This document shows, in pieces, positions 1-64,000 of a stretch of 64,000 nt of DNA. How positions within the stretch are numbered: the first letter of the stretch is position 1; every line of letters starts with the position of its first letter. A program made the position numbers and the translations under genes. The notes below the pieces were generated by a model. It saw nothing but the letters and a program-made list of their open reading frames with translations, was not told the origin of the DNA and searched no databases. Source of the stretch: Homoserinibacter gongjuensis (GTDB lineage: Bacteria > Actinomycetota > Actinomycetes > Actinomycetales > Microbacteriaceae); NCBI RefSeq assembly GCF_030161875.1, contig NZ_BSVA01000001.1, positions 868,001 to 932,000 on the forward strand, given 5' to 3'.

Positions 1-750
1 GATCACCTGCAGCTTCGTCTCCGGGTCGTGGCTCACCACGGTCGACACGATGCTGCCGATAGCCCCGGATGCGAACCGCACGCTGGCGACGCTCGCATCC
101 TCCACGTCTATCGGTCGCGACACCGTCTCGGCGATCCCGCTGACGCTCGCCCAGTCCCCGCCCATGAGCCACAGGATCAGGTCGACGGCGTGGTAAGCCT
201 GCGTCGTGGTGGAGCCGCCGAATTCGGTGGCGAACTTGCCGCGCCACGGCGCATCCCAGTACTCCGGGCCGCGGTACCAGTTCGTGTGGGCGATGCCGAC
301 GAGCGGCCGCCCCCAGCGGCCGTTGCGCAGGTCGGCTTCCACCTGCCGCGATCCGCCGGAGTAGCGGAACTGCGACACCGTGACGCACCACCGTCCCGTC
401 TCGGCCTCCACGGCCGCGATGCGATCGGCGGAGGCGAGGGACCCGGTGAGCGGCTTCTCGCAGTACACCCAGGCACCCGCGCGCATCGCCTCGATCGCGA
501 GGGGCTCGTGCAGGTGCGGCGGGGTCGCCACGACGGCGATGTCGGGCGCGATCTCCGCGAACATCGTCGTGGCATCGGCGTACAGCGCCTCGCATCCGAA
601 GGTCTCGCCCGCCGCGGTGCGACGTGCCTCGTCGGGGTCGACGATCGCGACGAGCTCCACGTCGGCGGCGAGAGCCTGGATGGCGGGCAGGTGAGCCGCG
701 GCACCGATGCCGCCGGCACCGATGACGGCGATCCGTGCTCGAGATGACAT
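1..750 (-). CDS. Gfo/Idh/MocA-family oxidoreductase (3' end cut by window edge)
   Basis: NAD(P)-dependent sugar or inositol dehydrogenase-type protein; 250 codons are visible and the C-terminus lies outside the window. The ATG at 750 opens MSSRARIAVIGAGGIGAAAH, a Rossmann nucleotide-binding loop. Further on are the family's EKP motif (VYCEKPLTGS, about residue 95) and the region around WYRGPEYWDAPWRG. It begins 8 bp after the stop of an ABC permease and is therefore the last visible gene of a sugar-uptake operon, where such enzymes usually act on the imported sugar. The substrate cannot be deduced. The family is clear; the specific reaction is not. Confidence 0.88.
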   Translation of the reverse strand, partial: MSSRARIAVIGAGGIGAAAHLPAIQALAADVELVAIVDPDEARRTAAGETFGCEALYADATTMFAEIAPDIAVVATPPHLHEPLAIEAMRAGAWVYCEKPLTGSLASADRIAAVEAETGRWCVTVSQFRYSGGSRQVEADLRNGRWGRPLVGIAHTNWYRGPEYWDAPWRGKFATEFGGSTTTQAYHAVDLILWLMGGDWASVSGIAETVSRPIDVEDASVASVRFASGAIGSIVSTVVSHDPETKLQVI

Positions 751-758
751 GCGGTGAT

Positions 759-1646
759 TCAGCCTTTCAAACCGGTCGTGGCAATGCCCTGCACGAGGTA
801 CTTCTGCCCCACGAGGAAGAAGCCGAACAACGGGCCGAGCGAGATGACGGCCATGGCGAACATGGCGCCCCAGGCGCTGTCACCACTCGCGTCGAGGAAG
901 GAGTTCAGTCCCAACGGAACCGTGTAGTTGCGCGGATCCTGCAGGTAGATCATCGGAGTGAGGAAGTCGTTCCAGGTCCAGATGAAGGTGAAGATCGCCG
1001 ACGTCGCGAGCGCGGGCTTCAGCAGCGGCAGGATGACGTAGAAGAAGGTCTTCCAGGGGCCCGCGCCATCGATCTTCGCCGCCTGGTCGAGCTCGGTCGG
1101 GATACCACGCAGGAACTGCACCATGAGGAACACGAAGAAGGCGTCCACTGCGAGGAACTTCGGGACCACCAGCGGGAGGAAGGTGTTCACCCACCCGAGG
1201 TTCGCGAACAATACGTACTGCGGGATCAGCAGCACGTGGTGCGGCAGCATCAGCATGCCCATCATGCAGGCGAAGAAGATCTTCCGGCCGCGGAACTGCA
1301 TCCGCGCGAATGCGTACGCCGCGAGGGTGCACGCCACCAGATTGCCGAGCACCGAGAACAACGCGACGATCGTCGAGTTGATCATGAAGGTCCCGAACCC
1401 GACCCCGGCACCATTCCACCCGCGAACGTAGTTGTCGAGGATGAAGGGGTTCGGGATCGGCGACACCTCGGAGAAGATGTGCTCGCTGTCCTTGAACGAT
1501 GCGCCCAGCATCCAGATGAGCGGGTACAGCATCACGAGACCCACGGCGATCAGCAGGGCGTGCTTGAAGGTGCTGCGGCCGGCGCTTCGCTTGGTGCCCA
1601 CCGTCATCGCGACGGTGCTCTGGTCGAACTTCGTGTCAATCGTCAT
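759..1646 (-). CDS. Carbohydrate ABC transporter permease (MalG-type, CUT1)
   Basis: Inner-membrane permease of 295 residues, the usual length. It has six predicted membrane segments and the cytoplasmic EAA loop (ELDQAAKIDGAGPWKTFF) that contacts the ATPase. The C-terminus GIATTGLKG is typical of MalG-type subunits. Its start overlaps the end of the partner permease by 11 bp, implying translational coupling. No ATPase gene is visible, as is common in actinobacteria, where one MsiK-type ATPase serves many CUT1 systems. Substrate unknown. Confidence 0.93.
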   Translation of the reverse strand: MTIDTKFDQSTVAMTVGTKRSAGRSTFKHALLIAVGLVMLYPLIWMLGASFKDSEHIFSEVSPIPNPFILDNYVRGWNGAGVGFGTFMINSTIVALFSVLGNLVACTLAAYAFARMQFRGRKIFFACMMGMLMLPHHVLLIPQYVLFANLGWVNTFLPLVVPKFLAVDAFFVFLMVQFLRGIPTELDQAAKIDGAGPWKTFFYVILPLLKPALATSAIFTFIWTWNDFLTPMIYLQDPRNYTVPLGLNSFLDASGDSAWGAMFAMAVISLGPLFGFFLVGQKYLVQGIATTGLKG

Positions 1647-2633
1647 AGTGCACCCAGTACTTCGAGAACCAGAAGTTGACGGCCGTCACGAGTGCGATGA
1701 CCACGAACAGGATCCAGGCCATGGCGCTCGCGTAGCCCATCTGGAATCCGGTGAAACCACGCTGGTAGAGGTACAGCGTGTAGAAGAGCGTCGAGTTGAC
1801 CGGGCCGCCGGTGCCTCCCGAGACGACGAAGGCCGGCGTGAAGGCCTGGAACGCTCCGATCATCTGCAGAATGAGGTTGAACAGGACGATCGGGCTCAGC
1901 ATCGGCAGAGTGATATGCCGGAACGAGCCCCATCGACTGATGCCGTCGACGGCAGCGGCCTCGTAGAGGTACTGCGGGACCTGGCGGAGAGCCGCGAGGA
2001 AGATGACCATCGGCGAGCCGAAGGTCCAGACGTTCAGGATCACGAGGGTGCCGAGGGCTGTCTCGGGGTTGCCGATCCAGCTCATTCCCTCGATGCCGAA
2101 CCAGTCGAGGATCTGGTTGATGAGACCGTTGGATCCGAACATCTGGCGCCACAGCACCGCGACCGCGACGCTCGCCCCGATCAGGCTCGGGAGGTAGTAG
2201 ACGGAGCGGTAGAGCGAGAGGCCGCGGAGACCGCGGTTGAGCACCATCGCCACGGCGAGCGCGAAGGCGAGCTGCAGCGGCACCGAGACGAGCACGTAGA
2301 CGAGGGTCACGCGCACGGCGTCGAGGTACTTCGGGTCGTTGGTGAAGAGCTTGATGTAGTTGTCGAAGCCCACCCACTCGGGCGCCGCGAGCATGCTGAA
2401 GTCGGTGAACGAGAGATAGAGCGAGTACAGCATCGGCCCGAGGGTGATGACGAAGAAGCCGATCAACCACGGGAGCAGAAACGTGTAGGGCGCGATCTTG
2501 TCAGCGAGGAGCGACCGGCGCAGGGAGGTGGACTTCCGTGCGCGGGGACCGAGGGTCCCCGCGCACGGTCATCGCCCGTACGCTCGTCCGCCGACGCCTC
2601 AGGGGCGTCCGTCGGATCGGTGAGCGTTGTCAT
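1636..2633 (-). CDS. Carbohydrate ABC transporter permease (MalF-type, CUT1), apparent frameshift near the N-terminus
   Basis: MalF-type permease with EAA loop LYEAAAVDGISRWGSF. The likely start is the ATG at 2633, preceded by AAGAAGG, giving MTTLTDPTDAPEASADERTG. That frame does not run into the conserved body (KIAPYTFLLPWLIGFFVITL). The two frames meet at a perfect 15-bp hairpin (2536-2568), where a one-base indel is inferred. The body frame alone offers only a TTG at 2466, which would start inside the first membrane helix, so that start is unlikely. The gene follows the binding-protein gene by about 28 bp. Confidence 0.82.
2536..2568. repeat. Perfect 15-bp inverted repeat with 3-nt loop inside permease 5' coding region
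   Basis: Arms 2536-2550 and 2554-2568 are exact reverse complements around the loop GAG. It lies inside coding sequence exactly where the two permease reading frames separate. It could be a real hairpin that makes base-calling fail, or a fold-back artefact of the read or assembly. Confidence 0.85.
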
Positions 2634-2661
2634 GAGCCTTCTTACTGTTGAGGCGGATGGA

Positions 2662-3942
2662 TCAGCCGAGCTCCGACGCGGCCTGCGCCATGAACTGCTT
2701 CGCGGCATCCGCGGGCGAGAGTTGGCCGAACTGCACTTGCTGCGCCACCTCGGCGAACAGGGTGTTGACCGTGCCGGAGCCGGCGGGAGCGGGAACCGGA
2801 GCGGGTGCACCGTTCTCGCGCACCGACTCGAAGATCTCGATCGCGCGCTGCACGTTCTCGTTGGCGCCCGCAGAGGCCGCCTCGATCACGTTGGCGTTGG
2901 CCGGGAAGCCACGGTTGAGACCCAGGATGCCGTTGGCCTCTTCGTTGTTCAGCAGGAAGTCGACGAGCTTCGCCGCGGCCTCCTGGTGCTTGGACTGCTT
3001 CGAGATCACGAGGTTCATCGCGGTGCGCATGTACTGGCCCGCGTCTTCACCCTCACCCGGGAAGCGTTCCAGCGAGATGACGTTGGGGGTGCGTCCCTGC
3101 ACGCCGTCGTACTGGTTGGTGAAAAGGAAGGTCGAGGCCGCAACGCCCGCGACGACGGCGTCGTACGGGGTGCCCTGGTACTCGGAGGTGATGTCCGGCG
3201 TGGTGGCGCCGCCGCTCGCGCGGAGGTCGGCCCAGTACTGCCAGAAATCGGCGAGCGTCTTCTCTGAGAAGGCCAGCCCGTCGGCGTCCATGAAGTCCTC
3301 GCCGCGCTGCTTCGCCCAGACCTCGAAGACCTGGTAGCCGTGCGAGAGGTCGGTGACGCCGGCGAGCGAACCACCGGATGCGGTACGCACCTCGGCTGCG
3401 AACTCGGCCAGGTCGTCCCAGCTGTAATCGCCGCTGGGTGCGGTCAGGCCGAGCGCCTCGATCGCCGTCGTGTCGAAGATGAAGCCCTGGGTCGAGAGGC
3501 CGAACGGCATGGCGGCGAGCTCGCCGTCGACTGTGCTGACCTGCAGCAGGTCGGCGTCCCAGCCGTCCTGCGAGACGCCCTTGCTCAGGTCGGCGAGCTG
3601 GCCGCGCGAGGCGAACTCGACGAGCACCTCGTTGTAGAACTGGAACACGTCGGGCGAGTTGCCGCCTGTGTACTGCGTGGTGATCTTGTCGAGGTAGCCG
3701 TCGAATCCGCTGAAGTCGCGCACGACGGTGATGCCCGGGTTGAGATCCTCGAACTTGTCGAGAGCGCTGTTGGTGATCTCGTGGCGCACATCGTCGCCCC
3801 ACCACGCCATGCGCAGCTCGATCGGCTCGTCGCTGTCACCGTCGCCCTCCGACGACGTGCACGCGGCGAGCGACAACATCACGGCCGCGCTGGCCACGAC
3901 CGCGGCGAGCTTCAAGCCTTTCCGATTGCGGTGTGTGAACAC
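2662..3942 (-). CDS. Extracellular sugar-binding lipoprotein of ABC transporter
   Basis: Solute-binding protein of 426 residues, family 1 (MalE-like). The signal peptide ends in a lipobox (VMLSLAAC, Cys near residue 28), so it is lipid-anchored outside the membrane. Typical family features follow, such as FYNEVLVEFASRGQLADLS and the alanine-rich C-terminal helices. It is the first gene of the operon (binding protein, MalF, MalG, oxidoreductase) and stands downstream of a strong promoter at 4034-4062. The sugar bound cannot be read from the sequence. Confidence 0.93.
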   Translation of the reverse strand: MFTHRNRKGLKLAAVVASAAVMLSLAACTSSEGDGDSDEPIELRMAWWGDDVRHEITNSALDKFEDLNPGITVVRDFSGFDGYLDKITTQYTGGNSPDVFQFYNEVLVEFASRGQLADLSKGVSQDGWDADLLQVSTVDGELAAMPFGLSTQGFIFDTTAIEALGLTAPSGDYSWDDLAEFAAEVRTASGGSLAGVTDLSHGYQVFEVWAKQRGEDFMDADGLAFSEKTLADFWQYWADLRASGGATTPDITSEYQGTPYDAVVAGVAASTFLFTNQYDGVQGRTPNVISLERFPGEGEDAGQYMRTAMNLVISKQSKHQEAAAKLVDFLLNNEEANGILGLNRGFPANANVIEAASAGANENVQRAIEIFESVRENGAPAPVPAPAGSGTVNTLFAEVAQQVQFGQLSPADAAKQFMAQAASELG

Positions 3943-4033
3943 TGTTTCTCCTCATTGAGATGCCCTCACGGGCGGGTGATCTGCGGGGGTGACCCTCGGG
4001 TGAACAATCGATTTCGCAACTGCTCGTGCGTTG

Positions 4034-4062
4034 ACTATACGTTGCGCGACGAGGGCCGTCAA
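4034..4062 (-). promoter_or_regulatory. Near-consensus sigma70-type promoter of the sugar ABC operon
   Basis: Reading leftward: TTGACG (4062-4057), a 17-bp spacer, then TATAGT (4039-4034), about 90 bp before the binding-protein start. The -35 box overlaps the stop codon of the upstream aminotransferase gene. GTTGCG/CGCAAC words lie around the -10 and could form an operator, but no clean palindrome is evident. Confidence 0.65.
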
Positions 4063-5264
4063 ACAACCCGCCCGTCGCGAGCCCATCGCACGAGCGTCGG
4101 CACCGCACGATCAGCGAATCGCTCGAAGTGCTCGGCCGTCGAGTACGCGTGTGCCGACAAGCGCAGGCGCGCCACGCCGCCCCACCCCGCGATCTGCGTC
4201 TCGAAACCGAGCTCGTCCGCGATCCGTTGACGCAACGCGCCCGCCGCCTCCGGTCGCTCCCGCAGGCCGGCCGGGAGCGCCACGAGAGCCATCGACGGCG
4301 CGGGCATGCCCACCGCGACACGATGGTCCTCACCCGTCAGGCGAGCGAAGGCGTCGACGATCAACTGCTGGCCATACGCCAGGAGCTCACGCTGGAAGGC
4401 ACGGATGCGATCCCACCCGAGCTCGGCCTCGAGCATCTCGATGCCCACCGCGGAGGCGAGATAGCTTGTCGAGTCGGCCGTTCCCTGCTCGTCGAAGTTC
4501 TGCGGGTAGGCCGCGTCACTCGCCCACGACTCGATGGGCGGCCGCACCCGCGCGGCCGTCTCAGGATCCAGCACCGTCACGGCGGAACCGCGCACGCCGC
4601 ACGCCCACTTGTGCAGGTTGCCGATCCAGGCATGACCCGTCTGCCCGGCGGGCACCTCGAGCATTCCGGGTGCGTGAGCCGCATCCACGAGCACGGTGAT
4701 GCCGCGCTCGCGCGCCGCGGCGGCGACCGCATCGACCGGCATCCGGCGGGCGGTCGCCGACGTCACGTGGTCGAGCACCAACATCCGTGTCTTCGGACCG
4801 ACTGCGCCCAAGATCGCATGCATCGCCGCCTCGGCATCCGCCTCGAGCGGCACGTGGGCGGTCACGACACGGGCGCCCGACCTCGCGGCCTCGAGTTCCA
4901 CATGCTTGGCGAGTGCGCCGTAGGCGTGGTCGGTCACGACGATCTCCTCGTTCGCGAACGCGCGCAGCACCGCTGTGGTTCCGGCACTCGCCGACGGCAC
5001 GAAGGCGAGCCGCTGCGGCGCGGCGCCGAGGAACTCCGCGACGCTTCGACGGGCATGCTCGCGACGCGGCTGCACCTCGAGATGCCAGCGCAACGGATTC
5101 GCATCGACCTGCGCGAGGAGCGCGGCCCGATGCTCGACGGTCGCGCGCGGCGCAGCCCCGTAGGAGCCATGGTTGAGGTGCACGACCCGAGAGTCGAGAG
5201 CCCACAGTTCGGCCGCGGGGCGGCCCGACCGGGTGGTGAGCTCCCGTGGTGCCTCAGTGCTCAT
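4059..5264 (-). CDS. PLP-dependent aminotransferase class V (isopenicillin N epimerase-like)
   Basis: Fold-type I PLP enzyme of 401 residues. The N-terminal VHLNHGSYGAAPRATVEHRA is the substrate-side loop of the CefD-like/class V group. The Schiff-base lysine lies in WIGNLHKWACGVRGSAV (about residue 222), preceded by the cofactor aspartate region VLVDAAHAPGM. Family members include cysteine desulfurase-like enzymes and amino-acid epimerases; no beta-lactam genes are nearby, so isopenicillin epimerase itself is unlikely. The ATG at 5264 lacks a clear Shine-Dalgarno. A putative leaderless 15-codon ORF (5301-5254) overlaps this start and may couple to it. Confidence 0.85.
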   Translation of the reverse strand: MSTEAPRELTTRSGRPAAELWALDSRVVHLNHGSYGAAPRATVEHRAALLAQVDANPLRWHLEVQPRREHARRSVAEFLGAAPQRLAFVPSASAGTTAVLRAFANEEIVVTDHAYGALAKHVELEAARSGARVVTAHVPLEADAEAAMHAILGAVGPKTRMLVLDHVTSATARRMPVDAVAAAARERGITVLVDAAHAPGMLEVPAGQTGHAWIGNLHKWACGVRGSAVTVLDPETAARVRPPIESWASDAAYPQNFDEQGTADSTSYLASAVGIEMLEAELGWDRIRAFQRELLAYGQQLIVDAFARLTGEDHRVAVGMPAPSMALVALPAGLRERPEAAGALRQRIADELGFETQIAGWGGVARLRLSAHAYSTAEHFERFADRAVPTLVRWARDGRVV

Positions 5265-5313
5265 ACAGATCGGCCGGCCTCGGGACAGCGACGGTGCTCA
5301 CGGCTCCAGCCTA
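5254..5313 (-). promoter_or_regulatory. -10 box and overlapping leaderless mini-ORF before aminotransferase gene
   Basis: TAGGCT (5313-5308) lies exactly 6 nt before a GTG at 5301. This opens a 15-residue frame (MSTVAVPRPADLYEH) whose stop at 5256-5254 overlaps the aminotransferase ATG. The -10-to-start spacing matches the other leaderless starts in this window. It could be a coupling leader, or the true N-terminus separated by an indel. Confidence 0.35.
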
Positions 5314-5362
5314 AGCATCCGCGGATGGCGGCCTGCACACCCGCACAGCGTAGAGTCGCGGC

Positions 5363-5914
5363 ATGACTTCGGCTCGGAACTCCAGCCGGGAGGCGATCCG
5401 CGAAGCCGCATCCGCGCTCTTCCCGGTGCGGGGGTACACGGGCACCTCGGTACGCGACATCGCCGCGCAGGCGGGCGTCGATCCGGCCCTTGTCATCCGG
5501 CACTTCGGCTCGAAAGAGGAGCTCTTCCTCGAGATCATGCGGTTCGACCCGGAGGCTCAACCCCTGCTCGACGGGCCGATCGGCGAGCTCGGCGAGCACT
5601 TCATCGACTACGTGCTGACCGCGGGCGAGCAGGTGCGCAGCGTGTTCCTCGCGCTCATCCGGGCGAGCGACTCGGGCGGCGTCGCGCCGCGACTGCGTGA
5701 GATGCACGAGATGGCGTTCGTCGCGCCACTGCGCTCGCGGCTCGTCGGACCGGATGCCGAGGTGCGGTCGCGTCTCGCCGCCGCGCTGGTGGGCGGCCTG
5801 CTCTACAGCCTGTGGGTCGTGGGCGACGAGGAGCTGCTCGCCGCCGAGCGACCCGAGCTCGTGCGCCGCTATGGCGCGCTGCTGCAGACGCTCATCACGC
5901 CGCCGGCCCGCTGA
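5363..5914 (+). CDS. TetR-family transcriptional regulator
   Basis: TetR-type repressor of 183 residues. The N-terminal helix-turn-helix (SVRDIAAQAGVDPALVIRHF, about residues 29-48) is well formed; the ligand-binding half is divergent, as usual. There is no Shine-Dalgarno, but TAGAGT (5351-5356) sits 6 nt before the ATG, implying a leaderless transcript. It is divergent from the aminotransferase gene and convergent with the SDR gene (10 bp apart). Its target is unknown; the aminotransferase promoter is the nearest candidate. Confidence 0.9.
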   Translation: MTSARNSSREAIREAASALFPVRGYTGTSVRDIAAQAGVDPALVIRHFGSKEELFLEIMRFDPEAQPLLDGPIGELGEHFIDYVLTAGEQVRSVFLALIRASDSGGVAPRLREMHEMAFVAPLRSRLVGPDAEVRSRLAAALVGGLLYSLWVVGDEELLAAERPELVRRYGALLQTLITPPAR

Positions 5915-5924
5915 GGAGGCGGCC

Positions 5925-7004
5925 CTACTGCACCGACCATCCCCCATCGGAGGCGAGCACCGCGCCGTTGATGTTGACGCCGTCGTCGGAGAGCAGGAAG
6001 GTGATCGACGCGGCGAGCTGCTCCGCAGTCGCGAGCGTCGGCATCTGCATCTGGTACGGACGCAGCTTGGCCGTGCCCCACTCGGACACGTGCGGCGGAA
6101 GCGGGATGCCGGTGGCGACGCCGCCGGGTGCGACCGCGTTGACGCGGATCCCTTCGCGGCCGTACATGAACGCAGCCGACTTGGTGAGCCCGATCACGCC
6201 GTGCTTCGACACGGTGTAGGCGTTGCCCGACGCGTTGCCGCGCAGGCCCGCCTCCGAGCTGACGTTCACGATCGAGCCCGTGTGCGCGGCGAGCATCGCG
6301 GGGATGACGGCGCGGGTGAGCTTGAAGACACCCGTCAGGTTCACGCCCAGCACGCGGTCCCACATGGCGTCCTCGGTCTCGTGCAGCGGCGAGAAGTCGT
6401 CGTTGATGCCCGCGACGTTCGCGAGCGCGTCGATCCTGTCCCCCGCCGCGGCGACGATCGCATCCACCGACTCCTGCCGCGTGATGTCGCCCGCGACGGT
6501 GACGATCTCCGCCTCAGGTAGCGAGGCCCGGAACGCCTCGAGCTTCTCGGCGGAGATGTCGACGGCGACCACGCGGCCGCCCTCGCGGGCGACACGGGAT
6601 GCGGTGGCGAGTCCGATCCCGGATGCCGCGCCGGTCACGATGACGGTCTTGCCGGCGAAGCGGCCGGGGGTGATGGCCTCCTCCCACGGCTCGGGCTCGA
6701 AGTCGTCGGCGGGTGCGTCGGCTTCGGCGACCTCGACCTCCGCGGGCGCGGCCGCGTCGAGACCTTCGATCACCGATGGGTCGCCGCTGTTCGCCTTCTC
6801 GACGAGGTCGTCGACGAGCGATTGCGGCATCTGGCCCTGGCTCATCGCCACGAGACTCTGCAGCGGAAGCAGCTTGACGGGAGCGAGCACCTTCTCGTCG
6901 ACGCCGGCCTGGGCGAGCAGCTGACGGATCAGGGGGCCGCCGATCGGATGCTTGAGCCAGGTGCCCACGGAGTTCTTGGCGGTGAGTGCCTTGTCTTTGG
7001 CCAT
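5925..7004 (-). CDS. SDR-family oxidoreductase with about 95-residue N-terminal extension
   Basis: Classical short-chain dehydrogenase. The cofactor loop TGAASGIGLA, the NVAGI motif and the catalytic YTVSK follow an N-terminal extension of about 110 residues with an acidic linker. The start at 7004 is chosen because GAAGGGA lies just upstream and MAKDKALTAKNSVGTWLKHP opens a coherent domain; the reading frame stays open further upstream but runs through non-coding sequence. A perfect 14-bp inverted repeat (7064-7094) lies in its promoter region. 3-oxoacyl-(ACP) reductase-like annotation is usual for this family, but the substrate is not determined. Confidence 0.87.
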   Translation of the reverse strand: MAKDKALTAKNSVGTWLKHPIGGPLIRQLLAQAGVDEKVLAPVKLLPLQSLVAMSQGQMPQSLVDDLVEKANSGDPSVIEGLDAAAPAEVEVAEADAPADDFEPEPWEEAITPGRFAGKTVIVTGAASGIGLATASRVAREGGRVVAVDISAEKLEAFRASLPEAEIVTVAGDITRQESVDAIVAAAGDRIDALANVAGINDDFSPLHETEDAMWDRVLGVNLTGVFKLTRAVIPAMLAAHTGSIVNVSSEAGLRGNASGNAYTVSKHGVIGLTKSAAFMYGREGIRVNAVAPGGVATGIPLPPHVSEWGTAKLRPYQMQMPTLATAEQLAASITFLLSDDGVNINGAVLASDGGWSVQ

Positions 7005-7063
7005 GATGCGTCCCTTCGCAGCGACGGTCGGATGTGCCGTCAGCATCAGTCTGCGCCGCGGAA

Positions 7064-7094
7064 CGGGAGGTGTCAACACTGTTGACACCTCCCG
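7064..7094. promoter_or_regulatory. Perfect 14-bp inverted repeat, probable operator before the SDR gene
   Basis: Arms CGGGAGGTGTCAAC and GTTGACACCTCCCG flank the 3-nt spacer ACT, 60-90 bp upstream of the SDR start and just after the stop of the kinase-like gene. No T-run follows, so an intrinsic terminator is less likely than a binding site. The core TGTCAAC-ACT-GTTGACA is the kind of palindrome bound by TetR- or FadR-type dimers. Confidence 0.6.
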
Positions 7095-7107
7095 GGGCTG
7101 CCGACGT

Positions 7108-7515
7108 TCAGGCCGCCACGAGGGCCTCCCGCAGGGCCGCGAGCACGCGCTCGTGAAGCTCCTCGACCCCGCCCTCGGCGTCGAGTTCGACGACCTGCCG
7201 GCGGTAGTGCTCGAGGAGGGCGTCCTCCGCCGCGGTCGGCGCCGAGCCCGCCGGTCGCAGATACAGCGCCACCTCGATCTCGGCAGCTCGTCTCCCCAGC
7301 ACGTCATCGAGAGCGGATGCCTCGGCAAGGTCACGCGGGAAGCCCTCGAGCACGAAGCCCGCGGCGTGCGGCGCCAGCTCACGCTCGGTGAAGGCAGCAT
7401 CCGTCGCCCCCGAAGCCGCATCGACCACGAGGTGCGGCACGCCGAGCCGCTCGGCCAGCATCCGCCCCTGTGCGGCGGTGTCGGCGTGCGGCCGGCCGAC
7501 GAGCATGATGCGCAT
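7108..7515 (-). CDS. Adenylate kinase-like protein with degenerate P-loop
   Basis: Short protein of 135 residues resembling adenylate kinase. MRIMLVGRPHADTAAQGRML aligns with the GxPGxGKGT loop but lacks its lysine, and FVLEGFPRDLAEASALD matches the LDGFPRT-Q-A-LD motif. It is shorter than true adenylate kinases (about 190) and probably has no LID domain, so ordinary kinase activity is doubtful. Its ATG at 7515 shares one base with the malate synthase stop (TGATG), so it is translationally coupled to the glyoxylate-shunt enzyme. A regulatory or nucleotide-sensing role is possible but unproven. Confidence 0.7.
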   Translation of the reverse strand: MRIMLVGRPHADTAAQGRMLAERLGVPHLVVDAASGATDAAFTERELAPHAAGFVLEGFPRDLAEASALDDVLGRRAAEIEVALYLRPAGSAPTAAEDALLEHYRRQVVELDAEGGVEELHERVLAALREALVAA

Positions 7516-9176
7516 CAGGCCGCCCTCCCCTCTCCGACTGCCCCCGAGCCCGTCGCGGGGCTCGTGATCGCCACCTCGACCTCGGGCTCCACGAGGAAGC
7601 GCGAGTACGCCTCGATCGTCAGGAAGGTCGGGAAGTCGTCGCCGAGCGCGAGGCCGCGCACGAGCTCGGCGGCATCCTCGAACCGACCGTCGGGAGTGCG
7701 GCGCACCTCGAGCTCGGCGGAGAGCAGGCGCTCGACGAAGGCGGCCGTCACCCGCGTGCCCTCGCGCGTGACCGTGCCCTGGCGGATCCACTGCCACAAC
7801 TGCGAGCGGCTGATCTCGGCGGTGGCGGCGTCCTCCATGAGGTCGTCGATCGCCGCGGCGCCGACGCCCCGCAGCCACGACTCGAGGTAGCGCACGGCGA
7901 TCGACACGTTCGCGGCGACCCCCGCATCCGTCACCTCACCCTCGATCGTGAGATCGAGCAGGGCCCGCGCGTCGACGCGCACGTCGTCGCGCATACGGTC
8001 GAGCTGGTTCGGTCGCTCGTCGAGCACCGCGTCGAACTCGGCCTGCGCCGTGGGGATCAGATCGGGATGCGCCACCCACGTGCCGTCGAACCCGTCACGG
8101 GCCTCGCGGCGCTTGTCGGCCGCCACCTGTTCGAGCGCGCGCGCCGTCACCTCCGGATCGCGTCGGTTCGGGATGAACGCGCTCATGCCGCCGATGGCAT
8201 GGGCTCCCCGCTTGTGGCAGGTGGCGACGAGCAGCTCGGTGTAGGCGCGCATGAACGGCACCGTCATCGTGATCCGCGCGCGATCGGGTAGCGTGAACGC
8301 CGCCCCGCGGCCGCGGAAGTTCTTGATGATGGAGAAGATGTAGTCCCAGCGGCCCGCGTTGAGGCCGGCGCAGTGGTCACGCAGTTCGTAGAGGATCTCC
8401 TCCATCTCGAACGCGGCCGGGATCGTCTCGATGAGTACCGTCGCCCGGATCGTGCCGTGCGGCACGCCCAGCAGCTGCTCGCTGAGGCTGAACACGTCAT
8501 CCCACAGCCGGGCCTCGAGGTGCGACTCGAGCTTCGGGAGGTAGAAGTACGGTCCGCTCCCGCGCGCGATCAGTTCATGCGCGTTATGGAATGCGTAGAG
8601 GCCGAAGTCGACGAGCGATGCGGATGCGGGGCCCGCGATGCCCGGGCCGTCGGTGAAGCGCAGGTGCTTCTCGACGAGGTGCCAGCCGCGCGGGCGGAAC
8701 ACGATCGTGGGGGTCGACTCCCCGAGGCGGTACTCCTTGCCCTCGGCGCTCGTGAAGTCGATCTGCCGACGGATCGCATCGCACAGGTTGACCTGGCCGC
8801 CGACGACGTTCGCCCAGGTGGGGCTCGTGGCGTCCTCGTGGTCGGCGAGCCACACCTTCGCGCCGGAGTTCATGGCGTTGACGGTCATCTTGCGGTCGGT
8901 GGGCCCGGTGATCTCCACCCGGCGATCATCGAGGCCCGGACCGGCGCCTGCCACGCGCCAGTCGGGATCCTCACGGATCGCGCGTGTCTCGGACAGGAAG
9001 TCGAGGTCGCGGCCGTTCTCGATACCGCGCCGACGCTCCATCCGTGCCGTGAGCGCCTCGTGGCGTCGACCGACGAAGCTCTCGTGCAGGCGGGCCAGGA
9101 AGCGCAGCGCCTCCGGCGTGAGGATCTCGTCGAAGCGCTCGCCCTGCGGGCCGAGCACCTCCATCCGTGCATTCAT
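7515..9176 (-). CDS. aceB: Malate synthase A
   Basis: Condenses glyoxylate and acetyl-CoA to malate, the second glyoxylate-shunt step, in the cytoplasm. At 553 residues it has malate synthase A length. Typical segments include MNARMEVLGPQGERFDEIL, NVVGGQVNLCDAIRRQ, GPYFYLPKLESHLEARLWDD, the region around LNAGRWDYIFSIIKNF, and the C-terminal SRSQLWQWIRQGT. It lies 93 bp downstream of isocitrate lyase on the same strand, and a RamB-like regulator is divergent beyond that gene. Confidence 0.95.
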   Translation of the reverse strand: MNARMEVLGPQGERFDEILTPEALRFLARLHESFVGRRHEALTARMERRRGIENGRDLDFLSETRAIREDPDWRVAGAGPGLDDRRVEITGPTDRKMTVNAMNSGAKVWLADHEDATSPTWANVVGGQVNLCDAIRRQIDFTSAEGKEYRLGESTPTIVFRPRGWHLVEKHLRFTDGPGIAGPASASLVDFGLYAFHNAHELIARGSGPYFYLPKLESHLEARLWDDVFSLSEQLLGVPHGTIRATVLIETIPAAFEMEEILYELRDHCAGLNAGRWDYIFSIIKNFRGRGAAFTLPDRARITMTVPFMRAYTELLVATCHKRGAHAIGGMSAFIPNRRDPEVTARALEQVAADKRREARDGFDGTWVAHPDLIPTAQAEFDAVLDERPNQLDRMRDDVRVDARALLDLTIEGEVTDAGVAANVSIAVRYLESWLRGVGAAAIDDLMEDAATAEISRSQLWQWIRQGTVTREGTRVTAAFVERLLSAELEVRRTPDGRFEDAAELVRGLALGDDFPTFLTIEAYSRFLVEPEVEVAITSPATGSGAVGEGRAA

Positions 9177-9269
9177 GGGTCTTCCTTTCGTGGCGCAGCT
9201 GGAGCTGTGACACCCGGGCGGGAGTTGTTTCCCCCGCCGCCGGGCGCGGCTCCAGGCGCGCCATGTGGG

Positions 9270-10595
9270 TCAGTGGAACTGGGCGGACTCGGTGGAGCCG
9301 ACGAGGGCGAGGGTGGCCGAGTCGGGGTTGAGGGCGGTCGCGATGCGGTCGAAGTACCCGGTGCCGACCTCACGCTGGTGCCTGGTCGCGGTGTAGCCGC
9401 GAGTCTCGGATGCGAACTCCGCCTCCTGCAGTTCGACGTACGCCGTCATGTGGCGCGTCGCGTACTCGCTCGCGAGCTCGAACATCCCGTGGTTGAGGGA
9501 GTGGAAGCCGGCGAGGGTAATGAACTGGAACGCGTAGCCCATGGCGGCGAGCTCGCGCTGGAACCGCGCGATCTGGGCGTCGTCGAGGTGGCGCTTCCAG
9601 TTGAAGCTCGGGGAGCAGTTGTAGGCGAGCTTCTGCTCGGGGAACTCGGAGTGGATCGACTCCGCGAACGCCCGCGCGAGCTCGAGATCGGGCTCCGACG
9701 ACTCGACCCACAGCAGGTCGGCGTAGGGCGCATAGGCGTGCCCGCGAGCGATCACCGGCTCGATGCCGCCCGTCACCTCGTAGAAGCCCTCGGCCGTGCG
9801 CTCCCCCGTGAGGAACGGGCGGTCGCGCTCGTCGTGGTCGCTCGTGAGCAGGTTCGCGGCGAGCGCGTCGGTGCGCGCGATGATGACGCTCGGCACGCCG
9901 GCCACATCCGCCGCGAGACGCGCCGCGTTGAGGGTGCGGATGTGCTGGCCGGTAGGCACGAGCACCTTGCCGCCCATGTGACCGCACTTCTTCTCGCTCG
10001 CGAGCTGGTCCTCCCAGTGCACGCCCGCGGCACCCGCCTGGATCATCGACTGCATGAGCTCGTAGGCGTTGAGCGGACCGCCGAAGCCGGCCTCCGCATC
10101 CGCCACGATCGGCGCCATCCAGTCGCGGCTCGTCGAGCCCGTCTCGGCGAACTCGATCTGCGCGGCGCGTTGCAGGGCGTTGGTGATGCGGCGCACGACC
10201 GCGGGCACCGAGTTCGCCGGGTAGAGGCTCTGGTCGGGGTAGGTCTGGCCGGCGAGGTTCGCGTCGGCGGCCACCTGCCAGCCCGAGAGGTAGATGGCCT
10301 CGAGTCCCGCGCGCACCTGCTGCACGGCCTGGTTGCCGGTGAGGGCGCCGAGTGCGGCGATCCAATGCTCGGGGTTCTCGGAGTTGGCCTGCACCGACTC
10401 CCACAGCCGCTCGGCGCCGCGGCGGGCGAACGTCGCCTCCTCGCGCACCGGTCCGCGCAGCGCGACGACGTCGTCGGCCGTGTAGTCGCGGCGGATGCCG
10501 TTCCAGCGCGGGTCGGCGGCCCACTCGGCCTCGAGTTCGGCGGCGGTCTGCGTCTGATCACCGGGGCGGTGGGTGCTGTTCGGGATGCTGCTCAT
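9270..10595 (-). CDS. aceA: Isocitrate lyase
   Basis: Splits isocitrate to glyoxylate and succinate, the first committed glyoxylate-shunt step, allowing growth on acetate or fatty acids. It has 441 residues and carries the active-site signature [14 protein letters not shown], the [10 protein letters not shown] loop and [12 protein letters not shown]. The ATG at 10595 is preceded by GGAAGGAC. The 145-bp gap to the divergent RamB-like gene should hold both promoters. An A/T-rich patch near 10689-10708 is the most plausible RamB-type site, though I see no exact match to the described Corynebacterium motif. Confidence 0.96.
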
Positions 10596-10740
10596 GGTCG
10601 GTCCTTCCGAGATCGGCGGGGCGGATGCGGTGCGTGTGTTCGATCGTGCGGCCCACGCATCCGCTTTTCTCCACCGAAGCGAGCCGAAATTCCTGCATTT
10701 TTCTCTTGAGGAGAAGAACGGCGCCTGTCACCATCGAGAC

Positions 10741-12198
10741 ATGGGCAGCGCAGCCGACGAGACGTTCCACGATGAAGACGTGCTCGACTCCCTCACCGTC
10801 GGACGCCGCATCCGGCAGCTGCGCCTCGACCGCGGCATGACCCTCGAAGCGCTCGCGAGCGCGATGGGCCGCGCGATCTCGCAGGTCTCGCTCATCGAGA
10901 ACGGCAAGCGCGAACTCAAGCTCGGCGAGCTGCAGCGGCTCGCTCGGATCCTGGGGACGAGTGTCGACGAGCTGCTCACCGCCGAGCCGCCGTCCCGGCG
11001 GGCGGCCCTCGAGATCGCGCTCGAGCGCGCGCAACGCGGGCCGCTCTTCCAGAGCCTGGGGCTCGGGCCGCTGCCCATCCGCAAGTCGCTCAGCGACGAC
11101 GCGATCCGGACCATCCTCGCCCTGCACGACGAGCTCGGCCGGCTGCATCGCGAGCGGGCGGCGACCCCGAAGAGGCCCGGCGCGCCAACGCCGAACTGCG
11201 GCGGGAGCAGCGCAAGCGCGGCAACTACTTCTCCGAACTCGAGCAGACCGCGGCCGAGCTGCTCGGGGCGGTGGGGCACGAGGGCGGTCCGCTCTCGCAG
11301 CGCGTCGCATCCGAGCTCGCCCGCCACCTGGGCTTCACGCTGCACTACGTGTCGGATCTGCCCTCCACGACGCGCTCGGTGACCGACCACGCGAACGGCC
11401 GCATCTATCTGCCGGTGCGTCAGGGCGGCGACCCGCGGTCGGTGCTGCTGCAGGCCCTCGCGGCCCACGTGCTGGGGAAGCAGGAGCCGCACGACTACGC
11501 CGAGCTGCTCCGCCAGCGGGTGGAGACGAACTACCTCGCGGGCGCGCTGCTGATCCCCGAGCAGAGCGCCGTCGCGTTCCTCACGGCCGCGAAGGCCCAG
11601 CGCGAGCTCTCGGTCGAGGACCTGCGCGACGCCTTCGCCACGAGCTACGAGACCGCCGCGCACCGCTTCACGAACCTCGCCACCGAGCACCTCGGCATCC
11701 CGCTGCACTTCCTCAAGGTGCACGAGTCGGGCGCGATCTCGAAGGCCTACGAGAACGACGGCGCGCTGTTCCCCACGGATGCGCTGGGCGCGGTCGAGGG
11801 GCAGATCGTGTGCCGCTTCTGGTCGGCGCGGCAGGTGTTCGACGTCGAGGACCGCTTCAGCCCCTATCACCAGTACACCGACAAGCCGAACGGCACGTAC
11901 TGGTGCACCTCGAGCATCCAGTCGACCGCGAGCGGTTCCTTCTCGGTGAGCGTGGGCACGCCGTTCGTGCACGTCAAGTGGTTCCGGGGCGCGACACCCC
12001 GGTGCGGCGCGCGTCGACCTGCCCGGATCCCGCCTGCTGTCGCCGGCCCCCGACGTCCTGGCCGAACGCTGGCAGAGCGCCGCGTGGCCGAGTGCTCGCC
12101 TGCACTCCTCGCTGCTCGCCGCGATGCCCACCGGCACCTTCACGGGCGTCGATCTCACCGAGGTGTACGAGTTCCTCGACGCGCACGCGCCGGAGTGA
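10741..12198 (+). CDS. RamB/ScfR-type short-chain fatty acid regulator (XRE HTH + ImmA/IrrE-like), three apparent frameshifts
   Basis: XRE regulator of acetate/propionate metabolism. The N-terminal helix-turn-helix (SQVSLIENGKRELKLGELQR) is followed by an ImmA/IrrE-like region (ALAAHVLGKQEPHDYAELLR) and the family's cysteine-rich tail (CPDPACCRRPP). The parts lie in different frames: breaks occur at CCCCG near 11165-11169, GGGG at 11986-11989 and CCCCC at 12047-12051. Each fits one missing base, and the restored protein ends ...VYEFLDAHAPE at 12198. Divergent position from aceA supports control of the glyoxylate shunt. Sequencing errors are more likely than a dead gene. Confidence 0.85.
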
Positions 12199-12222
12199 GG
12201 CGCGCGAAGCTCGGCCGCCGGG

Positions 12223-12423
12223 TCACACCGTCGGCGGTGGGTCACCCTCCCCCGTCGGATCGGGATCAGCCGCGGTCGGCTCGGCCTTCGGCGGCACCAC
12301 GGGCAGCGGCAATGTCGGCGTCGAGCGTGCGCCTCCGCGACGGGCGTGCTGGCGCTCCTTGGCGGCGAGTTCGCCCGGCTCCACGAAGGTGCCGTCGCGA
12401 GTGCGGTGCTCCTTCTCGATCAT
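12223..12423 (-). CDS. Small hypothetical protein (66 aa)
   Basis: Unrecognised. A short, charged N-terminus (MIEKEHRTRDGTFVEPGELA) is followed by a Pro/Thr/Asp-rich disordered tail. There is no signal peptide or membrane segment. Its ATG shares one base with the stop of the preceding 162-residue protein (TGATG), so the two are translationally coupled and probably work together. Confidence 0.6.
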   Translation of the reverse strand: MIEKEHRTRDGTFVEPGELAAKERQHARRGGARSTPTLPLPVVPPKAEPTAADPDPTGEGDPPPTV

Positions 12424-12911
12424 CAGAACACCTCCCCTCCGACCGTGCGATGGGCCTCTCCGCTCTCGCCCGGTTCGTCGGGCAGGAACGGGCTCGGCTC
12501 CTCGGGCATCGGCGCGCCAGGCTCTGTCGGGGTGACATCGGGGCCGGGTGGCACCCCCTCGGGGCCCGGTACGGGCGCGTTCGGGTCACCACCGGGCGGC
12601 GGTGCGATGGAGGCATCCGGCCGCGGCGCGCCGGTGGCATCCGACAGCTCCCCGTCGGTGGCCGGCATGCGTTGGTCGTGGAATTGGCCGTCGGGGGCGT
12701 CGGGCGCGGCCGACGCCGTGATCCCGGATGCGGCGGTCGCCACGCCCGGCGACTCCGACACGAGCGTGCCCTCGGGGGTGAGGTCCTCGTTCGCCACGGC
12801 GTCGTGGTGCGGCCGGCCGACGACGTAGCAGTCGGCGTCGAAGTGCTGGGGGTTCACCCCCGTGCTCTCGTCGAGGGGGTGGTCTTGGATGCGGTCGGTC
12901 GTCTCAGTCAT
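12423..12911 (-). CDS. Hypothetical disordered Pro/Gly/Asp-rich protein (162 aa)
   Basis: Unrecognised. The N-terminal 45 residues look ordered (DADCYVVGRPHHDAVANEDL); the rest is Pro/Gly/Asp/Ala-rich and predicted disordered. GGAGAGGAG lies upstream of the ATG at 12911. It resembles in composition the small acidic proteins at 35728 and 38394. Coupled to the 66-residue gene downstream. Confidence 0.65.
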   Translation of the reverse strand: MTETTDRIQDHPLDESTGVNPQHFDADCYVVGRPHHDAVANEDLTPEGTLVSESPGVATAASGITASAAPDAPDGQFHDQRMPATDGELSDATGAPRPDASIAPPPGGDPNAPVPGPEGVPPGPDVTPTEPGAPMPEEPSPFLPDEPGESGEAHRTVGGEVF

Positions 12912-13021
12912 GTGCGACTCCTCTCCGACTCCAGTGGACGCTCCGGCGCGCGCAAAAACAAGTGGGGTGACAGGGTTGAGCCAGCGGGCTAGCATGCCCA
13001 GACGTGATGCGGCGCGGACTT

Positions 13022-14709
13022 TCAGCGCGCACGCGCGAACAGCAGGTAGACCGCGGCGGTCCAGGTGTAGGCCCGGTCGCGCAGGCCCGAGCCCGTGAGA
13101 GCATCGAAGTTCTCGGCGAAGCCGTGTCGTTCGCATAGACGACGAAACCGCGATCTCACGTCGTCGGCAAGTTCCGGCCGTCCCGAGCGGCGTAGCCCCG
13201 CCTCGAGGATGAACGTCGACGGGGCCCAGATGGGCCCGCGCCAATAACCGTCCGCCTCGTAGTGGGGCGAGTCGACGAGCTCCGTCGCCGGCCCGAACTC
13301 GGTGAGGTGCGCTTCGGCCATTACGACGAGCGCATCGCGTATGGCGGGCTCGAGCCGCTCCCCGAGGATGAGGGGCAGCGCGAGCAGCAGACTCGACGTG
13401 GCCGAAGGTCGATGACCCTCGACCGAGCGCGCGACAAGTTGGTCACCGGCCCGGAGTTCGCGCAGCAGCGCGGCGCACACGCGGTCGGACTCGGCACGCC
13501 AGGGCGTCGCGTCCTGCCCCGACTGCTCGGCGAGTACCGCGAGCTCGTCGAGCTGCAGCACGAGGAAGGCGGCGAGGTCGGGCGACTCGACCATCCGCGC
13601 ATCATCGAAGACCGTGGAGTTATCCCACCCCGAGTCGTTACCGTGTTCGTAGAACGGTACGGCGCTGCCCGGCGCACGTCGATGATCGAGCCAGTACCGC
13701 GTCCAGTCGGCGAGGCGCGTGTAGACCTCTGTACGAACCTCGGCGACGAGCTCGGGCGGAAGCATCTCGCGCAGCAGCGACCACACCCACCCGTGGATGG
13801 GCGGCTTCACGAAGTTGTAGAGCACCTCCGAGTGGGTGACCGAGTCGGGCAACGCTCCCGTCGGCGCCTGGTGGTCGAAAGGCAGCAGGAACTGGTCGAC
13901 GGCGGCGCGGGGTTCGGATGCGGCGAGCGCGAGCGCGTTGAAGCAGTGGTCCCAGCTCCACACCTTGTCCATCCAGTGCTTCGACATGAGCACGGCTTCT
14001 CGCGTGACGAAGCCCGACGGCTCAACGGTCGCGCTCCACAGCACGTAGGCGGCGAGCATCGCCGCGTCCCGCGACGCACCCGACTCCGGGGCGACCCCGC
14101 GCGCGTAGGCCGCGAACTCCGCTTCGCGCATCGCAGCGAGCTGATCGAAGCTCGCCTCGCTCCGGTAGCTGTCCCCCACCGAGGCGAGTTCTTCGATCGC
14201 GAGCTCCCACGGCGTACTGTCGGCGCCAGCCGTCACGGCACGCGGCGAGACTCCGAGCTCTTCGGCGCCCGCCACCTCCATCCCCCGCTCAGCAGGGTGA
14301 TGCGATAGCGCCGTCCCGTCTCATACGAGGTCAGCACCGCCGAGCCGTCCGACGGCGAGCGATAGAGGTAATCGCCTGTGAACGGCGTGAGCCGCGCGGC
14401 CGCGGCGCTGAGCCGGAGGCCGAGGCCCCGCCCTCGCACCCGTACCGCCGCGGGCCGATCGAAGGTCACCTCCACCTGTCCCTGCTCGGCGACCCACCGC
14501 AGGACCGAAGGCGACGCCTCCAGCTGCACCGCAGCATCCGCACCGTCGGCGAGCGGGGCGAACGACAGCACCGGATGCATCCCTGTCGTGTGCGAGACGA
14601 GGTGCACGAGTTCGGCGCGCTCGTGCAGGCCGACGACTCGCGAGACCGACAGCCATGATCCGCGCATACTGAACGGGATCTGGTCGAGATCGAACGCGAC
14701 GCCGCCCAC
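13022..14709 (-). CDS. Six-hairpin glycoside hydrolase (MGH1/GH63-like), apparent frameshift
   Basis: Intracellular (alpha/alpha)6 glycosidase related to GH63 and glycogen-debranching-type enzymes. The N-terminal beta-rich part (GTG at 14709) and the catalytic part meet at CCCCC 14282-14286, where a base appears to be missing. The catalytic body has MSKHWMDKVWSWDHCFNALA, LPDSVTHSEVLYNFVKPPIH and DGYWRGPIWAPSTF, the conserved acidic and aromatic signatures of the clan. It directly follows the permease gene and ends the LacI-controlled operon, so it probably hydrolyses the imported glycoside. Linkage specificity is unknown. Confidence 0.8.
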
Positions 14710-15527
14710 CTACTTCACCGCACCGGCCGTGACGCCGGCCGCGACGTAGCGCTGCGCCACCACGAGCAGCACGGCTGCCGGGATGGACGCGACGACGGCC
14801 GTCGCCATGATCGCGTTCCAGTCCTGCGTGTTGTTGCCGATGTAGCGGTAGATCCCGATCGTGATGGGCTGCAGCTCACCCCGCGGTTGACCGTCGAGGC
14901 GAACAGGAAGTCCGACCACGACCAGAGGAAGGTGAAGAGCGAGACTGTCACGACCGAGTTGCGGCTGATGGGCAGCACGACCGAGCGGAAGCTGCGCCAC
15001 GCGCCGGCCCCGTCGATCTTCGCCGCCGACATGAGCTCCTCGGGGATGCCCGACATGAATGCCGTGAAGATCAACACCCCGAACGGAACGGCGAGGGTCG
15101 AATCGGCGAGGATCAGGCCGAGCACCGAGTCCAGGATGCCCCAGTTGAAGAAGATGAGGTAGAAGCCCATCGCCATGATGATGCCCGGAATCATCTGCGC
15201 GATGAGCATCACGAAATCGACCGCGCCGCCGCCACGCGGATGCAACTTCGCCAGGGCGAATGCTGCGGGAGCCGACAGCGCAAGCGTGAGAGCGACGGTT
15301 CCCAGGCCGACGATGAGGCTCGTGCCGAGGTAGGGCAGCTGGTCCTGTAGCACGCGCGCGTAGCCATCGAAGGTCGGGTCGATCGGGATGAGGTCGGGCG
15401 GATCCTTCCGCAGCCGAACGGGCTGGGTGAGCGAGACGTTGATCATCCAATAGAGCGGAAAGAGCATGATCGCTGTCAGGATTACGCCGATCGTCGTGTT
15501 GACGGTGCGCTTGGTACGGACGTTCAC
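14710..15527 (-). CDS. Carbohydrate ABC transporter permease (MalG-type), apparent frameshift
   Basis: CUT1 permease with EAA loop EELMSAAKIDGAGAWRSFRS and C-terminus RYVAAGVTAGAVK. The first 215 residues lie in one frame and the last 55 in another. The break is at CCCC 14879-14882 (coding VNRG then ELQPITIGIYRYIGNN), consistent with one lost G. The start is the GTG at 15527, overlapping the partner permease's stop as GTGA. It is followed without a gap by the glycosidase gene. Confidence 0.87.
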
Positions 15528-16538
15528 AGCTCGTCCTCCGTGCGTCGCTGGGTGCGGATGTAGATGATGCCGAAGACGAAGGCGATCACGATGAGCAGGT
15601 TGCCCACTGCCGCGGCCGGACTGAGGTCCGGAGATCCTCCGCCGAAGCCGAGCCGGTATGACCAGATCGCGAACGTCGTCGAAGAGTCGCCCGGGCCGCC
15701 GCGCGTCATGATCCAGATGATGTCGAAGACCTTGAGCGTGTAGATGAGGCCGAGCAGCAGCGTGATGGCCGACACCGGGCGCAGCATCGGGAAGGTGATG
15801 CGCCAGAAGGTCTGCCACGCGTTTGCTCCGTCGAGCGATGAGGCCTCGTAGACCTCGTCGGGGATGTTCTGCAGCCCCGCGTACATGATGACGAGGTTGA
15901 ACGGGATGCCGATCCAGATGTTGGCGATGAGGACGCCGATCATCGAGGTCTGCGGCGAGGTGAGCCAGTTGACCTGCGAGATGCCGAACACAGCGAGCGC
16001 GGCGTTGACGACGCCGGAGTCGGAGTTCAGCATCCAGGCCCAGATCGACGCCGACACGAGCAGCGGCAACAGCCACGGCACGAGGAAGAGCGCGCGCAGT
16101 GTCGTTGAAAGCGGGAACCGGCGGTAGAAGAACACGGCAAGCGCAAGGCCGAGCGCGAACTGCACCGCGATGGAGCCGAGCGTGAAGACGGCCGTGCTCC
16201 CCAGCGCCGGCCAGAAGGTCGGACTCCGCAGCACTTCGACGTAGTTCGCGATGCCGACGAACGGCGCCTCACCCGTGATAAAGGAGGCGAGTGTGTAGTC
16301 ACGGAAGCTCAGGTCGAGGTTGCGGAAGAGAGGGTAGGCGTAGAACACGATCATGTAGATCGCGACGGGGGCGATGAACCCCCAGGCGACGAGTTGGTGC
16401 CGGAGGCGCTGGCTGCGCTGCGCGGGCCTTTCGGCTCGGCGTTCCGCCGGGCGGGTGGCACCGGGTGTCGGTGCCACCCCCGGCGCGGGTCCGTCCCCCG
16501 CCCGTGCCGGTTCTCGGCACGGTCTGCATCGCTGTCAT
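15524..16538 (-). CDS. Carbohydrate ABC transporter permease (MalF-type), probable N-terminal frameshift
   Basis: MalF-type permease with typical membrane helices (VAWGFIAPVAIYMIVFYAYP) and EAA loop VYEASSLDGANAWQTFW. The body frame opens only at a GTG at 16477. The ATG at 16538 has an excellent GAAGGAG and encodes MTAMQTVPRTGTGGG, but in another frame. A one-base indel in one of the C runs near 16486-16499 would join them. The gene follows the binding-protein gene by 44 bp. Confidence 0.86.
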
Positions 16539-16582
16539 GGCGCTCCTTCAGTGATGTTCGGGGGGACGGACCGGGTGTGGAT

Positions 16583-17818
16583 TCAGCCGAGCTTCTCGGA
16601 TGCGGCCTTCTGCGCCGCCGCGAGGGCGTCGGCGGGGCTCGACCCACCGGAGAGCGCGTTCTGGACGGCCGTGTAGAGCTGCTCGGAGATGGTGCCGTAC
16701 TTCACGCCGAGGTTGTCGGCGGTGCGCGGCTTGGCGTCGCCCACCGCGGTGACCCAGCCCTCGAGCGTGGGGTCGGCGGCGAGCTGGGCCTCCTGGCCCG
16801 CGGCGGTGGGCGCCACGTAGCCGAGCGAGTCGGCCCCCGTGTTGCCCTCGGTGAGGCACTTCACGATCTTGACCGAGGTCGCGTAGCGTGCGGTGTCCTT
16901 CTGGATCGGGATCGTGATGAACTCGCCGCCCGTGGGAGCCGGCGCCGGCTTACCGTTCTCGCCCGGGATCTGGATCGACTTGTACCCGGCCGCGTCGGCA
17001 TCCGACTTGAACCACGAGCCGTTCTCGGCGAAGCCGAACTCGCCCGTCTTGAACTCGTCCCAGCTGGTGCCCTGCGTGTTCTGCAGCACCGACTGCGGGG
17101 CCAGACCGTTCTTCACCCAGTCGGTCCAGAGGGTAAGCGCCGAGACCGCCTCGCTCGAGTCGAGCGCGGTGAGGTCGGCGCCCGCACCCCAGAACCACGG
17201 AAGGAACTGGAACGAGCCCTCTTCGGTGCCGACGGCCGAGAAGGTGATGCCCTTCTTGCCGGAGGCCACGACCTTCTCGAGCGCCGCGGTGAGCGAGGCG
17301 CCGTCGGTGACAGAGGCGATGTCGACGCCCGCTGCCTCGAGCACGGCGGGGTTGTAATAGAGCCCGAGCGTGTTGGCCCCCACGGGTACCCCGTAGGTCT
17401 TGCCGTCGATCTGCCCCGCGGTCAGGATGTTCTCCTGGATGTCGGAGACATCGAGCCCGTTGTCGTCGGTCGTCGTCAGCAGTCCGGCGTCGGCGAGCGT
17501 CGAGACCTTGGGGTTGTCGACCATCGCGATGTCGGGCAGCTTGCCGGCGGCGGCGGTCGTGAGGTCCTTGACGGTGTCGCCCGTGTTACCGGCGTTGCGC
17601 TTGATCGTGATGCCGATGTCGGCGGCGCAGGCATCGATGGCCTTGGCCCAGTCCGAAGACGCGTCGCGGTCGGGGTACGGGTCCCACAGGGTGTACTCGG
17701 TCGAGCCCGACGAATCGTTGTCACTCGGCGTGCTGGAGCATCCGGTGAGCGCGGCGGCGACGAACACGCCGCTCAGCACTGTGGCGCCGACGATGCGGGC
17801 CGTGCGGTTCTTGTCCAC
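16583..17818 (-). CDS. Extracellular sugar-binding lipoprotein of ABC transporter
   Basis: Solute-binding protein of 411 residues with signal peptide and lipobox (AAALTGC). It starts at a GTG at 17818 preceded by AGAGAGGAA. Family features include GKTYGVPVGANTLGLYYNPAVLE and the FLPWFWGAGAD region. It is the first gene of the operon binding protein-MalF-MalG-glycosidase. A perfect LacI-type palindrome (17867-17884) lies about 50 bp upstream, so repression by the adjacent LacI protein is expected. Confidence 0.93.
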   Translation of the reverse strand: MDKNRTARIVGATVLSGVFVAAALTGCSSTPSDNDSSGSTEYTLWDPYPDRDASSDWAKAIDACAADIGITIKRNAGNTGDTVKDLTTAAAGKLPDIAMVDNPKVSTLADAGLLTTTDDNGLDVSDIQENILTAGQIDGKTYGVPVGANTLGLYYNPAVLEAAGVDIASVTDGASLTAALEKVVASGKKGITFSAVGTEEGSFQFLPWFWGAGADLTALDSSEAVSALTLWTDWVKNGLAPQSVLQNTQGTSWDEFKTGEFGFAENGSWFKSDADAAGYKSIQIPGENGKPAPAPTGGEFITIPIQKDTARYATSVKIVKCLTEGNTGADSLGYVAPTAAGQEAQLAADPTLEGWVTAVGDAKPRTADNLGVKYGTISEQLYTAVQNALSGGSSPADALAAAQKAASEKLG

Positions 17819-17866
17819 GGTATTCCTCTCTGAATGGTGCGGGGTGGTGCGTTATTCGGTTGTTTC

Positions 17867-17884
17867 TGTCGAACCGGTTCGACA
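17867..17884. promoter_or_regulatory. LacI-family operator (perfect 18-bp palindrome)
   Basis: TGTCGAACCGGTTCGACA is fully palindromic with the central CG typical of LacI-family operators. It lies between the LacI gene's stop and the binding-protein start. The same core recurs at 18939-18952 and 19070-19083. Confidence 0.85.
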
Positions 17885-17921
17885 CGTGCGCTGACGAGAT
17901 CGCCGCCCGCGCCAGTGCGGG

Positions 17922-18925
17922 TCAGCGGGTGCTGCCTCGATCCGTCAGTTCGGGTGCGATGAACCGGACGACTGGGGCGCCGGCGCCCTCCCCGTCCTGC
18001 ATTCGCTGCACGAGAGCCTGGACCGCGGCGCGGCCCAGTTTGTCGGGAGACGTCTCGATAGCCGTGTAGGGCAGCGAGAACAGTCGACCGAAGTCTTCGG
18101 AGAAGATGCCCACGACCGAAAGGTCGCGCGGAACCTCGACGCCGCGCGCGTTCAGCACGGGCGGCAGGGCCGCGATCATCGCGTCGTTGTGCACGATGAC
18201 CGCGGTTGCGGTGGGGCGCTCGTCGAGGATGCGATTCCAGGCGTCCGCGATCGCGGGCTGCTCCGTCTCGCCATAGTGGGGGTGAATGCGCAGGCCGTAC
18301 CGCGCCGCTCGCTCGAGGGCGGCATCCCGGAAGCGCCACACGTAGGCGCCACCGCGCGTGATGACATGCTCATGGGGCGAGATCAGCACGATCTCGCGGT
18401 GGCCCAGCTCGTGCAGATGGTCGACGAGCATGCGCGCCGCCTCGCCGAAGTCGAGGTCGAAGACGTCGAGGCCGTCGGTGTCGCGCGGCAGACCGACGAG
18501 GGCGCCCGGCTGCCGCGCGGCGCGCAGGGTTTCACACGCGGATCGTCGTGGGCGACGTTGAGCAGCACGACGCCGTCGACCATGTCGGAGTCGGTGATGC
18601 GCTTGAGGGCGCGCGGACCGTCGTCTTCGGTGACCATGAGGATGTCGTAGCCCGCCTCGCGCGCGGCGTCTGAGATCGGCAGCACGTACTGCAACATGGC
18701 GGGCGAGAACTCGTCGCGGAAGAACTGTACGAGCAGGCCGATGACCATCGTCTGACTGGTGGCGAGGGCGCGCGCGCCGGCGTTCGGGGTGAAGCCGAGC
18801 TCCCGGACGGCAAGCTCGATGCGCTCACGTGTCTCATCGGAGATCGTGCGCTTGCCCGACAGCGCATACGAGACGGTGCTGCGGGACACTCCCGCCGCCT
18901 TCGCCACGTCGCCGATGGTCGCCAC
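17922..18925 (-). CDS. LacI-family transcriptional regulator, apparent frameshift
   Basis: LacI/GalR repressor. The N-terminal HTH is VAKAAGVSRSTVSYALSGKR, with hinge region GARALATSQT, followed by the periplasmic-binding-protein-like sensor. The start is the GTG at 18925 with GAAGGAG upstream. Two halves lie in different frames and meet near 18527-18532 (GGGTTT), where one base seems to be missing. It sits between the ABC operon and the divergent GH127 gene, with three copies of one palindrome nearby, including one just upstream of its own start, so it probably autoregulates and controls both sides. Confidence 0.9.
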
Positions 18926-18938
18926 GGCCTGTTCTCCT

Positions 18939-18952
18939 TCGAACCGATTCGA
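18939..18952. promoter_or_regulatory. LacI-family operator (one mismatch) before lacI-type gene
   Basis: TCGAACCGATTCGA differs at one central position from the perfect palindrome found on either side. It lies about 15 bp upstream of the regulator's GTG, fitting autorepression. Confidence 0.7.
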
Positions 18953-19069
18953 TGAATCTCGGGTGAGTTCGAGGGGAATCTTGCCCGATTTCGTCGTCGA
19001 ATGCGAGCATTGTGTCGAATTCATCACGGAATCGGGGGTTGAAACCCCTTCGGGTGGACGCTACGTTAA

Positions 19070-19083
19070 TCGAACCGGTTCGA
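19070..19083. promoter_or_regulatory. LacI-family operator before the GH127 gene
   Basis: TCGAACCGGTTCGA, a perfect 14-bp palindrome identical in core to the site at 17867, lies 46 bp upstream of the GH127 start. Confidence 0.8.
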
Positions 19084-19128
19084 CAATACAAGCCTCTCCG
19101 GTCATCCGTCAATAACGAATAGGTATCC

Positions 19129-21032
19129 GTGTTTCCGTCCTCCCCCGCCACTGCCCGCGCCGCGACGCGCCGCGCTCAAGGCGGCCCCGTCTTCCCCGCC
19201 GCGGCGCCCTGCGGCCCCTCGGTCTCGACGAGGTGCGCATCACGGGCGGCTCGTGGGGCGCCCTGCAACACCTCAATGCCGAGGCGATCATCGACCACTG
19301 CCTCAACTGGATGGAGCGCATCGGATGGGTGCGCAACTTCGACCGCATTGCCCGCACCGCTTCTGGCCCCCACGACGGCATCGAGTTCGTCGACTCCGAG
19401 GTCTACAAGTTGCTCGAGGCGATGGCGTGGGAACTCGGTCGGAACGCGGATGCCGCCCTCGAGGCTCGGTACACCGCACTCGTCCGGCGGGTCGCCGCCG
19501 CGCAGGACGCCGATGGCTACCTGCACACGAGCTTCGGCCACGACGGCCAACGTCCGCGTTACTCCGACCTCGAGTGGGGCCACGAGTTGTACTGCGCCGG
19601 CCACCTTCTGCAGGCCGCCGTCGCGCGCCTGCGCACCGGCCACGACGACGAGCTCGTCTCGGTCGCCCGACGGCTCGCCGAGCACCTCTGGAACGAGTTC
19701 GGGCCCGGCGGACGCGACGCGGTCTGCGGCCACCCTGAGGTCGAAGTCGCGCTCGCCGAGTTCGCTCGCGCCACCGATGAGCCCCGCTACCTCGAACTCG
19801 CAAAGCTGCTTCTCGAGCGGCGCGGGTACCGCACGCTCGGCACGACCCTGTTCCAGGGCAGCGACTACTTCCAAGACGACGTGCCCGTGCGTGAGGCGGA
19901 GGTGCTGCGCGGGCACGCCGTGCGCGCGCTCTACCTCGCCGCGGGCGCCCTCGACGTCGCGGACGAGACAGGCGACGACGCGCTCGCGGACGCCGTCGAG
20001 GCGCAGTACCGTCGCACCGTCGAGCGCCGCAGCTACCTCACAGGCGGCATGGGTGCCCACCACCAGAACGAGGAATTCGGCGAGGACTACGAGCTGCCGG
20101 CCGACCGCGCCTACGCCGAGACCTGCGCCGCGATCGGCTCGGTCATGGTGGCCTGGCGGCTGCTACTGCGCACGGGCGATCCCCATTATGCCGACCAGAT
20201 CGAGCGCACCCTGCTCAACGCCGTACTCGTCTCCCCTCGCCACGACGGACGCGCGTTCTACTACGCCAACAGCCTGCACCAGCGGGTCCGCACGCACCCC
20301 CACGCCGACGACGAGTTGAGCGAGCGCGCCGAAGCGAGCATGCGGGCGCCCTGGTTCGAGGTGTCGTGCTGCCCCACCAACGTCGCACGCACCCTCGCCT
20401 CCATCGCCGGATATGTCGCGACCGCCCATGACGACGGGGTGCAGCTGCACCAGTTCGCCGCAGGGGATGTTCGCACCCGCCTCGATGCGGGTGTACTCGC
20501 GCTGCGCGTCGAGACCGCTTATCCGCGTGACGGCGTCGTGCGCGTCACCGTTATCGAGGCACCGGATGCGGCGGTCGGCATCGCGCTGCGGGTGCCGGCC
20601 TGGGCAGACGGCGCGACGCTCGCCGACCGAGGTGTGCCCACATCCGCTGCCCCCGGCATGGCGAATGTGCACCGCGTCTTCGCGCCGGGCGACGAGCTCG
20701 TGTTGACCCTGCCGCTGACGCCGCGCTACACGCAGCCGCACCCGCGGGTCGACGCCGTGCGGGGTCAGCTCGCCGTGGAACGCGGCCCCCTCGTGCTCGC
20801 CCTCGAAGACGTCGACCTGCCTCAGGGCGTCGACGTCGAGCATGTCGAACTCGACGCGGCTGCGCCGCCCATCGCGACCGACGACGGCGCAGAGGTCACG
20901 CTGCGCATCCGGGTCGACCCCGACCTCCCCGCCGTCGCCGCCGACGAAATCCGGGCGCGGCTGCGGCCCTACAAGGACTGGGCCAACCGTGGCCCCTCGA
21001 CCATGCGCGTCTGGATCCCGATGGCGCGCTGA
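19129..21032 (+). CDS. GH127 beta-L-arabinofuranosidase-type glycosidase, apparent frameshift near N-terminus
   Basis: Releases terminal beta-L-arabinofuranose in characterised members. Conserved segments include EVRITGGSWGALQHLNAEAI, the YAETCAAIGSVMVAWR motif with the catalytic Glu and a zinc-ligand Cys, and FEVSCCPTNVART with the Cys pair (nucleophile and zinc ligand). No signal peptide, so it acts in the cytoplasm. The body frame opens at GTG 19233, but upstream sequence (PVFPAAAP) in another frame matches the usual N-terminus; one missing C near 19207-19209 would join them. The operator at 19070-19083 places it in the LacI regulon with the ABC transporter. Confidence 0.9.
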
Positions 21033-21111
21033 CGAAGACGTCCCGACCCCCGTTGGGACGGCGCGGTGCCGCTGGCTTCGCGTCCACCACCGTAAAGCAA
21101 GGGAGCTTTTC

Positions 21112-23301
21112 ATGCGAAGCACCACATCCGCGGATGCGCGCAGCGGCGCACCCCGCACCCTGCGTCGAGCGACAGCATTGCTGCTCGGCGCCGTCCTCAC
21201 CGCCTCGGGCGTCGGCCTCGCCGCCGTGCCAGCCCAGGCAGCCACGGCCACACTCGTCGTGAACGCGAGTCAGACGCTGCGGCCCGTCACTCACGTGGCG
21301 ACCGGCAGCCTCTACGGTCTGGCAGACGCCAACACCCCGTCCGACGCGCTGGTGCAGGCGATCAAGCCGAACACCTTCGTGCAGATGCCGCACGACGGCA
21401 AGCAGCAGGGCACCGGCGACATCCTCGCGGTCGCCGCCAAGGCGCAACGCGCGAACGCCAAGCTCGTGCTGCGGATGTCGGACTACTACGCCGGATGGCC
21501 GTACCAGTTCTCGTGGGACACCTGGCTGCCCGCGGTGCGCAAGATGGTGAACGACTCGCTCGCCTCGCCGTACTACTCGTCGATCGTGGCGTACGCGCCG
21601 TGGAACGAGTCGGACAACACCTGGCTCGCCTCCAACGGCACCTTCGAGGACTTCTGGACCCGCACGGTGCGGGAGATCAAGAAGATCGACCCGAACAAGC
21701 CGATCCAGGGCCCGAGCTTCTCCGACAACATTTCGACGATGCGCACGTTCATGCAGAACGCCAAGAACACGAACACGGTGCCCGACATCCTCGCCTGGCA
21801 CGAGCTCATCCGTTCCGGCAAGCTCATCACCGACCTGCAGACCGTCAACGGCATCCTCGCCGACCTCGGCATCAGCCAGCGGCCGATCGACATCGAGGAG
21901 TACGCCGCCCCGAGCGAGGTGGGGCTTCCCGGCCCGCTCGTCGGCTACATCGCCAAGTTCGAGCGCTACGGCATCACCCGCGCCGAGCTCGCGTTCTGGA
22001 ACCAGTCGGGCACCCTCGGCGACCTGCTCACGAGCCGCGGCGGCAGCCCGAACGCGGCCTACTGGCTCTACACCTGGTACGCCCAGATGAGCGGCAACAT
22101 GGTCGTCACGACCCCCGAACGCCTCGACCGGCATCGACGGGGCGGCCTCCCTCACCGCCGACAAGAAGACGCTGAGCGTGATCGTCGGCGGCGGCTCGGG
22201 TGATACCGCCGTGCAGATCACCGGGCTCGGCTCGACGAGCCTCGGCAGCACCGTCACCGTGAAGGTCGAGCGCACGCAGTCGCTCGGACGCACGGTGGCA
22301 TCCGCGGGGCCACGCCGCTCTCGACGAGCACCTACACCGTCACGAACGGCGCCATCACGGTGCCGATCTCGGCCACGACAAACGACGCCTACCGCGTCAC
22401 CGTCACGCCCGGAGCCGGCGGCGGAGACACGGGGCTCGCGGGCGGCTACCGCATCGCGAACGTACACAGCGGTCTGCTGCTCGACACGGCCGGGTCGGGC
22501 ACTTCGGCCGGAACGCTCGTGCAGCAGGCGACGGCGAACGGCGCGAGCACCTCGCAGGTGTGGAACGTCGTGGATGCCGGGAACGGCCGGTACAAGATCG
22601 TCAACGCGAAGAGCGGGCAGGTGCTCGGCATCCAGAACGCCTCGACGAGCCAGGGCGCGTCCGCGCTCATCTGGGGCGACACGGGAACCGCCGACCACGT
22701 GTGGACGTTCGTGTCGGACGGGGCGGGCCACTACAAGATCCGCAACGTGAACAGCGGCCTCGTGCTCGGCGTCACCAACATGAGCACGAGCTCCGGCGCA
22801 CAGGTCATCCAGTGGGGCGACACCGGCACCGCCGATCACCTCTGGACCCTCGGGGCGGCATCCGGCTCGACCCCGATCGCGGGCGACCACCGCGTGTCGA
22901 ACCAGAACAGCGGCCTGCGCCTCGACACCCAGAACTCAGGAACCGCCGCGGGCACGCTCGCGGTGCAGGCGAATGCGAGCAGTTCGACGACGCAGGTGTG
23001 GACCTTCGTCGATGTCGGCGGCGGCCAGTTCAGAATCGTCAACAAGGCGAGCGGCCGCGTGCTCGGCATTCAGAACGCCTCGACGAGCCAGGGCGCATCC
23101 GCGCTCATCTGGTATGACTCGGGTGCGACGGACCACAAGTGGACGGTGGAGCCCGACGGCGCGGGGCACTACAAGCTGCGCAACGTGAACAGCGGGTTGC
23201 TGCTCGGCGTCACCAACATGAGCACCAGCTCCGGTGCCCAGGTGATCCAGTGGGGCGACACGGGCACCGCCGACCACCTCTGGAACCTCGGCGCGGCCTG
23301 A
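21112..23301 (+). CDS. Secreted clan GH-A-like glycosidase with two C-terminal ricin-type (RICIN/CBM13) domains, two compensating indels
   Basis: Exported modular enzyme of about 730 residues. The signal peptide ends in AAVPAQA. The TIM-barrel-like catalytic part has IVAYAPWNESDNTW (Asn-Glu, candidate acid/base) and PIDIEEYAAPSE (candidate nucleophile Glu), the arrangement of clan GH-A. Two tandem ricin-like domains repeat LGIQNASTSQGASALIW and VTNMSTSSGAQVIQWGDTG. Frames shift twice: an extra C in CCCCC 22112-22116 and a missing G at GGGG 22306-22309, net zero. The exact GH family is uncertain. As the only secreted enzyme here, it may generate sugars for the upstream transporter. Confidence 0.75.
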
Positions 23302-23313
23302 GCACGCTCGCCA

Positions 23314-23343
23314 GAGGCCGATCGTCTCGGGACGGTCGGCCTC
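23314..23343. terminator. Hairpin between convergent genes, likely bidirectional terminator
   Basis: A 13-bp stem (GAGGCCGATCGTC with GACGGTCGGCCTC, one G-U pair) closes on the loop TCGG, between the stops of the secreted glycosidase and the thiolase. There is no U-run, as usual in high-GC actinobacteria. Confidence 0.7.
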
Positions 23344-23354
23344 CGGTGCCGAGG

Positions 23355-24539
23355 TCAGCGGGTCAGGATGAGCGCATCGCCCTGCCCGCCGCCCCCGCAC
23401 AGGGCGACCGCGGCGGTGCCGCTGCCGCGTCGCGCGAGCTCGTGCACCATGTGCACGACGAGCCGGTTGCCGGATGCGCCCACCGGATGCCCGAGCGAGA
23501 TGGCGCCGCCGTGGATGTTGACGACGTCGTCGGCGAGGCCGAGCTCGGCCTGGGAGCGCACCACGACGGCGCCGAACGCCTCGTTGATCTCGACGATGTC
23601 GAGCTCGGCGGGGGTGATGCACTGCCGCGCGCAGGCCTGCTCGATGGCACGGGCCGGCTGCGCGTGCAGCGAGTTGTCGGGGCCTGCCACCTGGCCGACG
23701 GCCCCGACGGTGGCGAGCACCGCCCAGCCCTCGGCCTCGGCGCGCTCGCGGCTCGTGAGCACGACGGCCGAGGCGCCGTCGGAGATCTGCGAGGAGTTGC
23801 CGGCCGTGATCGTGCCACTCTCGGTGAAGGCCGGGCGCAAGCGCGCGAGCGTCTCGGGCGTCGTGTCGGGCCGCACCCCCTCATCCGCGGTCACGAGGAG
23901 CGGGTCGCCCTTGCGCTGCGGCACCTCGACCGGCACGAGCTCCGCGTCGAACACGCCGGCCGCCTGGGCGGCCGCGGCGCGCTGGTGCGACCGCGCGGCC
24001 ACGGCATCCTGTGCCTCGCGCGTCACCTCGTAACGCGCGTTGTGGCGCTCGGTCGATGCGCCCATGCTCTCGCGGTCGTACGGGTCGGTCAGGCCGTCGT
24101 AGGCCATGTGGTCGAGCACCTCGACGGTGCCGTACGACCAGCCGTCGCGCGAGCCCATGAGCAGGTGCGGGGCGCGGGTCATCGACTCCATGCCGGCCGC
24201 CACGATCACGGATGCGTCGCCGGAGCGCAGGGTGCGGGCGGCGTCGATCACGGCCGTGAGCCCCGAGAGGCAGACCTTGTTGATGGATCCCGCCGGTACG
24301 TCCCAGCCGAGCCCCGCGCCGAGCGCGGCCTGGCGGGCGGGGTTCTGCCCCGACCCCGCGGCGAGCACCTGCCCCACCAGCACCGCATCCACCGCCGAGG
24401 CCGGGATGCCGCCCCGCTCGAGCGCGCCGCGGATCGCGGTCGAGCCGAGCTCCACGGCGGTGAGCGAGCCGAGCGCGCCCTTCAGCCGCCCCTGCGGCGT
24501 GCGCGCCGCCGCGACGATCACGACATCCGCGCCGTTCAT
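23355..24539 (-). CDS. Acetyl-CoA C-acyltransferase (thiolase)
   Basis: Thiolase of 394 residues. The nucleophile Cys lies in [11 protein letters not shown] (about residue 88), the catalytic His in [14 protein letters not shown] and the second Cys in [13 protein letters not shown]. It cleaves a 3-oxoacyl-CoA with CoA to acetyl-CoA. Its ATG overlaps the stop of CoA-transferase subunit B (ATGA). With the CoA-transferase and an IclR regulator it would activate and cleave a 3-oxo acid such as 3-oxoadipate (pcaF-like) or acetoacetate; no ring-cleavage genes are in the window to decide. Confidence 0.93.
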
Positions 24540-25192
24540 CGCACGACCTCCGCGAGCTCCGGGGCGACGGTGAGCGGCGGCTCGGTCGCGGCGACGACCT
24601 GGTCGACCGTCACGCCGGGCGCCGTCTCGACGAGCACGAGCCCGTCGGGGGTCACGTCGATCACGGCGAGGTCGGTGATGATGCGGTCGACGACGCCGCG
24701 GCCGGTGAGCGGCAGCGAGCACTCGTTCACGATCTTGGCAGAGCCGTCCTTGGCGACGTGCTCCATGAGCACGATCACGCGCGCCGCCCCGTGCACGAGG
24801 TCCATCGCGCCGCCCGGGCCCTTCACCATCTTGCCGGGGATCATCCAGTTCGCCAGGTCGCCCCGCACCGACACCTGCATCGCGCCGAGGATCGCGGCGT
24901 CGATCTTGCCGCCGCGGATCATGCCGAAGCTCGTGGCGGAGTCGAAGAAGGCCGCGCCGGGCAGCGTCGTCACGGTCTCCTTGCCGGCGTTGATGAGGTC
25001 GGGGTCGACGTCGGCCTCGCTCGGGTAGGGGCCGACACCGAGGATGCCGTTCTCGGACTGCAGCACGACGGTCACCCCGTCGGGCACGTGGTTCGGCACG
25101 AGCGTCGGCAGGCCGATGCCGAGGTTCACGTAGGAGCCGTCGGCGAGCTCTCGGGCCGCACGGGCGGCCATCTCGTCACGGGTGAGCGCCAT
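24536..25192 (-). CDS. 3-oxoacid CoA-transferase subunit B
   Basis: Small subunit of a family I CoA-transferase, 218 residues. [11 protein letters not shown] and the catalytic glutamate motif [11 protein letters not shown] are characteristic. It moves CoA from succinyl-CoA or acetyl-CoA to a 3-oxo acid, acting as a complex with subunit A. The gene overlaps subunit A by 17 bp and the thiolase by 4 bp, a tightly coupled operon. Confidence 0.93.
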
Positions 25193-25976
25193 CCGCGTCA
25201 CTTCCTTCCGTCGCGGCGGCGACGGTGCGCCGCTCGATCCGCTTCTCGATGTCGGTGCCCACCTCGACCACGCGGTGCACGAAGACGCCGGGCAGGTGGA
25301 TGCTGTCGGGGTCGAGCTCGCCGGGTTCGACGAGCCGCTCGACCTGGGCGATGCAGACCCGGCCCGCCATCGCGGCGAGCGGGTTGAAGTTGCGCGCGGC
25401 CTTGGTGAACACGAGGTTGCCGTGGCGATCTCCGGCGGCGGCGTGCACGAGGGCATAGTCGGTCGTGATGGCCTCCTCGAGCACGAACTCGCGCGGCGTG
25501 CCGCCCACCTCGAAGACACGCACGTCCTTGACGGGTGAGGCGACCGCGACACCGCCGTTCCCGTCGTAGCGGCGGGGCAGCCCGCCGCCTGCCACCTGGG
25601 TGCCGACGCCGGTCTGCGTGTAGAAGGCCGCGATCCCGGAGCCGCCCGCGCGCAGCTTCTCGGCGAGCGTGCCCTGCGGGGTGAGTTCGAGCTCGAGCTC
25701 GCCCGAGAGGAACTGCCGCTCGAACTCCTTGTTCTCGCCCACATACGACGAGGTCATCTTGCGGATGCGCTGCGCCTGCAGCAAGATGCCGAGGCCCCAG
25801 TCGTCGACGCCGCAGTTGTTCGACACGATCGACAGCTCGCGCGTGCCCTGAGCCAGCAGCGCCTCGATGAGCGCGATCGGATTGCCCGAGAGCCCGAAGC
25901 CGCCGACGGCGAGCGAGGCTCCGTCGGGGATGTCGGCGACGGCCTCCGCCGCACTCGCGATCCGCTTGTCGATCAT
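25176..25976 (-). CDS. 3-oxoacid CoA-transferase subunit A
   Basis: Large-numbered partner of the CoA-transferase, 266 residues, with the CoA-binding motif GGFGLSGNP and [14 protein letters not shown] near the N-terminus. The start at 25976 is preceded by GGAGG. It is the first gene of the operon subunit A-subunit B-thiolase and lies 130 bp from a divergent IclR-type regulator. PcaI-like (3-oxoadipate) and acetoacetate-specific enzymes look alike here. Confidence 0.93.
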
Positions 25977-26096
25977 CGTCGATCCTCCGTGATGGGTCAC
26001 CGTCGTCGGTTGCGTCCTGGGATGCGTCCCCAGCCTGGGCGACCCGCTGCGGGAGACGAAGCGGCGGCTTGCCATGTGGAATCGGATGCGCGTAGC

Positions 26097-26111
26097 GTCC
26101 ACATCGTGGAC
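26097..26111. promoter_or_regulatory. Inverted repeat overlapping IclR start (probable autoregulatory operator)
   Basis: GTCCAC-ATC-GTGGAC is a perfect 6-bp inverted repeat. It overlaps both the -10 box TAGCGT (26093-26098) and the leaderless GTG start at 26106. Related GTCCACATCG and ATGTGGA words occur at 26129-26138 and 26074-26080, so the region may hold several half-sites. Confidence 0.6.
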
Positions 26112-26921
26112 ACTTTGGATCAGGCGATGTCCACATCGCCGAGCGGTGGGGGCACCCAGTCGGTGTCCCGCGCCGCCCTGCTGCTCAAGCTCGTCGCGCG
26201 CACGGGCGACGGCATCCGCGTCTCCGAGCTCGCGGAGCGTGCCGAACTGACCCGCCCGACCACGCACCGCCTGCTCGCGGCACTCCGGCGCGAGGGGCTT
26301 GTCGACCGCGACGAGCAGACCGGCCTCTGGGTGCCGGGCCCCGAGCTCTACCTCATGGGCACGGCGGCCGCGGCGCGCTACGACGTGGCCGATCTCGCGC
26401 GCGACATCGTGCGCTCGCTCGCCGGGGTCACCGAGGAGAGCGCCTTCTTCTCGGTGCGACAGGGCGACGAGACGGTGTGCCTCGTGCGCGAGGACGGCAG
26501 CTTCCCCATCCGTTCCTTCGTGCTGTCCGAGGGCGTGCGGTTCCCGCTCGGGGTGGCCTCCGCGGGGCTCGCGATCCTGGCCTTCCTGCCGTCGGCCGAG
26601 GTCGACGCGTACTTCGCGCGGCATCCGGAGCTGCCCGAGAAGTGGGGCCGCCCGCACGGCGAGAAGCGGCTGCGCGCCCGGCTCGCCGAGACCCAGGAGC
26701 ACGGCTACTCGCTCAACCCCGGCCTCATCGTGGAGGGCAGCTACGGGCTCGGCGCGGCGGTGTTCACGCGGGCCGGGCACCCCCAGTGGGCGCTCAGCCT
26801 CACCGGCGTGCAGTTCCGCTTCACGCCCGAGCGTGTCGAGAAGCTCGGGCGAATCCTGCTCTCCCACGCGCACCAGCTCACGGCGCGCATCGCCGCGAGC
26901 GGCCGCGGCACCTGGCGCTGA
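26106..26921 (+). CDS. IclR-family transcriptional regulator
   Basis: IclR regulator with N-terminal winged HTH (RVSELAERAELTRPTTHRLL) and C-terminal effector domain (PLGVASAGLAILAFLP ... HGYSLNPGLIVEGSYGLGAAV). Divergent from the CoA-transferase/thiolase operon, which it likely controls in response to the pathway's aromatic or keto-acid intermediate, as PcaR-type proteins do. TAGCGT sits 7 nt before the GTG at 26106, implying a leaderless start; an ATG at 26127 is the alternative. Confidence 0.9.
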   Translation: MDTLDQAMSTSPSGGGTQSVSRAALLLKLVARTGDGIRVSELAERAELTRPTTHRLLAALRREGLVDRDEQTGLWVPGPELYLMGTAAAARYDVADLARDIVRSLAGVTEESAFFSVRQGDETVCLVREDGSFPIRSFVLSEGVRFPLGVASAGLAILAFLPSAEVDAYFARHPELPEKWGRPHGEKRLRARLAETQEHGYSLNPGLIVEGSYGLGAAVFTRAGHPQWALSLTGVQFRFTPERVEKLGRILLSHAHQLTARIAASGRGTWR

Positions 26922-26925
26922 GCGT

Positions 26926-27795
26926 TCAGGGCACCTCGTGCATCGCCGACACCGGCGCGATCGCGAGGTGCGCGAGCACGGCATCCACCGTCGCGAGGTG
27001 ACCGATCACCCGCGTGTGGCCGGCATCCGGCACGACCTCGAGCCGAGCGCCGAGGGTCGCCTCGGCGAGCTCACGCGACGCGGCGAGCGGCACCTGACGG
27101 TCGCGCGCACCGTGCACGATCAGCAACGGAACCGACGGGGCGAGCGGATGCGCGATGCCGTCGTAGCGCAGGTCGAACGTCGCGGGGGTGTCACCGAGAC
27201 GAGCGAGAAAGCGACGTTCGAGGTCGTCGCGAGCGGCGCCGTCGAGTCGCATCATCCGCGCGAACTCGTCGAGGAACACGGCGGGTCGGCCGGCGCCCGC
27301 GAGCGAGACGACCGTGTCGGTCTCGAGCCCGAGCCGCGCGGCCGTGAGCGCCGCGAAGCCGCCGAAGGAGTGCCCGATCACCGAGCGGAAGCGGCCGTGC
27401 CGTCGCTGCAGTTCGGCGAGCACGGCGAGCCAGTCGCGCACGTCGACACGACCGCCCTGCGAGCCGCCGTGGGCGGCGACGTCGGGCGCGATGACGCGGT
27501 AGCCGTCGGCCCGCAGCGCCGGCACGAGCGGTGCGAACTGCGAGGCGCGTCCCCGCCAGCCGTGCAGCAGCACGAGCAGCGGCCCGTCGACGCCCCAGGA
27601 GGCCACGTTCACGCGCCGCCCGTCGACGACCATGTGCTCATGGCGCGCGTCGCGCATGATGCCGACCGCATCTGGAGCCACCCGCATGCGGGGTCGGGTG
27701 ACGAAGAAGACGCGGAGGGCGAGAGCTCCGCCCCACCGCCGGTCGAGGGCGTCGGCCGCGCGGAGGGCGGTCGCGGCGAGCGCGGTACTGGGCAC
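26926..27795 (-). CDS. Alpha/beta hydrolase
   Basis: Alpha/beta-hydrolase fold enzyme of 289 residues. Oxyanion region LLHGWRGRASQ, nucleophile elbow GHSFGG (Ser about residue 142), acid in VHGARDRQVP and catalytic His in PDAGHTRVIG. An N-terminal helix-rich leader precedes the fold; no signal peptide. The start is the GTG at 27795 with AAAGGAG. It is divergent from a TetR gene, and two identical palindromes lie between, so it is very probably that regulator's target. Substrate unknown. Confidence 0.9.
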   Translation of the reverse strand: MPSTALAATALRAADALDRRWGGALALRVFFVTRPRMRVAPDAVGIMRDARHEHMVVDGRRVNVASWGVDGPLLVLLHGWRGRASQFAPLVPALRADGYRVIAPDVAAHGGSQGGRVDVRDWLAVLAELQRRHGRFRSVIGHSFGGFAALTAARLGLETDTVVSLAGAGRPAVFLDEFARMMRLDGAARDDLERRFLARLGDTPATFDLRYDGIAHPLAPSVPLLIVHGARDRQVPLAASRELAEATLGARLEVVPDAGHTRVIGHLATVDAVLAHLAIAPVSAMHEVP

Positions 27796-27808
27796 GGAAA
27801 CTCCTTTA

Positions 27809-27861
27809 CGAACGATCGTTCGGATAGCTGACCCGAACTATACATTCCGAACGATCGTTCG
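27809..27861. promoter_or_regulatory. Pair of identical TetR-type operators
   Basis: CGAACGATCGTTCG occurs at 27809-27822 and 27848-27861, both perfect 14-bp palindromes. One lies next to the hydrolase Shine-Dalgarno and the other next to the -10 (TAAACT, 27862-27867) of the TetR gene. Binding would repress both directions. Confidence 0.88.
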
Positions 27862-27873
27862 TAAACTGTCGAC

Positions 27874-28517
27874 GTGACGATGGTGACCGACGGACGACGC
27901 GCGCGGGGCGACGCCTCCCGGCGCACGGTGCTCGCGCGCGCCACCCAGCTCGCATCGGTCGAGGGCCTCGACGGCCTGAGCATCGGCGCACTCGCGACCG
28001 CGACCGGGCGCAGCAAGTCGACTATCGCCACCCTCTTCGGCGACAAGCAGGGCCTCCAGCTCGCGACCATCGACGCCGCGGCCGAGGTGTTCCGCGAGCA
28101 CGTCGTCGAGACGGCCCGTCGGGTGCCGCACGGCGCCGGGCGGATCGCGGCTCTCCTCGCCGCGATGCTCGTCTACTCCCGCGACCGCGTGTTCGAGGGC
28201 GGCTGCTTCTTCGCCGCCGTCTCGGCCGACCTCGACTCGAAGCCCGGCCCCGCCGCCGACGCCGTGCGCAGCTGGACGCGGCAGTGGCACGACTACGTCG
28301 AGCGCCAACTGCGCACCGCGATGGAGTGCGGCGACCTCCGCACCGACACGGACGTCGACCAGCTCGCCTTCGAGCTCATCGCCCTCGCCGAGGGCGCGAA
28401 CGTGCGCTCCCTGCTCGCGAACGACGCGCGGCCCTACGCGCGAGCCGCATCAGCCATCAGCTCGGCGCTGCTGCGCGCGGGGCCCCGCCCGAGACGCTCG
28501 GGGCGCTCGAGCTGTAG
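27874..28517 (+). CDS. TetR-family transcriptional regulator, apparent C-terminal frameshift
   Basis: TetR repressor with HTH SIGALATATGRSKSTIATLF and a TetR_C-like domain (FEGGCFFAAVSADLDSKPGP). TAAACT lies 6 nt before the GTG at 27874, implying leaderless expression. Near 28479-28486 (GGGGCCCC) the frame appears to lose one base. Corrected, the protein ends PPETLGALEL at 28517; uncorrected, it would read through into the next gene, which I reject. It controls the divergent hydrolase through the two palindromes between them. Confidence 0.9.
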
Positions 28518-28552
28518 CCACCCGCGCCGCCCTGTCACGCTCCCCGGGCCGC

Positions 28553-28568
28553 GTCAAGGGGTCGAGAA
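28553..28568 (+). promoter_or_regulatory. Shared upstream element GTCAAGGGGTCGAGAA (copy 1)
   Basis: A 16-bp sequence identical to 34967-34982, each 26-28 nt before the start codon of an operon encoding membrane-associated proteins. Its constant distance suggests a promoter element or activator site rather than chance. Confidence 0.45.
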
Positions 28569-28596
28569 GTGCTCGCGACAGGGCCAGGGTCGAGGC

Positions 28597-29004
28597 ATGA
28601 GGCTGCTCGGGCTCGTGGTCGCCGCCGTGCTGGCGTGCGCGCTGTGCGGATGCTCCACGCAGGCCGAACAGCTCACGGATGCCTCCGCATCCGGCGTCGC
28701 GGCTGTGCGCTCCAGCGCCCTCGCTCTCGAACTCGCCGCCGACGGCCGGGAGTGGCGACCGGCCTCCGACACCGCGCTCGCCGACGCGCTCACCGAACTG
28801 AGCGATGCCCACCGCACGCTCATCGAGCTCGTGCCGGGTGACGCCGAGCAGGAGCAGGCGCGCGACAGCGTCGCCGACGCGCTGCAACGCGCGCTCGGCG
28901 CTGTCGCCGGGGCACGCGCCGCCCTCGCGCACGGCGACGAGCTCGACGGCTGGATCGCGCAACTCGATGACGCGGCGGATGCGCTCGAGGGGGCCGCCGG
29001 ATGA
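28597..29004 (+). CDS. Small lipoprotein, first gene of NRAMP-like operon
   Basis: Unrecognised 135-residue protein. The signal peptide has a lipobox-like end (LACALCGC, Cys about residue 20), so it is probably lipid-anchored outside the membrane. The mature part is alanine-rich and predicted helical (SVADALQRALGAVAGARAAL). Its stop overlaps the ATG of the NRAMP-like gene (ATGA at 29001), so expression is coupled, suggesting an accessory role for that transporter. Confidence 0.7.
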   Translation: MRLLGLVVAAVLACALCGCSTQAEQLTDASASGVAAVRSSALALELAADGREWRPASDTALADALTELSDAHRTLIELVPGDAEQEQARDSVADALQRALGAVAGARAALAHGDELDGWIAQLDDAADALEGAAG

Positions 29005-30229
29005 AGCGCCTATTCGCGGTCGCCCTGGGTGTGCTCACGGCGATCGGGGGTTCGTCGACATCGGAGACCTCGTCACCAATGCCGTGGTCGGGTCGCGCTT
29101 CGGCATGTCGCTCGCCTGGGTGGTGCTCGTGGGCGTCGTGGGCATCTGCCTGTTCGCCAACATGTCGGGGCGTGTCGCGGCGGTCAGCGGGCGGGCCACC
29201 TTCGAGATCATCCGCGAGCGCCTGGGGCCCCGGGCGGGACTCGCGAACCTCGGGGCGAGCTTCTTCATCAACCTCATGACGATGGCGGCTGAGATCGGCG
29301 GCATCGCACTCGTGCTGCAGCTCGTGACCGGCATCGGCCCGCTGCTCTGGATGCCGCTCGCGGCGTTCGCCGTATGGATCGTGGTGTGGCGGGCCAAGTT
29401 CTCGCAGCTGGAGAACGCCACCGGCCTGCTCGGGCTCAGCCTCATCGTGTTCGCCGTCGCCGTGGTCATGCTCGGGCCCGACTGGGGCGCCCTCACCCAC
29501 CAGGCGCTCGTGCCCACGGTGCCGCAGAGCGAGAATCCGGTGAGCTACTGGTACTACGCGGTCGCGCTGTTCGGCGCGGCGATGACGCCGTACGAGGTGT
29601 TCTTCTTCTCCTCCGGGGCGATCGAGGAGGGCTGGGGGCGGCGCGACCTCGGGCAGGCCCGCGTGAACGTGCTCGTGGGCTTCCCGCTCGGCGGGCTGCT
29701 CTCGCTCGCGATCGCGGCATCCGCGACGATCGTGCTGCTGCCGCAGGCGATCGAGGTGACCTCGCTCTCGCAGGTCGTGCTGCCCGTCGTGCAGGCCGGT
29801 GGCACCGTGGCGTTCTGCTTCCTGGTGGTCGGGATGCTCGCGGCGTTCTTCGGGGCGGCGCTCGAGACGACGCTGTCGAGCGGCTACACCATCGCCCAGT
29901 ACTTCGGATGGTCGTGGGGCAAGTTCCGTCGCCCCGCGAAGGCCGCGCGCTTCCACCTCGTGATGATCCTCGGACTGATCGTCGCCGTCGCGGTGCTGAT
30001 GACGGGCGTCGACCCGGTGGCGGTGACCGAGTACTCGGTGGTGTTCTCGGCGGTCGCGTTGCCGCTCACCTATATTCCGATCCTCATCATCTCCAACGAT
30101 CCGGACTACATGGGCAGCGACGTCAACTCCCCCGCCGTCAACGGCGCGGCGCTCGTCTACCTCGTGATCATCGTCGTCGCGGCGCTTGCGGCGATCCCGC
30201 TCATGATCCTCTCGGGAGCTGGTGCCTGA
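29001..30229 (+). CDS. Divergent NRAMP-family metal transporter, apparent frameshift near N-terminus
   Basis: SLC11/NRAMP-type membrane protein of about 410 residues with 11 predicted helices. The normally invariant TM1 motif DPGN reads DIGD (FVDIGDLVTNAVVGSRFG), and the TM6 MPH motif reads TPY (GAAMTPYEVFFFSS). These residues bind the metal in Mn/Fe transporters, so substrate choice probably differs; NRAMP-related Mg2+ transporters also lack the Met. The first 15 codons (MKRLFAVALGVLTAIGG) lie in another frame; one missing G in GGGGG 29046-29050 joins them. Its stop overlaps the ATG of a PRC-barrel gene. Confidence 0.85.
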
Positions 30230-30954
30230 TGAAGTCTCCGACCGTGCGCGCGGGCCGCCTGCTCGATGCCCAGCTGCACCTGCTGGATCGGCAGGTGCTC
30301 GACCGCTCCGGCACGCCCGTGACCGCCGTCGACGACCTCGAGCTCACCGACGTGCCGCTCGGCACCGATCTCGCGAAGGTCGAGCCGCCCGTCATCGAGA
30401 ACCTGCTCGCCGGCGCCGTGCTCGGCACGCGCATCTTCGGCGGCCGCACTCCCGACAACCGCTGGCACCGCATCCCCTGGTCGGTCATCGCGAAGCTCGA
30501 CGTGGCGATCTCGCTCGAGGCGGATGCGGATGACTTCGACGTGCGCTGGTCGGAACGCTGGGTGCGCGACCGCATCGTCGCTCGCATCCCGGGGGTCGCC
30601 ATGATCCTGAGTGACCTGCTGGGCACCGAGGTGCGCGAGGCCGACGGCACCGCGGTGGGCCGCGTGATCGACGCGCGGTTCCGGCTCGAAGGCAACACGA
30701 GTCCCTCGCGGGCGCGGCTCGTGGGGCTCATCGTGAGCCGGGGCGCTGTCGCCTCCTACCTCGGCTACGAGCGCACCGCGGCATCCCGTCCGGTGCTGCT
30801 CGACAAGCTGCTGCGCGCGCTGCACCGCGGCTCGTTCCTCGTGCTGTGGCAGGACATCGAACGCATCGAGGAGCACCAGGTGCTGCTGCGATCGGGCTAC
30901 GAACGCCAGTCGTCGGTGCTCGACCCGGATGCGCAGGCGTCGTCAGACCGCTAG
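30229..30954 (+). CDS. PRC-barrel-type protein coupled to the NRAMP-like transporter
   Basis: Cytosolic protein of 241 residues with two PRC-barrel-like units. The first surrounds LLDRQVLDRSGTPVTAVDDL and the second LLGTEVREADGTAVGRVIDA, separated by a helical linker. Such barrels occur as regulatory modules in MgtE-type Mg2+ transport proteins. Its ATG shares one base with the transporter stop (TGATG), so stoichiometric expression is likely. I infer a gating or sensing subunit; no direct evidence. The last 12 bp overlap the convergent surface-protein gene. Confidence 0.78.
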   Translation: MKSPTVRAGRLLDAQLHLLDRQVLDRSGTPVTAVDDLELTDVPLGTDLAKVEPPVIENLLAGAVLGTRIFGGRTPDNRWHRIPWSVIAKLDVAISLEADADDFDVRWSERWVRDRIVARIPGVAMILSDLLGTEVREADGTAVGRVIDARFRLEGNTSPSRARLVGLIVSRGAVASYLGYERTAASRPVLLDKLLRALHRGSFLVLWQDIERIEEHQVLLRSGYERQSSVLDPDAQASSDR

Positions 30955-32262
30955 GCGCGCGACCTGCCGTCGGCCGAGGATGAGCGCGCCGACGCCCGCG
31001 AGCAGCGCCGCGAGCGACACGAGGCCCACGACGATCGTTCCGGTCGGTGCCCCCGTTGCGGCGAGTTCGGCGCCACCGCCGGCAGCGAGCACCGTCACCT
31101 GCACGACACCGAGCGCACCGCTGGTCTGCCCGCGGAAGAGCACGTGGTGGGTGCCGCCCGCGAGGTGCGAGAGGTCGACGCCGCGCAACTGGACGGTGCC
31201 GCCCACGACCGCGAAGGTGCCGAGGAAGCTCGCGGTCGAGTAGGAGTAGACGTCGACGAAGGCGTCGGATGGCTCACTCCACGGAAAGTCTCCCGCGAAC
31301 GGAAGCGTGGGGTCGACGCGCGAGATGTCGGCGTTGGCGAGCCCGACAGGCACGAACTGCGCCGTGTCGGCCGCAACATCGATGCCCTCGGCGTCGATCA
31401 GGTCGGCCAGAGCCGTGCTGTCGGCTGCCGGAGGTGCCGCCGGCGCCGCGGGCTCGGCGGCGAAGCGGTAGGAGACGCCACCGACCGTGATATCACTCAC
31501 ACGCGCGGTGGTCGGCCCAGCCGTGCCGGAACCCGCCCCGACGACGATTGCGGTCACCTCGTACTCGGCGATCTGAGCGAAGTAGTCGGAGAAGGTGCCG
31601 CTGCCCGAGAACGCCCCGACCTTCGGCCAGGTGCCGATGCGCTTCTGCGACCGCCACCCACCGGTGCCCGTCGAGCTGTCCACGGCGGTGTCGGCCGTCA
31701 GATCGACGGTCGCCCAGCCGGCGCTTGCCGCAAGCGGCTCCCATTTGAGAACCGTGTAGCACCAGGTCTCCGGCACGTCGGTGAAACCCCAGACGTTCGC
31801 CGAGTCGCAGTAGTCATTGCCCGGCGCCGCGGGGTCGGTCGGGTTGGGACCGTAGCTCGAGTCGGCGGGGCGGAAGACGAGTTCGAACTGGAAGTTCACG
31901 TTGGGGCCCGCATAGGTGTAGCTCGCGCCGGCCCGCAGCGCGTCGATGTCGGTGGGACGCTCGCCCGCGGCGAAGCTGCGGTACACGTACGCCCGCGAGG
32001 TCGTGTCGGCGAGATTCAGAGCGAGCGCCGTGTCGCCATCGGGACCGAGCGCGTCGACACCGACCGAGGCGTTGGACACATCACTCCACCACCCGGCAGA
32101 CGCGGCAGGGCGAGAACTCGCGAGGTCGGACGCATGCACGTCGACGACGCCGCCCGGCGCCGCCACCGCGGACGAACCCGGCAGTGCAAGCAGTGCAGTG
32201 ACGCCGACGGCGACCATCGTCACCGCCGCGCGACGGAAGGATGCGGAAAGGGACGGCGTCAT
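30943..32262 (-). CDS. Secreted surface protein with LAATG sortase-like anchor
   Basis: Exported protein of 439 residues. The signal peptide ends near SSAVAAPGG. The long beta-rich ectodomain is not recognised. The C-terminus has ELAATGAPTG, a hydrophobic helix (VGLVSLAALLAGVGALIL) and the basic tail GRRQVARLAV. This is the LPXTG-like layout, with LAXTG being the form preferred by class E sortases of actinobacteria. It is therefore probably covalently attached to the cell wall. No sortase gene is in the window. Confidence 0.8.
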   Translation of the reverse strand: MTPSLSASFRRAAVTMVAVGVTALLALPGSSAVAAPGGVVDVHASDLASSRPAASAGWWSDVSNASVGVDALGPDGDTALALNLADTTSRAYVYRSFAAGERPTDIDALRAGASYTYAGPNVNFQFELVFRPADSSYGPNPTDPAAPGNDYCDSANVWGFTDVPETWCYTVLKWEPLAASAGWATVDLTADTAVDSSTGTGGWRSQKRIGTWPKVGAFSGSGTFSDYFAQIAEYEVTAIVVGAGSGTAGPTTARVSDITVGGVSYRFAAEPAAPAAPPAADSTALADLIDAEGIDVAADTAQFVPVGLANADISRVDPTLPFAGDFPWSEPSDAFVDVYSYSTASFLGTFAVVGGTVQLRGVDLSHLAGGTHHVLFRGQTSGALGVVQVTVLAAGGGAELAATGAPTGTIVVGLVSLAALLAGVGALILGRRQVARLAV

Positions 32263-32438
32263 GGCTCGGGTGCCTCGTCTGGGTTCTCGGGGTCAAGTCG
32301 GTCGGCCGCCCGCAAAGCAGATGGGGGGCCACGTCGGGGCGGCCAACCGGGCCGAGCCTAGGGTTCGCGCAGGCTCGGCGTCACCGGGCCGGAGCTCGAT
32401 TCACCCACCGTCTCAACCCTGCGGCCCCCGTGCGCGGG

Positions 32439-34849
32439 TCACCTCTCGAGATAACGGAAGGCCTCGAAGAGGCCCGCACGCATCGCGCGGTCCACGGCAT
32501 CCGAACGGGATGCCGCCGCGAGCTTGCGGTAGAGGTTGCGCAGATGCGTCTTGATCGTGTTGAGCGACACGAACTGCTCGGCCGCCAACTGCTGAACCGA
32601 CGCGTCGCTGCGAAGCAGCGTGAGCAGTTCCGCCTCCCGCTGCGTGAGCGGCTCGCGGAGCACGTCATCCGCTTCGGCTCCCTGCGGGCCGGGCACACCG
32701 ACCCGCTCCGCGTGCTCGCGCAGCTCGGGGAAACGCGCCCAGTTGATGACGCCGCCCCACCACCGCGCGGGCACGTCGACCACGAGCGTGTCGAACGCCA
32801 TGCGCGCGACGCTCGGCATGCCCGATCTGGCCAGCGCGACGATCCGCACGATCCGTACGCGCCAACTCGTGCGCCGTGAGTGGTCGGCGACCTTCTCGCA
32901 GGCCTCCAGCTCGCGCAGCGCGTCCTGGGGAACCCCATGGCGAGCAGGGCGCGAGCCCGCAACGCGACGAAGCAGAAAATGTGGCGCGGGTCCGGCTCCA
33001 ACCCCTCCAGCAGGCGCAGGGCGAGCCCCGGGCGACCCATCTCGATGAGCTGCCGGGCCCGCAGGTCGAGGGCGACGGCACGCGGCAGGGGTGCCAGATC
33101 TCGACGGTCGCGGGCTGGCTCCGCAAGCGAATCGGGGGCGCGGTCCCGGAACGCGAGGTCCTTGACCGCGAAGTCTCCGAGCAGGTCCCAGGCGCGCGAC
33201 GATCGCTCCCCGTGGCGCAGCTCCTTCGCAACCGCCACCATCTGCGGCAGGTCGCGGGCATTCATCGCGTCGACGTAGCGTGCCAGCAACACGGTGCGAG
33301 CGGGCCGCGCACCTTCCGCTTCGCGCACGCGCGTGAACGGTTCGCACAGCTCGGCCATCGCCAGATCGCCCCGCAGCGTGGCGTTGTAGAGCGCGAGTCC
33401 CGCGGCCGCCTCGAGCGAGATCCGCCACCTGTCGCCCTCGGGCGCCGCGAGCACAGCGCGCGCGTGCCGATCCGCGGCCTCGAGGTCGAGCAACTCCGTG
33501 AGGGCGGCGAGCAGCGTCACGAGTACCGCGTTCCGAATGCGCGCCGCACGCTGGCGCTCCGCCCATGGCGCATGCTCCAGCTGTGCGAGCGCGGCCTCGG
33601 CGGCGCGAACGGCCTCGGCGGGGCGGGCATCGGCGATCAGCAGGATCGCACGGGAGGCGAGGATCGCCCCGCGCGCTCCCTCCGTCTGCACGGCGAGCTC
33701 GTCATCCGACAGGCGGAGCAGGTTCTCGGCGTCGGGCAGCTCGCGCGGGTCGCCGCCACGGCCGACTTCGACAAGCAGGCAGGCCGCGACGAATGCCGGA
33801 TCCTCGGCGGCTCGAGTCATCACGAGCCAGCGCGTGTCGACCACGAACTCCACCGCGCGCGGATCGGGGTGCGCCAGCACCGCCTCGATGTACGCGTGAG
33901 CGGCATCCGTATCGCCCGCGAGTGCCGCCCAATACCGGCCCGGCAGCGAACCGGGTGCGGCGCGTGACGCCAGCTCGCGCGCGATCTCCGCGACCGGCAT
34001 GCCGGCACCCCGGGCAGGCGCGAGCGTGCGCAGGACCGCGATCGCCGCGCGTGGTGCGGCGACCGACAGCACGACGGCGTCGTGGATGTGCGAGGCGGTG
34101 CGTTCGACGAGCCCCTCGGCGAACAGTTCGGCGAGGGCGTCCTCGCTGCTGCCCGCCACCTCGAGAAGATCCGGCACCAGTTCGACCGGCACCTCGCCCA
34201 GCACGTCGAGCGCGAGCAGCAGACGGTCGGCACCGTGCCGACCGAGCCGCTCGTGCAGCCAGCGTGCGTACATCCGCTCCGCCGAGACGCCTGGGTACTC
34301 GGTGCGCAGTTGCGCGCACGCGACGATGCGTCCCGGCGACCCCTCGCACAACTGGACGAGCTGAGCGAGCTGCTCCTCGTTCAGCGCCAGGCCACGGCGA
34401 GCGAGCGCCTCGGATGCGAGGTCGGCATCCCAGGCCAGGTCGTCGTCGGTCACCACCTCGACACTCTGCTGGGCGGGGCGGCGCTCCAGACGGCCCGCGG
34501 TACACACCACGACGGTGACGTCACGGCGCCGCCTGGTCAGTCCGGCCAGGTCGAGCAGCTCGATGCGATCTACGAACCGCCGCGCATCCTCGATCACGAG
34601 AACGGTGCGACCACCGGAATCGGTGACGTCGGGCAGGTGCGTGAGCACACTCAGACCGCGCCGCAGCACCTCATCGGGCCCGTCCGGGGGCATGCGGGAG
34701 TCATCCCAGGCGACCTGCCAATCGGGATGCCGCGCCACCCAGGCGCGGATGGTGGTGCGTGATCCGAAGCCCGGGCGAGCATCGAAGACGATCAGCTGAC
34801 CGGCCGCCGCGGCCGCATCGAGGCGCTCGACGAGGCGCGGGCGCTCCAC
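32439..34849 (-). CDS. Large LuxR-family (LAL/MalT-like) regulator with degenerate P-loop, apparent frameshift
   Basis: About 800-residue regulator. The N-terminal STAND-type NTPase region has DARPGFGSRTTIRAWV where a Walker A lysine is expected, and TVLVIEDARRFVD at Walker B. A helical TPR-like middle is followed by a C-terminal LuxR HTH (LTQREAELLTLLRSDASVQQ ... VSLNTIKTHLRNLYRKL). The last 160 residues lie in another frame; the break is at GGGGAACCCC 32927-32936, fitting one missing base. The GTG at 34849, preceded by GGGGGA, is preferred to a TTG at 34876. Targets unknown; the adjacent surface-protein gene is one candidate. Confidence 0.84.
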
Positions 34850-34966
34850 CCAACGCGTGTCCCCCGGTGACCCCAACTCGTCTCCCGAACTTGTCCCCCG
34901 AGAAACGTTATACGCAACGCCGCGCGAGCAGAACCTCCGTGCAGCTAGCCCCGTCGGACGGGCGTC

Positions 34967-34982
34967 GTCAAGGGGTCGAGAA
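34967..34982 (+). promoter_or_regulatory. Shared upstream element GTCAAGGGGTCGAGAA (copy 2)
   Basis: Identical to 28553-28568; here 26 nt before the ATG of the DUF6766 gene. See the finding on this element. Confidence 0.45.
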
Positions 34983-35008
34983 CCGCCGCCGAGGCGGCGA
35001 GAGTCAAC

Positions 35009-35710
35009 ATGCGGAGGTCGGCGGACTACCTCGCGCAGGGAGGTGGGGTCGTGGCCTGGCTACGGAATCACGGGCTCGTCATCGTCAACCTGGTGCTGTT
35101 CGTCGGGTTCCTGACGGGGATGACGTTCGCGGGCTGGCAGGTCTCCAACGACGACGCGCTCGACCACGGCGATCCCACCCAGACCGTCGGGGCCTACCTG
35201 GCGTCCGGCGACTACTGGGAGGCCGTCTCCGAGAACTGGGAGAGCGAGTTCCTGCAGATGGCCTCGTATATCGCCTTCACGATCTTCCTCTTCCAGACGG
35301 GCTCCTCGGAGTCGAAGCCGATCGGCACACCCGCGCCGCAGGACGAGGATCCGCGCCGCCACCGCACCGACCCGAAGGCGCCCTGGCCCGTGCGGCGCGG
35401 CGGCTGGGTGCTCGTGCTCTACGAGAACTCGATGCTCATCCTCTTCGCCGTGCTCTTCGTGGCCGCGTTCGTGACCCACCTCATCTCGGGTGCCGCGGCC
35501 TACAGCGAGGAACAGCTTCGCCACGGCCTGCCGGGCGTGACACCGCTCGAGTATCTCGGAACCTCGCAGTTCTGGTTCGAATCGTTCCAGAACTGGCAGA
35601 GCGAGTTCATGGTCGTGGCCCTGCTCGCCGGCGCGGCGGTGTATCTGCGTCAGCGCGGCTCGAGCGAGTCGAAGCCCGTGCACGTGCCCCATGCCGAGAC
35701 CGGGGCCTGA
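35009..35710 (+). CDS. DUF6766-family membrane protein
   Basis: Membrane protein of 233 residues matching the DUF6766 type. There are four predicted helices in two halves, each ending in the same signature: YWEAVSENWESEFLQM ... TGSSESKPIG and FWFESFQNWQSEFMVV ... RGSSESKPVH. The internal duplication is clear from the sequence. Function unknown; such genes often accompany stress-response genes. A small acidic protein gene follows after 17 bp, probably in the same operon. Confidence 0.82.
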   Translation: MRRSADYLAQGGGVVAWLRNHGLVIVNLVLFVGFLTGMTFAGWQVSNDDALDHGDPTQTVGAYLASGDYWEAVSENWESEFLQMASYIAFTIFLFQTGSSESKPIGTPAPQDEDPRRHRTDPKAPWPVRRGGWVLVLYENSMLILFAVLFVAAFVTHLISGAAAYSEEQLRHGLPGVTPLEYLGTSQFWFESFQNWQSEFMVVALLAGAAVYLRQRGSSESKPVHVPHAETGA

Positions 35711-35727
35711 TCAAGAAGGAGAGCATC

Positions 35728-35973
35728 ATGACCGAGGAACGCAGTCACGACGCGGATGACGCGGAGGTCATCTCCGACGGCGAGTGGGCCGGCCAGAGTG
35801 GCTCCGCCGGGCCCGATGACGACGACCCGCAGGGCATGCGCGGTCAGCTCGATGACTCGATGGACGGGCTTGAGGAGGGCGACGACGCCGGAGAGGCATC
35901 GCGCGGTATCCCGCAGAATGCGCCGACGCGCGACGACGCGTCCACGGACGATTCCGGTGACGCGTCGTCGTAG
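35728..35973 (+). CDS. Small acidic disordered protein (81 aa)
   Basis: Unrecognised; Asp/Glu/Ser/Gly-rich, predicted disordered, no signal peptide. AAGAAGGAGAG lies just upstream of the ATG at 35728. It follows the DUF6766 gene closely. Its composition resembles the products at 12423 and 38394. Confidence 0.65.
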   Translation: MTEERSHDADDAEVISDGEWAGQSGSAGPDDDDPQGMRGQLDDSMDGLEEGDDAGEASRGIPQNAPTRDDASTDDSGDASS

Positions 35974-35998
35974 TTCCGCGCCGGGCGACTTCGCGCGC

Positions 35999-36118
35999 TC
36001 AGCCGTCGCCGTCGAGCGCGAGCGACAGGTCGATCGGCGTCTCGACGTCGCTCCAGTCCTCGTCGACGAGTCCGGTCACGTCGTCGCCCGAGTCGAGCAC
36101 CACATCCCTCATGGTCAT
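35999..36118 (-). CDS. Small acidic hypothetical protein (39 aa)
   Basis: MTMRDVVLDSGDDVTGLVDE begins a 39-residue acidic frame. GAGGGG precedes it, placing ATG 36118 or, with better spacing, ATG 36112. The element GTCAAGCCCCTCG (36169-36157) lies upstream, like that of the 38883 gene. Function unknown. Confidence 0.45.
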   Translation of the reverse strand: MTMRDVVLDSGDDVTGLVDEDWSDVETPIDLSLALDGDG

Positions 36119-36182
36119 CACCCCTCGGGAAGCATGCCCAGCATCGGCATGTCCGACGAGGGGCTTGACACGCGCGGTCGAA

Positions 36183-36362
36183 CTACTCCTCGGCGACCGG
36201 GCGACGCTGCTCGAGGTCGAATCTCTCCCCCGCGGCGAGCACGTCGAGCCGCACCCCATGGATCGAGAGCAGCTCGTCGGGCCGCGCCTCGGCGATGTTC
36301 GAGCTCGTCGCCGGCTCGACATCGAGCACGTAGACGGCTCCGGAGCCGACGACGGTGAACCC
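36183..36362 (-). pseudogene. Possible remnant of a cyanophycinase-like (S51 peptidase) C-terminus
   Basis: A frame on the minus strand reads GFTVVGSGAVYVLDVEPATS, then NIAEARPDELLSIHGVRLDV and LAAGERFDLEQRRPVAEE, ending at a TAG (36185-36183). This resembles the C-terminal strand region of cyanophycinase-type S51 peptidases. No start, Shine-Dalgarno or catalytic serine region is present; sequence to 36600 is not coherent in any frame. I therefore call it a decayed fragment, with low confidence. Confidence 0.35.
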
Positions 36363-36610
36363 ACTCGAGCCGGACGGCGCGCCGCAGCGCCTCTGCCGGA
36401 CCCTTCGGCAAGGTCGCGAGCCCGAAGCCGGCGGTCATCGCGGTGCTCCAGATGCCGCAGAGCGCGTGGTGAGAAACGTCTCGAGCTCCGTCAGAAATTG
36501 CCCCCGATGACGAGGCTCGACGATCAGGATTCAAGAAGCGCCACCCCTGTCGAGCCCGTAGCGTGAGGGGCACATCGCCCCCGAGGCGCGGCGAGTGAGG
36601 AGAAGAGCAA
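36363..36610. other. Non-coding stretch, nothing recognisable
   Basis: About 250 bp between the possible peptidase remnant and the DUF1801 gene. No frame looks coding and no clear hairpin is seen. The final bases (GAGTGAGGAGAAGAGCAA) include the Shine-Dalgarno of the next gene. Confidence 0.5.
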
Positions 36611-37060
36611 ATGGCGAAGGCCGAAGCCACCGAGGGTCTCAGCAAGGCAGAGCGCGACGCGGTCAAGCAGCGTGCGAAGGAGCTGCGCGAGCAGCAGAAG
36701 GCGGGCAAGAACCGGGAGGCCGGCGAAGCTGCGGTAAAGGACGCGATCGCCGCGCTCGAACCCGACGATCGCAGCCTGGCCGAGGGGTTCTACGCCGCCG
36801 TGAGCGAGGTGGCGCCGCAGCTCGTGCCGAAGACCTATTACGGGATGCCCGGCTTCGCCAACGCGGCGGGCAAGATCGTCGTCTTCATGCAGCCGGCCAA
36901 GAAGTTCAACACGCGCTACGCGACGATCGGCTTCGAAGACACCGCCCAGCTCGACGACGGCGATCTCTGGCCGGTCGGCTTCGGGGTGCGCGCGTGGACG
37001 CCCGCTGTCGACCAGGCGGTCCGCGAGCGCGTGCGCCGCGCGATCGGGGATGCCGGATGA
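36611..37060 (+). CDS. DUF1801-type protein
   Basis: Cytosolic protein of 149 residues. A charged helix (SKAERDAVKQRAKELREQQK) precedes a YdhG/DUF1801-like domain (LVPKTYYGMPGFANAAGKIV ... TRYATIGFEDTAQLDDGDLW). The ATG at 36611 follows GAGGAGAAGAG. Related proteins are described as frataxin-like or YdhG/YjbR-like, but the biochemical role is unsettled. It is convergent with the TetR gene. Confidence 0.75.
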   Translation: MAKAEATEGLSKAERDAVKQRAKELREQQKAGKNREAGEAAVKDAIAALEPDDRSLAEGFYAAVSEVAPQLVPKTYYGMPGFANAAGKIVVFMQPAKKFNTRYATIGFEDTAQLDDGDLWPVGFGVRAWTPAVDQAVRERVRRAIGDAG

Positions 37061-37075
37061 GGTGCCCACCCCGCG

Positions 37076-37653
37076 TCAGCTCGTCGCGGTGATCCCACCG
37101 CTCAGCATCCGCATGATCTGCCGCGAGACCTCGGCCGGGTCGACACCCTGGTCGACGAGCTCCATGCCCGTGCCGAGCAGGCCGTGCACGAGCGCCGTGG
37201 TGGTGCGGGTGTTGAGCCCCTGCTCGTCGAGCACGGTCGCAAGGGGCGCAGCATCGCGTCGTGCAAGGTCATGAGGTCGTCGCGATGGCTCGGACTGAGC
37301 GGGGCGTCACGCAGGGCGCCCGCAATCGCGTGGCGGCCTTCGGCGGTCATCGCCATGGTGTGCTCGACGTAGGCGCGCAGCCGCGCCGCACCGGGTTCGG
37401 TGGCCCCGAGCGCGACCTCGAGTTCGGCATCCCATCGTTCGATCGCGTCGATGGCGATCGCGACGAGCAGATCGTCCTTGCTCGCGAAGTAGTCGTAGAA
37501 GCTCGACCGGGCCAGCCCCGCACGCTCGCACACGCTGCGCGGCGTCACCCCGGCGACGCTCGCCTCGAGCAGCACCGCCTCGCCGGCGCGCAGCAGCGCG
37601 GCCCGCTGCGCCGCGCGGTGCTCGGCGACGGTCGGTGCGGAGATGCGCGGCAT
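37076..37653 (-). CDS. TetR-family transcriptional regulator, apparent C-terminal frameshift
   Basis: TetR repressor with HTH TPRSVCERAGLARSSFYDYF and a TetR_C-type effector region. The C-terminal 55 residues (ATVLDEQGLNTRTTTALVHG ... SGGITATS) lie in another frame; one missing base in GGGG 37243-37246 restores them and places the stop at 37078-37076. It follows a small membrane-protein gene by 34 bp, and a palindrome upstream of that gene suggests that the regulator represses its own operon. Confidence 0.88.
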
Positions 37654-37687
37654 TCCGTCACTCTCCTCCCGCGCCCGAAGGCGCGGA

Positions 37688-38041
37688 TCAACGCCAGACG
37701 GTCGCGATGACCACGTTCGCCACCGTCAGGCTGCCGAGAGCCGGAAGGACCCAGCCCGCGAGCTTCTCACGCTTGCGGTGCACGAGCGCGATCACGATGA
37801 TCGCCACGAGCACGGCGAGCTTTACCGCGATCTTGACGTTGTTGACCTCGTGGCCGAGCGGATACTGCAGGCCGACGAGGAGCACCCCGGTGAGGAGCAT
37901 GGTCCACGCACCGTGCAGGATCGCCGGCAGCACACGGGCGGTTCCCTCGCGGATGGCACGGATCTGGTAGAGCACCCCACCCAGGAGGGCGGCGACCCCG
38001 ATGATGTGCAGCGCGAGGATGACGTTCTTGAGGATCTCCAT
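37688..38041 (-). CDS. Four-helix integral membrane protein
   Basis: Membrane protein of 117 residues with four predicted helices, e.g. NVILALHIIGVAALLGGVLY and VKLAVLVAIIVIALVHRKRE. It resembles small heme/quinone-type four-helix proteins by topology, but conserved ligands are not obvious beyond His12. TAAGAT (38053-38048) lies 6 nt before the ATG at 38041, implying a leaderless start. It is the first gene of an operon with the TetR gene. Function unknown. Confidence 0.75.
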   Translation of the reverse strand: MEILKNVILALHIIGVAALLGGVLYQIRAIREGTARVLPAILHGAWTMLLTGVLLVGLQYPLGHEVNNVKIAVKLAVLVAIIVIALVHRKREKLAGWVLPALGSLTVANVVIATVWR

Positions 38042-38052
38042 GCGACCATCTT

Positions 38053-38069
38053 ACCGACATGGTGTCGGT
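38053..38069. promoter_or_regulatory. TetR-type operator overlapping the -10 of the membrane protein/TetR operon
   Basis: ACCGACA-TGG-TGTCGGT is a perfect 7-bp inverted repeat, extendable by T/A-rich flanks. It abuts the -10 box TAAGAT, so binding would block transcription of the operon including the TetR gene. Confidence 0.7.
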
Positions 38070-38157
38070 TAAACCCGTTCCTGCGCCTTCAATGCAATGC
38101 GGAGGCGAGCGTCGAGCTCAAGAAACCCACCTACGAGCTGCGGCGCCTCAACACCCA

Positions 38158-38188
38158 GAAAGCCCCCGGCCGATGGCCAGGGGCTTCC
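38158..38188 (-). terminator. Intrinsic-type terminator of tRNA-Arg
   Basis: Just after the tRNA in its direction: GGAAGCCCC-T-GGCC, loop ATC, GGCC-G-GGGGCTTTC. The strong stem ends with a short T-rich stretch. Confidence 0.75.
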
Positions 38189-38194
38189 ACGAAG

Positions 38195-38267
38195 TGCGCC
38201 CGGAGGGATTCGAACCCCCAACCTTCTGATCCGTAGTCAGATGCTCTATCCGTTGAGCTACGGGCGC
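38195..38267 (-). tRNA. tRNA-Arg (anticodon ACG)
   Basis: The minus strand folds as a complete 73-nt tRNA. Acceptor GCGCCCG pairs with CGGGCGC, the D-arm contains AGCTCAACGGATAGAGC, the anticodon stem CTGAC/... carries loop CTACGGA with anticodon ACG, and the T-arm GGGGGTTCGAATCCCTC is standard. The discriminator base is A; CCA is not encoded. ACG (read as ICG) decodes CGU/CGC/CGA, the main Arg codons here. Confidence 0.97.
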
Positions 38268-38393
38268 GCGTCGACGCGAAGTCAACCTGACGACTATATC
38301 AGGGCCGAAGCGGGGGTTCGCACAGGGCTGGAGCGCACGGCATCGGGCCCGGGATGCCCGCCCGGCTCCCGGACCCGATGTGTCGGTGAGCGC

Positions 38394-38639
38394 TCAGCCC
38401 GCGCCGGTCGTCTCGGGGTTGGCGTCGTCGACGGGGTCGGGGTCGACGACCGTGTCGGCGTCGCCTCCCGTGCCTGCCGCTCCGCTACCACCTGAGGTGC
38501 CGGCGCCCTCGCCTGCGGTGACACCGTCACCGTCGGTGGCGCCGCCACCCGACTCGGGGCCCGTGGACGCCGCCCCGCCCAGGTCGGGACCGACGCCTGG
38601 CTCGCTCGTGTCGCTCACACCCTGTTCGTTCTCGTTCAT
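38394..38639 (-). CDS. Small acidic Gly/Asp-rich disordered protein (81 aa)
   Basis: Low-complexity product (MNENEQGVSDTSEPGVGPDL then Gly/Ala/Thr/Asp-rich), no signal peptide. GAAGGAGG precedes the ATG. Unrecognised, but similar in style to the proteins at 12423 and 35728. Confidence 0.6.
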   Translation of the reverse strand: MNENEQGVSDTSEPGVGPDLGGAASTGPESGGGATDGDGVTAGEGAGTSGGSGAAGTGGDADTVVDPDPVDDANPETTGAG

Positions 38640-38882
38640 GTCGACCTCCTTCTGCCCCGAGCGTGCACAGCGACGGTGCCGCCGGCACCGGGATTGACAG
38701 CAGCATCCGGCAGACGTAGAAGGCCGCGGAACGCAGCACGGCGACCCGCGCGAACGCGTGAATATCCAGCGAACCGGTCGGCGTCAAGCCCCTGCCGTGA
38801 CGCGCGGCCGCGACCTAGCTTGAGACTCACCGCACGAGTCGTCTCGCCGCACGAAGGCGAGCAGAGCACAAGGGGTACGCAG

Positions 38883-39119
38883 ATGACCATCACCGCACCG
38901 CAGATCACGACATCCACGACCGCGCGCGCCACGGTGCGCAGCATCGCGCCCGAACGCCTCCGGGTCGAGCTGGACGGCGAAGTGGTCGGCTTCGTCGACA
39001 TCGTGGGGCAGGTGCACGTTGCGTTGCTCGGCAACATGTACCCCTACGCCGTCGAGATCGCGCAGACCCTCGATGCCGACTCCGCCGCTCACTCGGTCAT
39101 CGCCGCCGCGCAGTCCTGA
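38883..39119 (+). CDS. Hypothetical protein (78 aa)
   Basis: Unrecognised. The ordered central part (ERLRVELDGEVVGFVDIVGQ ... YAVEIAQTLD) suggests a small beta-alpha domain. Upstream lies GTCAAGCCCCTG (38783-38794), and TAGCTT (38816-38821) could serve as -10. No clear Shine-Dalgarno except AAGGGG 8 nt before the ATG. Confidence 0.6.
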   Translation: MTITAPQITTSTTARATVRSIAPERLRVELDGEVVGFVDIVGQVHVALLGNMYPYAVEIAQTLDADSAAHSVIAAAQS

Positions 39120-39259
39120 CGCGGCACGTCACCCGCCAGACACCGGGCGTCATCCGGCGTCGCACGCTGTCGCACGTCGTCGCAGAACGTCACCTCGGTG
39201 GCCGGGCGCGCAACGACGGGCGAGACTCGACGCCTGAAGCCGTGCGGAGGAGGTGACCG

Positions 39260-39898
39260 GTGTCGACGGATTACGTCGCGATCCCCTGGGACAGTGCCCA
39301 ACCGAATCCGCCTGCCCGTGCGACCCCGGGGCTCGGGTTCCGCGGATTCGGCATCTACGTCGGCCTCGACGAGGGGGCAGCGGATGCGGCGGGCGTCGAC
39401 ATCGCATCTCTCGTCGGAGAGGTGCAACGGGCGATCACCGACATTCCCGGCGCGCAGACCTTCGCGTCCGTCGTGCTCGCTCCCCCGTACGTCGAGGAGC
39501 CACCGCTCGCGGTCGTGCGCAGCGCGCTCGGTGAACCCTCGCTGCAGCGGACCGTGCCTCGTGCACCGCGCGGGGACGGGGTCGTGATCGATCTGGCCCG
39601 CCATCGCGTCACCGTCGACGGCCGGCACGTCACGCTGAGCTTCCGCGAGCACGCTCTGCTGACCTTCCTCGTCGAGCATCAGGGCGAGGTGCATGATCGC
39701 CCGCGACTGCTCGCCGCGCTGCTCGGCGAGACCGACGGCGAACCGATCCACGAACGCACGATCGACGTCTACCTGCAGCGACTGCGGCGGAGGCTCGCCC
39801 CGTACGGCGACGTCGTGCGCACGGTGCGAGGTCGCGGCTACCGGCTCGATCCGCACCCCGACGTGACGGTCGTACCCGCGCACGCGACGGCGCGGTAG
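39260..39898 (+). CDS. Standalone OmpR/PhoB-type winged-helix protein without receiver domain
   Basis: Protein of 212 residues. The C-terminal half is a Trans_reg_C winged helix (VIDLARHRVTVDGRHVTLSF ... VYLQRLRRRLAPYGDVVRTV, then RGRGYRLDP), the DNA-binding module of response regulators. The N-terminal 100 residues are not a receiver: there is no phospho-acceptor pattern and the sequence is Pro/Ala-rich. A strong GGAGGAGG precedes GTG 39260. No histidine kinase is nearby, so control is likely by something other than phosphorylation. Targets unknown. Confidence 0.82.
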   Translation: MSTDYVAIPWDSAQPNPPARATPGLGFRGFGIYVGLDEGAADAAGVDIASLVGEVQRAITDIPGAQTFASVVLAPPYVEEPPLAVVRSALGEPSLQRTVPRAPRGDGVVIDLARHRVTVDGRHVTLSFREHALLTFLVEHQGEVHDRPRLLAALLGETDGEPIHERTIDVYLQRLRRRLAPYGDVVRTVRGRGYRLDPHPDVTVVPAHATAR

Positions 39899-39987
39899 GC
39901 ACACGCGTTCCCTTCCTGCACATCGGAGTCATTCACGACTTCTCCACGACTTTCGAATACGCGTTCGATTTCATGGGAGAATCAAGC

Positions 39988-41372
39988 ATGCCCTCACTCC
40001 CCGCCTATCTCGCCGTTCTCGACGCTGCGACGCCGTTCGCGGTGCCTGCGGTGGCGGGGTTCACGGATGCGGAACTGCTGGATGGGCAGCGTGCCCTCGC
40101 GGAGCTGCGGCGGCGGGTGGATGCGGTGGCCTCGGCGTTCGCCGGGGAGATCGCCCACCGCTCACGGCGGGAACTCGGGCACTCGGGGCTCGCGCAGGCG
40201 AACGGGGTGCGATCGGCGGAAGACCTCATCGCGAAGGTCACCGCGACCTCCCGCCGTGACGCTCACACGCTGGTGAAGGCCGCGGAGTTCCTGCCGACCG
40301 CCACACGGCTCGATGCTCCCGAGGTGCCGCCGGCGCCGCGCTGGCAGACGCTGATCGGGGATGCGGTCGCCTCCGCGGCGATCTCCGTCGGGGCCGCGGA
40401 GGTCATCCGCACCCGCCTCGCGGCAGCCGCCGACGGCGCCGCAGACGACGACCTCACTTCCGCCGCGAAGCTGCTGATCGCGGCAGCACCGCAGTCGACG
40501 CTCGAGAACCTGGCCGCGCTGGCCGCCCGCGCGCGTGACGAACTCGACCTGGCCGGCATCCCCGCACGCGAGAACGCGCTGCACGCCAAGCGGTACCTGA
40601 AGTTCCGCACGCAACCAGACGGCTCCACCAGCTTCCACGGTCTGCTCGACCCGGAATCCGCGGCGATCGTCGTACCGGCATTCGACGCCGCCACCTCCCC
40701 CGCCGAGGCGGCCCCCGCTTCGTCGACCCGGATGCCGCCCAGCGCGCCGAAGACATCGTCCGCGACGAGCGCACCACCGAGCAGCTCAGCCTCGACGTGT
40801 TCGTCGAACTCATCCGCATCGGCGCACGCGTCGACGACGGCCGGCTTCTCGGTGACCGCAAACCGGCCGTGCGCATCCTCGTCACCCAGACCGACCTCGA
40901 TGCCCAACCCGACGCCGACGGCACCCGGGTGGGCGCCGCCTACTTCGAAGGCCAGCACGACGCCGTTTCCATCGCCACCGCCGAACGCTACATCTGCAGC
41001 AGTGGCGCCGTACCGATCATGTTCGACACCGACGGACGCGCACTGAACCTCGGTCGCGAGCAACGCCTCTTCAACCAGAAGCAACGCACCGCGATGGCCG
41101 CCCGCGACGGCGGATGCCTCCTCTGCGACCGACCACCATCCTGGTGCGAAGCCCACCACATCGACCACTGGGACGCCCACAACGGCCGCACCGACATCGA
41201 CGACGGCGTACTCCTCTGCAGGTTCTGCCACCTCAACGTGCACAACAACACCTGGCGCATCCGACGAGAACACGGCCACTACTTCCTCGAAAGACCCGAC
41301 AGCAACGGCACCCTCCGCCGCACACCCCTGAACCGCCGCAGTCCCACGTTGCAACGACTCCTCAGCGCCTGA
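39988..41372 (+). CDS. DUF222 + HNH endonuclease domain protein, apparent frameshift
   Basis: Typical actinobacterial 460-residue protein. The N-terminal DUF222 region (ALAELRRRVDAVASAFAGEI ...) is followed by a C-terminal HNH nuclease domain (CLLCDRPPSWCEAHHIDHW ... LCRFCHLNVHNN) with two Cys pairs for zinc. The halves lie in different frames; the break is at CCCCC 40712-40716, one base missing. ATG 39988 with GGGAGA 7 nt upstream is preferred to ATG 39973. These genes are multicopy in many actinobacteria; their function is unsettled, and this copy is not in a recognisable mobile element. Confidence 0.87.
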
Positions 41373-41425
41373 CTGCTGTGCCGAGCTGAGGGCTGCGCCG
41401 CAACAGCCGACGAGCGCGGGGCGGG

Positions 41426-41498
41426 TTTCGAGACGCCCGCCTTCGGCGGGCTCCTCAACCAGCCGGGTCAAACGCCTGCGGCGGGCTCCTCAACCAGC
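41426..41498. repeat. Dispersed palindromic repeat, two copies (TTTCGAGACG...CTCCTCAACCAG)
   Basis: The first copy (41426-41462) has GCCCGCC-TTC-GGCGGGC between TTTCGAGAC and CTCCTCAACCAG. The second (41470-41498) lacks the left end but keeps CGGCGGGCTCCTCAACCAG. Both lie between convergent genes. The same family occurs at 45520-45645, 46975-47334 and 49259-49385. Confidence 0.75.
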
Positions 41499-41533
41499 TG
41501 TGGGAGGCACACCCCGGCGGCCCCTCTCAGATG

Positions 41534-42457
41534 TCAGCCGGCCGACGACACCAGAGCCGAGAGCGGATGCGCGGCCGGCAAGTCAGCGAGCGCCGCGGCG
41601 CCGTCGAGTCCCGTGCCGTGCGGCGCCTCGAAGCGCACCCCCGGGTGCACGGCACGAACCGCCTCCTCGAAGGCCTCACGCACGAGTGAGCCCCGGAACA
41701 CGCCCCCGATCGCGCTCACCACGGGAGCGCCATCCGCTCCAGCCCGCCGCAGCGCGGTCACGACCGAAAGGGCGAGCTCCTCGGCCGCGTCACGACAGAG
41801 GCGCGCAGCCACCTCATCCGTGGCCGCGCGCGCCGCGACCGCCTCGGCGAACCACGCGATCACGCTGACCTTCGCCGGGTCGGACTGCAGTTGCACGTAG
41901 GCGTCCTCCAGCTCGGGCCACCGTGAGCTCACGACCTCGGTGAGCGCGGTCGCGGGCCCGCGACCGTCGTGGGCCCGCATGACGGCGTCGAGGGCGGCGC
42001 GGCCGAGCCAGTACCCGCTTCCCGCATCGCCCATGAGGTAACCCCAGCCGTCGACGCGGGCGACGCCCGCCGGCCCGACCGCCAGGATGATCGAGCCCGT
42101 TCCGCTCGCCACCACGACGCCGTGCTGGTCGCCGAGGGTGCCCAGGTAGGAGGTGACCGAGTCGTGGGCGAGCAGCACGCGGCCGGGCGCGGAGTCGTGC
42201 AACAGGGCACGCAGCTCGCCCGCGTCGTGCTCGACGCTCGTGAGTCCCGACACCCCCGCGGCGAGCGCGTCGAGCGGAACCCCGGAGGCCGCCTCCCGCG
42301 TCACCGCCGCGAGCTGCGGCAGCAGCGGCTGATCGGTGCGCACACCGGCGAACAGCCGCTCGACGGGCGCGGCATCCGGGCGGGTGAGGCGCGTCTTCAC
42401 GCCGGTCTGGCCCGCATCCAGCGCGAGAACGGTGGCGGGCTTCGTCAGGTCACTCAC
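41534..42457 (-). CDS. BadF/BadG-type sugar kinase (N-acetylglucosamine kinase-like)
   Basis: ASKHA-fold kinase of 307 residues. The phosphate-1 motif is LALDAGQTGVKTRL, followed by VVVASGTGSIILAVG (phosphate 2) and AIGGVFRGSLVREAFEEAV (adenosine motif). N-acetylglucosamine kinases and related enzymes share this pattern. TATCGT lies 6 nt before the GTG at 42457, a leaderless start. Divergent from the GH38 alpha-mannosidase gene, so it probably phosphorylates a hexosamine or sugar freed from a glycan. Confidence 0.87.
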   Translation of the reverse strand: MSDLTKPATVLALDAGQTGVKTRLTRPDAAPVERLFAGVRTDQPLLPQLAAVTREAASGVPLDALAAGVSGLTSVEHDAGELRALLHDSAPGRVLLAHDSVTSYLGTLGDQHGVVVASGTGSIILAVGPAGVARVDGWGYLMGDAGSGYWLGRAALDAVMRAHDGRGPATALTEVVSSRWPELEDAYVQLQSDPAKVSVIAWFAEAVAARAATDEVAARLCRDAAEELALSVVTALRRAGADGAPVVSAIGGVFRGSLVREAFEEAVRAVHPGVRFEAPHGTGLDGAAALADLPAAHPLSALVSSAG

Positions 42458-42567
42458 ACGGGAACGATAGCCGGGAGGGGAGCGGAGGCGGTGCGGTGGT
42501 GCTGAAGTCCTTGGAGCGGGCAGCCGCGAAAGCAGCGTGTCGATACCCGCGGCCTAGACTCGACCCG

Positions 42568-45542
42568 ATGGCGGGCTTCTTCTCGTTCCTCCTCGGCCTC
42601 CGGGCGCAGCAGCCGGGCGAGTACCGGCGACTCACGCGTATCCGCCGCCGCATCTACACGCCCGTCGCCCGACTCGAGGCGGAGGTCGTGCGCTCGGCCG
42701 AGCCGATCCCGTTCGGCGAGCTCGACCGCGCATCGTTCGCGCCCATCCGTGCGGGCGCCGCGTTCGGCGGGGTGCTCGAGTGCGCCTGGCTGCGACTCAC
42801 GGGCGAGGTGCCCGCGGATGCTGACGGCGCGGTCGTGCTGCTCGGCATCCGGGGCGAGGCGCTCGTGTACGACGCCGACGGCGGCATCGTCGACTCGGTC
42901 TCGACGGTGTTCCAGCAGGGCGACCTGCCGCACGCCGGTGGGCGCTACCGGCCGGTCGGTGACCCGCTCGCGGCGGGCACGCGGGTGGAGCTCTACGCCG
43001 ACGTCGCCTACAACGGGTTCATCCTCTACGAGGTGGGCAGGGGCGTCTTCCACGGCGCCCAGCTCGCGACGCGCGACGACACCGTCTTCGGGCTCTACTA
43101 CGACTACCTGACCCTCGTCGTGCTCGCGGGCGCCACCGAGGATCCCGCACTCGAGCATGGGCTGCACTCGGCGCTCGATGCCGCCTGGCGGCGATTCCGG
43201 CAGGGGATGCCGCGGGGGCGCGCGCGGAGCTCGCCGAACCGCTCGCTCGGCCCGCAGCATCCGACTTCACGTTCTCGGCGGTGGGGCACGGCCACCTCGA
43301 CATGGCGTGGCTGTGGCCGCTGCGCGAGACGCGGCGCAAGGCCGCCCGCACCTACACGCGCGCCCTCAACACGATCGAACGCCGCCCGGGCTACGTCTAC
43401 GGCACGAGCCAACCCCAGCAGCTCGCCTGGATGAAGCAGCACCAGCCGGCGCTCTACGAGCGGATCAAGGCCGCGGCGGCGAGCGGACGTCTCGAACTGC
43501 AGGGCTCGTTCTGGGTCGAGCCTGACACCAACCTGCCCTCGGGCGAGGCGCTCGTGCGGCAGGCGGTCGTCGGGCGGCGGTTCCTGCAGGAGGAGTTCGG
43601 GCTGAGCGACGAGCAGCTGCGCATCTGCTGGCTGCCCGACACCTTCGGCTACTCGGGCAACCTGCCGCAGATCCTGCGGGGAGCGGGCATGGACCGCTTC
43701 ATGACCATCAAGCTCGCCTGGAACAAGGCCACCGTCTTCCCGCACCGCACCTTCCGCTGGCACGGGATCGACGGCTCCGCGGTGCTCGTGCACATGCCGC
43801 CCGAGGGCGACTACAACTCGCGCGGCGCGGCCGACAACATCCTCACCGCGCTGAAGCAGTACCCCGAGCGCGCGCTCGGCCGGGCGCTTCTCGTATACGG
43901 CTCGGGTGACGGCGGCGGCGGGCCGGGCGAGATCCACCTGGAGCTGCTCGAGCGCGAGATCGGGCCCGAGGGGCAGGGCATCCGCGGGCTCCCCCGCATC
44001 GAGTTCTCGACCGCGCGCGACTTCTTCGACGAGCTCGAGCGTCTCACCGACACCGGCGGCCTGCACGAGCACACGGGCGAGCTCTACCTCGAGACCCACC
44101 AGGGCACCTACACGACCCAGGGCGCCATCAAGCGGCACAACCGCACGATCGAGCGGATGCTCCACGAGGTCGAGGCCCTCACGGTCGCCGCCGACGGGGA
44201 CACGCGTGGCGAGCTCGAACCCATCTGGCGCGAGGTGCTGCTGCACCAGTTCCACGACATCCTGCCGGGGTCGTCGATCGAGCGGGTGGGCCGCGAGGCG
44301 CGCGAGACGTATGTGCGACTCGAGGGCGAACTCGACGCGCTCGGCGACGGGCTGCTCGGCGCGCTGTCGGAGGGTGCCCAGCCGACCGCGGTCAACCTCA
44401 CGAGCTTCCCGCGCGACGAGCATGTGCGGGTCGATGGCGCGTGGCACCGCGCCGTGGTCGAGCCGTATGCGGCGGCCGTCATCGAGCCGGCCGACGGCCC
44501 CTTCGGCCTCACCGCCCTGCCGTCGTCGATCTCGAACGGGCTCGTCGAGCTGCGCTTCGACGACGCCGGCGTCATCACCTCGCTCATCGACCGCGCAGGG
44601 GCCGAGCACGCTGCCGAGGGCCTCAACCGGCTCGTGCTGCACCGCGACCCCTACCAATGGCCCTTCGACGCCTGGGACATCGACCCCCGCTACACCGCAC
44701 GCCGTCCCCGGCAGCTGCGGTTGGCATCCGCCGAGACCCGGCTCGACGGGCCGACCGTCGTACGCGAGCAGCGGCTGACCGCGCCGGGTGTCGAGGCGCA
44801 GCAGCGCATCGTGCTCGAGGCGGGCAGCGAGCTCGTGCGGTTCGAGACGCGCGTCGACTGGCGGGCCACTCACCGGATGCTGCGGGCCGAGTTCCGCCCC
44901 ACGCGCTGGGCCGATGAGGTGGCGTGCGACATCCAGTTCGGGCACATCCAGCGCACGACCACCGAGCGCAACGCCGTCGAGCGCGCCCAGTTCGAGGTCG
45001 TCGCCCACAAGTGGATCGCCGTGGAAGACGAGCGCGGCGGTTTCGCGCTGCTGAACGACGGCAAGTACGGACACCGCGCGAAGAACGGGTTGCTGAGCCT
45101 CAACCTGCTGCGGGCGCCGACCTTCCCCGACAAGACCGCCGACCGCGGCCTGCACGAGTTCACGTACGCGATCCGGCCGTTCGCGGCGGGCGCGCTCGGC
45201 GAGGTGATCCGCGAGGGCTACCGGCTCAACAACCCGCTGCGGATCACGCGCGGTGTCGCCTTCGAGAGCCTCGCGTCGAGCTCGAACCCGGATGTCGTGG
45301 TCGAGACGGTGAAGCGCGCCGAGTCGGACGCGGGCACAGTGGTGCGCCTCTACGAGAGCCGCGGACGGGCGACGACCACGACGCTCGCCACCCGCATCCC
45401 GCACGGCCGCGCGACGCTCGTCGACCTGCTCGAGCGCCCACTCGGCCCCGCCGAGCTCGAGCGGCTCGAGCTGGGGCCGTTCGAGATCGCGACCGTGCTG
45501 CTCGAGCCGCCTACCCAGGCGGTTGAGGAGCGCCGCGCGTAG
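42568..45542 (+). CDS. GH38 alpha-mannosidase, apparent frameshift
   Basis: Cytosolic alpha-mannosidase of about 990 residues. The N-terminal domain (to about residue 212) is in one frame and the catalytic part in another; one missing base at GGGG 43203-43206 joins QG to DAAGARAELAEP. The zinc-binding HLD is in VGHGHLDMAWLWPLRET, the nucleophile Asp in WLPDTFGYSGNLPQIL, and downstream zinc ligands in LLHQFHDILPGSS. The beta-sandwich C-terminal domains are complete. TAGACT lies 7 nt before ATG 42568 (leaderless). The last codons (VEERRA-stop) come from a dispersed repeat. A GPH symporter follows. Confidence 0.93.
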
Positions 45543-45645
45543 CGCGACGCGTCTCGAAACCGCCGTCACCTCACGCCCGCCGTGGCGTCGGAGGCTTCGA
45601 GACGCGTCCGCCTCCGGCGGCCGCTCCTCAGCCACCTCGGCAGGT
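45520..45645. repeat. Dispersed palindromic repeats, inverted pair, overlapping the 3' end of the GH38 gene
   Basis: One copy reads GGTTGAGGAGCGCC ... GCGTCTCGAAACC (45524-45562) and supplies the last six codons and stop of the GH38 gene. A second, opposite copy lies at about 45592-45640 (CTTCGAGACGCGTCC ... GCTCCTCAGCCACC). Confidence 0.7.
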
Positions 45646-45666
45646 GCGCGCCGCTAGCCTGACCCC

Positions 45667-46989
45667 ATGAACCCGACGTCGCCGTCGCCGCGTGCCCAGG
45701 CGCGAGCCGTCGTCGTCGCGGGGTTCGGGCAGAACGTCGTGCTCACGACGGTCACGACCTTCGTGCTCGCCTACCTCATCCAGTACGCGGGCATCTCGAG
45801 CGCCGGCATCGCGGTCGTCACGGCGATCATCACGGTCGCGAAGATCCTCGATGCGATCACCGACCCGATCATGGGCGTGATCATCGACCTCACCCGCACC
45901 CGGTGGGGCAAGCTGCGCCCCTACATCCTCTTCTCGGCGGCACCGGTCGCCGCTCTCACCGCCCTCATGTTCGCCGTGCCCGACGCCGACGAACCCCTGC
46001 AGCTCGTGTACTTCGGCGTCGTCTACGTGCTGTGGGGCTTCGCCTACACGGTGTGCGACGTGCCGTTCTGGGGGCTCATCGGCTCGGCGTTCCCGGATGC
46101 CGGCCAGCGCACCCGGGTGATCGGCAACGTGCGTGCCTTCGGCGCGATCTCGCTCGGGCTCGCGACGCTCGGCATGCCGTGGCTCGCGCGGGCGCTCTCC
46201 GGCGGCGGCGCGACGACCGGCACCGGCTGGACGCTCGCCGTCGCACTCGTGTCGGTCGTGGGCATGGCACTGTTCTTGCTGGCGTTCTTCGTGCCCCGCG
46301 AGCGACCGTCGGCCCTGAAGCAGGGTCGATTGACGCTTCGGCAGCTCGGCGGCACCCTCATCCGCAACACGCCCCTGCTTCTGGTGCTGCTCGGCTCGGT
46401 GCTCGGCTTCGGCCGCTTCATCGTGCAGGCGGGCGGCGCCGTGTTCGTGGTCGTCGCGTACGGCGACGAGGGGCTCTTCACCCTCATCGGCGCGGCGATC
46501 ATCGTGGGGCTCGTGGCGTCGAGCTTCGCCACGCCGCCGCTCATGCGCTGGGTGTCGGCGCGCGCGCTCATGGTGTGGTCCTCGCTCGCGGGTGCCGTGC
46601 TCTACGTCGCCATGTACCTCGTCGGCTTCGCGAGCATCGCCGCGATCGTGGCCTTCATCTTCCTCACCGGGCTCACCCTCGGCATCTTCCTCGTCGGGCA
46701 AGCCACGATGATCGCGGATGCGGTCGACGACGCCGAGCGCCGCACCGGCATCCGCAACGACGGCGTCTCGTTCGCGACGCTCACCTTCGTGTCGAAGATC
46801 ATGAGCGCTCTCGCCGTGCTGGTGTTCGGGCTCTTCGTCGCCGCCGCGGGCTACCAAGCGGATGCCGCGGTCACCCCCGAGATGCAGAACACGGTGTTCG
46901 CGGCGATCACCCTGGTGCCCGCCGTCAGCTGCCTGCTCTCGGCGGTGCCGTTCGCGTTCGTGCGGCTGCACCACCCGCGGGTTGAGTAG
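45667..46989 (+). CDS. GPH-family sugar:cation symporter (MFS, MelB-like)
   Basis: Twelve-helix symporter of 440 residues. The family signature follows helix 2: ILDAITDPIMGVIIDLTRTR, then WGKLRPY. It also has GFAYTVCDVPFWGLIGSAFP and the central loop. Members import melibiose, glucuronides or other glycosides with Na+ or H+. TAGCCT lies 6 nt before ATG 45667 (leaderless). Positioned after GH38, it likely imports a mannoside or glycan fragment. Its last codons (RVE-stop) and TAG come from the start of a repeat block. Confidence 0.92.
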   Translation: MNPTSPSPRAQARAVVVAGFGQNVVLTTVTTFVLAYLIQYAGISSAGIAVVTAIITVAKILDAITDPIMGVIIDLTRTRWGKLRPYILFSAAPVAALTALMFAVPDADEPLQLVYFGVVYVLWGFAYTVCDVPFWGLIGSAFPDAGQRTRVIGNVRAFGAISLGLATLGMPWLARALSGGGATTGTGWTLAVALVSVVGMALFLLAFFVPRERPSALKQGRLTLRQLGGTLIRNTPLLLVLLGSVLGFGRFIVQAGGAVFVVVAYGDEGLFTLIGAAIIVGLVASSFATPPLMRWVSARALMVWSSLAGAVLYVAMYLVGFASIAAIVAFIFLTGLTLGIFLVGQATMIADAVDDAERRTGIRNDGVSFATLTFVSKIMSALAVLVFGLFVAAAGYQADAAVTPEMQNTVFAAITLVPAVSCLLSAVPFAFVRLHHPRVE

Positions 46990-47334
46990 CCCGTCGCCGC
47001 AGGCGCGAGGCACCCCGTGGGTTGAGTAGCCCGCCGCCGGAGACGCGAGGCACCCCCGTGGGTTGAGTAGCCCGCCGCCACAGGCGCGGGCGTATCGAAA
47101 CCCTGTTGACGCCGCCGCGCGACGCGGGTGCGGGGGGGGACTCAGCAAGCCCGGCCGCTCGCAGTATCGCGTGCGGGGGTTTCGATACGCCGCGCGCCCA
47201 GCGCGCGCGGCTACTCAATCAGCGGGAGGGACGGCCGACGCGCGCCGCTCCTCAACCAGCGGGAGGGGCGCCCAGCGCGCGCGGCTACTCAACCCGCGGT
47301 GAGGGGCGGCCGGCGCGCCGCTACTCAACCGGCG
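46975..47334. repeat. Cluster of dispersed GTTGAGTAGC repeats (about 345 bp, no gene)
   Basis: At least seven copies in both orientations. Three near-tandem units of about 45 bp (GGGTTGAGTAGCCCG ... GGCGCGAGGCACCC) begin at 46978, 47020 and 47062. Reverse copies follow (TTTCGATACG ... GCTACTCAATC, CTCCTCAACCAG, GCTACTCAACCC, GCTACTCAACCGG) to 47332. No coding frame is convincing. The units lack uniform spacers, so this is not a CRISPR array. Confidence 0.75.
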
Positions 47335-48173
47335 TCAGTCGCGCCAGCTGTGCTGCGGGTCGTAGCCGAGCACCTCGCGGGCGTGGTCGATCGACAGCAG
47401 CGTCTCGTGCTCACCGAGCTCGCGACGCAGCTCCACGCGAGGAAGTACTCCGCCATGAGCGACGCGCTCGAGCGCTCCATGACGGTGTCGGCGGCGGCGA
47501 TGATGAAGCGATCGAAGCCGGGAACGTCGCGCAGCAACGCGCGCTCGACAGCCTGGGCGGCATCCCGCGCGTCGATGTAGCCCCACAGGTTCCACTTGCG
47601 CGACGCCGGATCGGACTGGAACGCCGCGAAACCGGGGTAGTCATCCGGAACCATGACGTTCGAGAAGCGCAGCGCCGTGATCGAGAGCTCGGGGTCCCAG
47701 CGCACGACCTTGCGCGCCAGCTCCTCTTCGAGGTGCTTGCCGAGTGAGTAGACGCTCTCGGGCCGCGTGTCGTACTGCTCGTCGACCGGTGCGTAGGGCG
47801 GGTCGATGTCGAACGGCAGCCCGAGCACCGTCTCACTCGACGCGGTGACGATGCGCCGGATGCCGGCTCGTCGCGCCGCCTGCACCACGTGGAAGGCGGC
47901 GAGCATGTTGTTCTGGAAGGTCGCGATGTCGGTATCGAGGCCCGGCGCCGGGATCGCGCCGAGGTGCACCACCGCGTCGAGCCCGTGGTGCCGCTCGTCG
48001 ATCGCGCTCAGGGCGTCGACGACGGCGCCGTAGTCGGTGAGCTGCACCCGGGTGAACCCGTCACGCCGTGGCCCCGCGACATCCAGTGCGACGACGTCGT
48101 GCCCCCGCGCACGCAACTCCCGCTCGACGACGCTGCCCAGCTTGCCGCTGGCTCCCGTGACCGCAATCCGCAT
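47335..48173 (-). CDS. NAD(P)-dependent epimerase/dehydratase (uronate dehydrogenase-like), apparent frameshift
   Basis: Extended SDR of about 279 residues. The cofactor motif is VTGASGKLGSVVERELRARG; the catalytic region is SSETVLG ... YSLGKHLEEE (Tyr-x3-Lys). The closest resemblance is to NAD-dependent epimerase and uronate dehydrogenase-type proteins. The last 40 residues (RVELRRELGEHETLLSIDHA ...) lie in another frame; one missing base around 47434-47442 joins them, giving a stop at 47337-47335. CAGACT, 6 nt before ATG 48173, could be a weak leaderless promoter. Substrate unproven. Confidence 0.82.
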
Positions 48174-48228
48174 GACACCAGTCTGCCCTTGTCGCGGCGT
48201 GCTAACGTTCCCCCGATCGTGACCGCAG

Positions 48229-48340
48229 AAGGAGGTGAGCCCATGTCCGCAGTATCCGCACAGGGTGCTCCCCCGCAGCGCACGATCCGCGACTGAGCTA
48301 GTCGCCCCCGGGAGCGCCTCAGGCTTCGCGAAAGGCGACT
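48229..48340 (+). promoter_or_regulatory. Leader region before patatin gene: perfect SD, 17-codon ORF and RBS-covering stem
   Basis: AAGGAGGTGA (48229-48238), a full match to the 16S 3' end, precedes a 17-codon ORF (48243-48296). AGTCGCC (48300-48306) can pair with GGCGACT (48334-48340), which includes the bases just before the patatin ATG. The arrangement could let translation of the short ORF influence the patatin gene. Confidence 0.45.
48243..48296 (+). CDS. Putative leader peptide (17 aa)
   Basis: MSAVSAQGAPPQRTIRD, with the strongest Shine-Dalgarno of the window. It ends 47 bp before the patatin-like gene on the same strand. Not recognised. It could be a genuine micropeptide or a regulatory leader. 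Confidence 0.45.
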   Translation: MSAVSAQGAPPQRTIRD

Positions 48341-48343
48341 CCC

Positions 48344-49234
48344 ATGAACACACACCCTTCTCTCTCCGGCCGCGCGCTCGTTCTCGGCGGCGGCGGTTCC
48401 ACCGGTAACGCCTGGCTCATCGGCGTCATCGCCGGTCTGCGTGACGGCGGGCTGGATGCCACCACCGCCGAGGTGATCGTCGGCACCTCCGCCGGGTCGA
48501 CCGCGGCAGCCCAGATCACGGGCGCCGATCCGACCGAGCTCTATGCGGCCACGCTCACCCCGCCGCCCGCGCAGGTGGGCTCGCCCTTCGCGTCCGCGCG
48601 CAATAGGCCGGCCGTCGACCATCTCGCGAGAACCGACGCGATCATCGCCGCATCCGCGGACGCCGACGACATGCGCCGCGGGATGGCCGCGTCGGCGCTC
48701 GCCCTCGACGCCTCATCCGACGAGACCGTTCAGGCGCGCTGGCGGGCGACCGTGGCGGCACGCCTGCCCCGCACCGGGTGGCCCGCCCAGCGCGTGCTCA
48801 TCACGGCGGTCGACGCCCGCACCGCCGAGCCCGTCATGTTCGACCGCGACAGCGGCGTCGAACTCGTGGACGCGGTCGCCGCGAGCTGCGCGGGAGGCTT
48901 CGCCTACCGCATCGGCGACGACGCCTTCATCGACGGCGGCTACCGCAGCAACGCCGACAATGCCGACCTGGCATCCGGATGCGAACGCGTACTCGTGCTG
49001 TCGCCGTTCGGCGGGCGCACCCGTCTGCCGCTCACCTGGGGTCTCGACCTCGCGACCCAGCTCGAGCAGCTGCGTGCCGAGGGCAGCGTGGTCGAGGCGA
49101 TCTTCCCCGACGCCAACGCGGAGCACCTGTTCGGCGGCAACGCGATGAACGCTGCGCTCCGCCCGGATGCGGCGCGTGCCGGGTACGCGCAGGGTCGCGA
49201 GCGGGCGGAGCAGCTGGCGGGCCTCTGGGGGTGA
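48344..49234 (+). CDS. Patatin-like phospholipase/acyl hydrolase
   Basis: Patatin-fold serine lipid hydrolase of 296 residues. The oxyanion loop is VLGGGGSTGNAW, the nucleophile elbow GTSAGS (Ser about residue 52) and the catalytic Asp is in FIDGGYRSNADN. No signal peptide, so it acts in the cytosol or at the membrane. The ATG at 48344 follows AAAGGCGACTCCC, a weak Shine-Dalgarno that lies in a potential stem. Substrate unknown. Confidence 0.9.
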   Translation: MNTHPSLSGRALVLGGGGSTGNAWLIGVIAGLRDGGLDATTAEVIVGTSAGSTAAAQITGADPTELYAATLTPPPAQVGSPFASARNRPAVDHLARTDAIIAASADADDMRRGMAASALALDASSDETVQARWRATVAARLPRTGWPAQRVLITAVDARTAEPVMFDRDSGVELVDAVAASCAGGFAYRIGDDAFIDGGYRSNADNADLASGCERVLVLSPFGGRTRLPLTWGLDLATQLEQLRAEGSVVEAIFPDANAEHLFGGNAMNAALRPDAARAGYAQGRERAEQLAGLWG

Positions 49235-49258
49235 GTCGGTCGTCGCGCCGCGTTGCGC

Positions 49259-49385
49259 GGGGGACGGTGGTTTCGAGACGCGTCGCGCTCCGCGCGGCGC
49301 TCCTCAACCCCTGAGTGTTGCGATGCGGAGGGACGGCGGTTTCGAGACGCGACGCGCGACGCGCGACGCTCCTCAATCCCCTGAG
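49259..49385. repeat. Dispersed palindromic repeat, two direct copies
   Basis: GGTTTCGAGACGCGTCGCG ... GCTCCTCAACCCCTGAG (about 49269-49316) and GGTTTCGAGACGCGACGCG ... GCTCCTCAATCCCCTGAG (about 49339-49385). Same family as at 41426 and 45520. Confidence 0.75.
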
Positions 49386-49403
49386 CCGCACCTGTCGAGC
49401 GAA

Positions 49404-49513
49404 GCGGGGGTGCGGATTCGGTTTCCGGACGCTGGCATCGGGTCTGGCGGGAGCGCATCGCCGCCAGGCGATACGCGGGGGCATGCGTCCGGAAACCGAA
49501 TCCGCACCCCCGC
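49404..49513. repeat. Perfect 29-bp inverted repeat with nested stem (cruciform-like element)
   Basis: Arms 49404-49432 and 49485-49513 are exact reverse complements, starting GCGGGGGTGCGGATTCGG and ending ACCGAATCCGCACCCCCGC. The 52-nt interior contains a second stem (CTGGCGG 49444-49450 with CCGCCAG 49461-49467). It lies downstream of the patatin gene and the KDPG aldolase gene, which converge here. It could act as a strong bidirectional terminator or be a non-autonomous mobile element. Confidence 0.85.
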
Positions 49514-49520
49514 GAAGCGT

Positions 49521-49552
49521 CGAGAGCCGAGAGCCGAGAGCCGAGAGCCGAG
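49521..49552. repeat. 7-bp tandem repeat (CGAGAGC)x4
   Basis: Four uninterrupted copies of CGAGAGC followed by a partial copy, ending 3 bp before the KDPG aldolase stop. Confidence 0.85.
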
Positions 49553-49554
49553 CC

Positions 49555-50148
49555 TCAGCCCAGCAGCTCGGCGAGACGCGGCAGCTGGGCCGCATCCTCG
49601 AGGGCGGACCCGACCGCCGCCACGCGCACACCCGCCGCGAGGTAGTCGGCGACGTTGGACGCGTCGAGGCCGCCGGTGGCGACGAACGTCACCTGCGGGA
49701 ACGGCCCGCGGATGTGCTTGAACCAGCCCACGCCGAGCCAGGTCGCCGGGAACGCCTTCACCCAGGTGAGCCCGAGCGACACCGCGAGCTGCACCTCGCT
49801 CGGGGTGGCGACGCCCGGCAGGATCGGCAGTCCTGCATCCCGCGCGGCCTCGACGACACGCGCGTCGAGGCCCGGCGAGACGAGGTAGCGGGCTCCCGCG
49901 TCGCGTGCCACCTCCACCTGCTCCGGCCGGATGATGGTGCCGGCTCCGACGGTCTTGCCGCGTTCGGCGCCGAGCCGCACGAGCTCGCGCAGCGCGAGTT
50001 CGTCTTCGTCGGTCTGCAAGGGCACCTCGACGGCGTCGATGCCGAGGTCCCACGCGGTGGTGGCGAGGCGCACCGAGCGCTCCACTCCCATGCCGCGGAG
50101 GATCGCCATGAGCGGTGCGCCCTGGAAGATGTCGTCGAATTCTCTCAT
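49555..50148 (-). CDS. eda: 2-dehydro-3-deoxy-phosphogluconate (KDPG) aldolase
   Basis: Cleaves KDPG to pyruvate and glyceraldehyde-3-phosphate, the final step of uronate catabolism. Class I aldolase of 197 residues: Glu in AVEVPLQTDED, phosphate loop GAGTIIRPEQV, Schiff-base Lys in WVKAFPA, and ATGGLDASNVADYL. The ATG at 50148 overlaps the kinase stop (ATGA). It is the last gene of the 11-gene operon, and the tandem repeat and 29-bp inverted repeat lie just beyond its stop. Confidence 0.94.
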   Translation of the reverse strand: MREFDDIFQGAPLMAILRGMGVERSVRLATTAWDLGIDAVEVPLQTDEDELALRELVRLGAERGKTVGAGTIIRPEQVEVARDAGARYLVSPGLDARVVEAARDAGLPILPGVATPSEVQLAVSLGLTWVKAFPATWLGVGWFKHIRGPFPQVTFVATGGLDASNVADYLAAGVRVAAVGSALEDAAQLPRLAELLG

Positions 50149-51031
50149 GCGGGGGCTCCTCGATGGTGTCGCTGGTGGTCTGCAAGACGAGGGCGGCGCG
50201 GGCGTGACCGGCGCGCAATCGCGTGTCGGCATCCGCTCCGTCGAGCCGGGCGGCGAGGTAGCCGCCGGCGAACGCGTCGCCCGCGCCGACCGCCTCGAGC
50301 ACCTCGACGCGCAGGGCTGGCACGAAGTGCGCGCCGTCGGCGTCGTAGAGGGTCGCGCCCACGTCGCCGTCTTTGACGACGAGCTCGGCGGGCTCGGCGA
50401 GCAGTGCGCGGATGTCGTCGGCCGTCGCGGTGCCCCACAGCGTCTCGGCCTCGTCGCGCCCGACGAGCACGAGGTCGGCACGCGCGGCGAGCTCTCGAAG
50501 ACGGGCGGCGGCCAGCTCGAGCGGCCACAGCGCCGCCCGGTGGTTGACATCGAAGCTCACGGTGACGCCCGCTTCGTGCGCACGGGTGATGAGCGCGTCG
50601 AGGAAGGCGGATGCGGTGTCGGAGATCGCGGCCGTGATGCCCGACACGTGCAGGATCCGCACGCCGTCCAGCGTCACGGTCGCGGCATCCGAGCTGTCGA
50701 GGTGCGCCGCCGCCGACCCGGCACGGTAGTACCGCACGCCGTGTCCGGGGTCTTTGACGTACAGCCCGGTCGGGTGCGACGCATCCCGCTCCACGCTCGA
50801 CACGTCGACGCCGAGGGCGGCGAGCTGCCGCAGGATGCGGTCGCCGAGCGCGTCGGCGCCGAGCCGGCTGAACCATGCGGCGCGGTGCCCGAGGGCCGCG
50901 ACGTGGGCCGCGACGTTCGACTCGGCTCCGCCCGCATCCACCCGGAACTCGCGGGCGTCGACGAGCCGCGAGCCGTCGAGCGGCGCGACCATCGACATCG
51001 TCTCGCCGACGGCGAGCAGCTCGGGTGTCAC
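50145..51031 (-). CDS. kdgK: PfkB-family sugar kinase, probable 2-keto-3-deoxygluconate kinase, apparent frameshift at the 3' end
   Basis: Ribokinase-type kinase of about 295 residues. The substrate region is [20 protein letters not shown] and the catalytic motif [15 protein letters not shown]. Placed between KduI and KDPG aldolase, it should phosphorylate KDG. The open frame runs on through the aldolase gene as an apparent fusion. A missing C in GGGGG 50151-50155 explains this; corrected, it ends IEEPPA at 50145 with an ATGA overlap. The start is the GTG at 51031, overlapping the KduI stop. Confidence 0.9.
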
Positions 51032-51887
51032 CTCAGGTCGGTCACCGCCGCCGCGTCCATGTCGTCGAATGTCTGGTTCTCTCCCGCCATCGCCCACACG
51101 AACGAGTATGCCGCGGTTCCGACCCCCGAGTGCAGCGACCAGCTCGGCGAGATGATCGCCTGCCGGTCGGCGACGACGAGGTGACGGGTCTCCTGCCGCT
51201 CGCCGAGCAGGTGGATGACGCGGGCGTCGTCGGGCACGTCGAAGTAGAGGTAGCACTCGGTGCGGCGGTCGTGGGTGTGGGCCGGCATGGTGTTCCACAT
51301 CGAGGCGGGGTGCAGCTCGGTGACGCCCATGACGATCTGGCAGCTCTTCACGCCGTTCTCGTGGATGTACTGGTTGAGGGTGCGGCGGTTGGAGGTGAGC
51401 TGGTCGCCGAGTTCGCGCACGGTGCCCTCCCCGGCGAGACGAGCGCGGCGGGGTAGCTCGTGTGGGCGGGCGCGGAGAAGAGGTAGAACTGCGCCTGGCC
51501 GTCGGCGTCGGCGCTGCGCCCATTGTCCGCTTCCGCTGGCGCGTCAGCGAACACCACCTTCTCGATGCCGCGCCCGAGGTACAGGCAGGCGCCCTTCACG
51601 AGCGTGTACACCTCGCCGTCGGCCGTGACGGTGCCCGTGCCGCCGACGTTGATGATGCCGAGCTCGCGGTGTTCGAGGAAGTAGTCGCTGCGGATCTCGG
51701 GGTAGCCGGTGAGGGCGAGTTCGCGCCCCGCGGGCATGGCGCCGCCGAGCACGACGCGGTCGTGGTGCGTGTAGGTGAGGCGGATCTCGCCGGGCACGAA
51801 CACCTCCGGAACGAGGTAGGTCTCACGCAGCTGCTGGGTGGTCATGCCCGGGATCTGGGCGGGGTTGGTCGCGTAGCGCTGTTCCAT
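51028..51887 (-). CDS. kduI: 5-keto-4-deoxyuronate isomerase, apparent frameshift
   Basis: Isomerises 5-keto-4-deoxyuronate (from unsaturated uronate) to 3-deoxy-D-glycero-2,5-hexodiulosonate. Cupin enzyme of about 286 residues: N-terminus [20 protein letters not shown], zinc ligands in [18 protein letters not shown] and [14 protein letters not shown]. The two halves lie in different frames; one missing G at 51429-51432 joins SPG to [18 protein letters not shown] precedes ATG 51887. It lies between KduD and the KDG kinase. Confidence 0.94.
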
Positions 51888-51922
51888 GGTTCCCTCCTTG
51901 GGGGTCGACGTAGGTGGCTGTG

Positions 51923-52687
51923 TCAGCGGACGAGCCAGCCGCCGTCGACGGGCAGCACGGTGCCCGTGACGTAGGCGGCGGCATCCGAGGCGAGGAATAC
52001 GAAGGCGCCCTGCAGGTCGTCGGGGGTGCCCCACCGTCCTGCCGGGATGCGCGCGACAATCGAGGCCTCCCGCGCCTCGTCGGCGCGGATCGCCGCCGTG
52101 TTGTCGGTGGCCATGTAGCCGGGGGCGATCGCGTTGACCGTCACCCCGGATGCGGCCCACTCGTTGGCGAGGGCTTTCGTGAGTCCCGCGACGGCGTGCT
52201 TCGAGGCGGCGTAGCCGGGCACGAGGATGCCGCCCTGGAACGACAGCATCGACGCGACGTTGATGATGCGTCCCGACCCCTGCGCGAGCATCCGTCGGCC
52301 GGCGGCCTGCGAGAGGTGGAAGACGACGTCGAGGTTGACGGCGAGCACCTCGTTCCAGTCGGATGCCGGGTGCTCGGCGGCGGGCGCGCGGCGGATGGTG
52401 CCCGCGTTGTTGACGAGGATGTCGATGCGGCCGAGCTCGGCGACGACCTCGTCGATGGCCGCGTGCAGCTCTTCGGCGGTCGCAGTAGCGAAGTCGCGGT
52501 GGATGCGGTGCACCCGTCGCCCGGTCGCCTCGATGCGCGCGGCGGTCTCGGATGCGTCTCCGCGGTCGATGAGGGCGAGGTCCGCCCCCGCCTCGGCGAG
52601 GGCGAGCGCGGCACCCTGCCCGAGTCCGCGCGAGGTGCCCGTGACCACGGCCACCCGGCCGTCCAGTCGGAAGCTGTCGAGGATCAT
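51923..52687 (-). CDS. kduD: 2-deoxy-D-gluconate/2-dehydro-3-deoxygluconate 5-dehydrogenase-type SDR (KduD)
   Basis: Reduces the KduI product to 2-keto-3-deoxygluconate. Classical SDR of 254 residues: VVTGTSRGLGQGAALALAEA, NNAGTIRR, catalytic Ser in NVASMLSFQGG and YAASKHAVAGLTKALANEWA, and C-terminal TVLPVDGGWLVR, all KduD-like. The start at 52687 overlaps the FAH-family stop (ATGA). Confidence 0.9.
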   Translation of the reverse strand: MILDSFRLDGRVAVVTGTSRGLGQGAALALAEAGADLALIDRGDASETAARIEATGRRVHRIHRDFATATAEELHAAIDEVVAELGRIDILVNNAGTIRRAPAAEHPASDWNEVLAVNLDVVFHLSQAAGRRMLAQGSGRIINVASMLSFQGGILVPGYAASKHAVAGLTKALANEWAASGVTVNAIAPGYMATDNTAAIRADEAREASIVARIPAGRWGTPDDLQGAFVFLASDAAAYVTGTVLPVDGGWLVR

Positions 52688-53574
52688 CTGCGGGCTCCTT
52701 CGTCGGCCGAGGCGGTGAATCGGGTCGTGAGCTGCCCGATGCGCGAGATGCGCACGGTGACGGCATCACCGGGGACGAGGGCGCGATGGGCGTCCTGGGC
52801 GGCCGGCAGTTTCTGCGGGGTGCCCGTCGAGATCACGTCGCCCGGCTCGAGCGTCATGGTCTGCGAGAGGTAGTGCACGACGTACGCGGCGGAGAAGATC
52901 GTCGTCGAGGTGGACTGCGCCACCGTCACGACGCCGTCGCGTTCGACCTCGACATCGAGCTGCTGCGGGTCGCCGACCTCGTCGGGCGTCACGACCCAGG
53001 GTCCGAGCGGTGCGAAGCCGTCGAAGCACTTGCCGAGCGCCCACTGGCTCTGCCGCCGCTGCCAGGCGCGATCTGACACGTCGTTGAGGATCGTGTAGCC
53101 GCCCACGTACTCGAGGGCCTCCTCGAGGGGCACCTCTTTCGCCCGCCGGGCGATCACGAGCGCGAGCTCGCCCTCGTAGTCGACGTCGAGCGCCGCATCC
53201 GGGATCGCGACCGCATCATCCGGACCGCCGATCGTGTTCGGGGTCTTGACGAACACGTCGGGGAACTCGGGGTCGGATGCGGTCGGGGCGACCCCGTCGG
53301 GCACGTGGCCGCGGTAGTTGTAGCCGAGGCACAGCAGCTTGCCGGGCCGCACGGGGGCGTCGAGTTCGGCGTCCGCGAGGGCCGGCAGCTCGGCCGGGTC
53401 GGCCTCGGCGATCGCGGCCCTCGCCCGCGCCAGCGCGCCGGGATCCCCGAGCAGCGCCACCACATCAGGCGCCCCCGCCACGGCCGTGAGGTCGAGCAGA
53501 CGCTCATCTCCGTGCACGCCCACGACCGCCGCGGGACGCACACCCGCCGCGGTGCGATAGCTGACGAACCTCAC
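52684..53574 (-). CDS. Fumarylacetoacetate hydrolase (FAH)-family protein
   Basis: FAH-superfamily enzyme of 296 residues. KLLCLGYNYRGHVPDG opens the fold, metal-binding Glu lies in DYEGELALVIARRAKEV, and ILNDVSDRAWQRRQSQWALG and GDVISTGTPQKLP are typical. Such enzymes hydrolyse or decarboxylate diketo acids. In this operon it could act on a diketo-deoxyuronate side product or give a non-phosphorylated bypass of KDG. The GTG at 53574 overlaps the GH88 stop (GTGA). The reaction is inferred only from context. Confidence 0.85.
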   Translation of the reverse strand: MRFVSYRTAAGVRPAAVVGVHGDERLLDLTAVAGAPDVVALLGDPGALARARAAIAEADPAELPALADAELDAPVRPGKLLCLGYNYRGHVPDGVAPTASDPEFPDVFVKTPNTIGGPDDAVAIPDAALDVDYEGELALVIARRAKEVPLEEALEYVGGYTILNDVSDRAWQRRQSQWALGKCFDGFAPLGPWVVTPDEVGDPQQLDVEVERDGVVTVAQSTSTTIFSAAYVVHYLSQTMTLEPGDVISTGTPQKLPAAQDAHRALVPGDAVTVRISRIGQLTTRFTASADEGARR

Positions 53575-54761
53575 CAGTACGGCCTCCACTCGGGCAGCGC
53601 ACGTCGGGTCAGGGCCTCCAGGTAGAAGTAGTCGCCCCACAGGGTGCCCTCGTCGACGCCGTTGCCCTTGGGCAGGTCGTAGACACCGTGCAGCAGCAGG
53701 GCATCCGAGGAGCTCGGCGGCTCGGGAGCGTAGCCCGCGACGAGGGAGTCGAGGATGCGGTCGGCCGCCTCGGCGGCGCGCGTACCCCGCTCGGTGCCCG
53801 GCTCGAGCGCGGCGAGCTCCTGGAGTCCGCACACGGCGATCGCGGCAGCCGAGCTGTCGCGGGGCGCATTCGAGTCGTCGTCGTAGGCGAGATCCCAGTA
53901 CGGCACGTTGTCGGACGGCAGGTGCGCGAGGAAGTAGTCGGCGCACCGCCAGGCGGCCTCGAGCAGCGTCGGGTCACCGGTGGTGCGGTGGTTGAGCGCG
54001 AAGCCGTAGATGCCCCACGCCTGCCCGCGCGACCAGCACGAGTCGTCGTAGGCGCCCTGCTCGGTGGCCCCGCGCACGGGTTCGCCCGTCTCGACGTCCC
54101 AGTAGAAGGTGTGGAAGGTCGAGTCGTCGTCGCGGATGATGTGGGTGCGCAGCTGGGTGGTGTGGCGGCGCACCGCATCCGCGTACCGGTCGTCGCCGGT
54201 CTGCTCGGTGGCCCAACTCAGCAGCGGCATGTTCATGAGGCTGTCGACGATCGTGCGGCCGGCCTGACGCGGGTCGGTGAGGTCGCCCCACGCCTGGATG
54301 ATGCCCGCGGGTTCGAGGAAGCGGCGCATGAGGTGATCGGCCGCGAGCAGTGCGGCGTCGCGTGCGGCCTCGTCGCCGTCCAGCCGCCAGGCCGACACGC
54401 AGGAGAGCGTGTAGAGGAAGCCGAGGTCGTGCGTGTCGAGGTCGACGCCCTCGCGCACGCGACGTTCGAAGTCGCGCGCGTGGCGTGCTGCGGCATCCCG
54501 GTAGAACGCGTCGCCCGTGAGCTCCCATGACAGCCACTGCATGCCGGGCCAGAAGCACGTCGTCCAGCCGCGGTTGCCGCCCTCCGCGACCCCGTCGCCC
54601 GCGGGGCGCGGCAGGTAGCGGTCGGCGGTGGTGGTGTCGTCGGGGTAGGTGTCGCCGAACGCGGTGATGTTGCGTCGCACGGTCTCGAGCGCACCGGGGA
54701 TGCCGGCCTGCTGCGCGGCAGGCTGCGATGCGTTCGAGGAGACGGAGGGGGTCGTGGTCAT
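53571..54761 (-). CDS. GH88 unsaturated glucuronyl hydrolase
   Basis: Removes the 4,5-unsaturated uronic acid left at the non-reducing end by polysaccharide lyases. (alpha/alpha)6 enzyme of 396 residues. One catalytic Asp is in DTHDLGFLYTLSC, the second in TIVDSLMNMPLLSWA; NRGWTTCFWPGMQWLSWE and YDDSCWSRGQAWGIYGFAL are family signatures. No signal peptide, so it works on imported oligosaccharides in the cytosol. It lies 36 bp downstream of the YesL-like gene. Confidence 0.93.
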   Translation of the reverse strand: MTTTPSVSSNASQPAAQQAGIPGALETVRRNITAFGDTYPDDTTTADRYLPRPAGDGVAEGGNRGWTTCFWPGMQWLSWELTGDAFYRDAAARHARDFERRVREGVDLDTHDLGFLYTLSCVSAWRLDGDEAARDAALLAADHLMRRFLEPAGIIQAWGDLTDPRQAGRTIVDSLMNMPLLSWATEQTGDDRYADAVRRHTTQLRTHIIRDDDSTFHTFYWDVETGEPVRGATEQGAYDDSCWSRGQAWGIYGFALNHRTTGDPTLLEAAWRCADYFLAHLPSDNVPYWDLAYDDDSNAPRDSSAAAIAVCGLQELAALEPGTERGTRAAEAADRILDSLVAGYAPEPPSSSDALLLHGVYDLPKGNGVDEGTLWGDYFYLEALTRRALPEWRPYW

Positions 54762-54797
54762 GTTTCTCGTGGTGTTCCTAGCTGGGGATGGTCGCCA

Positions 54798-55481
54798 TCA
54801 GACGGCGGCGACCTCGTCGTGGGTGAACGCGGGGCGCAGCGTGTAACGGGAGTTGGTCCACGCGAGGAAGAGCGCGGGAGACGCCATCACGCTGAGGGCG
54901 AGCACGGGCAGGTTGATGAAGAACACCGCGTACGCGACCAGCACGCCCAGGCTCAGGAGCGTGAGGTACCAGCGGCGCACCCCGAACCAGGCTCCGAGCC
55001 GCGCGGCATCCCGCACCCGGATCGCCGGATTCTCGGCGATCGCCGCGAGCGCGAGCAGAGCGATGCCCGCCACGATCATCCCGACGATCACGAGCACGAC
55101 CATGACGGCCTGCGCGTAGGCGGCGTCGGCGAAGAAGCGGGCGTCGACGAGCAGCACGATGCACACGCCCACCGCGGCGAGCGCGACGAGAGCCGACCGC
55201 GTCCAGGTCGCTCGGTATCCGCGCACGAACGAGCGGAACGGATTACCGCCCGCCCGGTCGCTGCCCACCCGGTCGCTGCTCACCTGGCGGAACACCGTGA
55301 AGGCGGCCGTCAGCCCGGGGGCCGCGAGCACGGCGGCCGCCGCGACGAGCGGCCAGCTCTGGAACGGGTCGGTCAGCACGAGCAGCGCGATGAAGGGCGA
55401 TGCCGTGAGCACCAGCAGGAGGTTGACCGCGACCGCCGTCGCGAGGATGTCCAGCCCCGCCTGGATCTTCTCGAAGCGCAT
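54798..55481 (-). CDS. YesL-like (DUF624) membrane protein
   Basis: Membrane protein of 227 residues with five to six predicted helices. The N-terminus LDILATAVAVNLLLVLTASP and the loop SFVRGYRATWTRSAL fit DUF624/YesL. These are regularly encoded in polysaccharide-utilisation operons with YesOPQ-type ABC transporters, though their role is not established. It begins 2 bp after the permease gene. Confidence 0.82.
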   Translation of the reverse strand: MRFEKIQAGLDILATAVAVNLLLVLTASPFIALLVLTDPFQSWPLVAAAAVLAAPGLTAAFTVFRQVSSDRVGSDRAGGNPFRSFVRGYRATWTRSALVALAAVGVCIVLLVDARFFADAAYAQAVMVVLVIVGMIVAGIALLALAAIAENPAIRVRDAARLGAWFGVRRWYLTLLSLGVLVAYAVFFINLPVLALSVMASPALFLAWTNSRYTLRPAFTHDEVAAV

Positions 55482-55483
55482 GA

Positions 55484-56368
55484 TCAGCCCTTCAATCCCG
55501 AGGTCGCGATGCCCTCGACGAAGAAGCGCTGACCGAGCAGGAAGATGATGGCGATCGGGATGACCGAGATGGTCAGCCCGGTGAAGAGCATCGAGTAGTC
55601 GGCCGTGACGTTGTTGGCGACGAAGTTCTTGAGCCCGAGCTGCACCGTCCAGATGCTCTTGTCGCGCAGGTAGAGCAGCGGCCCGAGGTAGTCGTTCCAG
55701 GTGTTCACGAAGGTGATGAGTGCGAGTGCGCCGAGCGCCGGCACCGCGAGCGGCAGCATGATGCGCGCCCAGATCGAGTACTCGCCCAACCCGTCGAGAC
55801 GGGCCGCCTCACTGAGCTCCTCGGGGATGGTCTCGAAGAACTGCTTCATGAGGAAGACGCCGAAGGCGCCGAACGCCTGCAGCACGATCATCGCCACGAG
55901 CGTGTTGGTGAGCTTGAACTGCGCCATCATCACGTACTGCGGGATCATGTACGACTGCCACGGCACGGCGATCGTGCCGAGGTACAACAGGAACAGCACG
56001 TCGCGCCCGGGGAAGCGCACCTTCGCGAAGCCGTAGGCGGCGAACGAGCCGGTGAGCACCTGCAGGAAGGTCACGACCGTCGAGAGGATGATCGTGTTGC
56101 GCAGCCAGATCGCCATGTCGGTGTCGATCCACAGCGCGAAGTAGTTGTCGACGTGCCACACCTCCGGCAGCCATCGCACGGGCACGGAGAAGACCTCGTT
56201 CGGTCCCTTGAACGAGCTCATCACCATCCAGAAGAACGGCGTGAGCAGCGCGAGGGCGAACGCGACGAGCAGGATGCTGCCGACCACGCGCCCGACACGA
56301 GCGGCCGGACGCGTGTCGCGATCCGCACGGGTACCGTGCGGCAGCACGATCATTCGAGTGGCGGACAT
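55484..56368 (-). CDS. Carbohydrate ABC transporter permease (MalG-type)
   Basis: CUT1 permease of 294 residues: PFFWMVMSSFKGPNEVF, EAA loop EELSEAARLDGLGEYSIWAR and C-terminus GIATSGLKG. The ATG at 56368 shares one base with the partner's stop (TGATG). It forms the importer with the preceding permease and the binding protein at 57376; no ATPase is encoded here. Confidence 0.94.
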   Translation of the reverse strand: MSATRMIVLPHGTRADRDTRPAARVGRVVGSILLVAFALALLTPFFWMVMSSFKGPNEVFSVPVRWLPEVWHVDNYFALWIDTDMAIWLRNTIILSTVVTFLQVLTGSFAAYGFAKVRFPGRDVLFLLYLGTIAVPWQSYMIPQYVMMAQFKLTNTLVAMIVLQAFGAFGVFLMKQFFETIPEELSEAARLDGLGEYSIWARIMLPLAVPALGALALITFVNTWNDYLGPLLYLRDKSIWTVQLGLKNFVANNVTADYSMLFTGLTISVIPIAIIFLLGQRFFVEGIATSGLKG

Positions 56369-57297
56369 CAGGCGCTCCGCTTCTTGTTGATGAGGAACTG
56401 GATGACGGTCGTCACGATGCACAGCACGAAGAGCACGACGGCGGCGGATGACGCGTAGCCGAACTTCGACTCGATGAAGCCGCGCTGGTAGATGAACTGC
56501 GACAGCACGACGGTGGCCATGTTGGGGGCTGCCGTGCCGCCCGGCGAGAGCACGATGATGAGATCGAAGATCTTGAACGACGCGATCGTGAGCAGCACGG
56601 TCACGAGGAACATCGTGGGCCGGATGCCGGGCAGCGTGACGTTCCAGAAGCGCTGGAACACATTCGCGCCGTCCATGCGCGCGGCCTCGTAGAGCTCGGG
56701 CGAGACCGTCTGCAGCCCCGCGAGGAACAGGATCATGTAATAGCCCATGTCACGCCACGTGGAGATGATCACGATGGCGGGCATCGCCCAATCCTGGGAC
56801 AGCAGCCAGCCGGGCGGGTCAGCGACGCCGAAGAAGCGCAGCACCTCGTTGATGGGCCCGTACTCGGGGCTGAAGAGCAGGTTCCACACGAGCCCGACCG
56901 CGACGATCGAGGTGATGTAGGGGAAGAAGGCCGCAGTGCGGAAGAACGCGACGCCCCGCAGCTTGCTGTTGAGCAGCAGCGCGAGACCGAGCGAGACGAC
57001 GATCGTGAGCGGCACGTGCAGCACCGCGAAGTAGAGGGTGTTCACGAACGACCGCTGGAACAGCGGGTCGCCCATGAGCTTCTGGAAGTTCGCGATCCCG
57101 ACGAAGTCGCCCTTGCCGAAGATGTTCTGGTCGGTGAGCGAGATGAAGAACAGCTGCACCACGGGAATAAGCGTGATGAGCGCGAAACCGAGGAAGTTGG
57201 GCAGGATGAAGCTCCAGCCGATCACCGTGTTGCGCAACCGGAGCTTCGAACGGCGCGGGGACGGGGTGCCGACGCGGCCGGTGACGGCGCTCGTCAT
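56368..57297 (-). CDS. Carbohydrate ABC transporter permease (MalF-type)
   Basis: CUT1 permease of 309 residues with first helix VIGWSFILPNFLGFALITLI and EAA loop ELYEAARMDGANVFQRFW. Separated from the binding-protein gene by 78 bp that contain a strong hairpin, an arrangement that commonly keeps permease levels below those of the binding protein. Confidence 0.94.
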   Translation of the reverse strand: MTSAVTGRVGTPSPRRSKLRLRNTVIGWSFILPNFLGFALITLIPVVQLFFISLTDQNIFGKGDFVGIANFQKLMGDPLFQRSFVNTLYFAVLHVPLTIVVSLGLALLLNSKLRGVAFFRTAAFFPYITSIVAVGLVWNLLFSPEYGPINEVLRFFGVADPPGWLLSQDWAMPAIVIISTWRDMGYYMILFLAGLQTVSPELYEAARMDGANVFQRFWNVTLPGIRPTMFLVTVLLTIASFKIFDLIIVLSPGGTAAPNMATVVLSQFIYQRGFIESKFGYASSAAVVLFVLCIVTTVIQFLINKKRSA

Positions 57298-57330
57298 GGC
57301 GTCTCCTTGTCTGTGGATGGTGTTCGGGTT

Positions 57331-57362
57331 CCGGGGCCGGGCAGTTGGGTGCCCGGCCCCGG
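57331..57362 (-). terminator. Perfect 13-bp hairpin between binding-protein and permease genes
   Basis: CCGGGGCCGGGCA (57331-57343) and TGCCCGGCCCCGG (57350-57362) flank a 6-nt loop. No T-run follows, so it is probably an attenuating or mRNA-stabilising structure rather than a full operon end. Confidence 0.8.
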
Positions 57363-57375
57363 CGTGTGGTGTCGC

Positions 57376-58629
57376 TTAGAGCGCCCCGAAGGCCGCTGCG
57401 GCATCCTTGATCGCCTGATCGACGGTCTTCGCCCGCGTCAGGATCTCGTTGTGCATCGTGCCGAGCACCGTCTGCACCTCGGCGGTCTGCGCCGAGGTCG
57501 GGTTCTCGGGGTAGGTGTCGTGCGTCGACCAGGTGAACTTCGACAGGTCGTCGCTCGGCGCACCGTCGACCGCGAAGTAGGCGGCGGCCACAGCTTCCGA
57601 GGTGTTCGACGGGGTGATGCCGATGCTCGCAAGCGCCGAGGCGGCGTCTTCGCTCATCGAGTAGGCGAGGAACTCCTTCGCGGCCTCGAGCTTCGCGTCG
57701 TCGATCGCCGCGTTGATGCCGAAGCCGGTCGGGTCGCCGAAGGTCACCGGGTTGTCGATCGTCGACGAGTCACGCTGCGGGATGGGGGCGATGCCCCATT
57801 CGAAGTCGTCGGCCTCGCCGGACGCCTGCTGGCTGATCAGCGTGGCCACGAACCAGCTGCCCATGGGGAGCATGGCCGCGTTCTGCTTTCCGAACTCGCC
57901 CTGGTACGACGGGCTGTTGGCGCTCGACTCGGCGAAGTCCATCTCGTAGCCGGCGTCCTCGCGGGCGATCCGGCGCTCGTAGAGCTCCGACATGTAGTCG
58001 TAGTCACCCGAGAAGATGTCGCCGTCCCACTGCGCGTTGGCGAACCCCTGGGTGGTCGACTGCCAGCGGTGCTCGTACACGCCGAAGTGATCGGCGGTCG
58101 TCAGCGCCTTGGCTGCCGCGTCGAAGTCATCCCAGGTCCACGACCCGTCGGGGTAGTCCACGCCGGCCTCGTCGAAGAGGGCCTTGTTGTAGAACAGCAC
58201 CCACGAATCCTGGCGGTAGGGCACCGCGTACTGCGCCCCGTCGACCTCATACGAGGAGGCTCCGCTGACGCCGTCGGGGATCTTCACGTCCGAGACATCG
58301 ACCAGCTGGTCGCTGTCGACGAGCACCGGAACGTACTTGACCTCCTTCTGCGTGATGATGTCGGGGCCCGCGCCGGCGCTCAGGTCGGCGGTCAGCAGGG
58401 TGTTGTACTCGGCTGCGTCGTATTCCTTGAGCTCGATCTTGTTGCCGGTGGCCGCTTCGAAGCCGTCGGCGAGCACCTGGAACTCGGGCGTGGTGTCGAG
58501 ACTCCAGCCCGACAGGGTGAGGGTGACCGGTCCGGTCGACTCCTCAGGCGTGCTGTCGCCGCTGCAGGCGGCGAGAGCGAGCGAGGCCACGGCGGCGATA
58601 CCGACCGCGACCACGAGCTTGCGCTTCAT
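57376..58629 (-). CDS. Oligosaccharide-binding lipoprotein of ABC transporter
   Basis: Solute-binding protein of 417 residues. The signal peptide ends in the lipobox SLALAAC (Cys about residue 22). Sequence features: VPYRQDSWVLFYNKALFDEA and WTWDDFDAAAKALTT, typical of oligosaccharide-binding family 1 proteins. It should capture unsaturated oligouronides outside the cell. It lies 50 bp after the DUF2264 gene, second in the leftward operon. Confidence 0.93.
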   Translation of the reverse strand: MKRKLVVAVGIAAVASLALAACSGDSTPEESTGPVTLTLSGWSLDTTPEFQVLADGFEAATGNKIELKEYDAAEYNTLLTADLSAGAGPDIITQKEVKYVPVLVDSDQLVDVSDVKIPDGVSGASSYEVDGAQYAVPYRQDSWVLFYNKALFDEAGVDYPDGSWTWDDFDAAAKALTTADHFGVYEHRWQSTTQGFANAQWDGDIFSGDYDYMSELYERRIAREDAGYEMDFAESSANSPSYQGEFGKQNAAMLPMGSWFVATLISQQASGEADDFEWGIAPIPQRDSSTIDNPVTFGDPTGFGINAAIDDAKLEAAKEFLAYSMSEDAASALASIGITPSNTSEAVAAAYFAVDGAPSDDLSKFTWSTHDTYPENPTSAQTAEVQTVLGTMHNEILTRAKTVDQAIKDAAAAFGAL

Positions 58630-58679
58630 CAGTTGCTGCTCCTTTGCATTGTCACTCTTGGGTCTTCGGGACCCGGGGT

Positions 58680-60682
58680 TCACCGATCCGCCGCCATGGC
58701 GGGGTCGGAGCTGAAGAGACGGGATGCGGTGCGCACCCCGTCGGGCCAGATGACGGTCGCGAGGCGGCCGTCGGCGGTCTCGTCGAGTGCGACGGATGCC
58801 GTGGGCACCTCCGCCGCGACGCCGCGCAGTTCCACGAGGGCGCCGATCCACGCGCCGACCCGTGCCGGGAAGGTGAGCGTCGGCACTGCGCTCGAAACGC
58901 CGAGCGGGCTCGCATCGCTGCGCGTCACGACGGCCGCCTCGGCGCTGCCGAGCAGCGGCACGAGGGTGGAGGTGAGCTCGCCACCACGGGCGCGTGCGGC
59001 GCCCCCTGAGCGGCATCGCCGTCGCGGTCGGTCTGGCCGGCCGACACCGCCCATCCGCCCACCCGCAGCTGCAGTTCGGACGCCTCGACGCCGGGCTCGA
59101 GCGAGGCGAGGCGGGCGAGCCGCACCTCCCACGGTCCGCGCACGAGCGAGTGCACCTCGAGGGTGCCGAGCGGCGTCGCGACACCGTCGAGGCCGGAGCC
59201 GTGGCGGCGGCCGATCGGGCCGGGTTCGAGCAGGTGGGTGCGGGCGAGTGAGCCCGCGACACCGACCGAGGCGCCCGCCGCATCCGGGGCTTCGTCGACG
59301 CGCACCCCGAGCAGCTCCATGCCCGCGCGGTGGCTTGCGCGACCGTCGGCGGTCACGAGCGCGACGGTCTGCTCGAGCGGTGTCGTCCATGCCTCCTCGT
59401 CGAGCAGCGGGCTCGTCGCGGTCGAGTAGCCGAGCTGGGTGTAGAGCGGGGAGTCGCCGGGGGCGGCGCCCGGCATCGCGTGGTCGGTGCCGTGGTTCAC
59501 GACCCGCACGATGCCGTCGCCGGGCGTGCCCGACACGAGCCAACCCGGGGCGGCGATCGCGCGCAGCACCTCGCGCTGCGCGACCGGAAGCGGAACCTCC
59601 GGCGCCGCCCAGACGGGGTGGTCGGCCGGCAGGGCGACGCCGAGCAGCCCCTTGGAGGCCCAGTAGGGCGACGCCGGCCCCGAGTACGACTGTGCGAGCG
59701 GGCGCCACGGCCCGTGCCACCCGAGGCTCAGCAGCCCGTCATCACCGGGAACACCGTGATCCGCGAAGTGGCCGACGATCGCCCCTGCCGCGTGTCGCAG
59801 GAGGCCGAGCGGCACCGAGGGCACCTCGGCGAACGCACCGACCCAGAACGGGGCGGCCGCGGCGAAGCGGTAGATGAGGCTGCGGCCCTGCAGCAGCGGC
59901 GAGCCGTCGGCGCCGACGAGCTCGACGGCGTCCTGCAGGAAGCGGTCGAGGGCCGCAACGTCGCCCTCCGTGCGTCCGGCGGCCAGCTCGGCCGCTCCCA
60001 TGCGCGACCAGAGCACGGGGTAGAGGTGCAGCGCCCAGCCGACGTAGTGGTCGTAGGCGCGCTCGTCGCCGTCGGCGAGCCAGCCGTCCGCGCGCACGAA
60101 GGAATCGTGCAGCGCCAGATCCGCCGCGATGTCGTCGGGCGACCAGGGGCCTCCCACCGAGCGCAGGAAGGTCTGCACGACGATGCGGAACCACAGCCAG
60201 TTGTTGCGCGGGTAGCTCGTGTCGCCCACGACGGGCGCGAAGTAGTCGATGACCCGTTGCCGGGTGAGGGCGTCGAGGCGGTCCCAGATCCAGGGACGCG
60301 TCTGATCGAGGATGAGCGCGAGCGAGGCTGCCTCGACCTTCGCCTGCGGGTGCTCGTCGAGGCGCACCCAGCGATCGGGCGCGGCAGGGTCGACCCCGGC
60401 CCGGATGCCCTCGGCGTAGAAGTCCGCGAGGTCGCCGAGGCCCTCGCCCCGCTCCCCCATCAGCCGGAAGCCGGCGAGCAGGAAGGTGCGGGCGAAGCCC
60501 TCGAGTCCGTCGACGGCGTTGCCGTACCCGCCCTCGGCACCGGACGGCGTGATGCGCGCGTGGTTCGGCGAGGCGTAGGCGCGTGCGCCCGCCAGCAGAC
60601 GGTCGGCATAGCCTGTCCAGGAGGCGCGATCGGTGAGAACGGATGCGGACGTCGCGACGTGGCGACGGGGCTGCTCACGCAT
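58680..60682 (-). CDS. DUF2264-family protein (putative polysaccharide-active enzyme), apparent frameshift
   Basis: About 667-residue protein. The (alpha/alpha)-toroid-like N-terminal part has GGYGNAVDGLEGFARTFLLA, NNWLWFRIVVQTFLR, DGWLADGDERAYDHYVGWAL and SYSGPASPYWASKGLLG, all DUF2264 features. The C-terminal beta part shifts frame at CCCCC 59002-59006, resuming ARGGELTSTLVPLLG and ending at 58680. No signal peptide. AAGGGAG precedes the ATG. First gene of the leftward operon; family members sit in polysaccharide loci and are suspected hydrolases or lyases, not biochemically certain. Confidence 0.85.
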
Positions 60683-60728
60683 CCGGGTTCTCCCTTGAAG
60701 CTGGAACGGTCGCTTCGACCGCTTTCGG

Positions 60729-60757
60729 AGATTAGCAACCCATTTCGTTCATGACAA
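60729..60757 (-). promoter_or_regulatory. Promoter of the leftward uronate operon
   Basis: Reading leftward: TTGTCA (60757-60752), 17-bp spacer, TAATCT (60734-60729), about 47 bp before the DUF2264 start. Confidence 0.65.
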
Positions 60758-60761
60758 GAGC

Positions 60762-60796
60762 TTTACTGAATTGAAATGATCAGTTATGATCGTTTC
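60762..60796 (+). promoter_or_regulatory. Leaderless promoter and overlapping imperfect palindrome for the rightward operon
   Basis: TTTACT (60762-60767), 17 bp, TATGAT (60785-60790), then 6 nt to GTG 60797. GAAATGATC (60773-60781) and GATCGTTTC (60788-60796) form a 9-bp inverted repeat with one mismatch around AGTTAT, covering the -10. This is the best candidate operator for the regulator encoded at 62746. Confidence 0.7.
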
Positions 60797-62749
60797 GTGA
60801 CCTTCCGCGGCCCGCTGACGACGGCGATCGAGTCCCGACTCGGGCTCCTCGTGCCGCTGACGGACGCGCGCCTCGCGCCCCTGCTCTCAGCTCCGGGCGC
60901 CGCGTTGCCGGTGCCGACGGCGAGCGATCGCGAGGCGTGGTCGAGGGTCGACGGAGCCACCCGCGAGGCCGTGCTCGAGAAGGTCGCCGCCGAGCGTGCG
61001 ACGCCCTGGCCGATGCCGCTGGCCCACGATGCCGCGCGTTTCCATCGCGGGGGCGATGGTGACCGGGAGCGCTGGGAGAGCCCCGCGTTCGCGCGCCAGC
61101 ACCGCCTGAGTCGCGCGGCGTTCGCGGCCACCGTCACGGCAGACGACGCCGACCTCGACGCGGTCGCCGACGGCGTGTGGCTGCTGTGCGAGCAGAGCTC
61201 CTGGTGCTGGCCGGCTCACGACGACACCTTCACCGTGCACGGGTCGGTGCTCGCGACCGTCGACGACCCCTATCTCGACCTCGGCGCCGGGGAGGTCGTC
61301 GCGCAGCTGGCCTGGATCGACCACCTGCTCGGCGCGCAGCTCGACGAGCGCTACCCCGGCATCCGCGCGCGGATCCGCCGGGAGGCTCGCCTCCGCGTGT
61401 TCGAGCCCTTCGTGCGTCGGCGCGACTGGCACTGGATCGGGCTCGACGGCGACGTGCACAACTGGAACCCGTGGATCCACGGCAACGTGCTGGCAGCCGC
61501 ACTGCAACTGCTCGACGCGGATGCCGAGCGGGCTCGCGTGGTGCGGCTCGCGATCGAGGGGCTCGACCGCTACCTCGCTGTGCTGCCCGCCGACGGCGCC
61601 ATCGACGAGGGGTACAGCTACTGGTGGAACGGCGCCTGCCGCGCGCTCGAAGCGCTCGACCTGCTCGCGGCAGCGACCGACGGCGCGGTCGAGGTGACGG
61701 CCGAGCTGCCCGCCCTGGTGGCGACCGTGGCGTTCCCGCATCGGATGCACCTCGGCGGCGCCTGGTACCTCAACCTCGCCGACGGTCAGGCCCGGCCGGA
61801 CGGCGAGCAACCCTGGCACGCACTGCATCGTGCCGCCCGCGTCGTCGGCGACGACGCTGCCCGCGCGCACGCCGCCGCGCATCGCGTGCCGGGTGCGCCG
61901 GCTGTCGACGAGCGCCACGGCCTCGGACGGATGCTGCGCGGCGTCACGGACGCGGCGTGGGTGAGTGCCGCGCGCGAGCGGTCGCCGCTGCCCCGCGAGG
62001 TCTGGCTGCCCTCGGTCGAGGTGCTCCTCGCCCGCGAAGCCGCCGGCTCGGCAGCCGGTCTCACGGTGGCCGCCAAGGGCGGGCACAACGGCGAGCACCA
62101 CAACCACGACGACGTCGGCTCGTTCGTCGTGGCCTCCGACGGGGTGCCCGTGATCGTCGATGCCGGTCGCCCGACCTACACCGCCGCGACCTTCGGCCCC
62201 GACCGCTCGAGCATCTGGACCATGCAGAGCAGCTGGCACAACACGCCCGAGGTGCGGGGCAGCCGACAGGGCACCGGAGCCGCGTTCCGCGCCCACGACA
62301 CCACGGCATCCCTGGACGACGCCAGCGCACGATTCTCGACCGAGCTGGCCGCCGCCTACCCGGATGCCGCCCTCCGCCGCTGGAACCGCACCGTGACGCT
62401 CGAGCGGGGCACGCATCCGCGGGTCGTCGTCGACGACTCCTGGGCGTTCGCCGATGAAGGCGCCGAGCCGACGCAGCGACCGACCGCGTTGCACCTGCTC
62501 GTCGCGGGCGACGTGGAACTCGTCGGCGACGGCGCCCGGATCACGCCGCTCGACGGCGCGAGCACCGTGCGGGTGCGCTGGCCTGCCGAGCTCGAGGCCG
62601 CCACGACCGTGCGCGATCTCGACGACCCGATGCTCTCCACCGTGTGGGGTGCGCGGCTCACCCGAATCGAACTCGACGTGACACACCACCGCGCGGCCCG
62701 GGTCACGGTAGAACTGGACACGACGACACCTGAGGATCCCCACGCATGA
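60797..62749 (+). CDS. Heparinase II/III-family polysaccharide lyase-like protein
   Basis: About 650-residue enzyme. The toroid domain has HWIGLDGDVHNWNPWIHGN and IDEGYSYWWNGACRALEAL (catalytic Tyr/His-type residues), followed by the heparinase II/III C-terminal signature GEHHNHDDVGSFVVASDGVP. Such lyases make 4,5-unsaturated uronates by beta-elimination, the substrate of GH88. No signal peptide, hence cytosolic. GTG 60797, 6 nt after TATGAT, is preferred to the ATG at 60776, which lies upstream of the -10. Its end overlaps the regulator ATG by 4 bp. Polymer specificity unknown. Confidence 0.9.
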   Translation: MTFRGPLTTAIESRLGLLVPLTDARLAPLLSAPGAALPVPTASDREAWSRVDGATREAVLEKVAAERATPWPMPLAHDAARFHRGGDGDRERWESPAFARQHRLSRAAFAATVTADDADLDAVADGVWLLCEQSSWCWPAHDDTFTVHGSVLATVDDPYLDLGAGEVVAQLAWIDHLLGAQLDERYPGIRARIRREARLRVFEPFVRRRDWHWIGLDGDVHNWNPWIHGNVLAAALQLLDADAERARVVRLAIEGLDRYLAVLPADGAIDEGYSYWWNGACRALEALDLLAAATDGAVEVTAELPALVATVAFPHRMHLGGAWYLNLADGQARPDGEQPWHALHRAARVVGDDAARAHAAAHRVPGAPAVDERHGLGRMLRGVTDAAWVSAARERSPLPREVWLPSVEVLLAREAAGSAAGLTVAAKGGHNGEHHNHDDVGSFVVASDGVPVIVDAGRPTYTAATFGPDRSSIWTMQSSWHNTPEVRGSRQGTGAAFRAHDTTASLDDASARFSTELAAAYPDAALRRWNRTVTLERGTHPRVVVDDSWAFADEGAEPTQRPTALHLLVAGDVELVGDGARITPLDGASTVRVRWPAELEAATTVRDLDDPMLSTVWGARLTRIELDVTHHRAARVTVELDTTTPEDPHA

Positions 62750-63855
62750 GCGATCAGAACCCGCACGCGCCCCTGGCGCCCGCCCGCCGGGCCCACGTGC
62801 TCACCTCCCTCGCGCGCGACGGTGTCGTGCGTGTCTCGCAGCTCATCGACGAGCTCGGAGTCGCGCCAGTGACCCTGCGCCGCGACCTCGCGCAGATGGA
62901 GAAGGAGGGGCTGCTCGTGCGCGTGCACGGCGGTGCCGTGCCGCCCGAGGGCGGTGTGCCGGCCGCGAGCGCCGAGACCATCGCGCGGCCCGCCCACCAG
63001 GAGGCGATCGGCGTGCTCGTGCCGTCGCTCGGTTACTACTGGCCGAGTGTGGTGCGGGGCGCCGAGGAGGAGGCTCAGCGGCTCGGGTATCGCGTCGTCG
63101 TGCGGGGAGCGTCGTACGAACTGCAAGACGAGCGCCCCGTGCTCGACCGCCTCGTGCACGGCGAGGGGGTGCGCGGCCTCATCGTGGCGCCCAACACCGA
63201 CATGCCGCACGCGCGCGAGGTGGTCGCCTGGCTCGCCGACTGCGGCGTGCCGAGCGTGCTCGCGGAACGCGACGCGACGCATCCGGATGGCACGCCCGTC
63301 GAGTCGGTCGCGAGTGACCACGCGTTCGGCGGCGTGCTCGCCGCACGACACCTCGCGGCTCTCGGGCATCAGCGCGTCGGCCTCGTGCTCTCGCGGCACT
63401 CGCCCACCTCGCGCAAGATCGCCGCCGGGTGGACGGCCGCCTGCGAGGAGCTCGGCCTGACGCCGTCGCAGCACTTCGAGTCGCTCATTCCCGACCGCAG
63501 CACGCCCGAGTTCTCCAGTGCGGTCAACGCCGCCCTCGACACGGCGATCGACAAGGGCATCACCGCGTTGCTCGTGCACCCCGACCACGAGGCGATGGCG
63601 TTCGTCGACCTCGCCCTCGGGCGCGGCATCTCGGTGCCGGGCGACCTGTCGATCATGGCGTACGACGACGAGGTCGCCCAGCTGTTCACGCCGCCGCTCA
63701 CGGCCGTGAGTCCGCCCCGTCGCGCGGTCGGCGCCGCCGCCATCGACCTGCTCGTGCGCCGCATCGCCGATCCCGACCGTCCCGTGCACCGCGTGACGAT
63801 CAACCCCACGCTCATCGCGCGCGAGTCGACCGCCGCGCCGCGGAAGGCCGACTGA
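62746..63855 (+). CDS. Hybrid regulator: DeoR-type HTH fused to LacI-type sugar sensor
   Basis: Regulator of 369 residues. The N-terminal winged HTH is DeoR-like (GVVRVSQLIDELGVAPVTLR, RDLAQMEKEGLLVRVHGGAV). The rest is a periplasmic-binding-protein-like sensor as in LacI/GalR (IGVLVPSLGYYWPSVVRGAE ... VPGDLSIMAYDDEVAQLFTP). Fusions of this type replace the LacI HTH. The ATG overlaps the lyase stop (ATGA). It most likely senses an unsaturated sugar and controls both divergent operons through the palindrome at 60773-60796. Confidence 0.9.
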   Translation: MSDQNPHAPLAPARRAHVLTSLARDGVVRVSQLIDELGVAPVTLRRDLAQMEKEGLLVRVHGGAVPPEGGVPAASAETIARPAHQEAIGVLVPSLGYYWPSVVRGAEEEAQRLGYRVVVRGASYELQDERPVLDRLVHGEGVRGLIVAPNTDMPHAREVVAWLADCGVPSVLAERDATHPDGTPVESVASDHAFGGVLAARHLAALGHQRVGLVLSRHSPTSRKIAAGWTAACEELGLTPSQHFESLIPDRSTPEFSSAVNAALDTAIDKGITALLVHPDHEAMAFVDLALGRGISVPGDLSIMAYDDEVAQLFTPPLTAVSPPRRAVGAAAIDLLVRRIADPDRPVHRVTINPTLIARESTAAPRKAD

Positions 63856-63858
63856 GGC

Positions 63859-64000
63859 GTGATCGACCCGCGCGACTTCTCTCCGTGGGATTTCTGGGAC
63901 GGTGCTTCCGAATCGGATGCCGCGGCGCAGCTCGCGCACCAGTCGGCGCTGCGGAAGACGCATCCGGGTTGGCGCCTCGGCGACCGCTGCTTTCTCTCCC
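63859..64000 (+). CDS. Partial CDS, possibly hexapeptide-repeat acetyltransferase (cut by window edge)
   Basis: Starts at a GTG 3 bp after the regulator stop and is open to the window end (MIDPRDFSPWDFWDGASESD ... HPGWRLGDRCFLS). The GWRLGDRCFLS segment resembles the beginning of left-handed beta-helix acyltransferases, but only 47 residues are visible. If correct, it could modify sugars of the locus. Low certainty about function; the frame itself is convincing by context. Confidence 0.55.
   Translation, partial: MIDPRDFSPWDFWDGASESDAAAQLAHQSALRKTHPGWRLGDRCFLS

Follow-up and report, generated by a model that had tools for sequence, protein, structure and literature searches.

The stretch of DNA analysed here, 64,000 nucleotides of Homoserinibacter gongjuensis (the window), carries a four-gene cassette for a lipoprotein, an Nramp-like transporter and two PRC-barrel proteins (PRC1 and PRC2), all on the forward strand (Table 1). 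The gene set is real, and it appears to form a hitherto undescribed ion transport system made of several parts; no description of it was found in the PMC literature searched, subscription papers lying outside that search. On balance, the cassette probably encodes a divalent-cation carrier of the SLC11 (LeuT-type) fold that has its own partners on either side of the membrane, a reading that builds on the gene order, overlaps, tree branch, site residues and co-occurrence observed. The first-pass annotation had described a three-gene coupled operon. Its gene set, its lipoprotein reading frame (in which a lipobox is present) and its overlaps of 4 bases (lipoprotein/transporter, 29001-29004) and 1 base (transporter/PRC frame, 30229) were all recovered from the window sequence, whereas the relatives show four genes.

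Table 1. Positions of the cassette genes, ion-site motifs and frame breaks in the window
Feature	Position	Strand	Basis or remark
Lipoprotein gene, first of the cassette	28597..29004	+	135 aa, ORF P0002, lipobox LCGC
Transporter gene start, MKRLFAVALGVLTAIGG	29001..29050	+	Out of register with the rest of the gene in the assembly
First 1-base deletion, G run, breaks the transporter frame	29046..29051	+	Alignment of the window, L095 and L096 (congeners)
Nramp-like transporter body	29051..30229	+	392 aa from 29051, ORF P0004, PF01566
TM1 ion-site motif DIGD (NRAMP: DPGN)	29057..29068	+	DIGD in 82/82 close relatives
TM6 ion-site motif AAMTPYE (NRAMP: ATVMPHN)	29576..29596 (AMTPYE at 29579-29596)	+	AAMT 80/82, SAMT 2/82
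PRC1 gene, barrel 1	30229..30603	+	Relatives, profile comparison; original stop, without the deletion, would be 30612-30614
Second 1-base deletion, ribosome-site G run ahead of PRC2	30591..30595	+	Fuses PRC1 and PRC2 in the assembly
PRC2 gene, barrel 2	30601..30954	+	ATG 30601 matches the start in relatives

Two frame breaks were found in the window copy. The frame opened by the ATG at 29001 (MKRLFAVALGVLTAIGG) loses register at the G run 29046-29050, and the body of the transporter is read from 29051. In an alignment with two congeners (L095 and L096), both carried one extra base at the transporter start (GGCGGG, against GG-GGG in the window), and the transporter was in frame at the equivalent of 29046-29051 in all 80 named relatives. 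The same alignment revealed one base missing from the window in the G-rich site 30591-30595. Both missing bases are present in the two congeners, and they are the only window-specific 1-base length differences from the transporter start to about 30850; further indels comprised 3 bases at the transporter end in L095 and 3 bases near 30870, and other length differences were seen in the lipoprotein leader and 3' end. The breaks are most likely assembly errors rather than decay. The mntH gene of the same genome shows two more 1-base losses of this type, again in G-rich runs, which together with a completeness estimate of 89.8% for a one-contig assembly is consistent with indel errors. That the copy is a decaying pseudogene cassette with two real deletions is improbable. 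Both deletions do disrupt reading frames, the cassette belongs to the accessory genome, and in another member of the family (G611) the transporter is spread over two frames; against decay, identity to the congeners is 90-92% over the transporter body, which has no further frame-changing indel, and third-position GC keeps a steady coding pattern.

The second break accounts for a single two-barrel PRC protein that had been annotated in the window (30229-30954). In this copy alone the two genes are fused, most probably through an error of assembly, since the PRC1 and PRC2 halves match in different frames, as two genes, in 79 of 80 named relatives; the exception (L008) gave one match, reading through a stop. 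The PRC2 start sits behind a GGGAGG-type ribosome site. The overlap between the two genes was 14 bases in 76 of the 79 loci measured, and for this constancy a programmed frameshift was considered; there was no need for it, however, as the PRC2 start is preceded at a distance of 4-14 bases by a ribosome-site-like G run in 77 of the 79, and it was dropped.

The PRC assignment in the window was made by profile comparison, as the Pfam score of the PRC frame against PF05239 (17.1 bits) is below the cut-off of 21.2. The single barrels of L006, L166 and L167 were likewise under the cut-off or unmatched, while fused relatives passed it (L136, 25.1 bits; L140, 41.6 bits). Compared with the PRC barrels of NRMT partners, the PRC1 profile reached 94.1% and the PRC2 profile 97.8%, both being aligned to the first barrel of the NRMT partner. 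When the fused frame was aligned jointly with PRC1 and PRC2 as separate rows, the rows did not line up correctly, and this alignment was left out. A Pfam search of the PRC frame, lipoprotein and TetR protein of the window, and of nine cassette proteins from relatives, gave no match to MgtE_N or CBS.

The product of the first gene fits bacterial lipoproteins, with a signal helix and a lipobox Cys, and its processing is predicted. This Cys (residue 19) is invariant in 31 aligned sequences, most of which had been preselected by the lipobox pattern. A four-helix bundle following the signal helix was predicted with a mean pLDDT of 92.6. No Foldseek match to this fold was obtained at E <= 0.001; VIA-align matches reached Z 13.1 and carry no functional inference, because such matches are common for helical bundles. 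A lipoprotein homologue lies upstream of the transporter in all 80 named loci, 66 of which are in the profile itself.

The cassette was found in many soil bacteria, and its genes do travel together in related genomes. The search of 396 actinobacterial genomes gave 21 transporter places in 20 genomes; PRC1 adjoins 20 of the 21, with one weak match elsewhere, and the best 18 lipoprotein matches all adjoin a transporter. Every strong PRC1 or lipoprotein match in these genomes thus stands beside a cassette transporter. The PRC2 profile gave no match at L166 and L169, nor did the lipoprotein profile at L167 and L171. The distribution is patchy and accessory (17/299 family genomes), and gene rows of a similar kind were seen on Streptomyces, Mesorhizobium, Caballeronia and Rhizobium plasmids. 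When window positions 22000-36000 were compared with plasmids by megablast, 19 records matched, and the five matches listed, all at about 24.5-26.0 kb, lie outside the cassette. A TetR gene at 27874-28515 was not counted as a member, because clustering of the flanking ORFs gave no family present at more than 10 of the 80 named loci.

The transporter passed the Pfam profile PF01566 (E 7.1e-53, 180.3 bits, cut-off 29.8). The closest solved structure is EleNRMT (7qia), both by sequence (E 3.7e-33) and by fold (TM 0.80). The altered ion site seen in the first pass, with DIGD for DPGN and TPY for MPH, is real and was kept in the 82 close relatives as DxxD-A/SxxT. The residues were counted in DraNramp numbering over 29 actinobacterial rows. 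D56 is retained in all 29 and N59 is replaced by Asp in 28, while M230 (to T/S), Q378 (to V/L/I/M), H232 (to Y), H237 (to F/Y) and D131 (to a hydrophobic residue) are replaced throughout; acids appear at position 233 in 29/29 and at 375 in 27/29. In four proteobacterial rows the site has drifted further: position 56 is Glu, position 59 is S, E or N, TM6 reads A-x-x-S, and neither 233 nor 375 is an acid, so that members need not all move the same ion.

In the tree, the cassette transporters (29 actinobacterial and four proteobacterial rows) formed a branch of their own (100/100), outside the canonical Mn/Fe NRAMPs; no cassette row fell in the separate branches of NRMT (21 rows including EleNRMT, 100/98) or MntH (8 rows). 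The program warned of long branches, the root is arbitrary, and two incomplete transporters (L143 and L170) were omitted. Canonical NRAMP/MntH proteins, such as DraNramp and the MntH of the congeners, share the fold and the TM1 Asp, but the cassette transporters are only about 24-27% identical to the latter and lack DPGN, MPH and most proton-pathway residues. The plant aluminium transporters (NRAT) have AxxT in TM6 as well, yet with DxxN rather than DxxD in TM1. Another non-NRAMP PF01566 group is the orphan Slc11 outgroup of Cellier (PMC9606685, PMC10606218), to which we infer that our row L152 belongs; this row has Gly at position 56, which is Asp in the cassette, and Tyr and Asn at 130 and 134, which in the cassette are mostly Thr and Glu respectively, "mostly" applying to the Thr.

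A near parallel is NRMT, which shares PF01566, the SLC11 fold, the TM1 Asp and TM3 Glu, the loss of the NRAMP Met and His, and an adjoining gene with PRC barrels. A PRC-bearing neighbour was present at 14 of 20 NRMT-type loci fetched from the same phylum, and 5 of 10 scanned neighbours also had full MgtE_N and CBS domains. Most NrmT members are reported to have a neighbouring MgtE_N-like gene (PMC4072509 section 11). Since NRMT genes often adjoin such proteins, the PRC partnership is shared with the cassette. The barrels of the PRC-MgtE_N-CBS protein are homologous to PRC1 and PRC2, although there they form one chain with MgtE_N and CBS, while the cassette has bare barrels from two small genes. 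That PRC barrels go with Mg2+ transport proteins, as the first-pass annotation had noted, gains indirect support from the PRC neighbours, several with MgtE_N/CBS, and from an M-box Mg2+ riboswitch at 2 of 13 NRMT loci scanned.

It is conceivable, though doubtful, that the cassette is a strict Mg2+ importer, equivalent in function to NRMT and equipped with regulators of its own. The structural relationship to the Mg2+ transporter EleNRMT and the common PRC partners speak for this, as does the loss of the Met that helps to exclude alkaline-earth ions (PMC8806188 section 6, shown there for Ca2+). Moreover, both cassette-bearing congeners encode a canonical MntH (DPGN and MPH) as well, so Mn uptake is already covered there. 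However, the transporter lies outside the NRMT branch and its DxxD-A/SxxT site is not that of NRMT, DxxG-TxxA/T; NRAMPs are defined by DxxN with A/CxxM (PMC8806188 section 5). EcoDMT with its site changed to that of NRMT gave no Mg2+ transport (PMC8806188), and therefore the site letters alone do not predict it. The cassette also differs from NRMT loci in its lipoprotein, and the search that detected the M-box at NRMT loci found no riboswitch in Rfam, for Mg2+, Mn2+ or otherwise, at 27 cassette loci or in the whole 64-kb window, only tRNA and rRNA matches. The Mg2+ substrate proposed in the first pass is unsupported on these grounds and because, even among NrmT proteins, the authors of PMC4072509 (section 11) consider that one member probably transports Mn.

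The A. capsulatum NrmT is reported to rescue a Mn-transport defect fully, and a Mg defect only when Mg is in the low millimolar range (PMC4072509 section 11). A uniporter of Mn2+ or another transition metal, like this protein or the clade B Nramps, was accordingly considered and is rather unlikely. EcoDMT site mutants retain Mn2+ transport (PMC8806188), and a clade B Nramp moves metals without protons according to a preprint (PMC12873925). On the other hand, Met230 and Gln378 are replaced in every one of the 29 actinobacterial rows sampled, and the two congeners already possess MntH.

A further, unlikely reading is that the substrate is neither Mg2+ nor Mn2+ (Ca2+, for example, or another or an organic cation), or that the system exports, the cassette serving a general-stress response rather than metal nutrition. 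EcoDMT M235A gains Ca2+ transport (PMC8806188), and the proteobacterial rows, with Glu as first acid and a variable fourth residue, the patchy distribution and the plasmid copies would agree with such a role. A SigB/SigF-like promoter pattern was detected upstream in 10 of 80 named loci, above 200 shuffles (mean 0.27, maximum 3) and against 1.3% of other stretches (28/2206). Nevertheless, the pattern is missing at the other 70 loci and in the window between 27901 and 28620, no flanking family is common, and the fold and the conserved TM1 acid indicate cations.

For the favoured divalent-cation carrier, the ion, its coupling and the partner roles are proposed as follows. A divalent cation would bind at the unwound TM1/TM6 site, with the kept TM1 Asp, the second Asp replacing Asn and the Thr replacing Met as putative ligands. 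The loss of Met suggests no special favour for soft transition metals, which would make Mg2+ or Mn2+ likelier as substrate. The proton pathway of NRAMPs probably does not drive transport here, since both of its TM6 His have been lost, along with other charged residues. By analogy with a role that PRC-MgtE_N-CBS proteins may have for NRMT, the two PRC barrels may bind on the cytoplasmic side of the carrier, as its regulators or stabilisers. The four-helix lipoprotein could dock outside as an accessory or sensing subunit, and the gene overlaps would give coupled synthesis. The gene order suggests that the four proteins may be in physical contact. A bolder, tentative version is that this separate SLC11-fold lineage is a multi-subunit transporter, whose DxxD carrier would need the outer lipoprotein and the split inner PRC pair, kin to the NRMT PRC modules, to open or be regulated. 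If this is true, it would be, to our knowledge, the first case of an Nramp relative served by subunits of its own at each face of the membrane.

Few Nramp-related proteins outside the canonical group have been studied, and they have been described as paraphyletic in a preprint (PMC12873925). The cassette adds another solution to the SLC11 ion site: DxxD-AxxT is rich in acids, and the actinobacterial branch has gained new ones in TM6 and TM10. The lineage is thereby a natural experiment in ion selection by SLC11 carriers and in how they can do without protons. PRC barrels are indicated as an element common to NRMT operons and the cassette, and since the partners are fixed, the idea that an SLC11 carrier has accessory subunits can be put to the test.

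The cassette consists of genes for a lipoprotein, an Nramp-like transporter and two PRC proteins, PRC1 and PRC2, in that order. The DIGD and TPY motifs that the first-pass annotation had placed in the transporter were found at their positions. As assembled, the transporter occupies more than one frame: that of the ATG at 29001 reads MKRLFAVALGVLTAIGG and runs out of register at the G run 29046-29050, and the body (FVDIGD...) begins at 29051 in a different frame.

Coordinates of the cassette genes in the window
Feature	Position	Basis
Lipoprotein gene	28597-29004	ORF
PF01566 transporter	29001/29051-30229	Pfam family + ORF
PRC-like ORF	30229-30954	

A scan of genome contigs gave 363 confirmed relatives, of which the best 80 were used. 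Ahead of F(V/L)DIGD, every one of the 80 has a stretch that ends in an ALG-ILTAIGG-like sequence and shares its frame with a start codon. The transporters of two same-genus genomes, G008 and G001, are 92% and 90% identical to that of the window. Over the interval from the transporter start to about 30850, a three-way DNA alignment revealed two window-specific 1-base gaps, both within runs rich in G: one at the transporter start (GG-GGG vs GGCGGG in congeners) and one before PRC2 (GGG-GG vs GGGAGG or GGGGGG). Three-base length differences were seen at the end of the transporter in congener locus L095 and around 30870 in the window; those in the lipoprotein leader and beyond the 3' end were longer. 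The canonical mntH gene of this genome (L097, G000:C1:2257500-2260000) lies in three frames through two further 1-base losses of the same kind, in G-rich runs, against the same two congeners, and a Pfam search matches it in three pieces. The error rate is uneven, since the neighbouring stretch 23370-26920 showed no window-specific 1-base gap against the congeners. The window-specific losses, those in mntH and the frame change of the LuxR-type ORF described next are interpreted as errors of the assembly, a single contig whose completeness is estimated at 89.8%. A further likely indel lies in the LuxR-type regulator ORF at 32381-34876 (reverse strand), where third-position GC shifts frame at about 32850-33000. 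In a related genome (G611:C1:3537293-3538512) the cassette transporter is also divided over two frames.

The single two-barrel PRC protein proposed earlier proved to be a local fusion, because the two barrels match separately and in different frames in 79 of the 80 relatives; in the exception, L008, one match covers both barrels and reads through a stop. PRC1 typically ends in ..RIPGG.H.. and the stop codon. Of 79 loci measured, 76 have the PRC2 start (ATG or GTG) 14 bases before the end of the PRC1 stop; the distance is 11 bases in two and 4 in one. A G-rich stretch resembling a ribosome site is present in 77 of them. With the start nearest the stop taken, the overlap between transporter and PRC1 is 4 bases at 78 of 79 loci measured. 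One-chain PRC versions occur in two distant members, L136 and L140.

Sequences of the lipoprotein family vary widely, 30 rows being 21-35% identical to the protein of the window, and structure prediction gives a four-helix bundle. Of the close relatives, 14 did not contribute to a profile built from 68 loci, and this profile matched upstream of the transporter in every one of them (E 3.7e-13 to 2.7e-39); at L056 the matched frame lacked the expected stop. Of 14 distant actinobacterial loci it matched 11, the exceptions being L137, L138 and L142, and it also matched at Mesorhizobium L166, Rhizobium L169 and Streptomyces L165. In the 21 NRMT and outgroup loci L144-L164 nothing scored below E 0.01, and L167 and haloarchaeal L168 gave no match; L171 gave just E 0.27. 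Despite the profile miss, L167 has a gene with a lipobox at the same place. Among the 80 named loci, the lipoprotein gene runs 4 bases into the transporter gene in 58 and 1 base in 16; in five the genes are separated by 5-16 bases, and the junction at L056 is ambiguous.

The proposed co-occurrence of the genes was borne out in 396 actinobacterial genomes chosen regardless of cassette presence, some of which may be the same as the named loci. The transporter profile matched 21 places in 20 genomes at no fewer than 212 bits; the next-best match (172 bits) groups with NRMT. The PRC1 profile had 21 matches in 20 genomes at E <= 1e-6, and 20 of these adjoin the 21 transporters. The other (G254, E 5.7e-7) is in a genome with no transporter; G192, where a contig end truncates the transporter, lacks a PRC1 match. 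Each of the 18 best lipoprotein-profile matches (E <= 3.7e-10) has a transporter next to it; the transporters of G200 and G361 and the second one of G335 have no match at this level. Seven sample genomes, including the window's own, supplied rows to the lipoprotein profile and four to the PRC1 profile, so these match by construction. Weaker lipoprotein matches, from E 2e-8, occur in about 80 other genomes; a few of them span most of the profile, and they look like general signal-peptide or helical similarity. The transporter was found in 17 of 299 family genomes (E <= 1e-60) and in 3 of 9 within the genus; the cassette is accessory.

In a 64-row tree, arbitrarily rooted and with long branches flagged by the program, a single branch (100/100) separated all 33 cassette transporters used from the remaining rows. 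The NRMT rows, EleNRMT among them, stood apart (100/98), as did MntH (100/100), which places the transporter outside the canonical Mn/Fe NRAMP group. For the transporter of close relative L006, a model of mean pLDDT 80.8 and pTM 0.85 was obtained, whose predicted fold best matched EleNRMT (TM 0.80; DraNramp entries 0.65-0.78).

PMC8806188 gives the site motifs as DxxN-A/CxxM (NRAMP), DxxN-AxxT (NRAT) and DxxG-TxxA/T (NRMT); the cassette transporter differs from all three in having DxxD-A/SxxT. All 82 close relatives have DIGD, combined with AAMT in 80 and with SAMT in two. In a wider alignment of 29 actinobacterial and four proteobacterial rows (DraNramp numbering), N59 is replaced by D in 28 of the 29 actinobacterial rows, and in every one of them M230 is T or S, Q378 and D131 are hydrophobic, H232 is Y and H237 is F or Y. 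E134 is kept in all 29, acids stand at 233 in 29 and at 375 in 27, and R352, which is also a proton-pathway residue, remains R or K in 22. Since the proteobacterial rows differ at site residues (E at 56; S, E or N at 59; A at 227 and S at 230) and lack an acid at both 233 and 375, the exact site is a trait of the actinobacterial branch and not common to the whole cassette family.

Twenty NRMT-type loci were chosen from the weaker transporter-profile matches, and the cassette's own profiles gave a PRC signal in a nearby gene at 14. Ten PRC-bearing partners from nine loci were scanned. All passed the PRC cut-off; complete MgtE_N and CBS were also present in five, MgtE_N below threshold in one, and PRC alone in four. 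Against the N-terminal PRC region of these partners the PRC1 and PRC2 profiles gave 94.1% and 97.8%, and 95.4% against each other. At L164:2515-6280, an NRMT gene lies between an upstream PRC-MgtE_N-CBS gene (weak MgtE match) and a downstream PRC-only gene. An M-box Mg2+ riboswitch was detected in 2 of 13 NRMT loci, at L145:2058-2251 and L146:7323-7492, upstream of NRMT operons with a PRC-bearing first gene, which at L145 is PRC-MgtE_N-CBS. PMC4072509 reports an MgtE_N-like neighbour for NRMT; the term 'PRC' is absent from its main text.

A tblastn search with the transporter matched 120 plasmid records, many of the weaker ones being other Nramp relatives, and the annotation of seven was inspected. 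Streptomyces, Mesorhizobium, Caballeronia and Rhizobium records carry, in a row, a hypothetical protein, a transporter, a hypothetical protein and a PRC-barrel or hypothetical protein; one Rhizobium record had no annotation. On the Mesorhizobium and Rhizobium plasmids the PRC1 profile matched the third gene, and the PRC2 profile gave no match to the fourth. A Paraburkholderia plasmid matched in two pieces with no annotated gene beneath. On the Caballeronia plasmid, a CBS-domain gene (L167:7233-7658) is located on the opposite strand, some 1.4 kb downstream of the cassette. The haloarchaeal record has neighbours other than the cassette: on this Haladaptatus plasmid (L168) the Nramp relative is directly followed by hydantoinase/oxoprolinase genes and carries Gly in place of the TM1 Asp, which together suggest a different substrate.

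A SigB/SigF-like promoter pattern was found upstream in 10 of the 80 loci (shuffles: mean 0.27, highest 3 in 200), for example 0.4-0.76 kb upstream of the transporter at L011, L022, L036, L053, L055 and L084. It is missing from the other 70 named loci and from 27901-28620 of the window; the pattern hints that the cassette may be under stress control in some lineages. The transporter would be a divalent-cation carrier in which the NRAMP proton pathway does not drive transport, with the lipoprotein presumably on the outside of the membrane and the PRC proteins acting as regulators on its inside. Mg2+ and Mn2+ are about equally likely as the transported ion, and another cation is possible.
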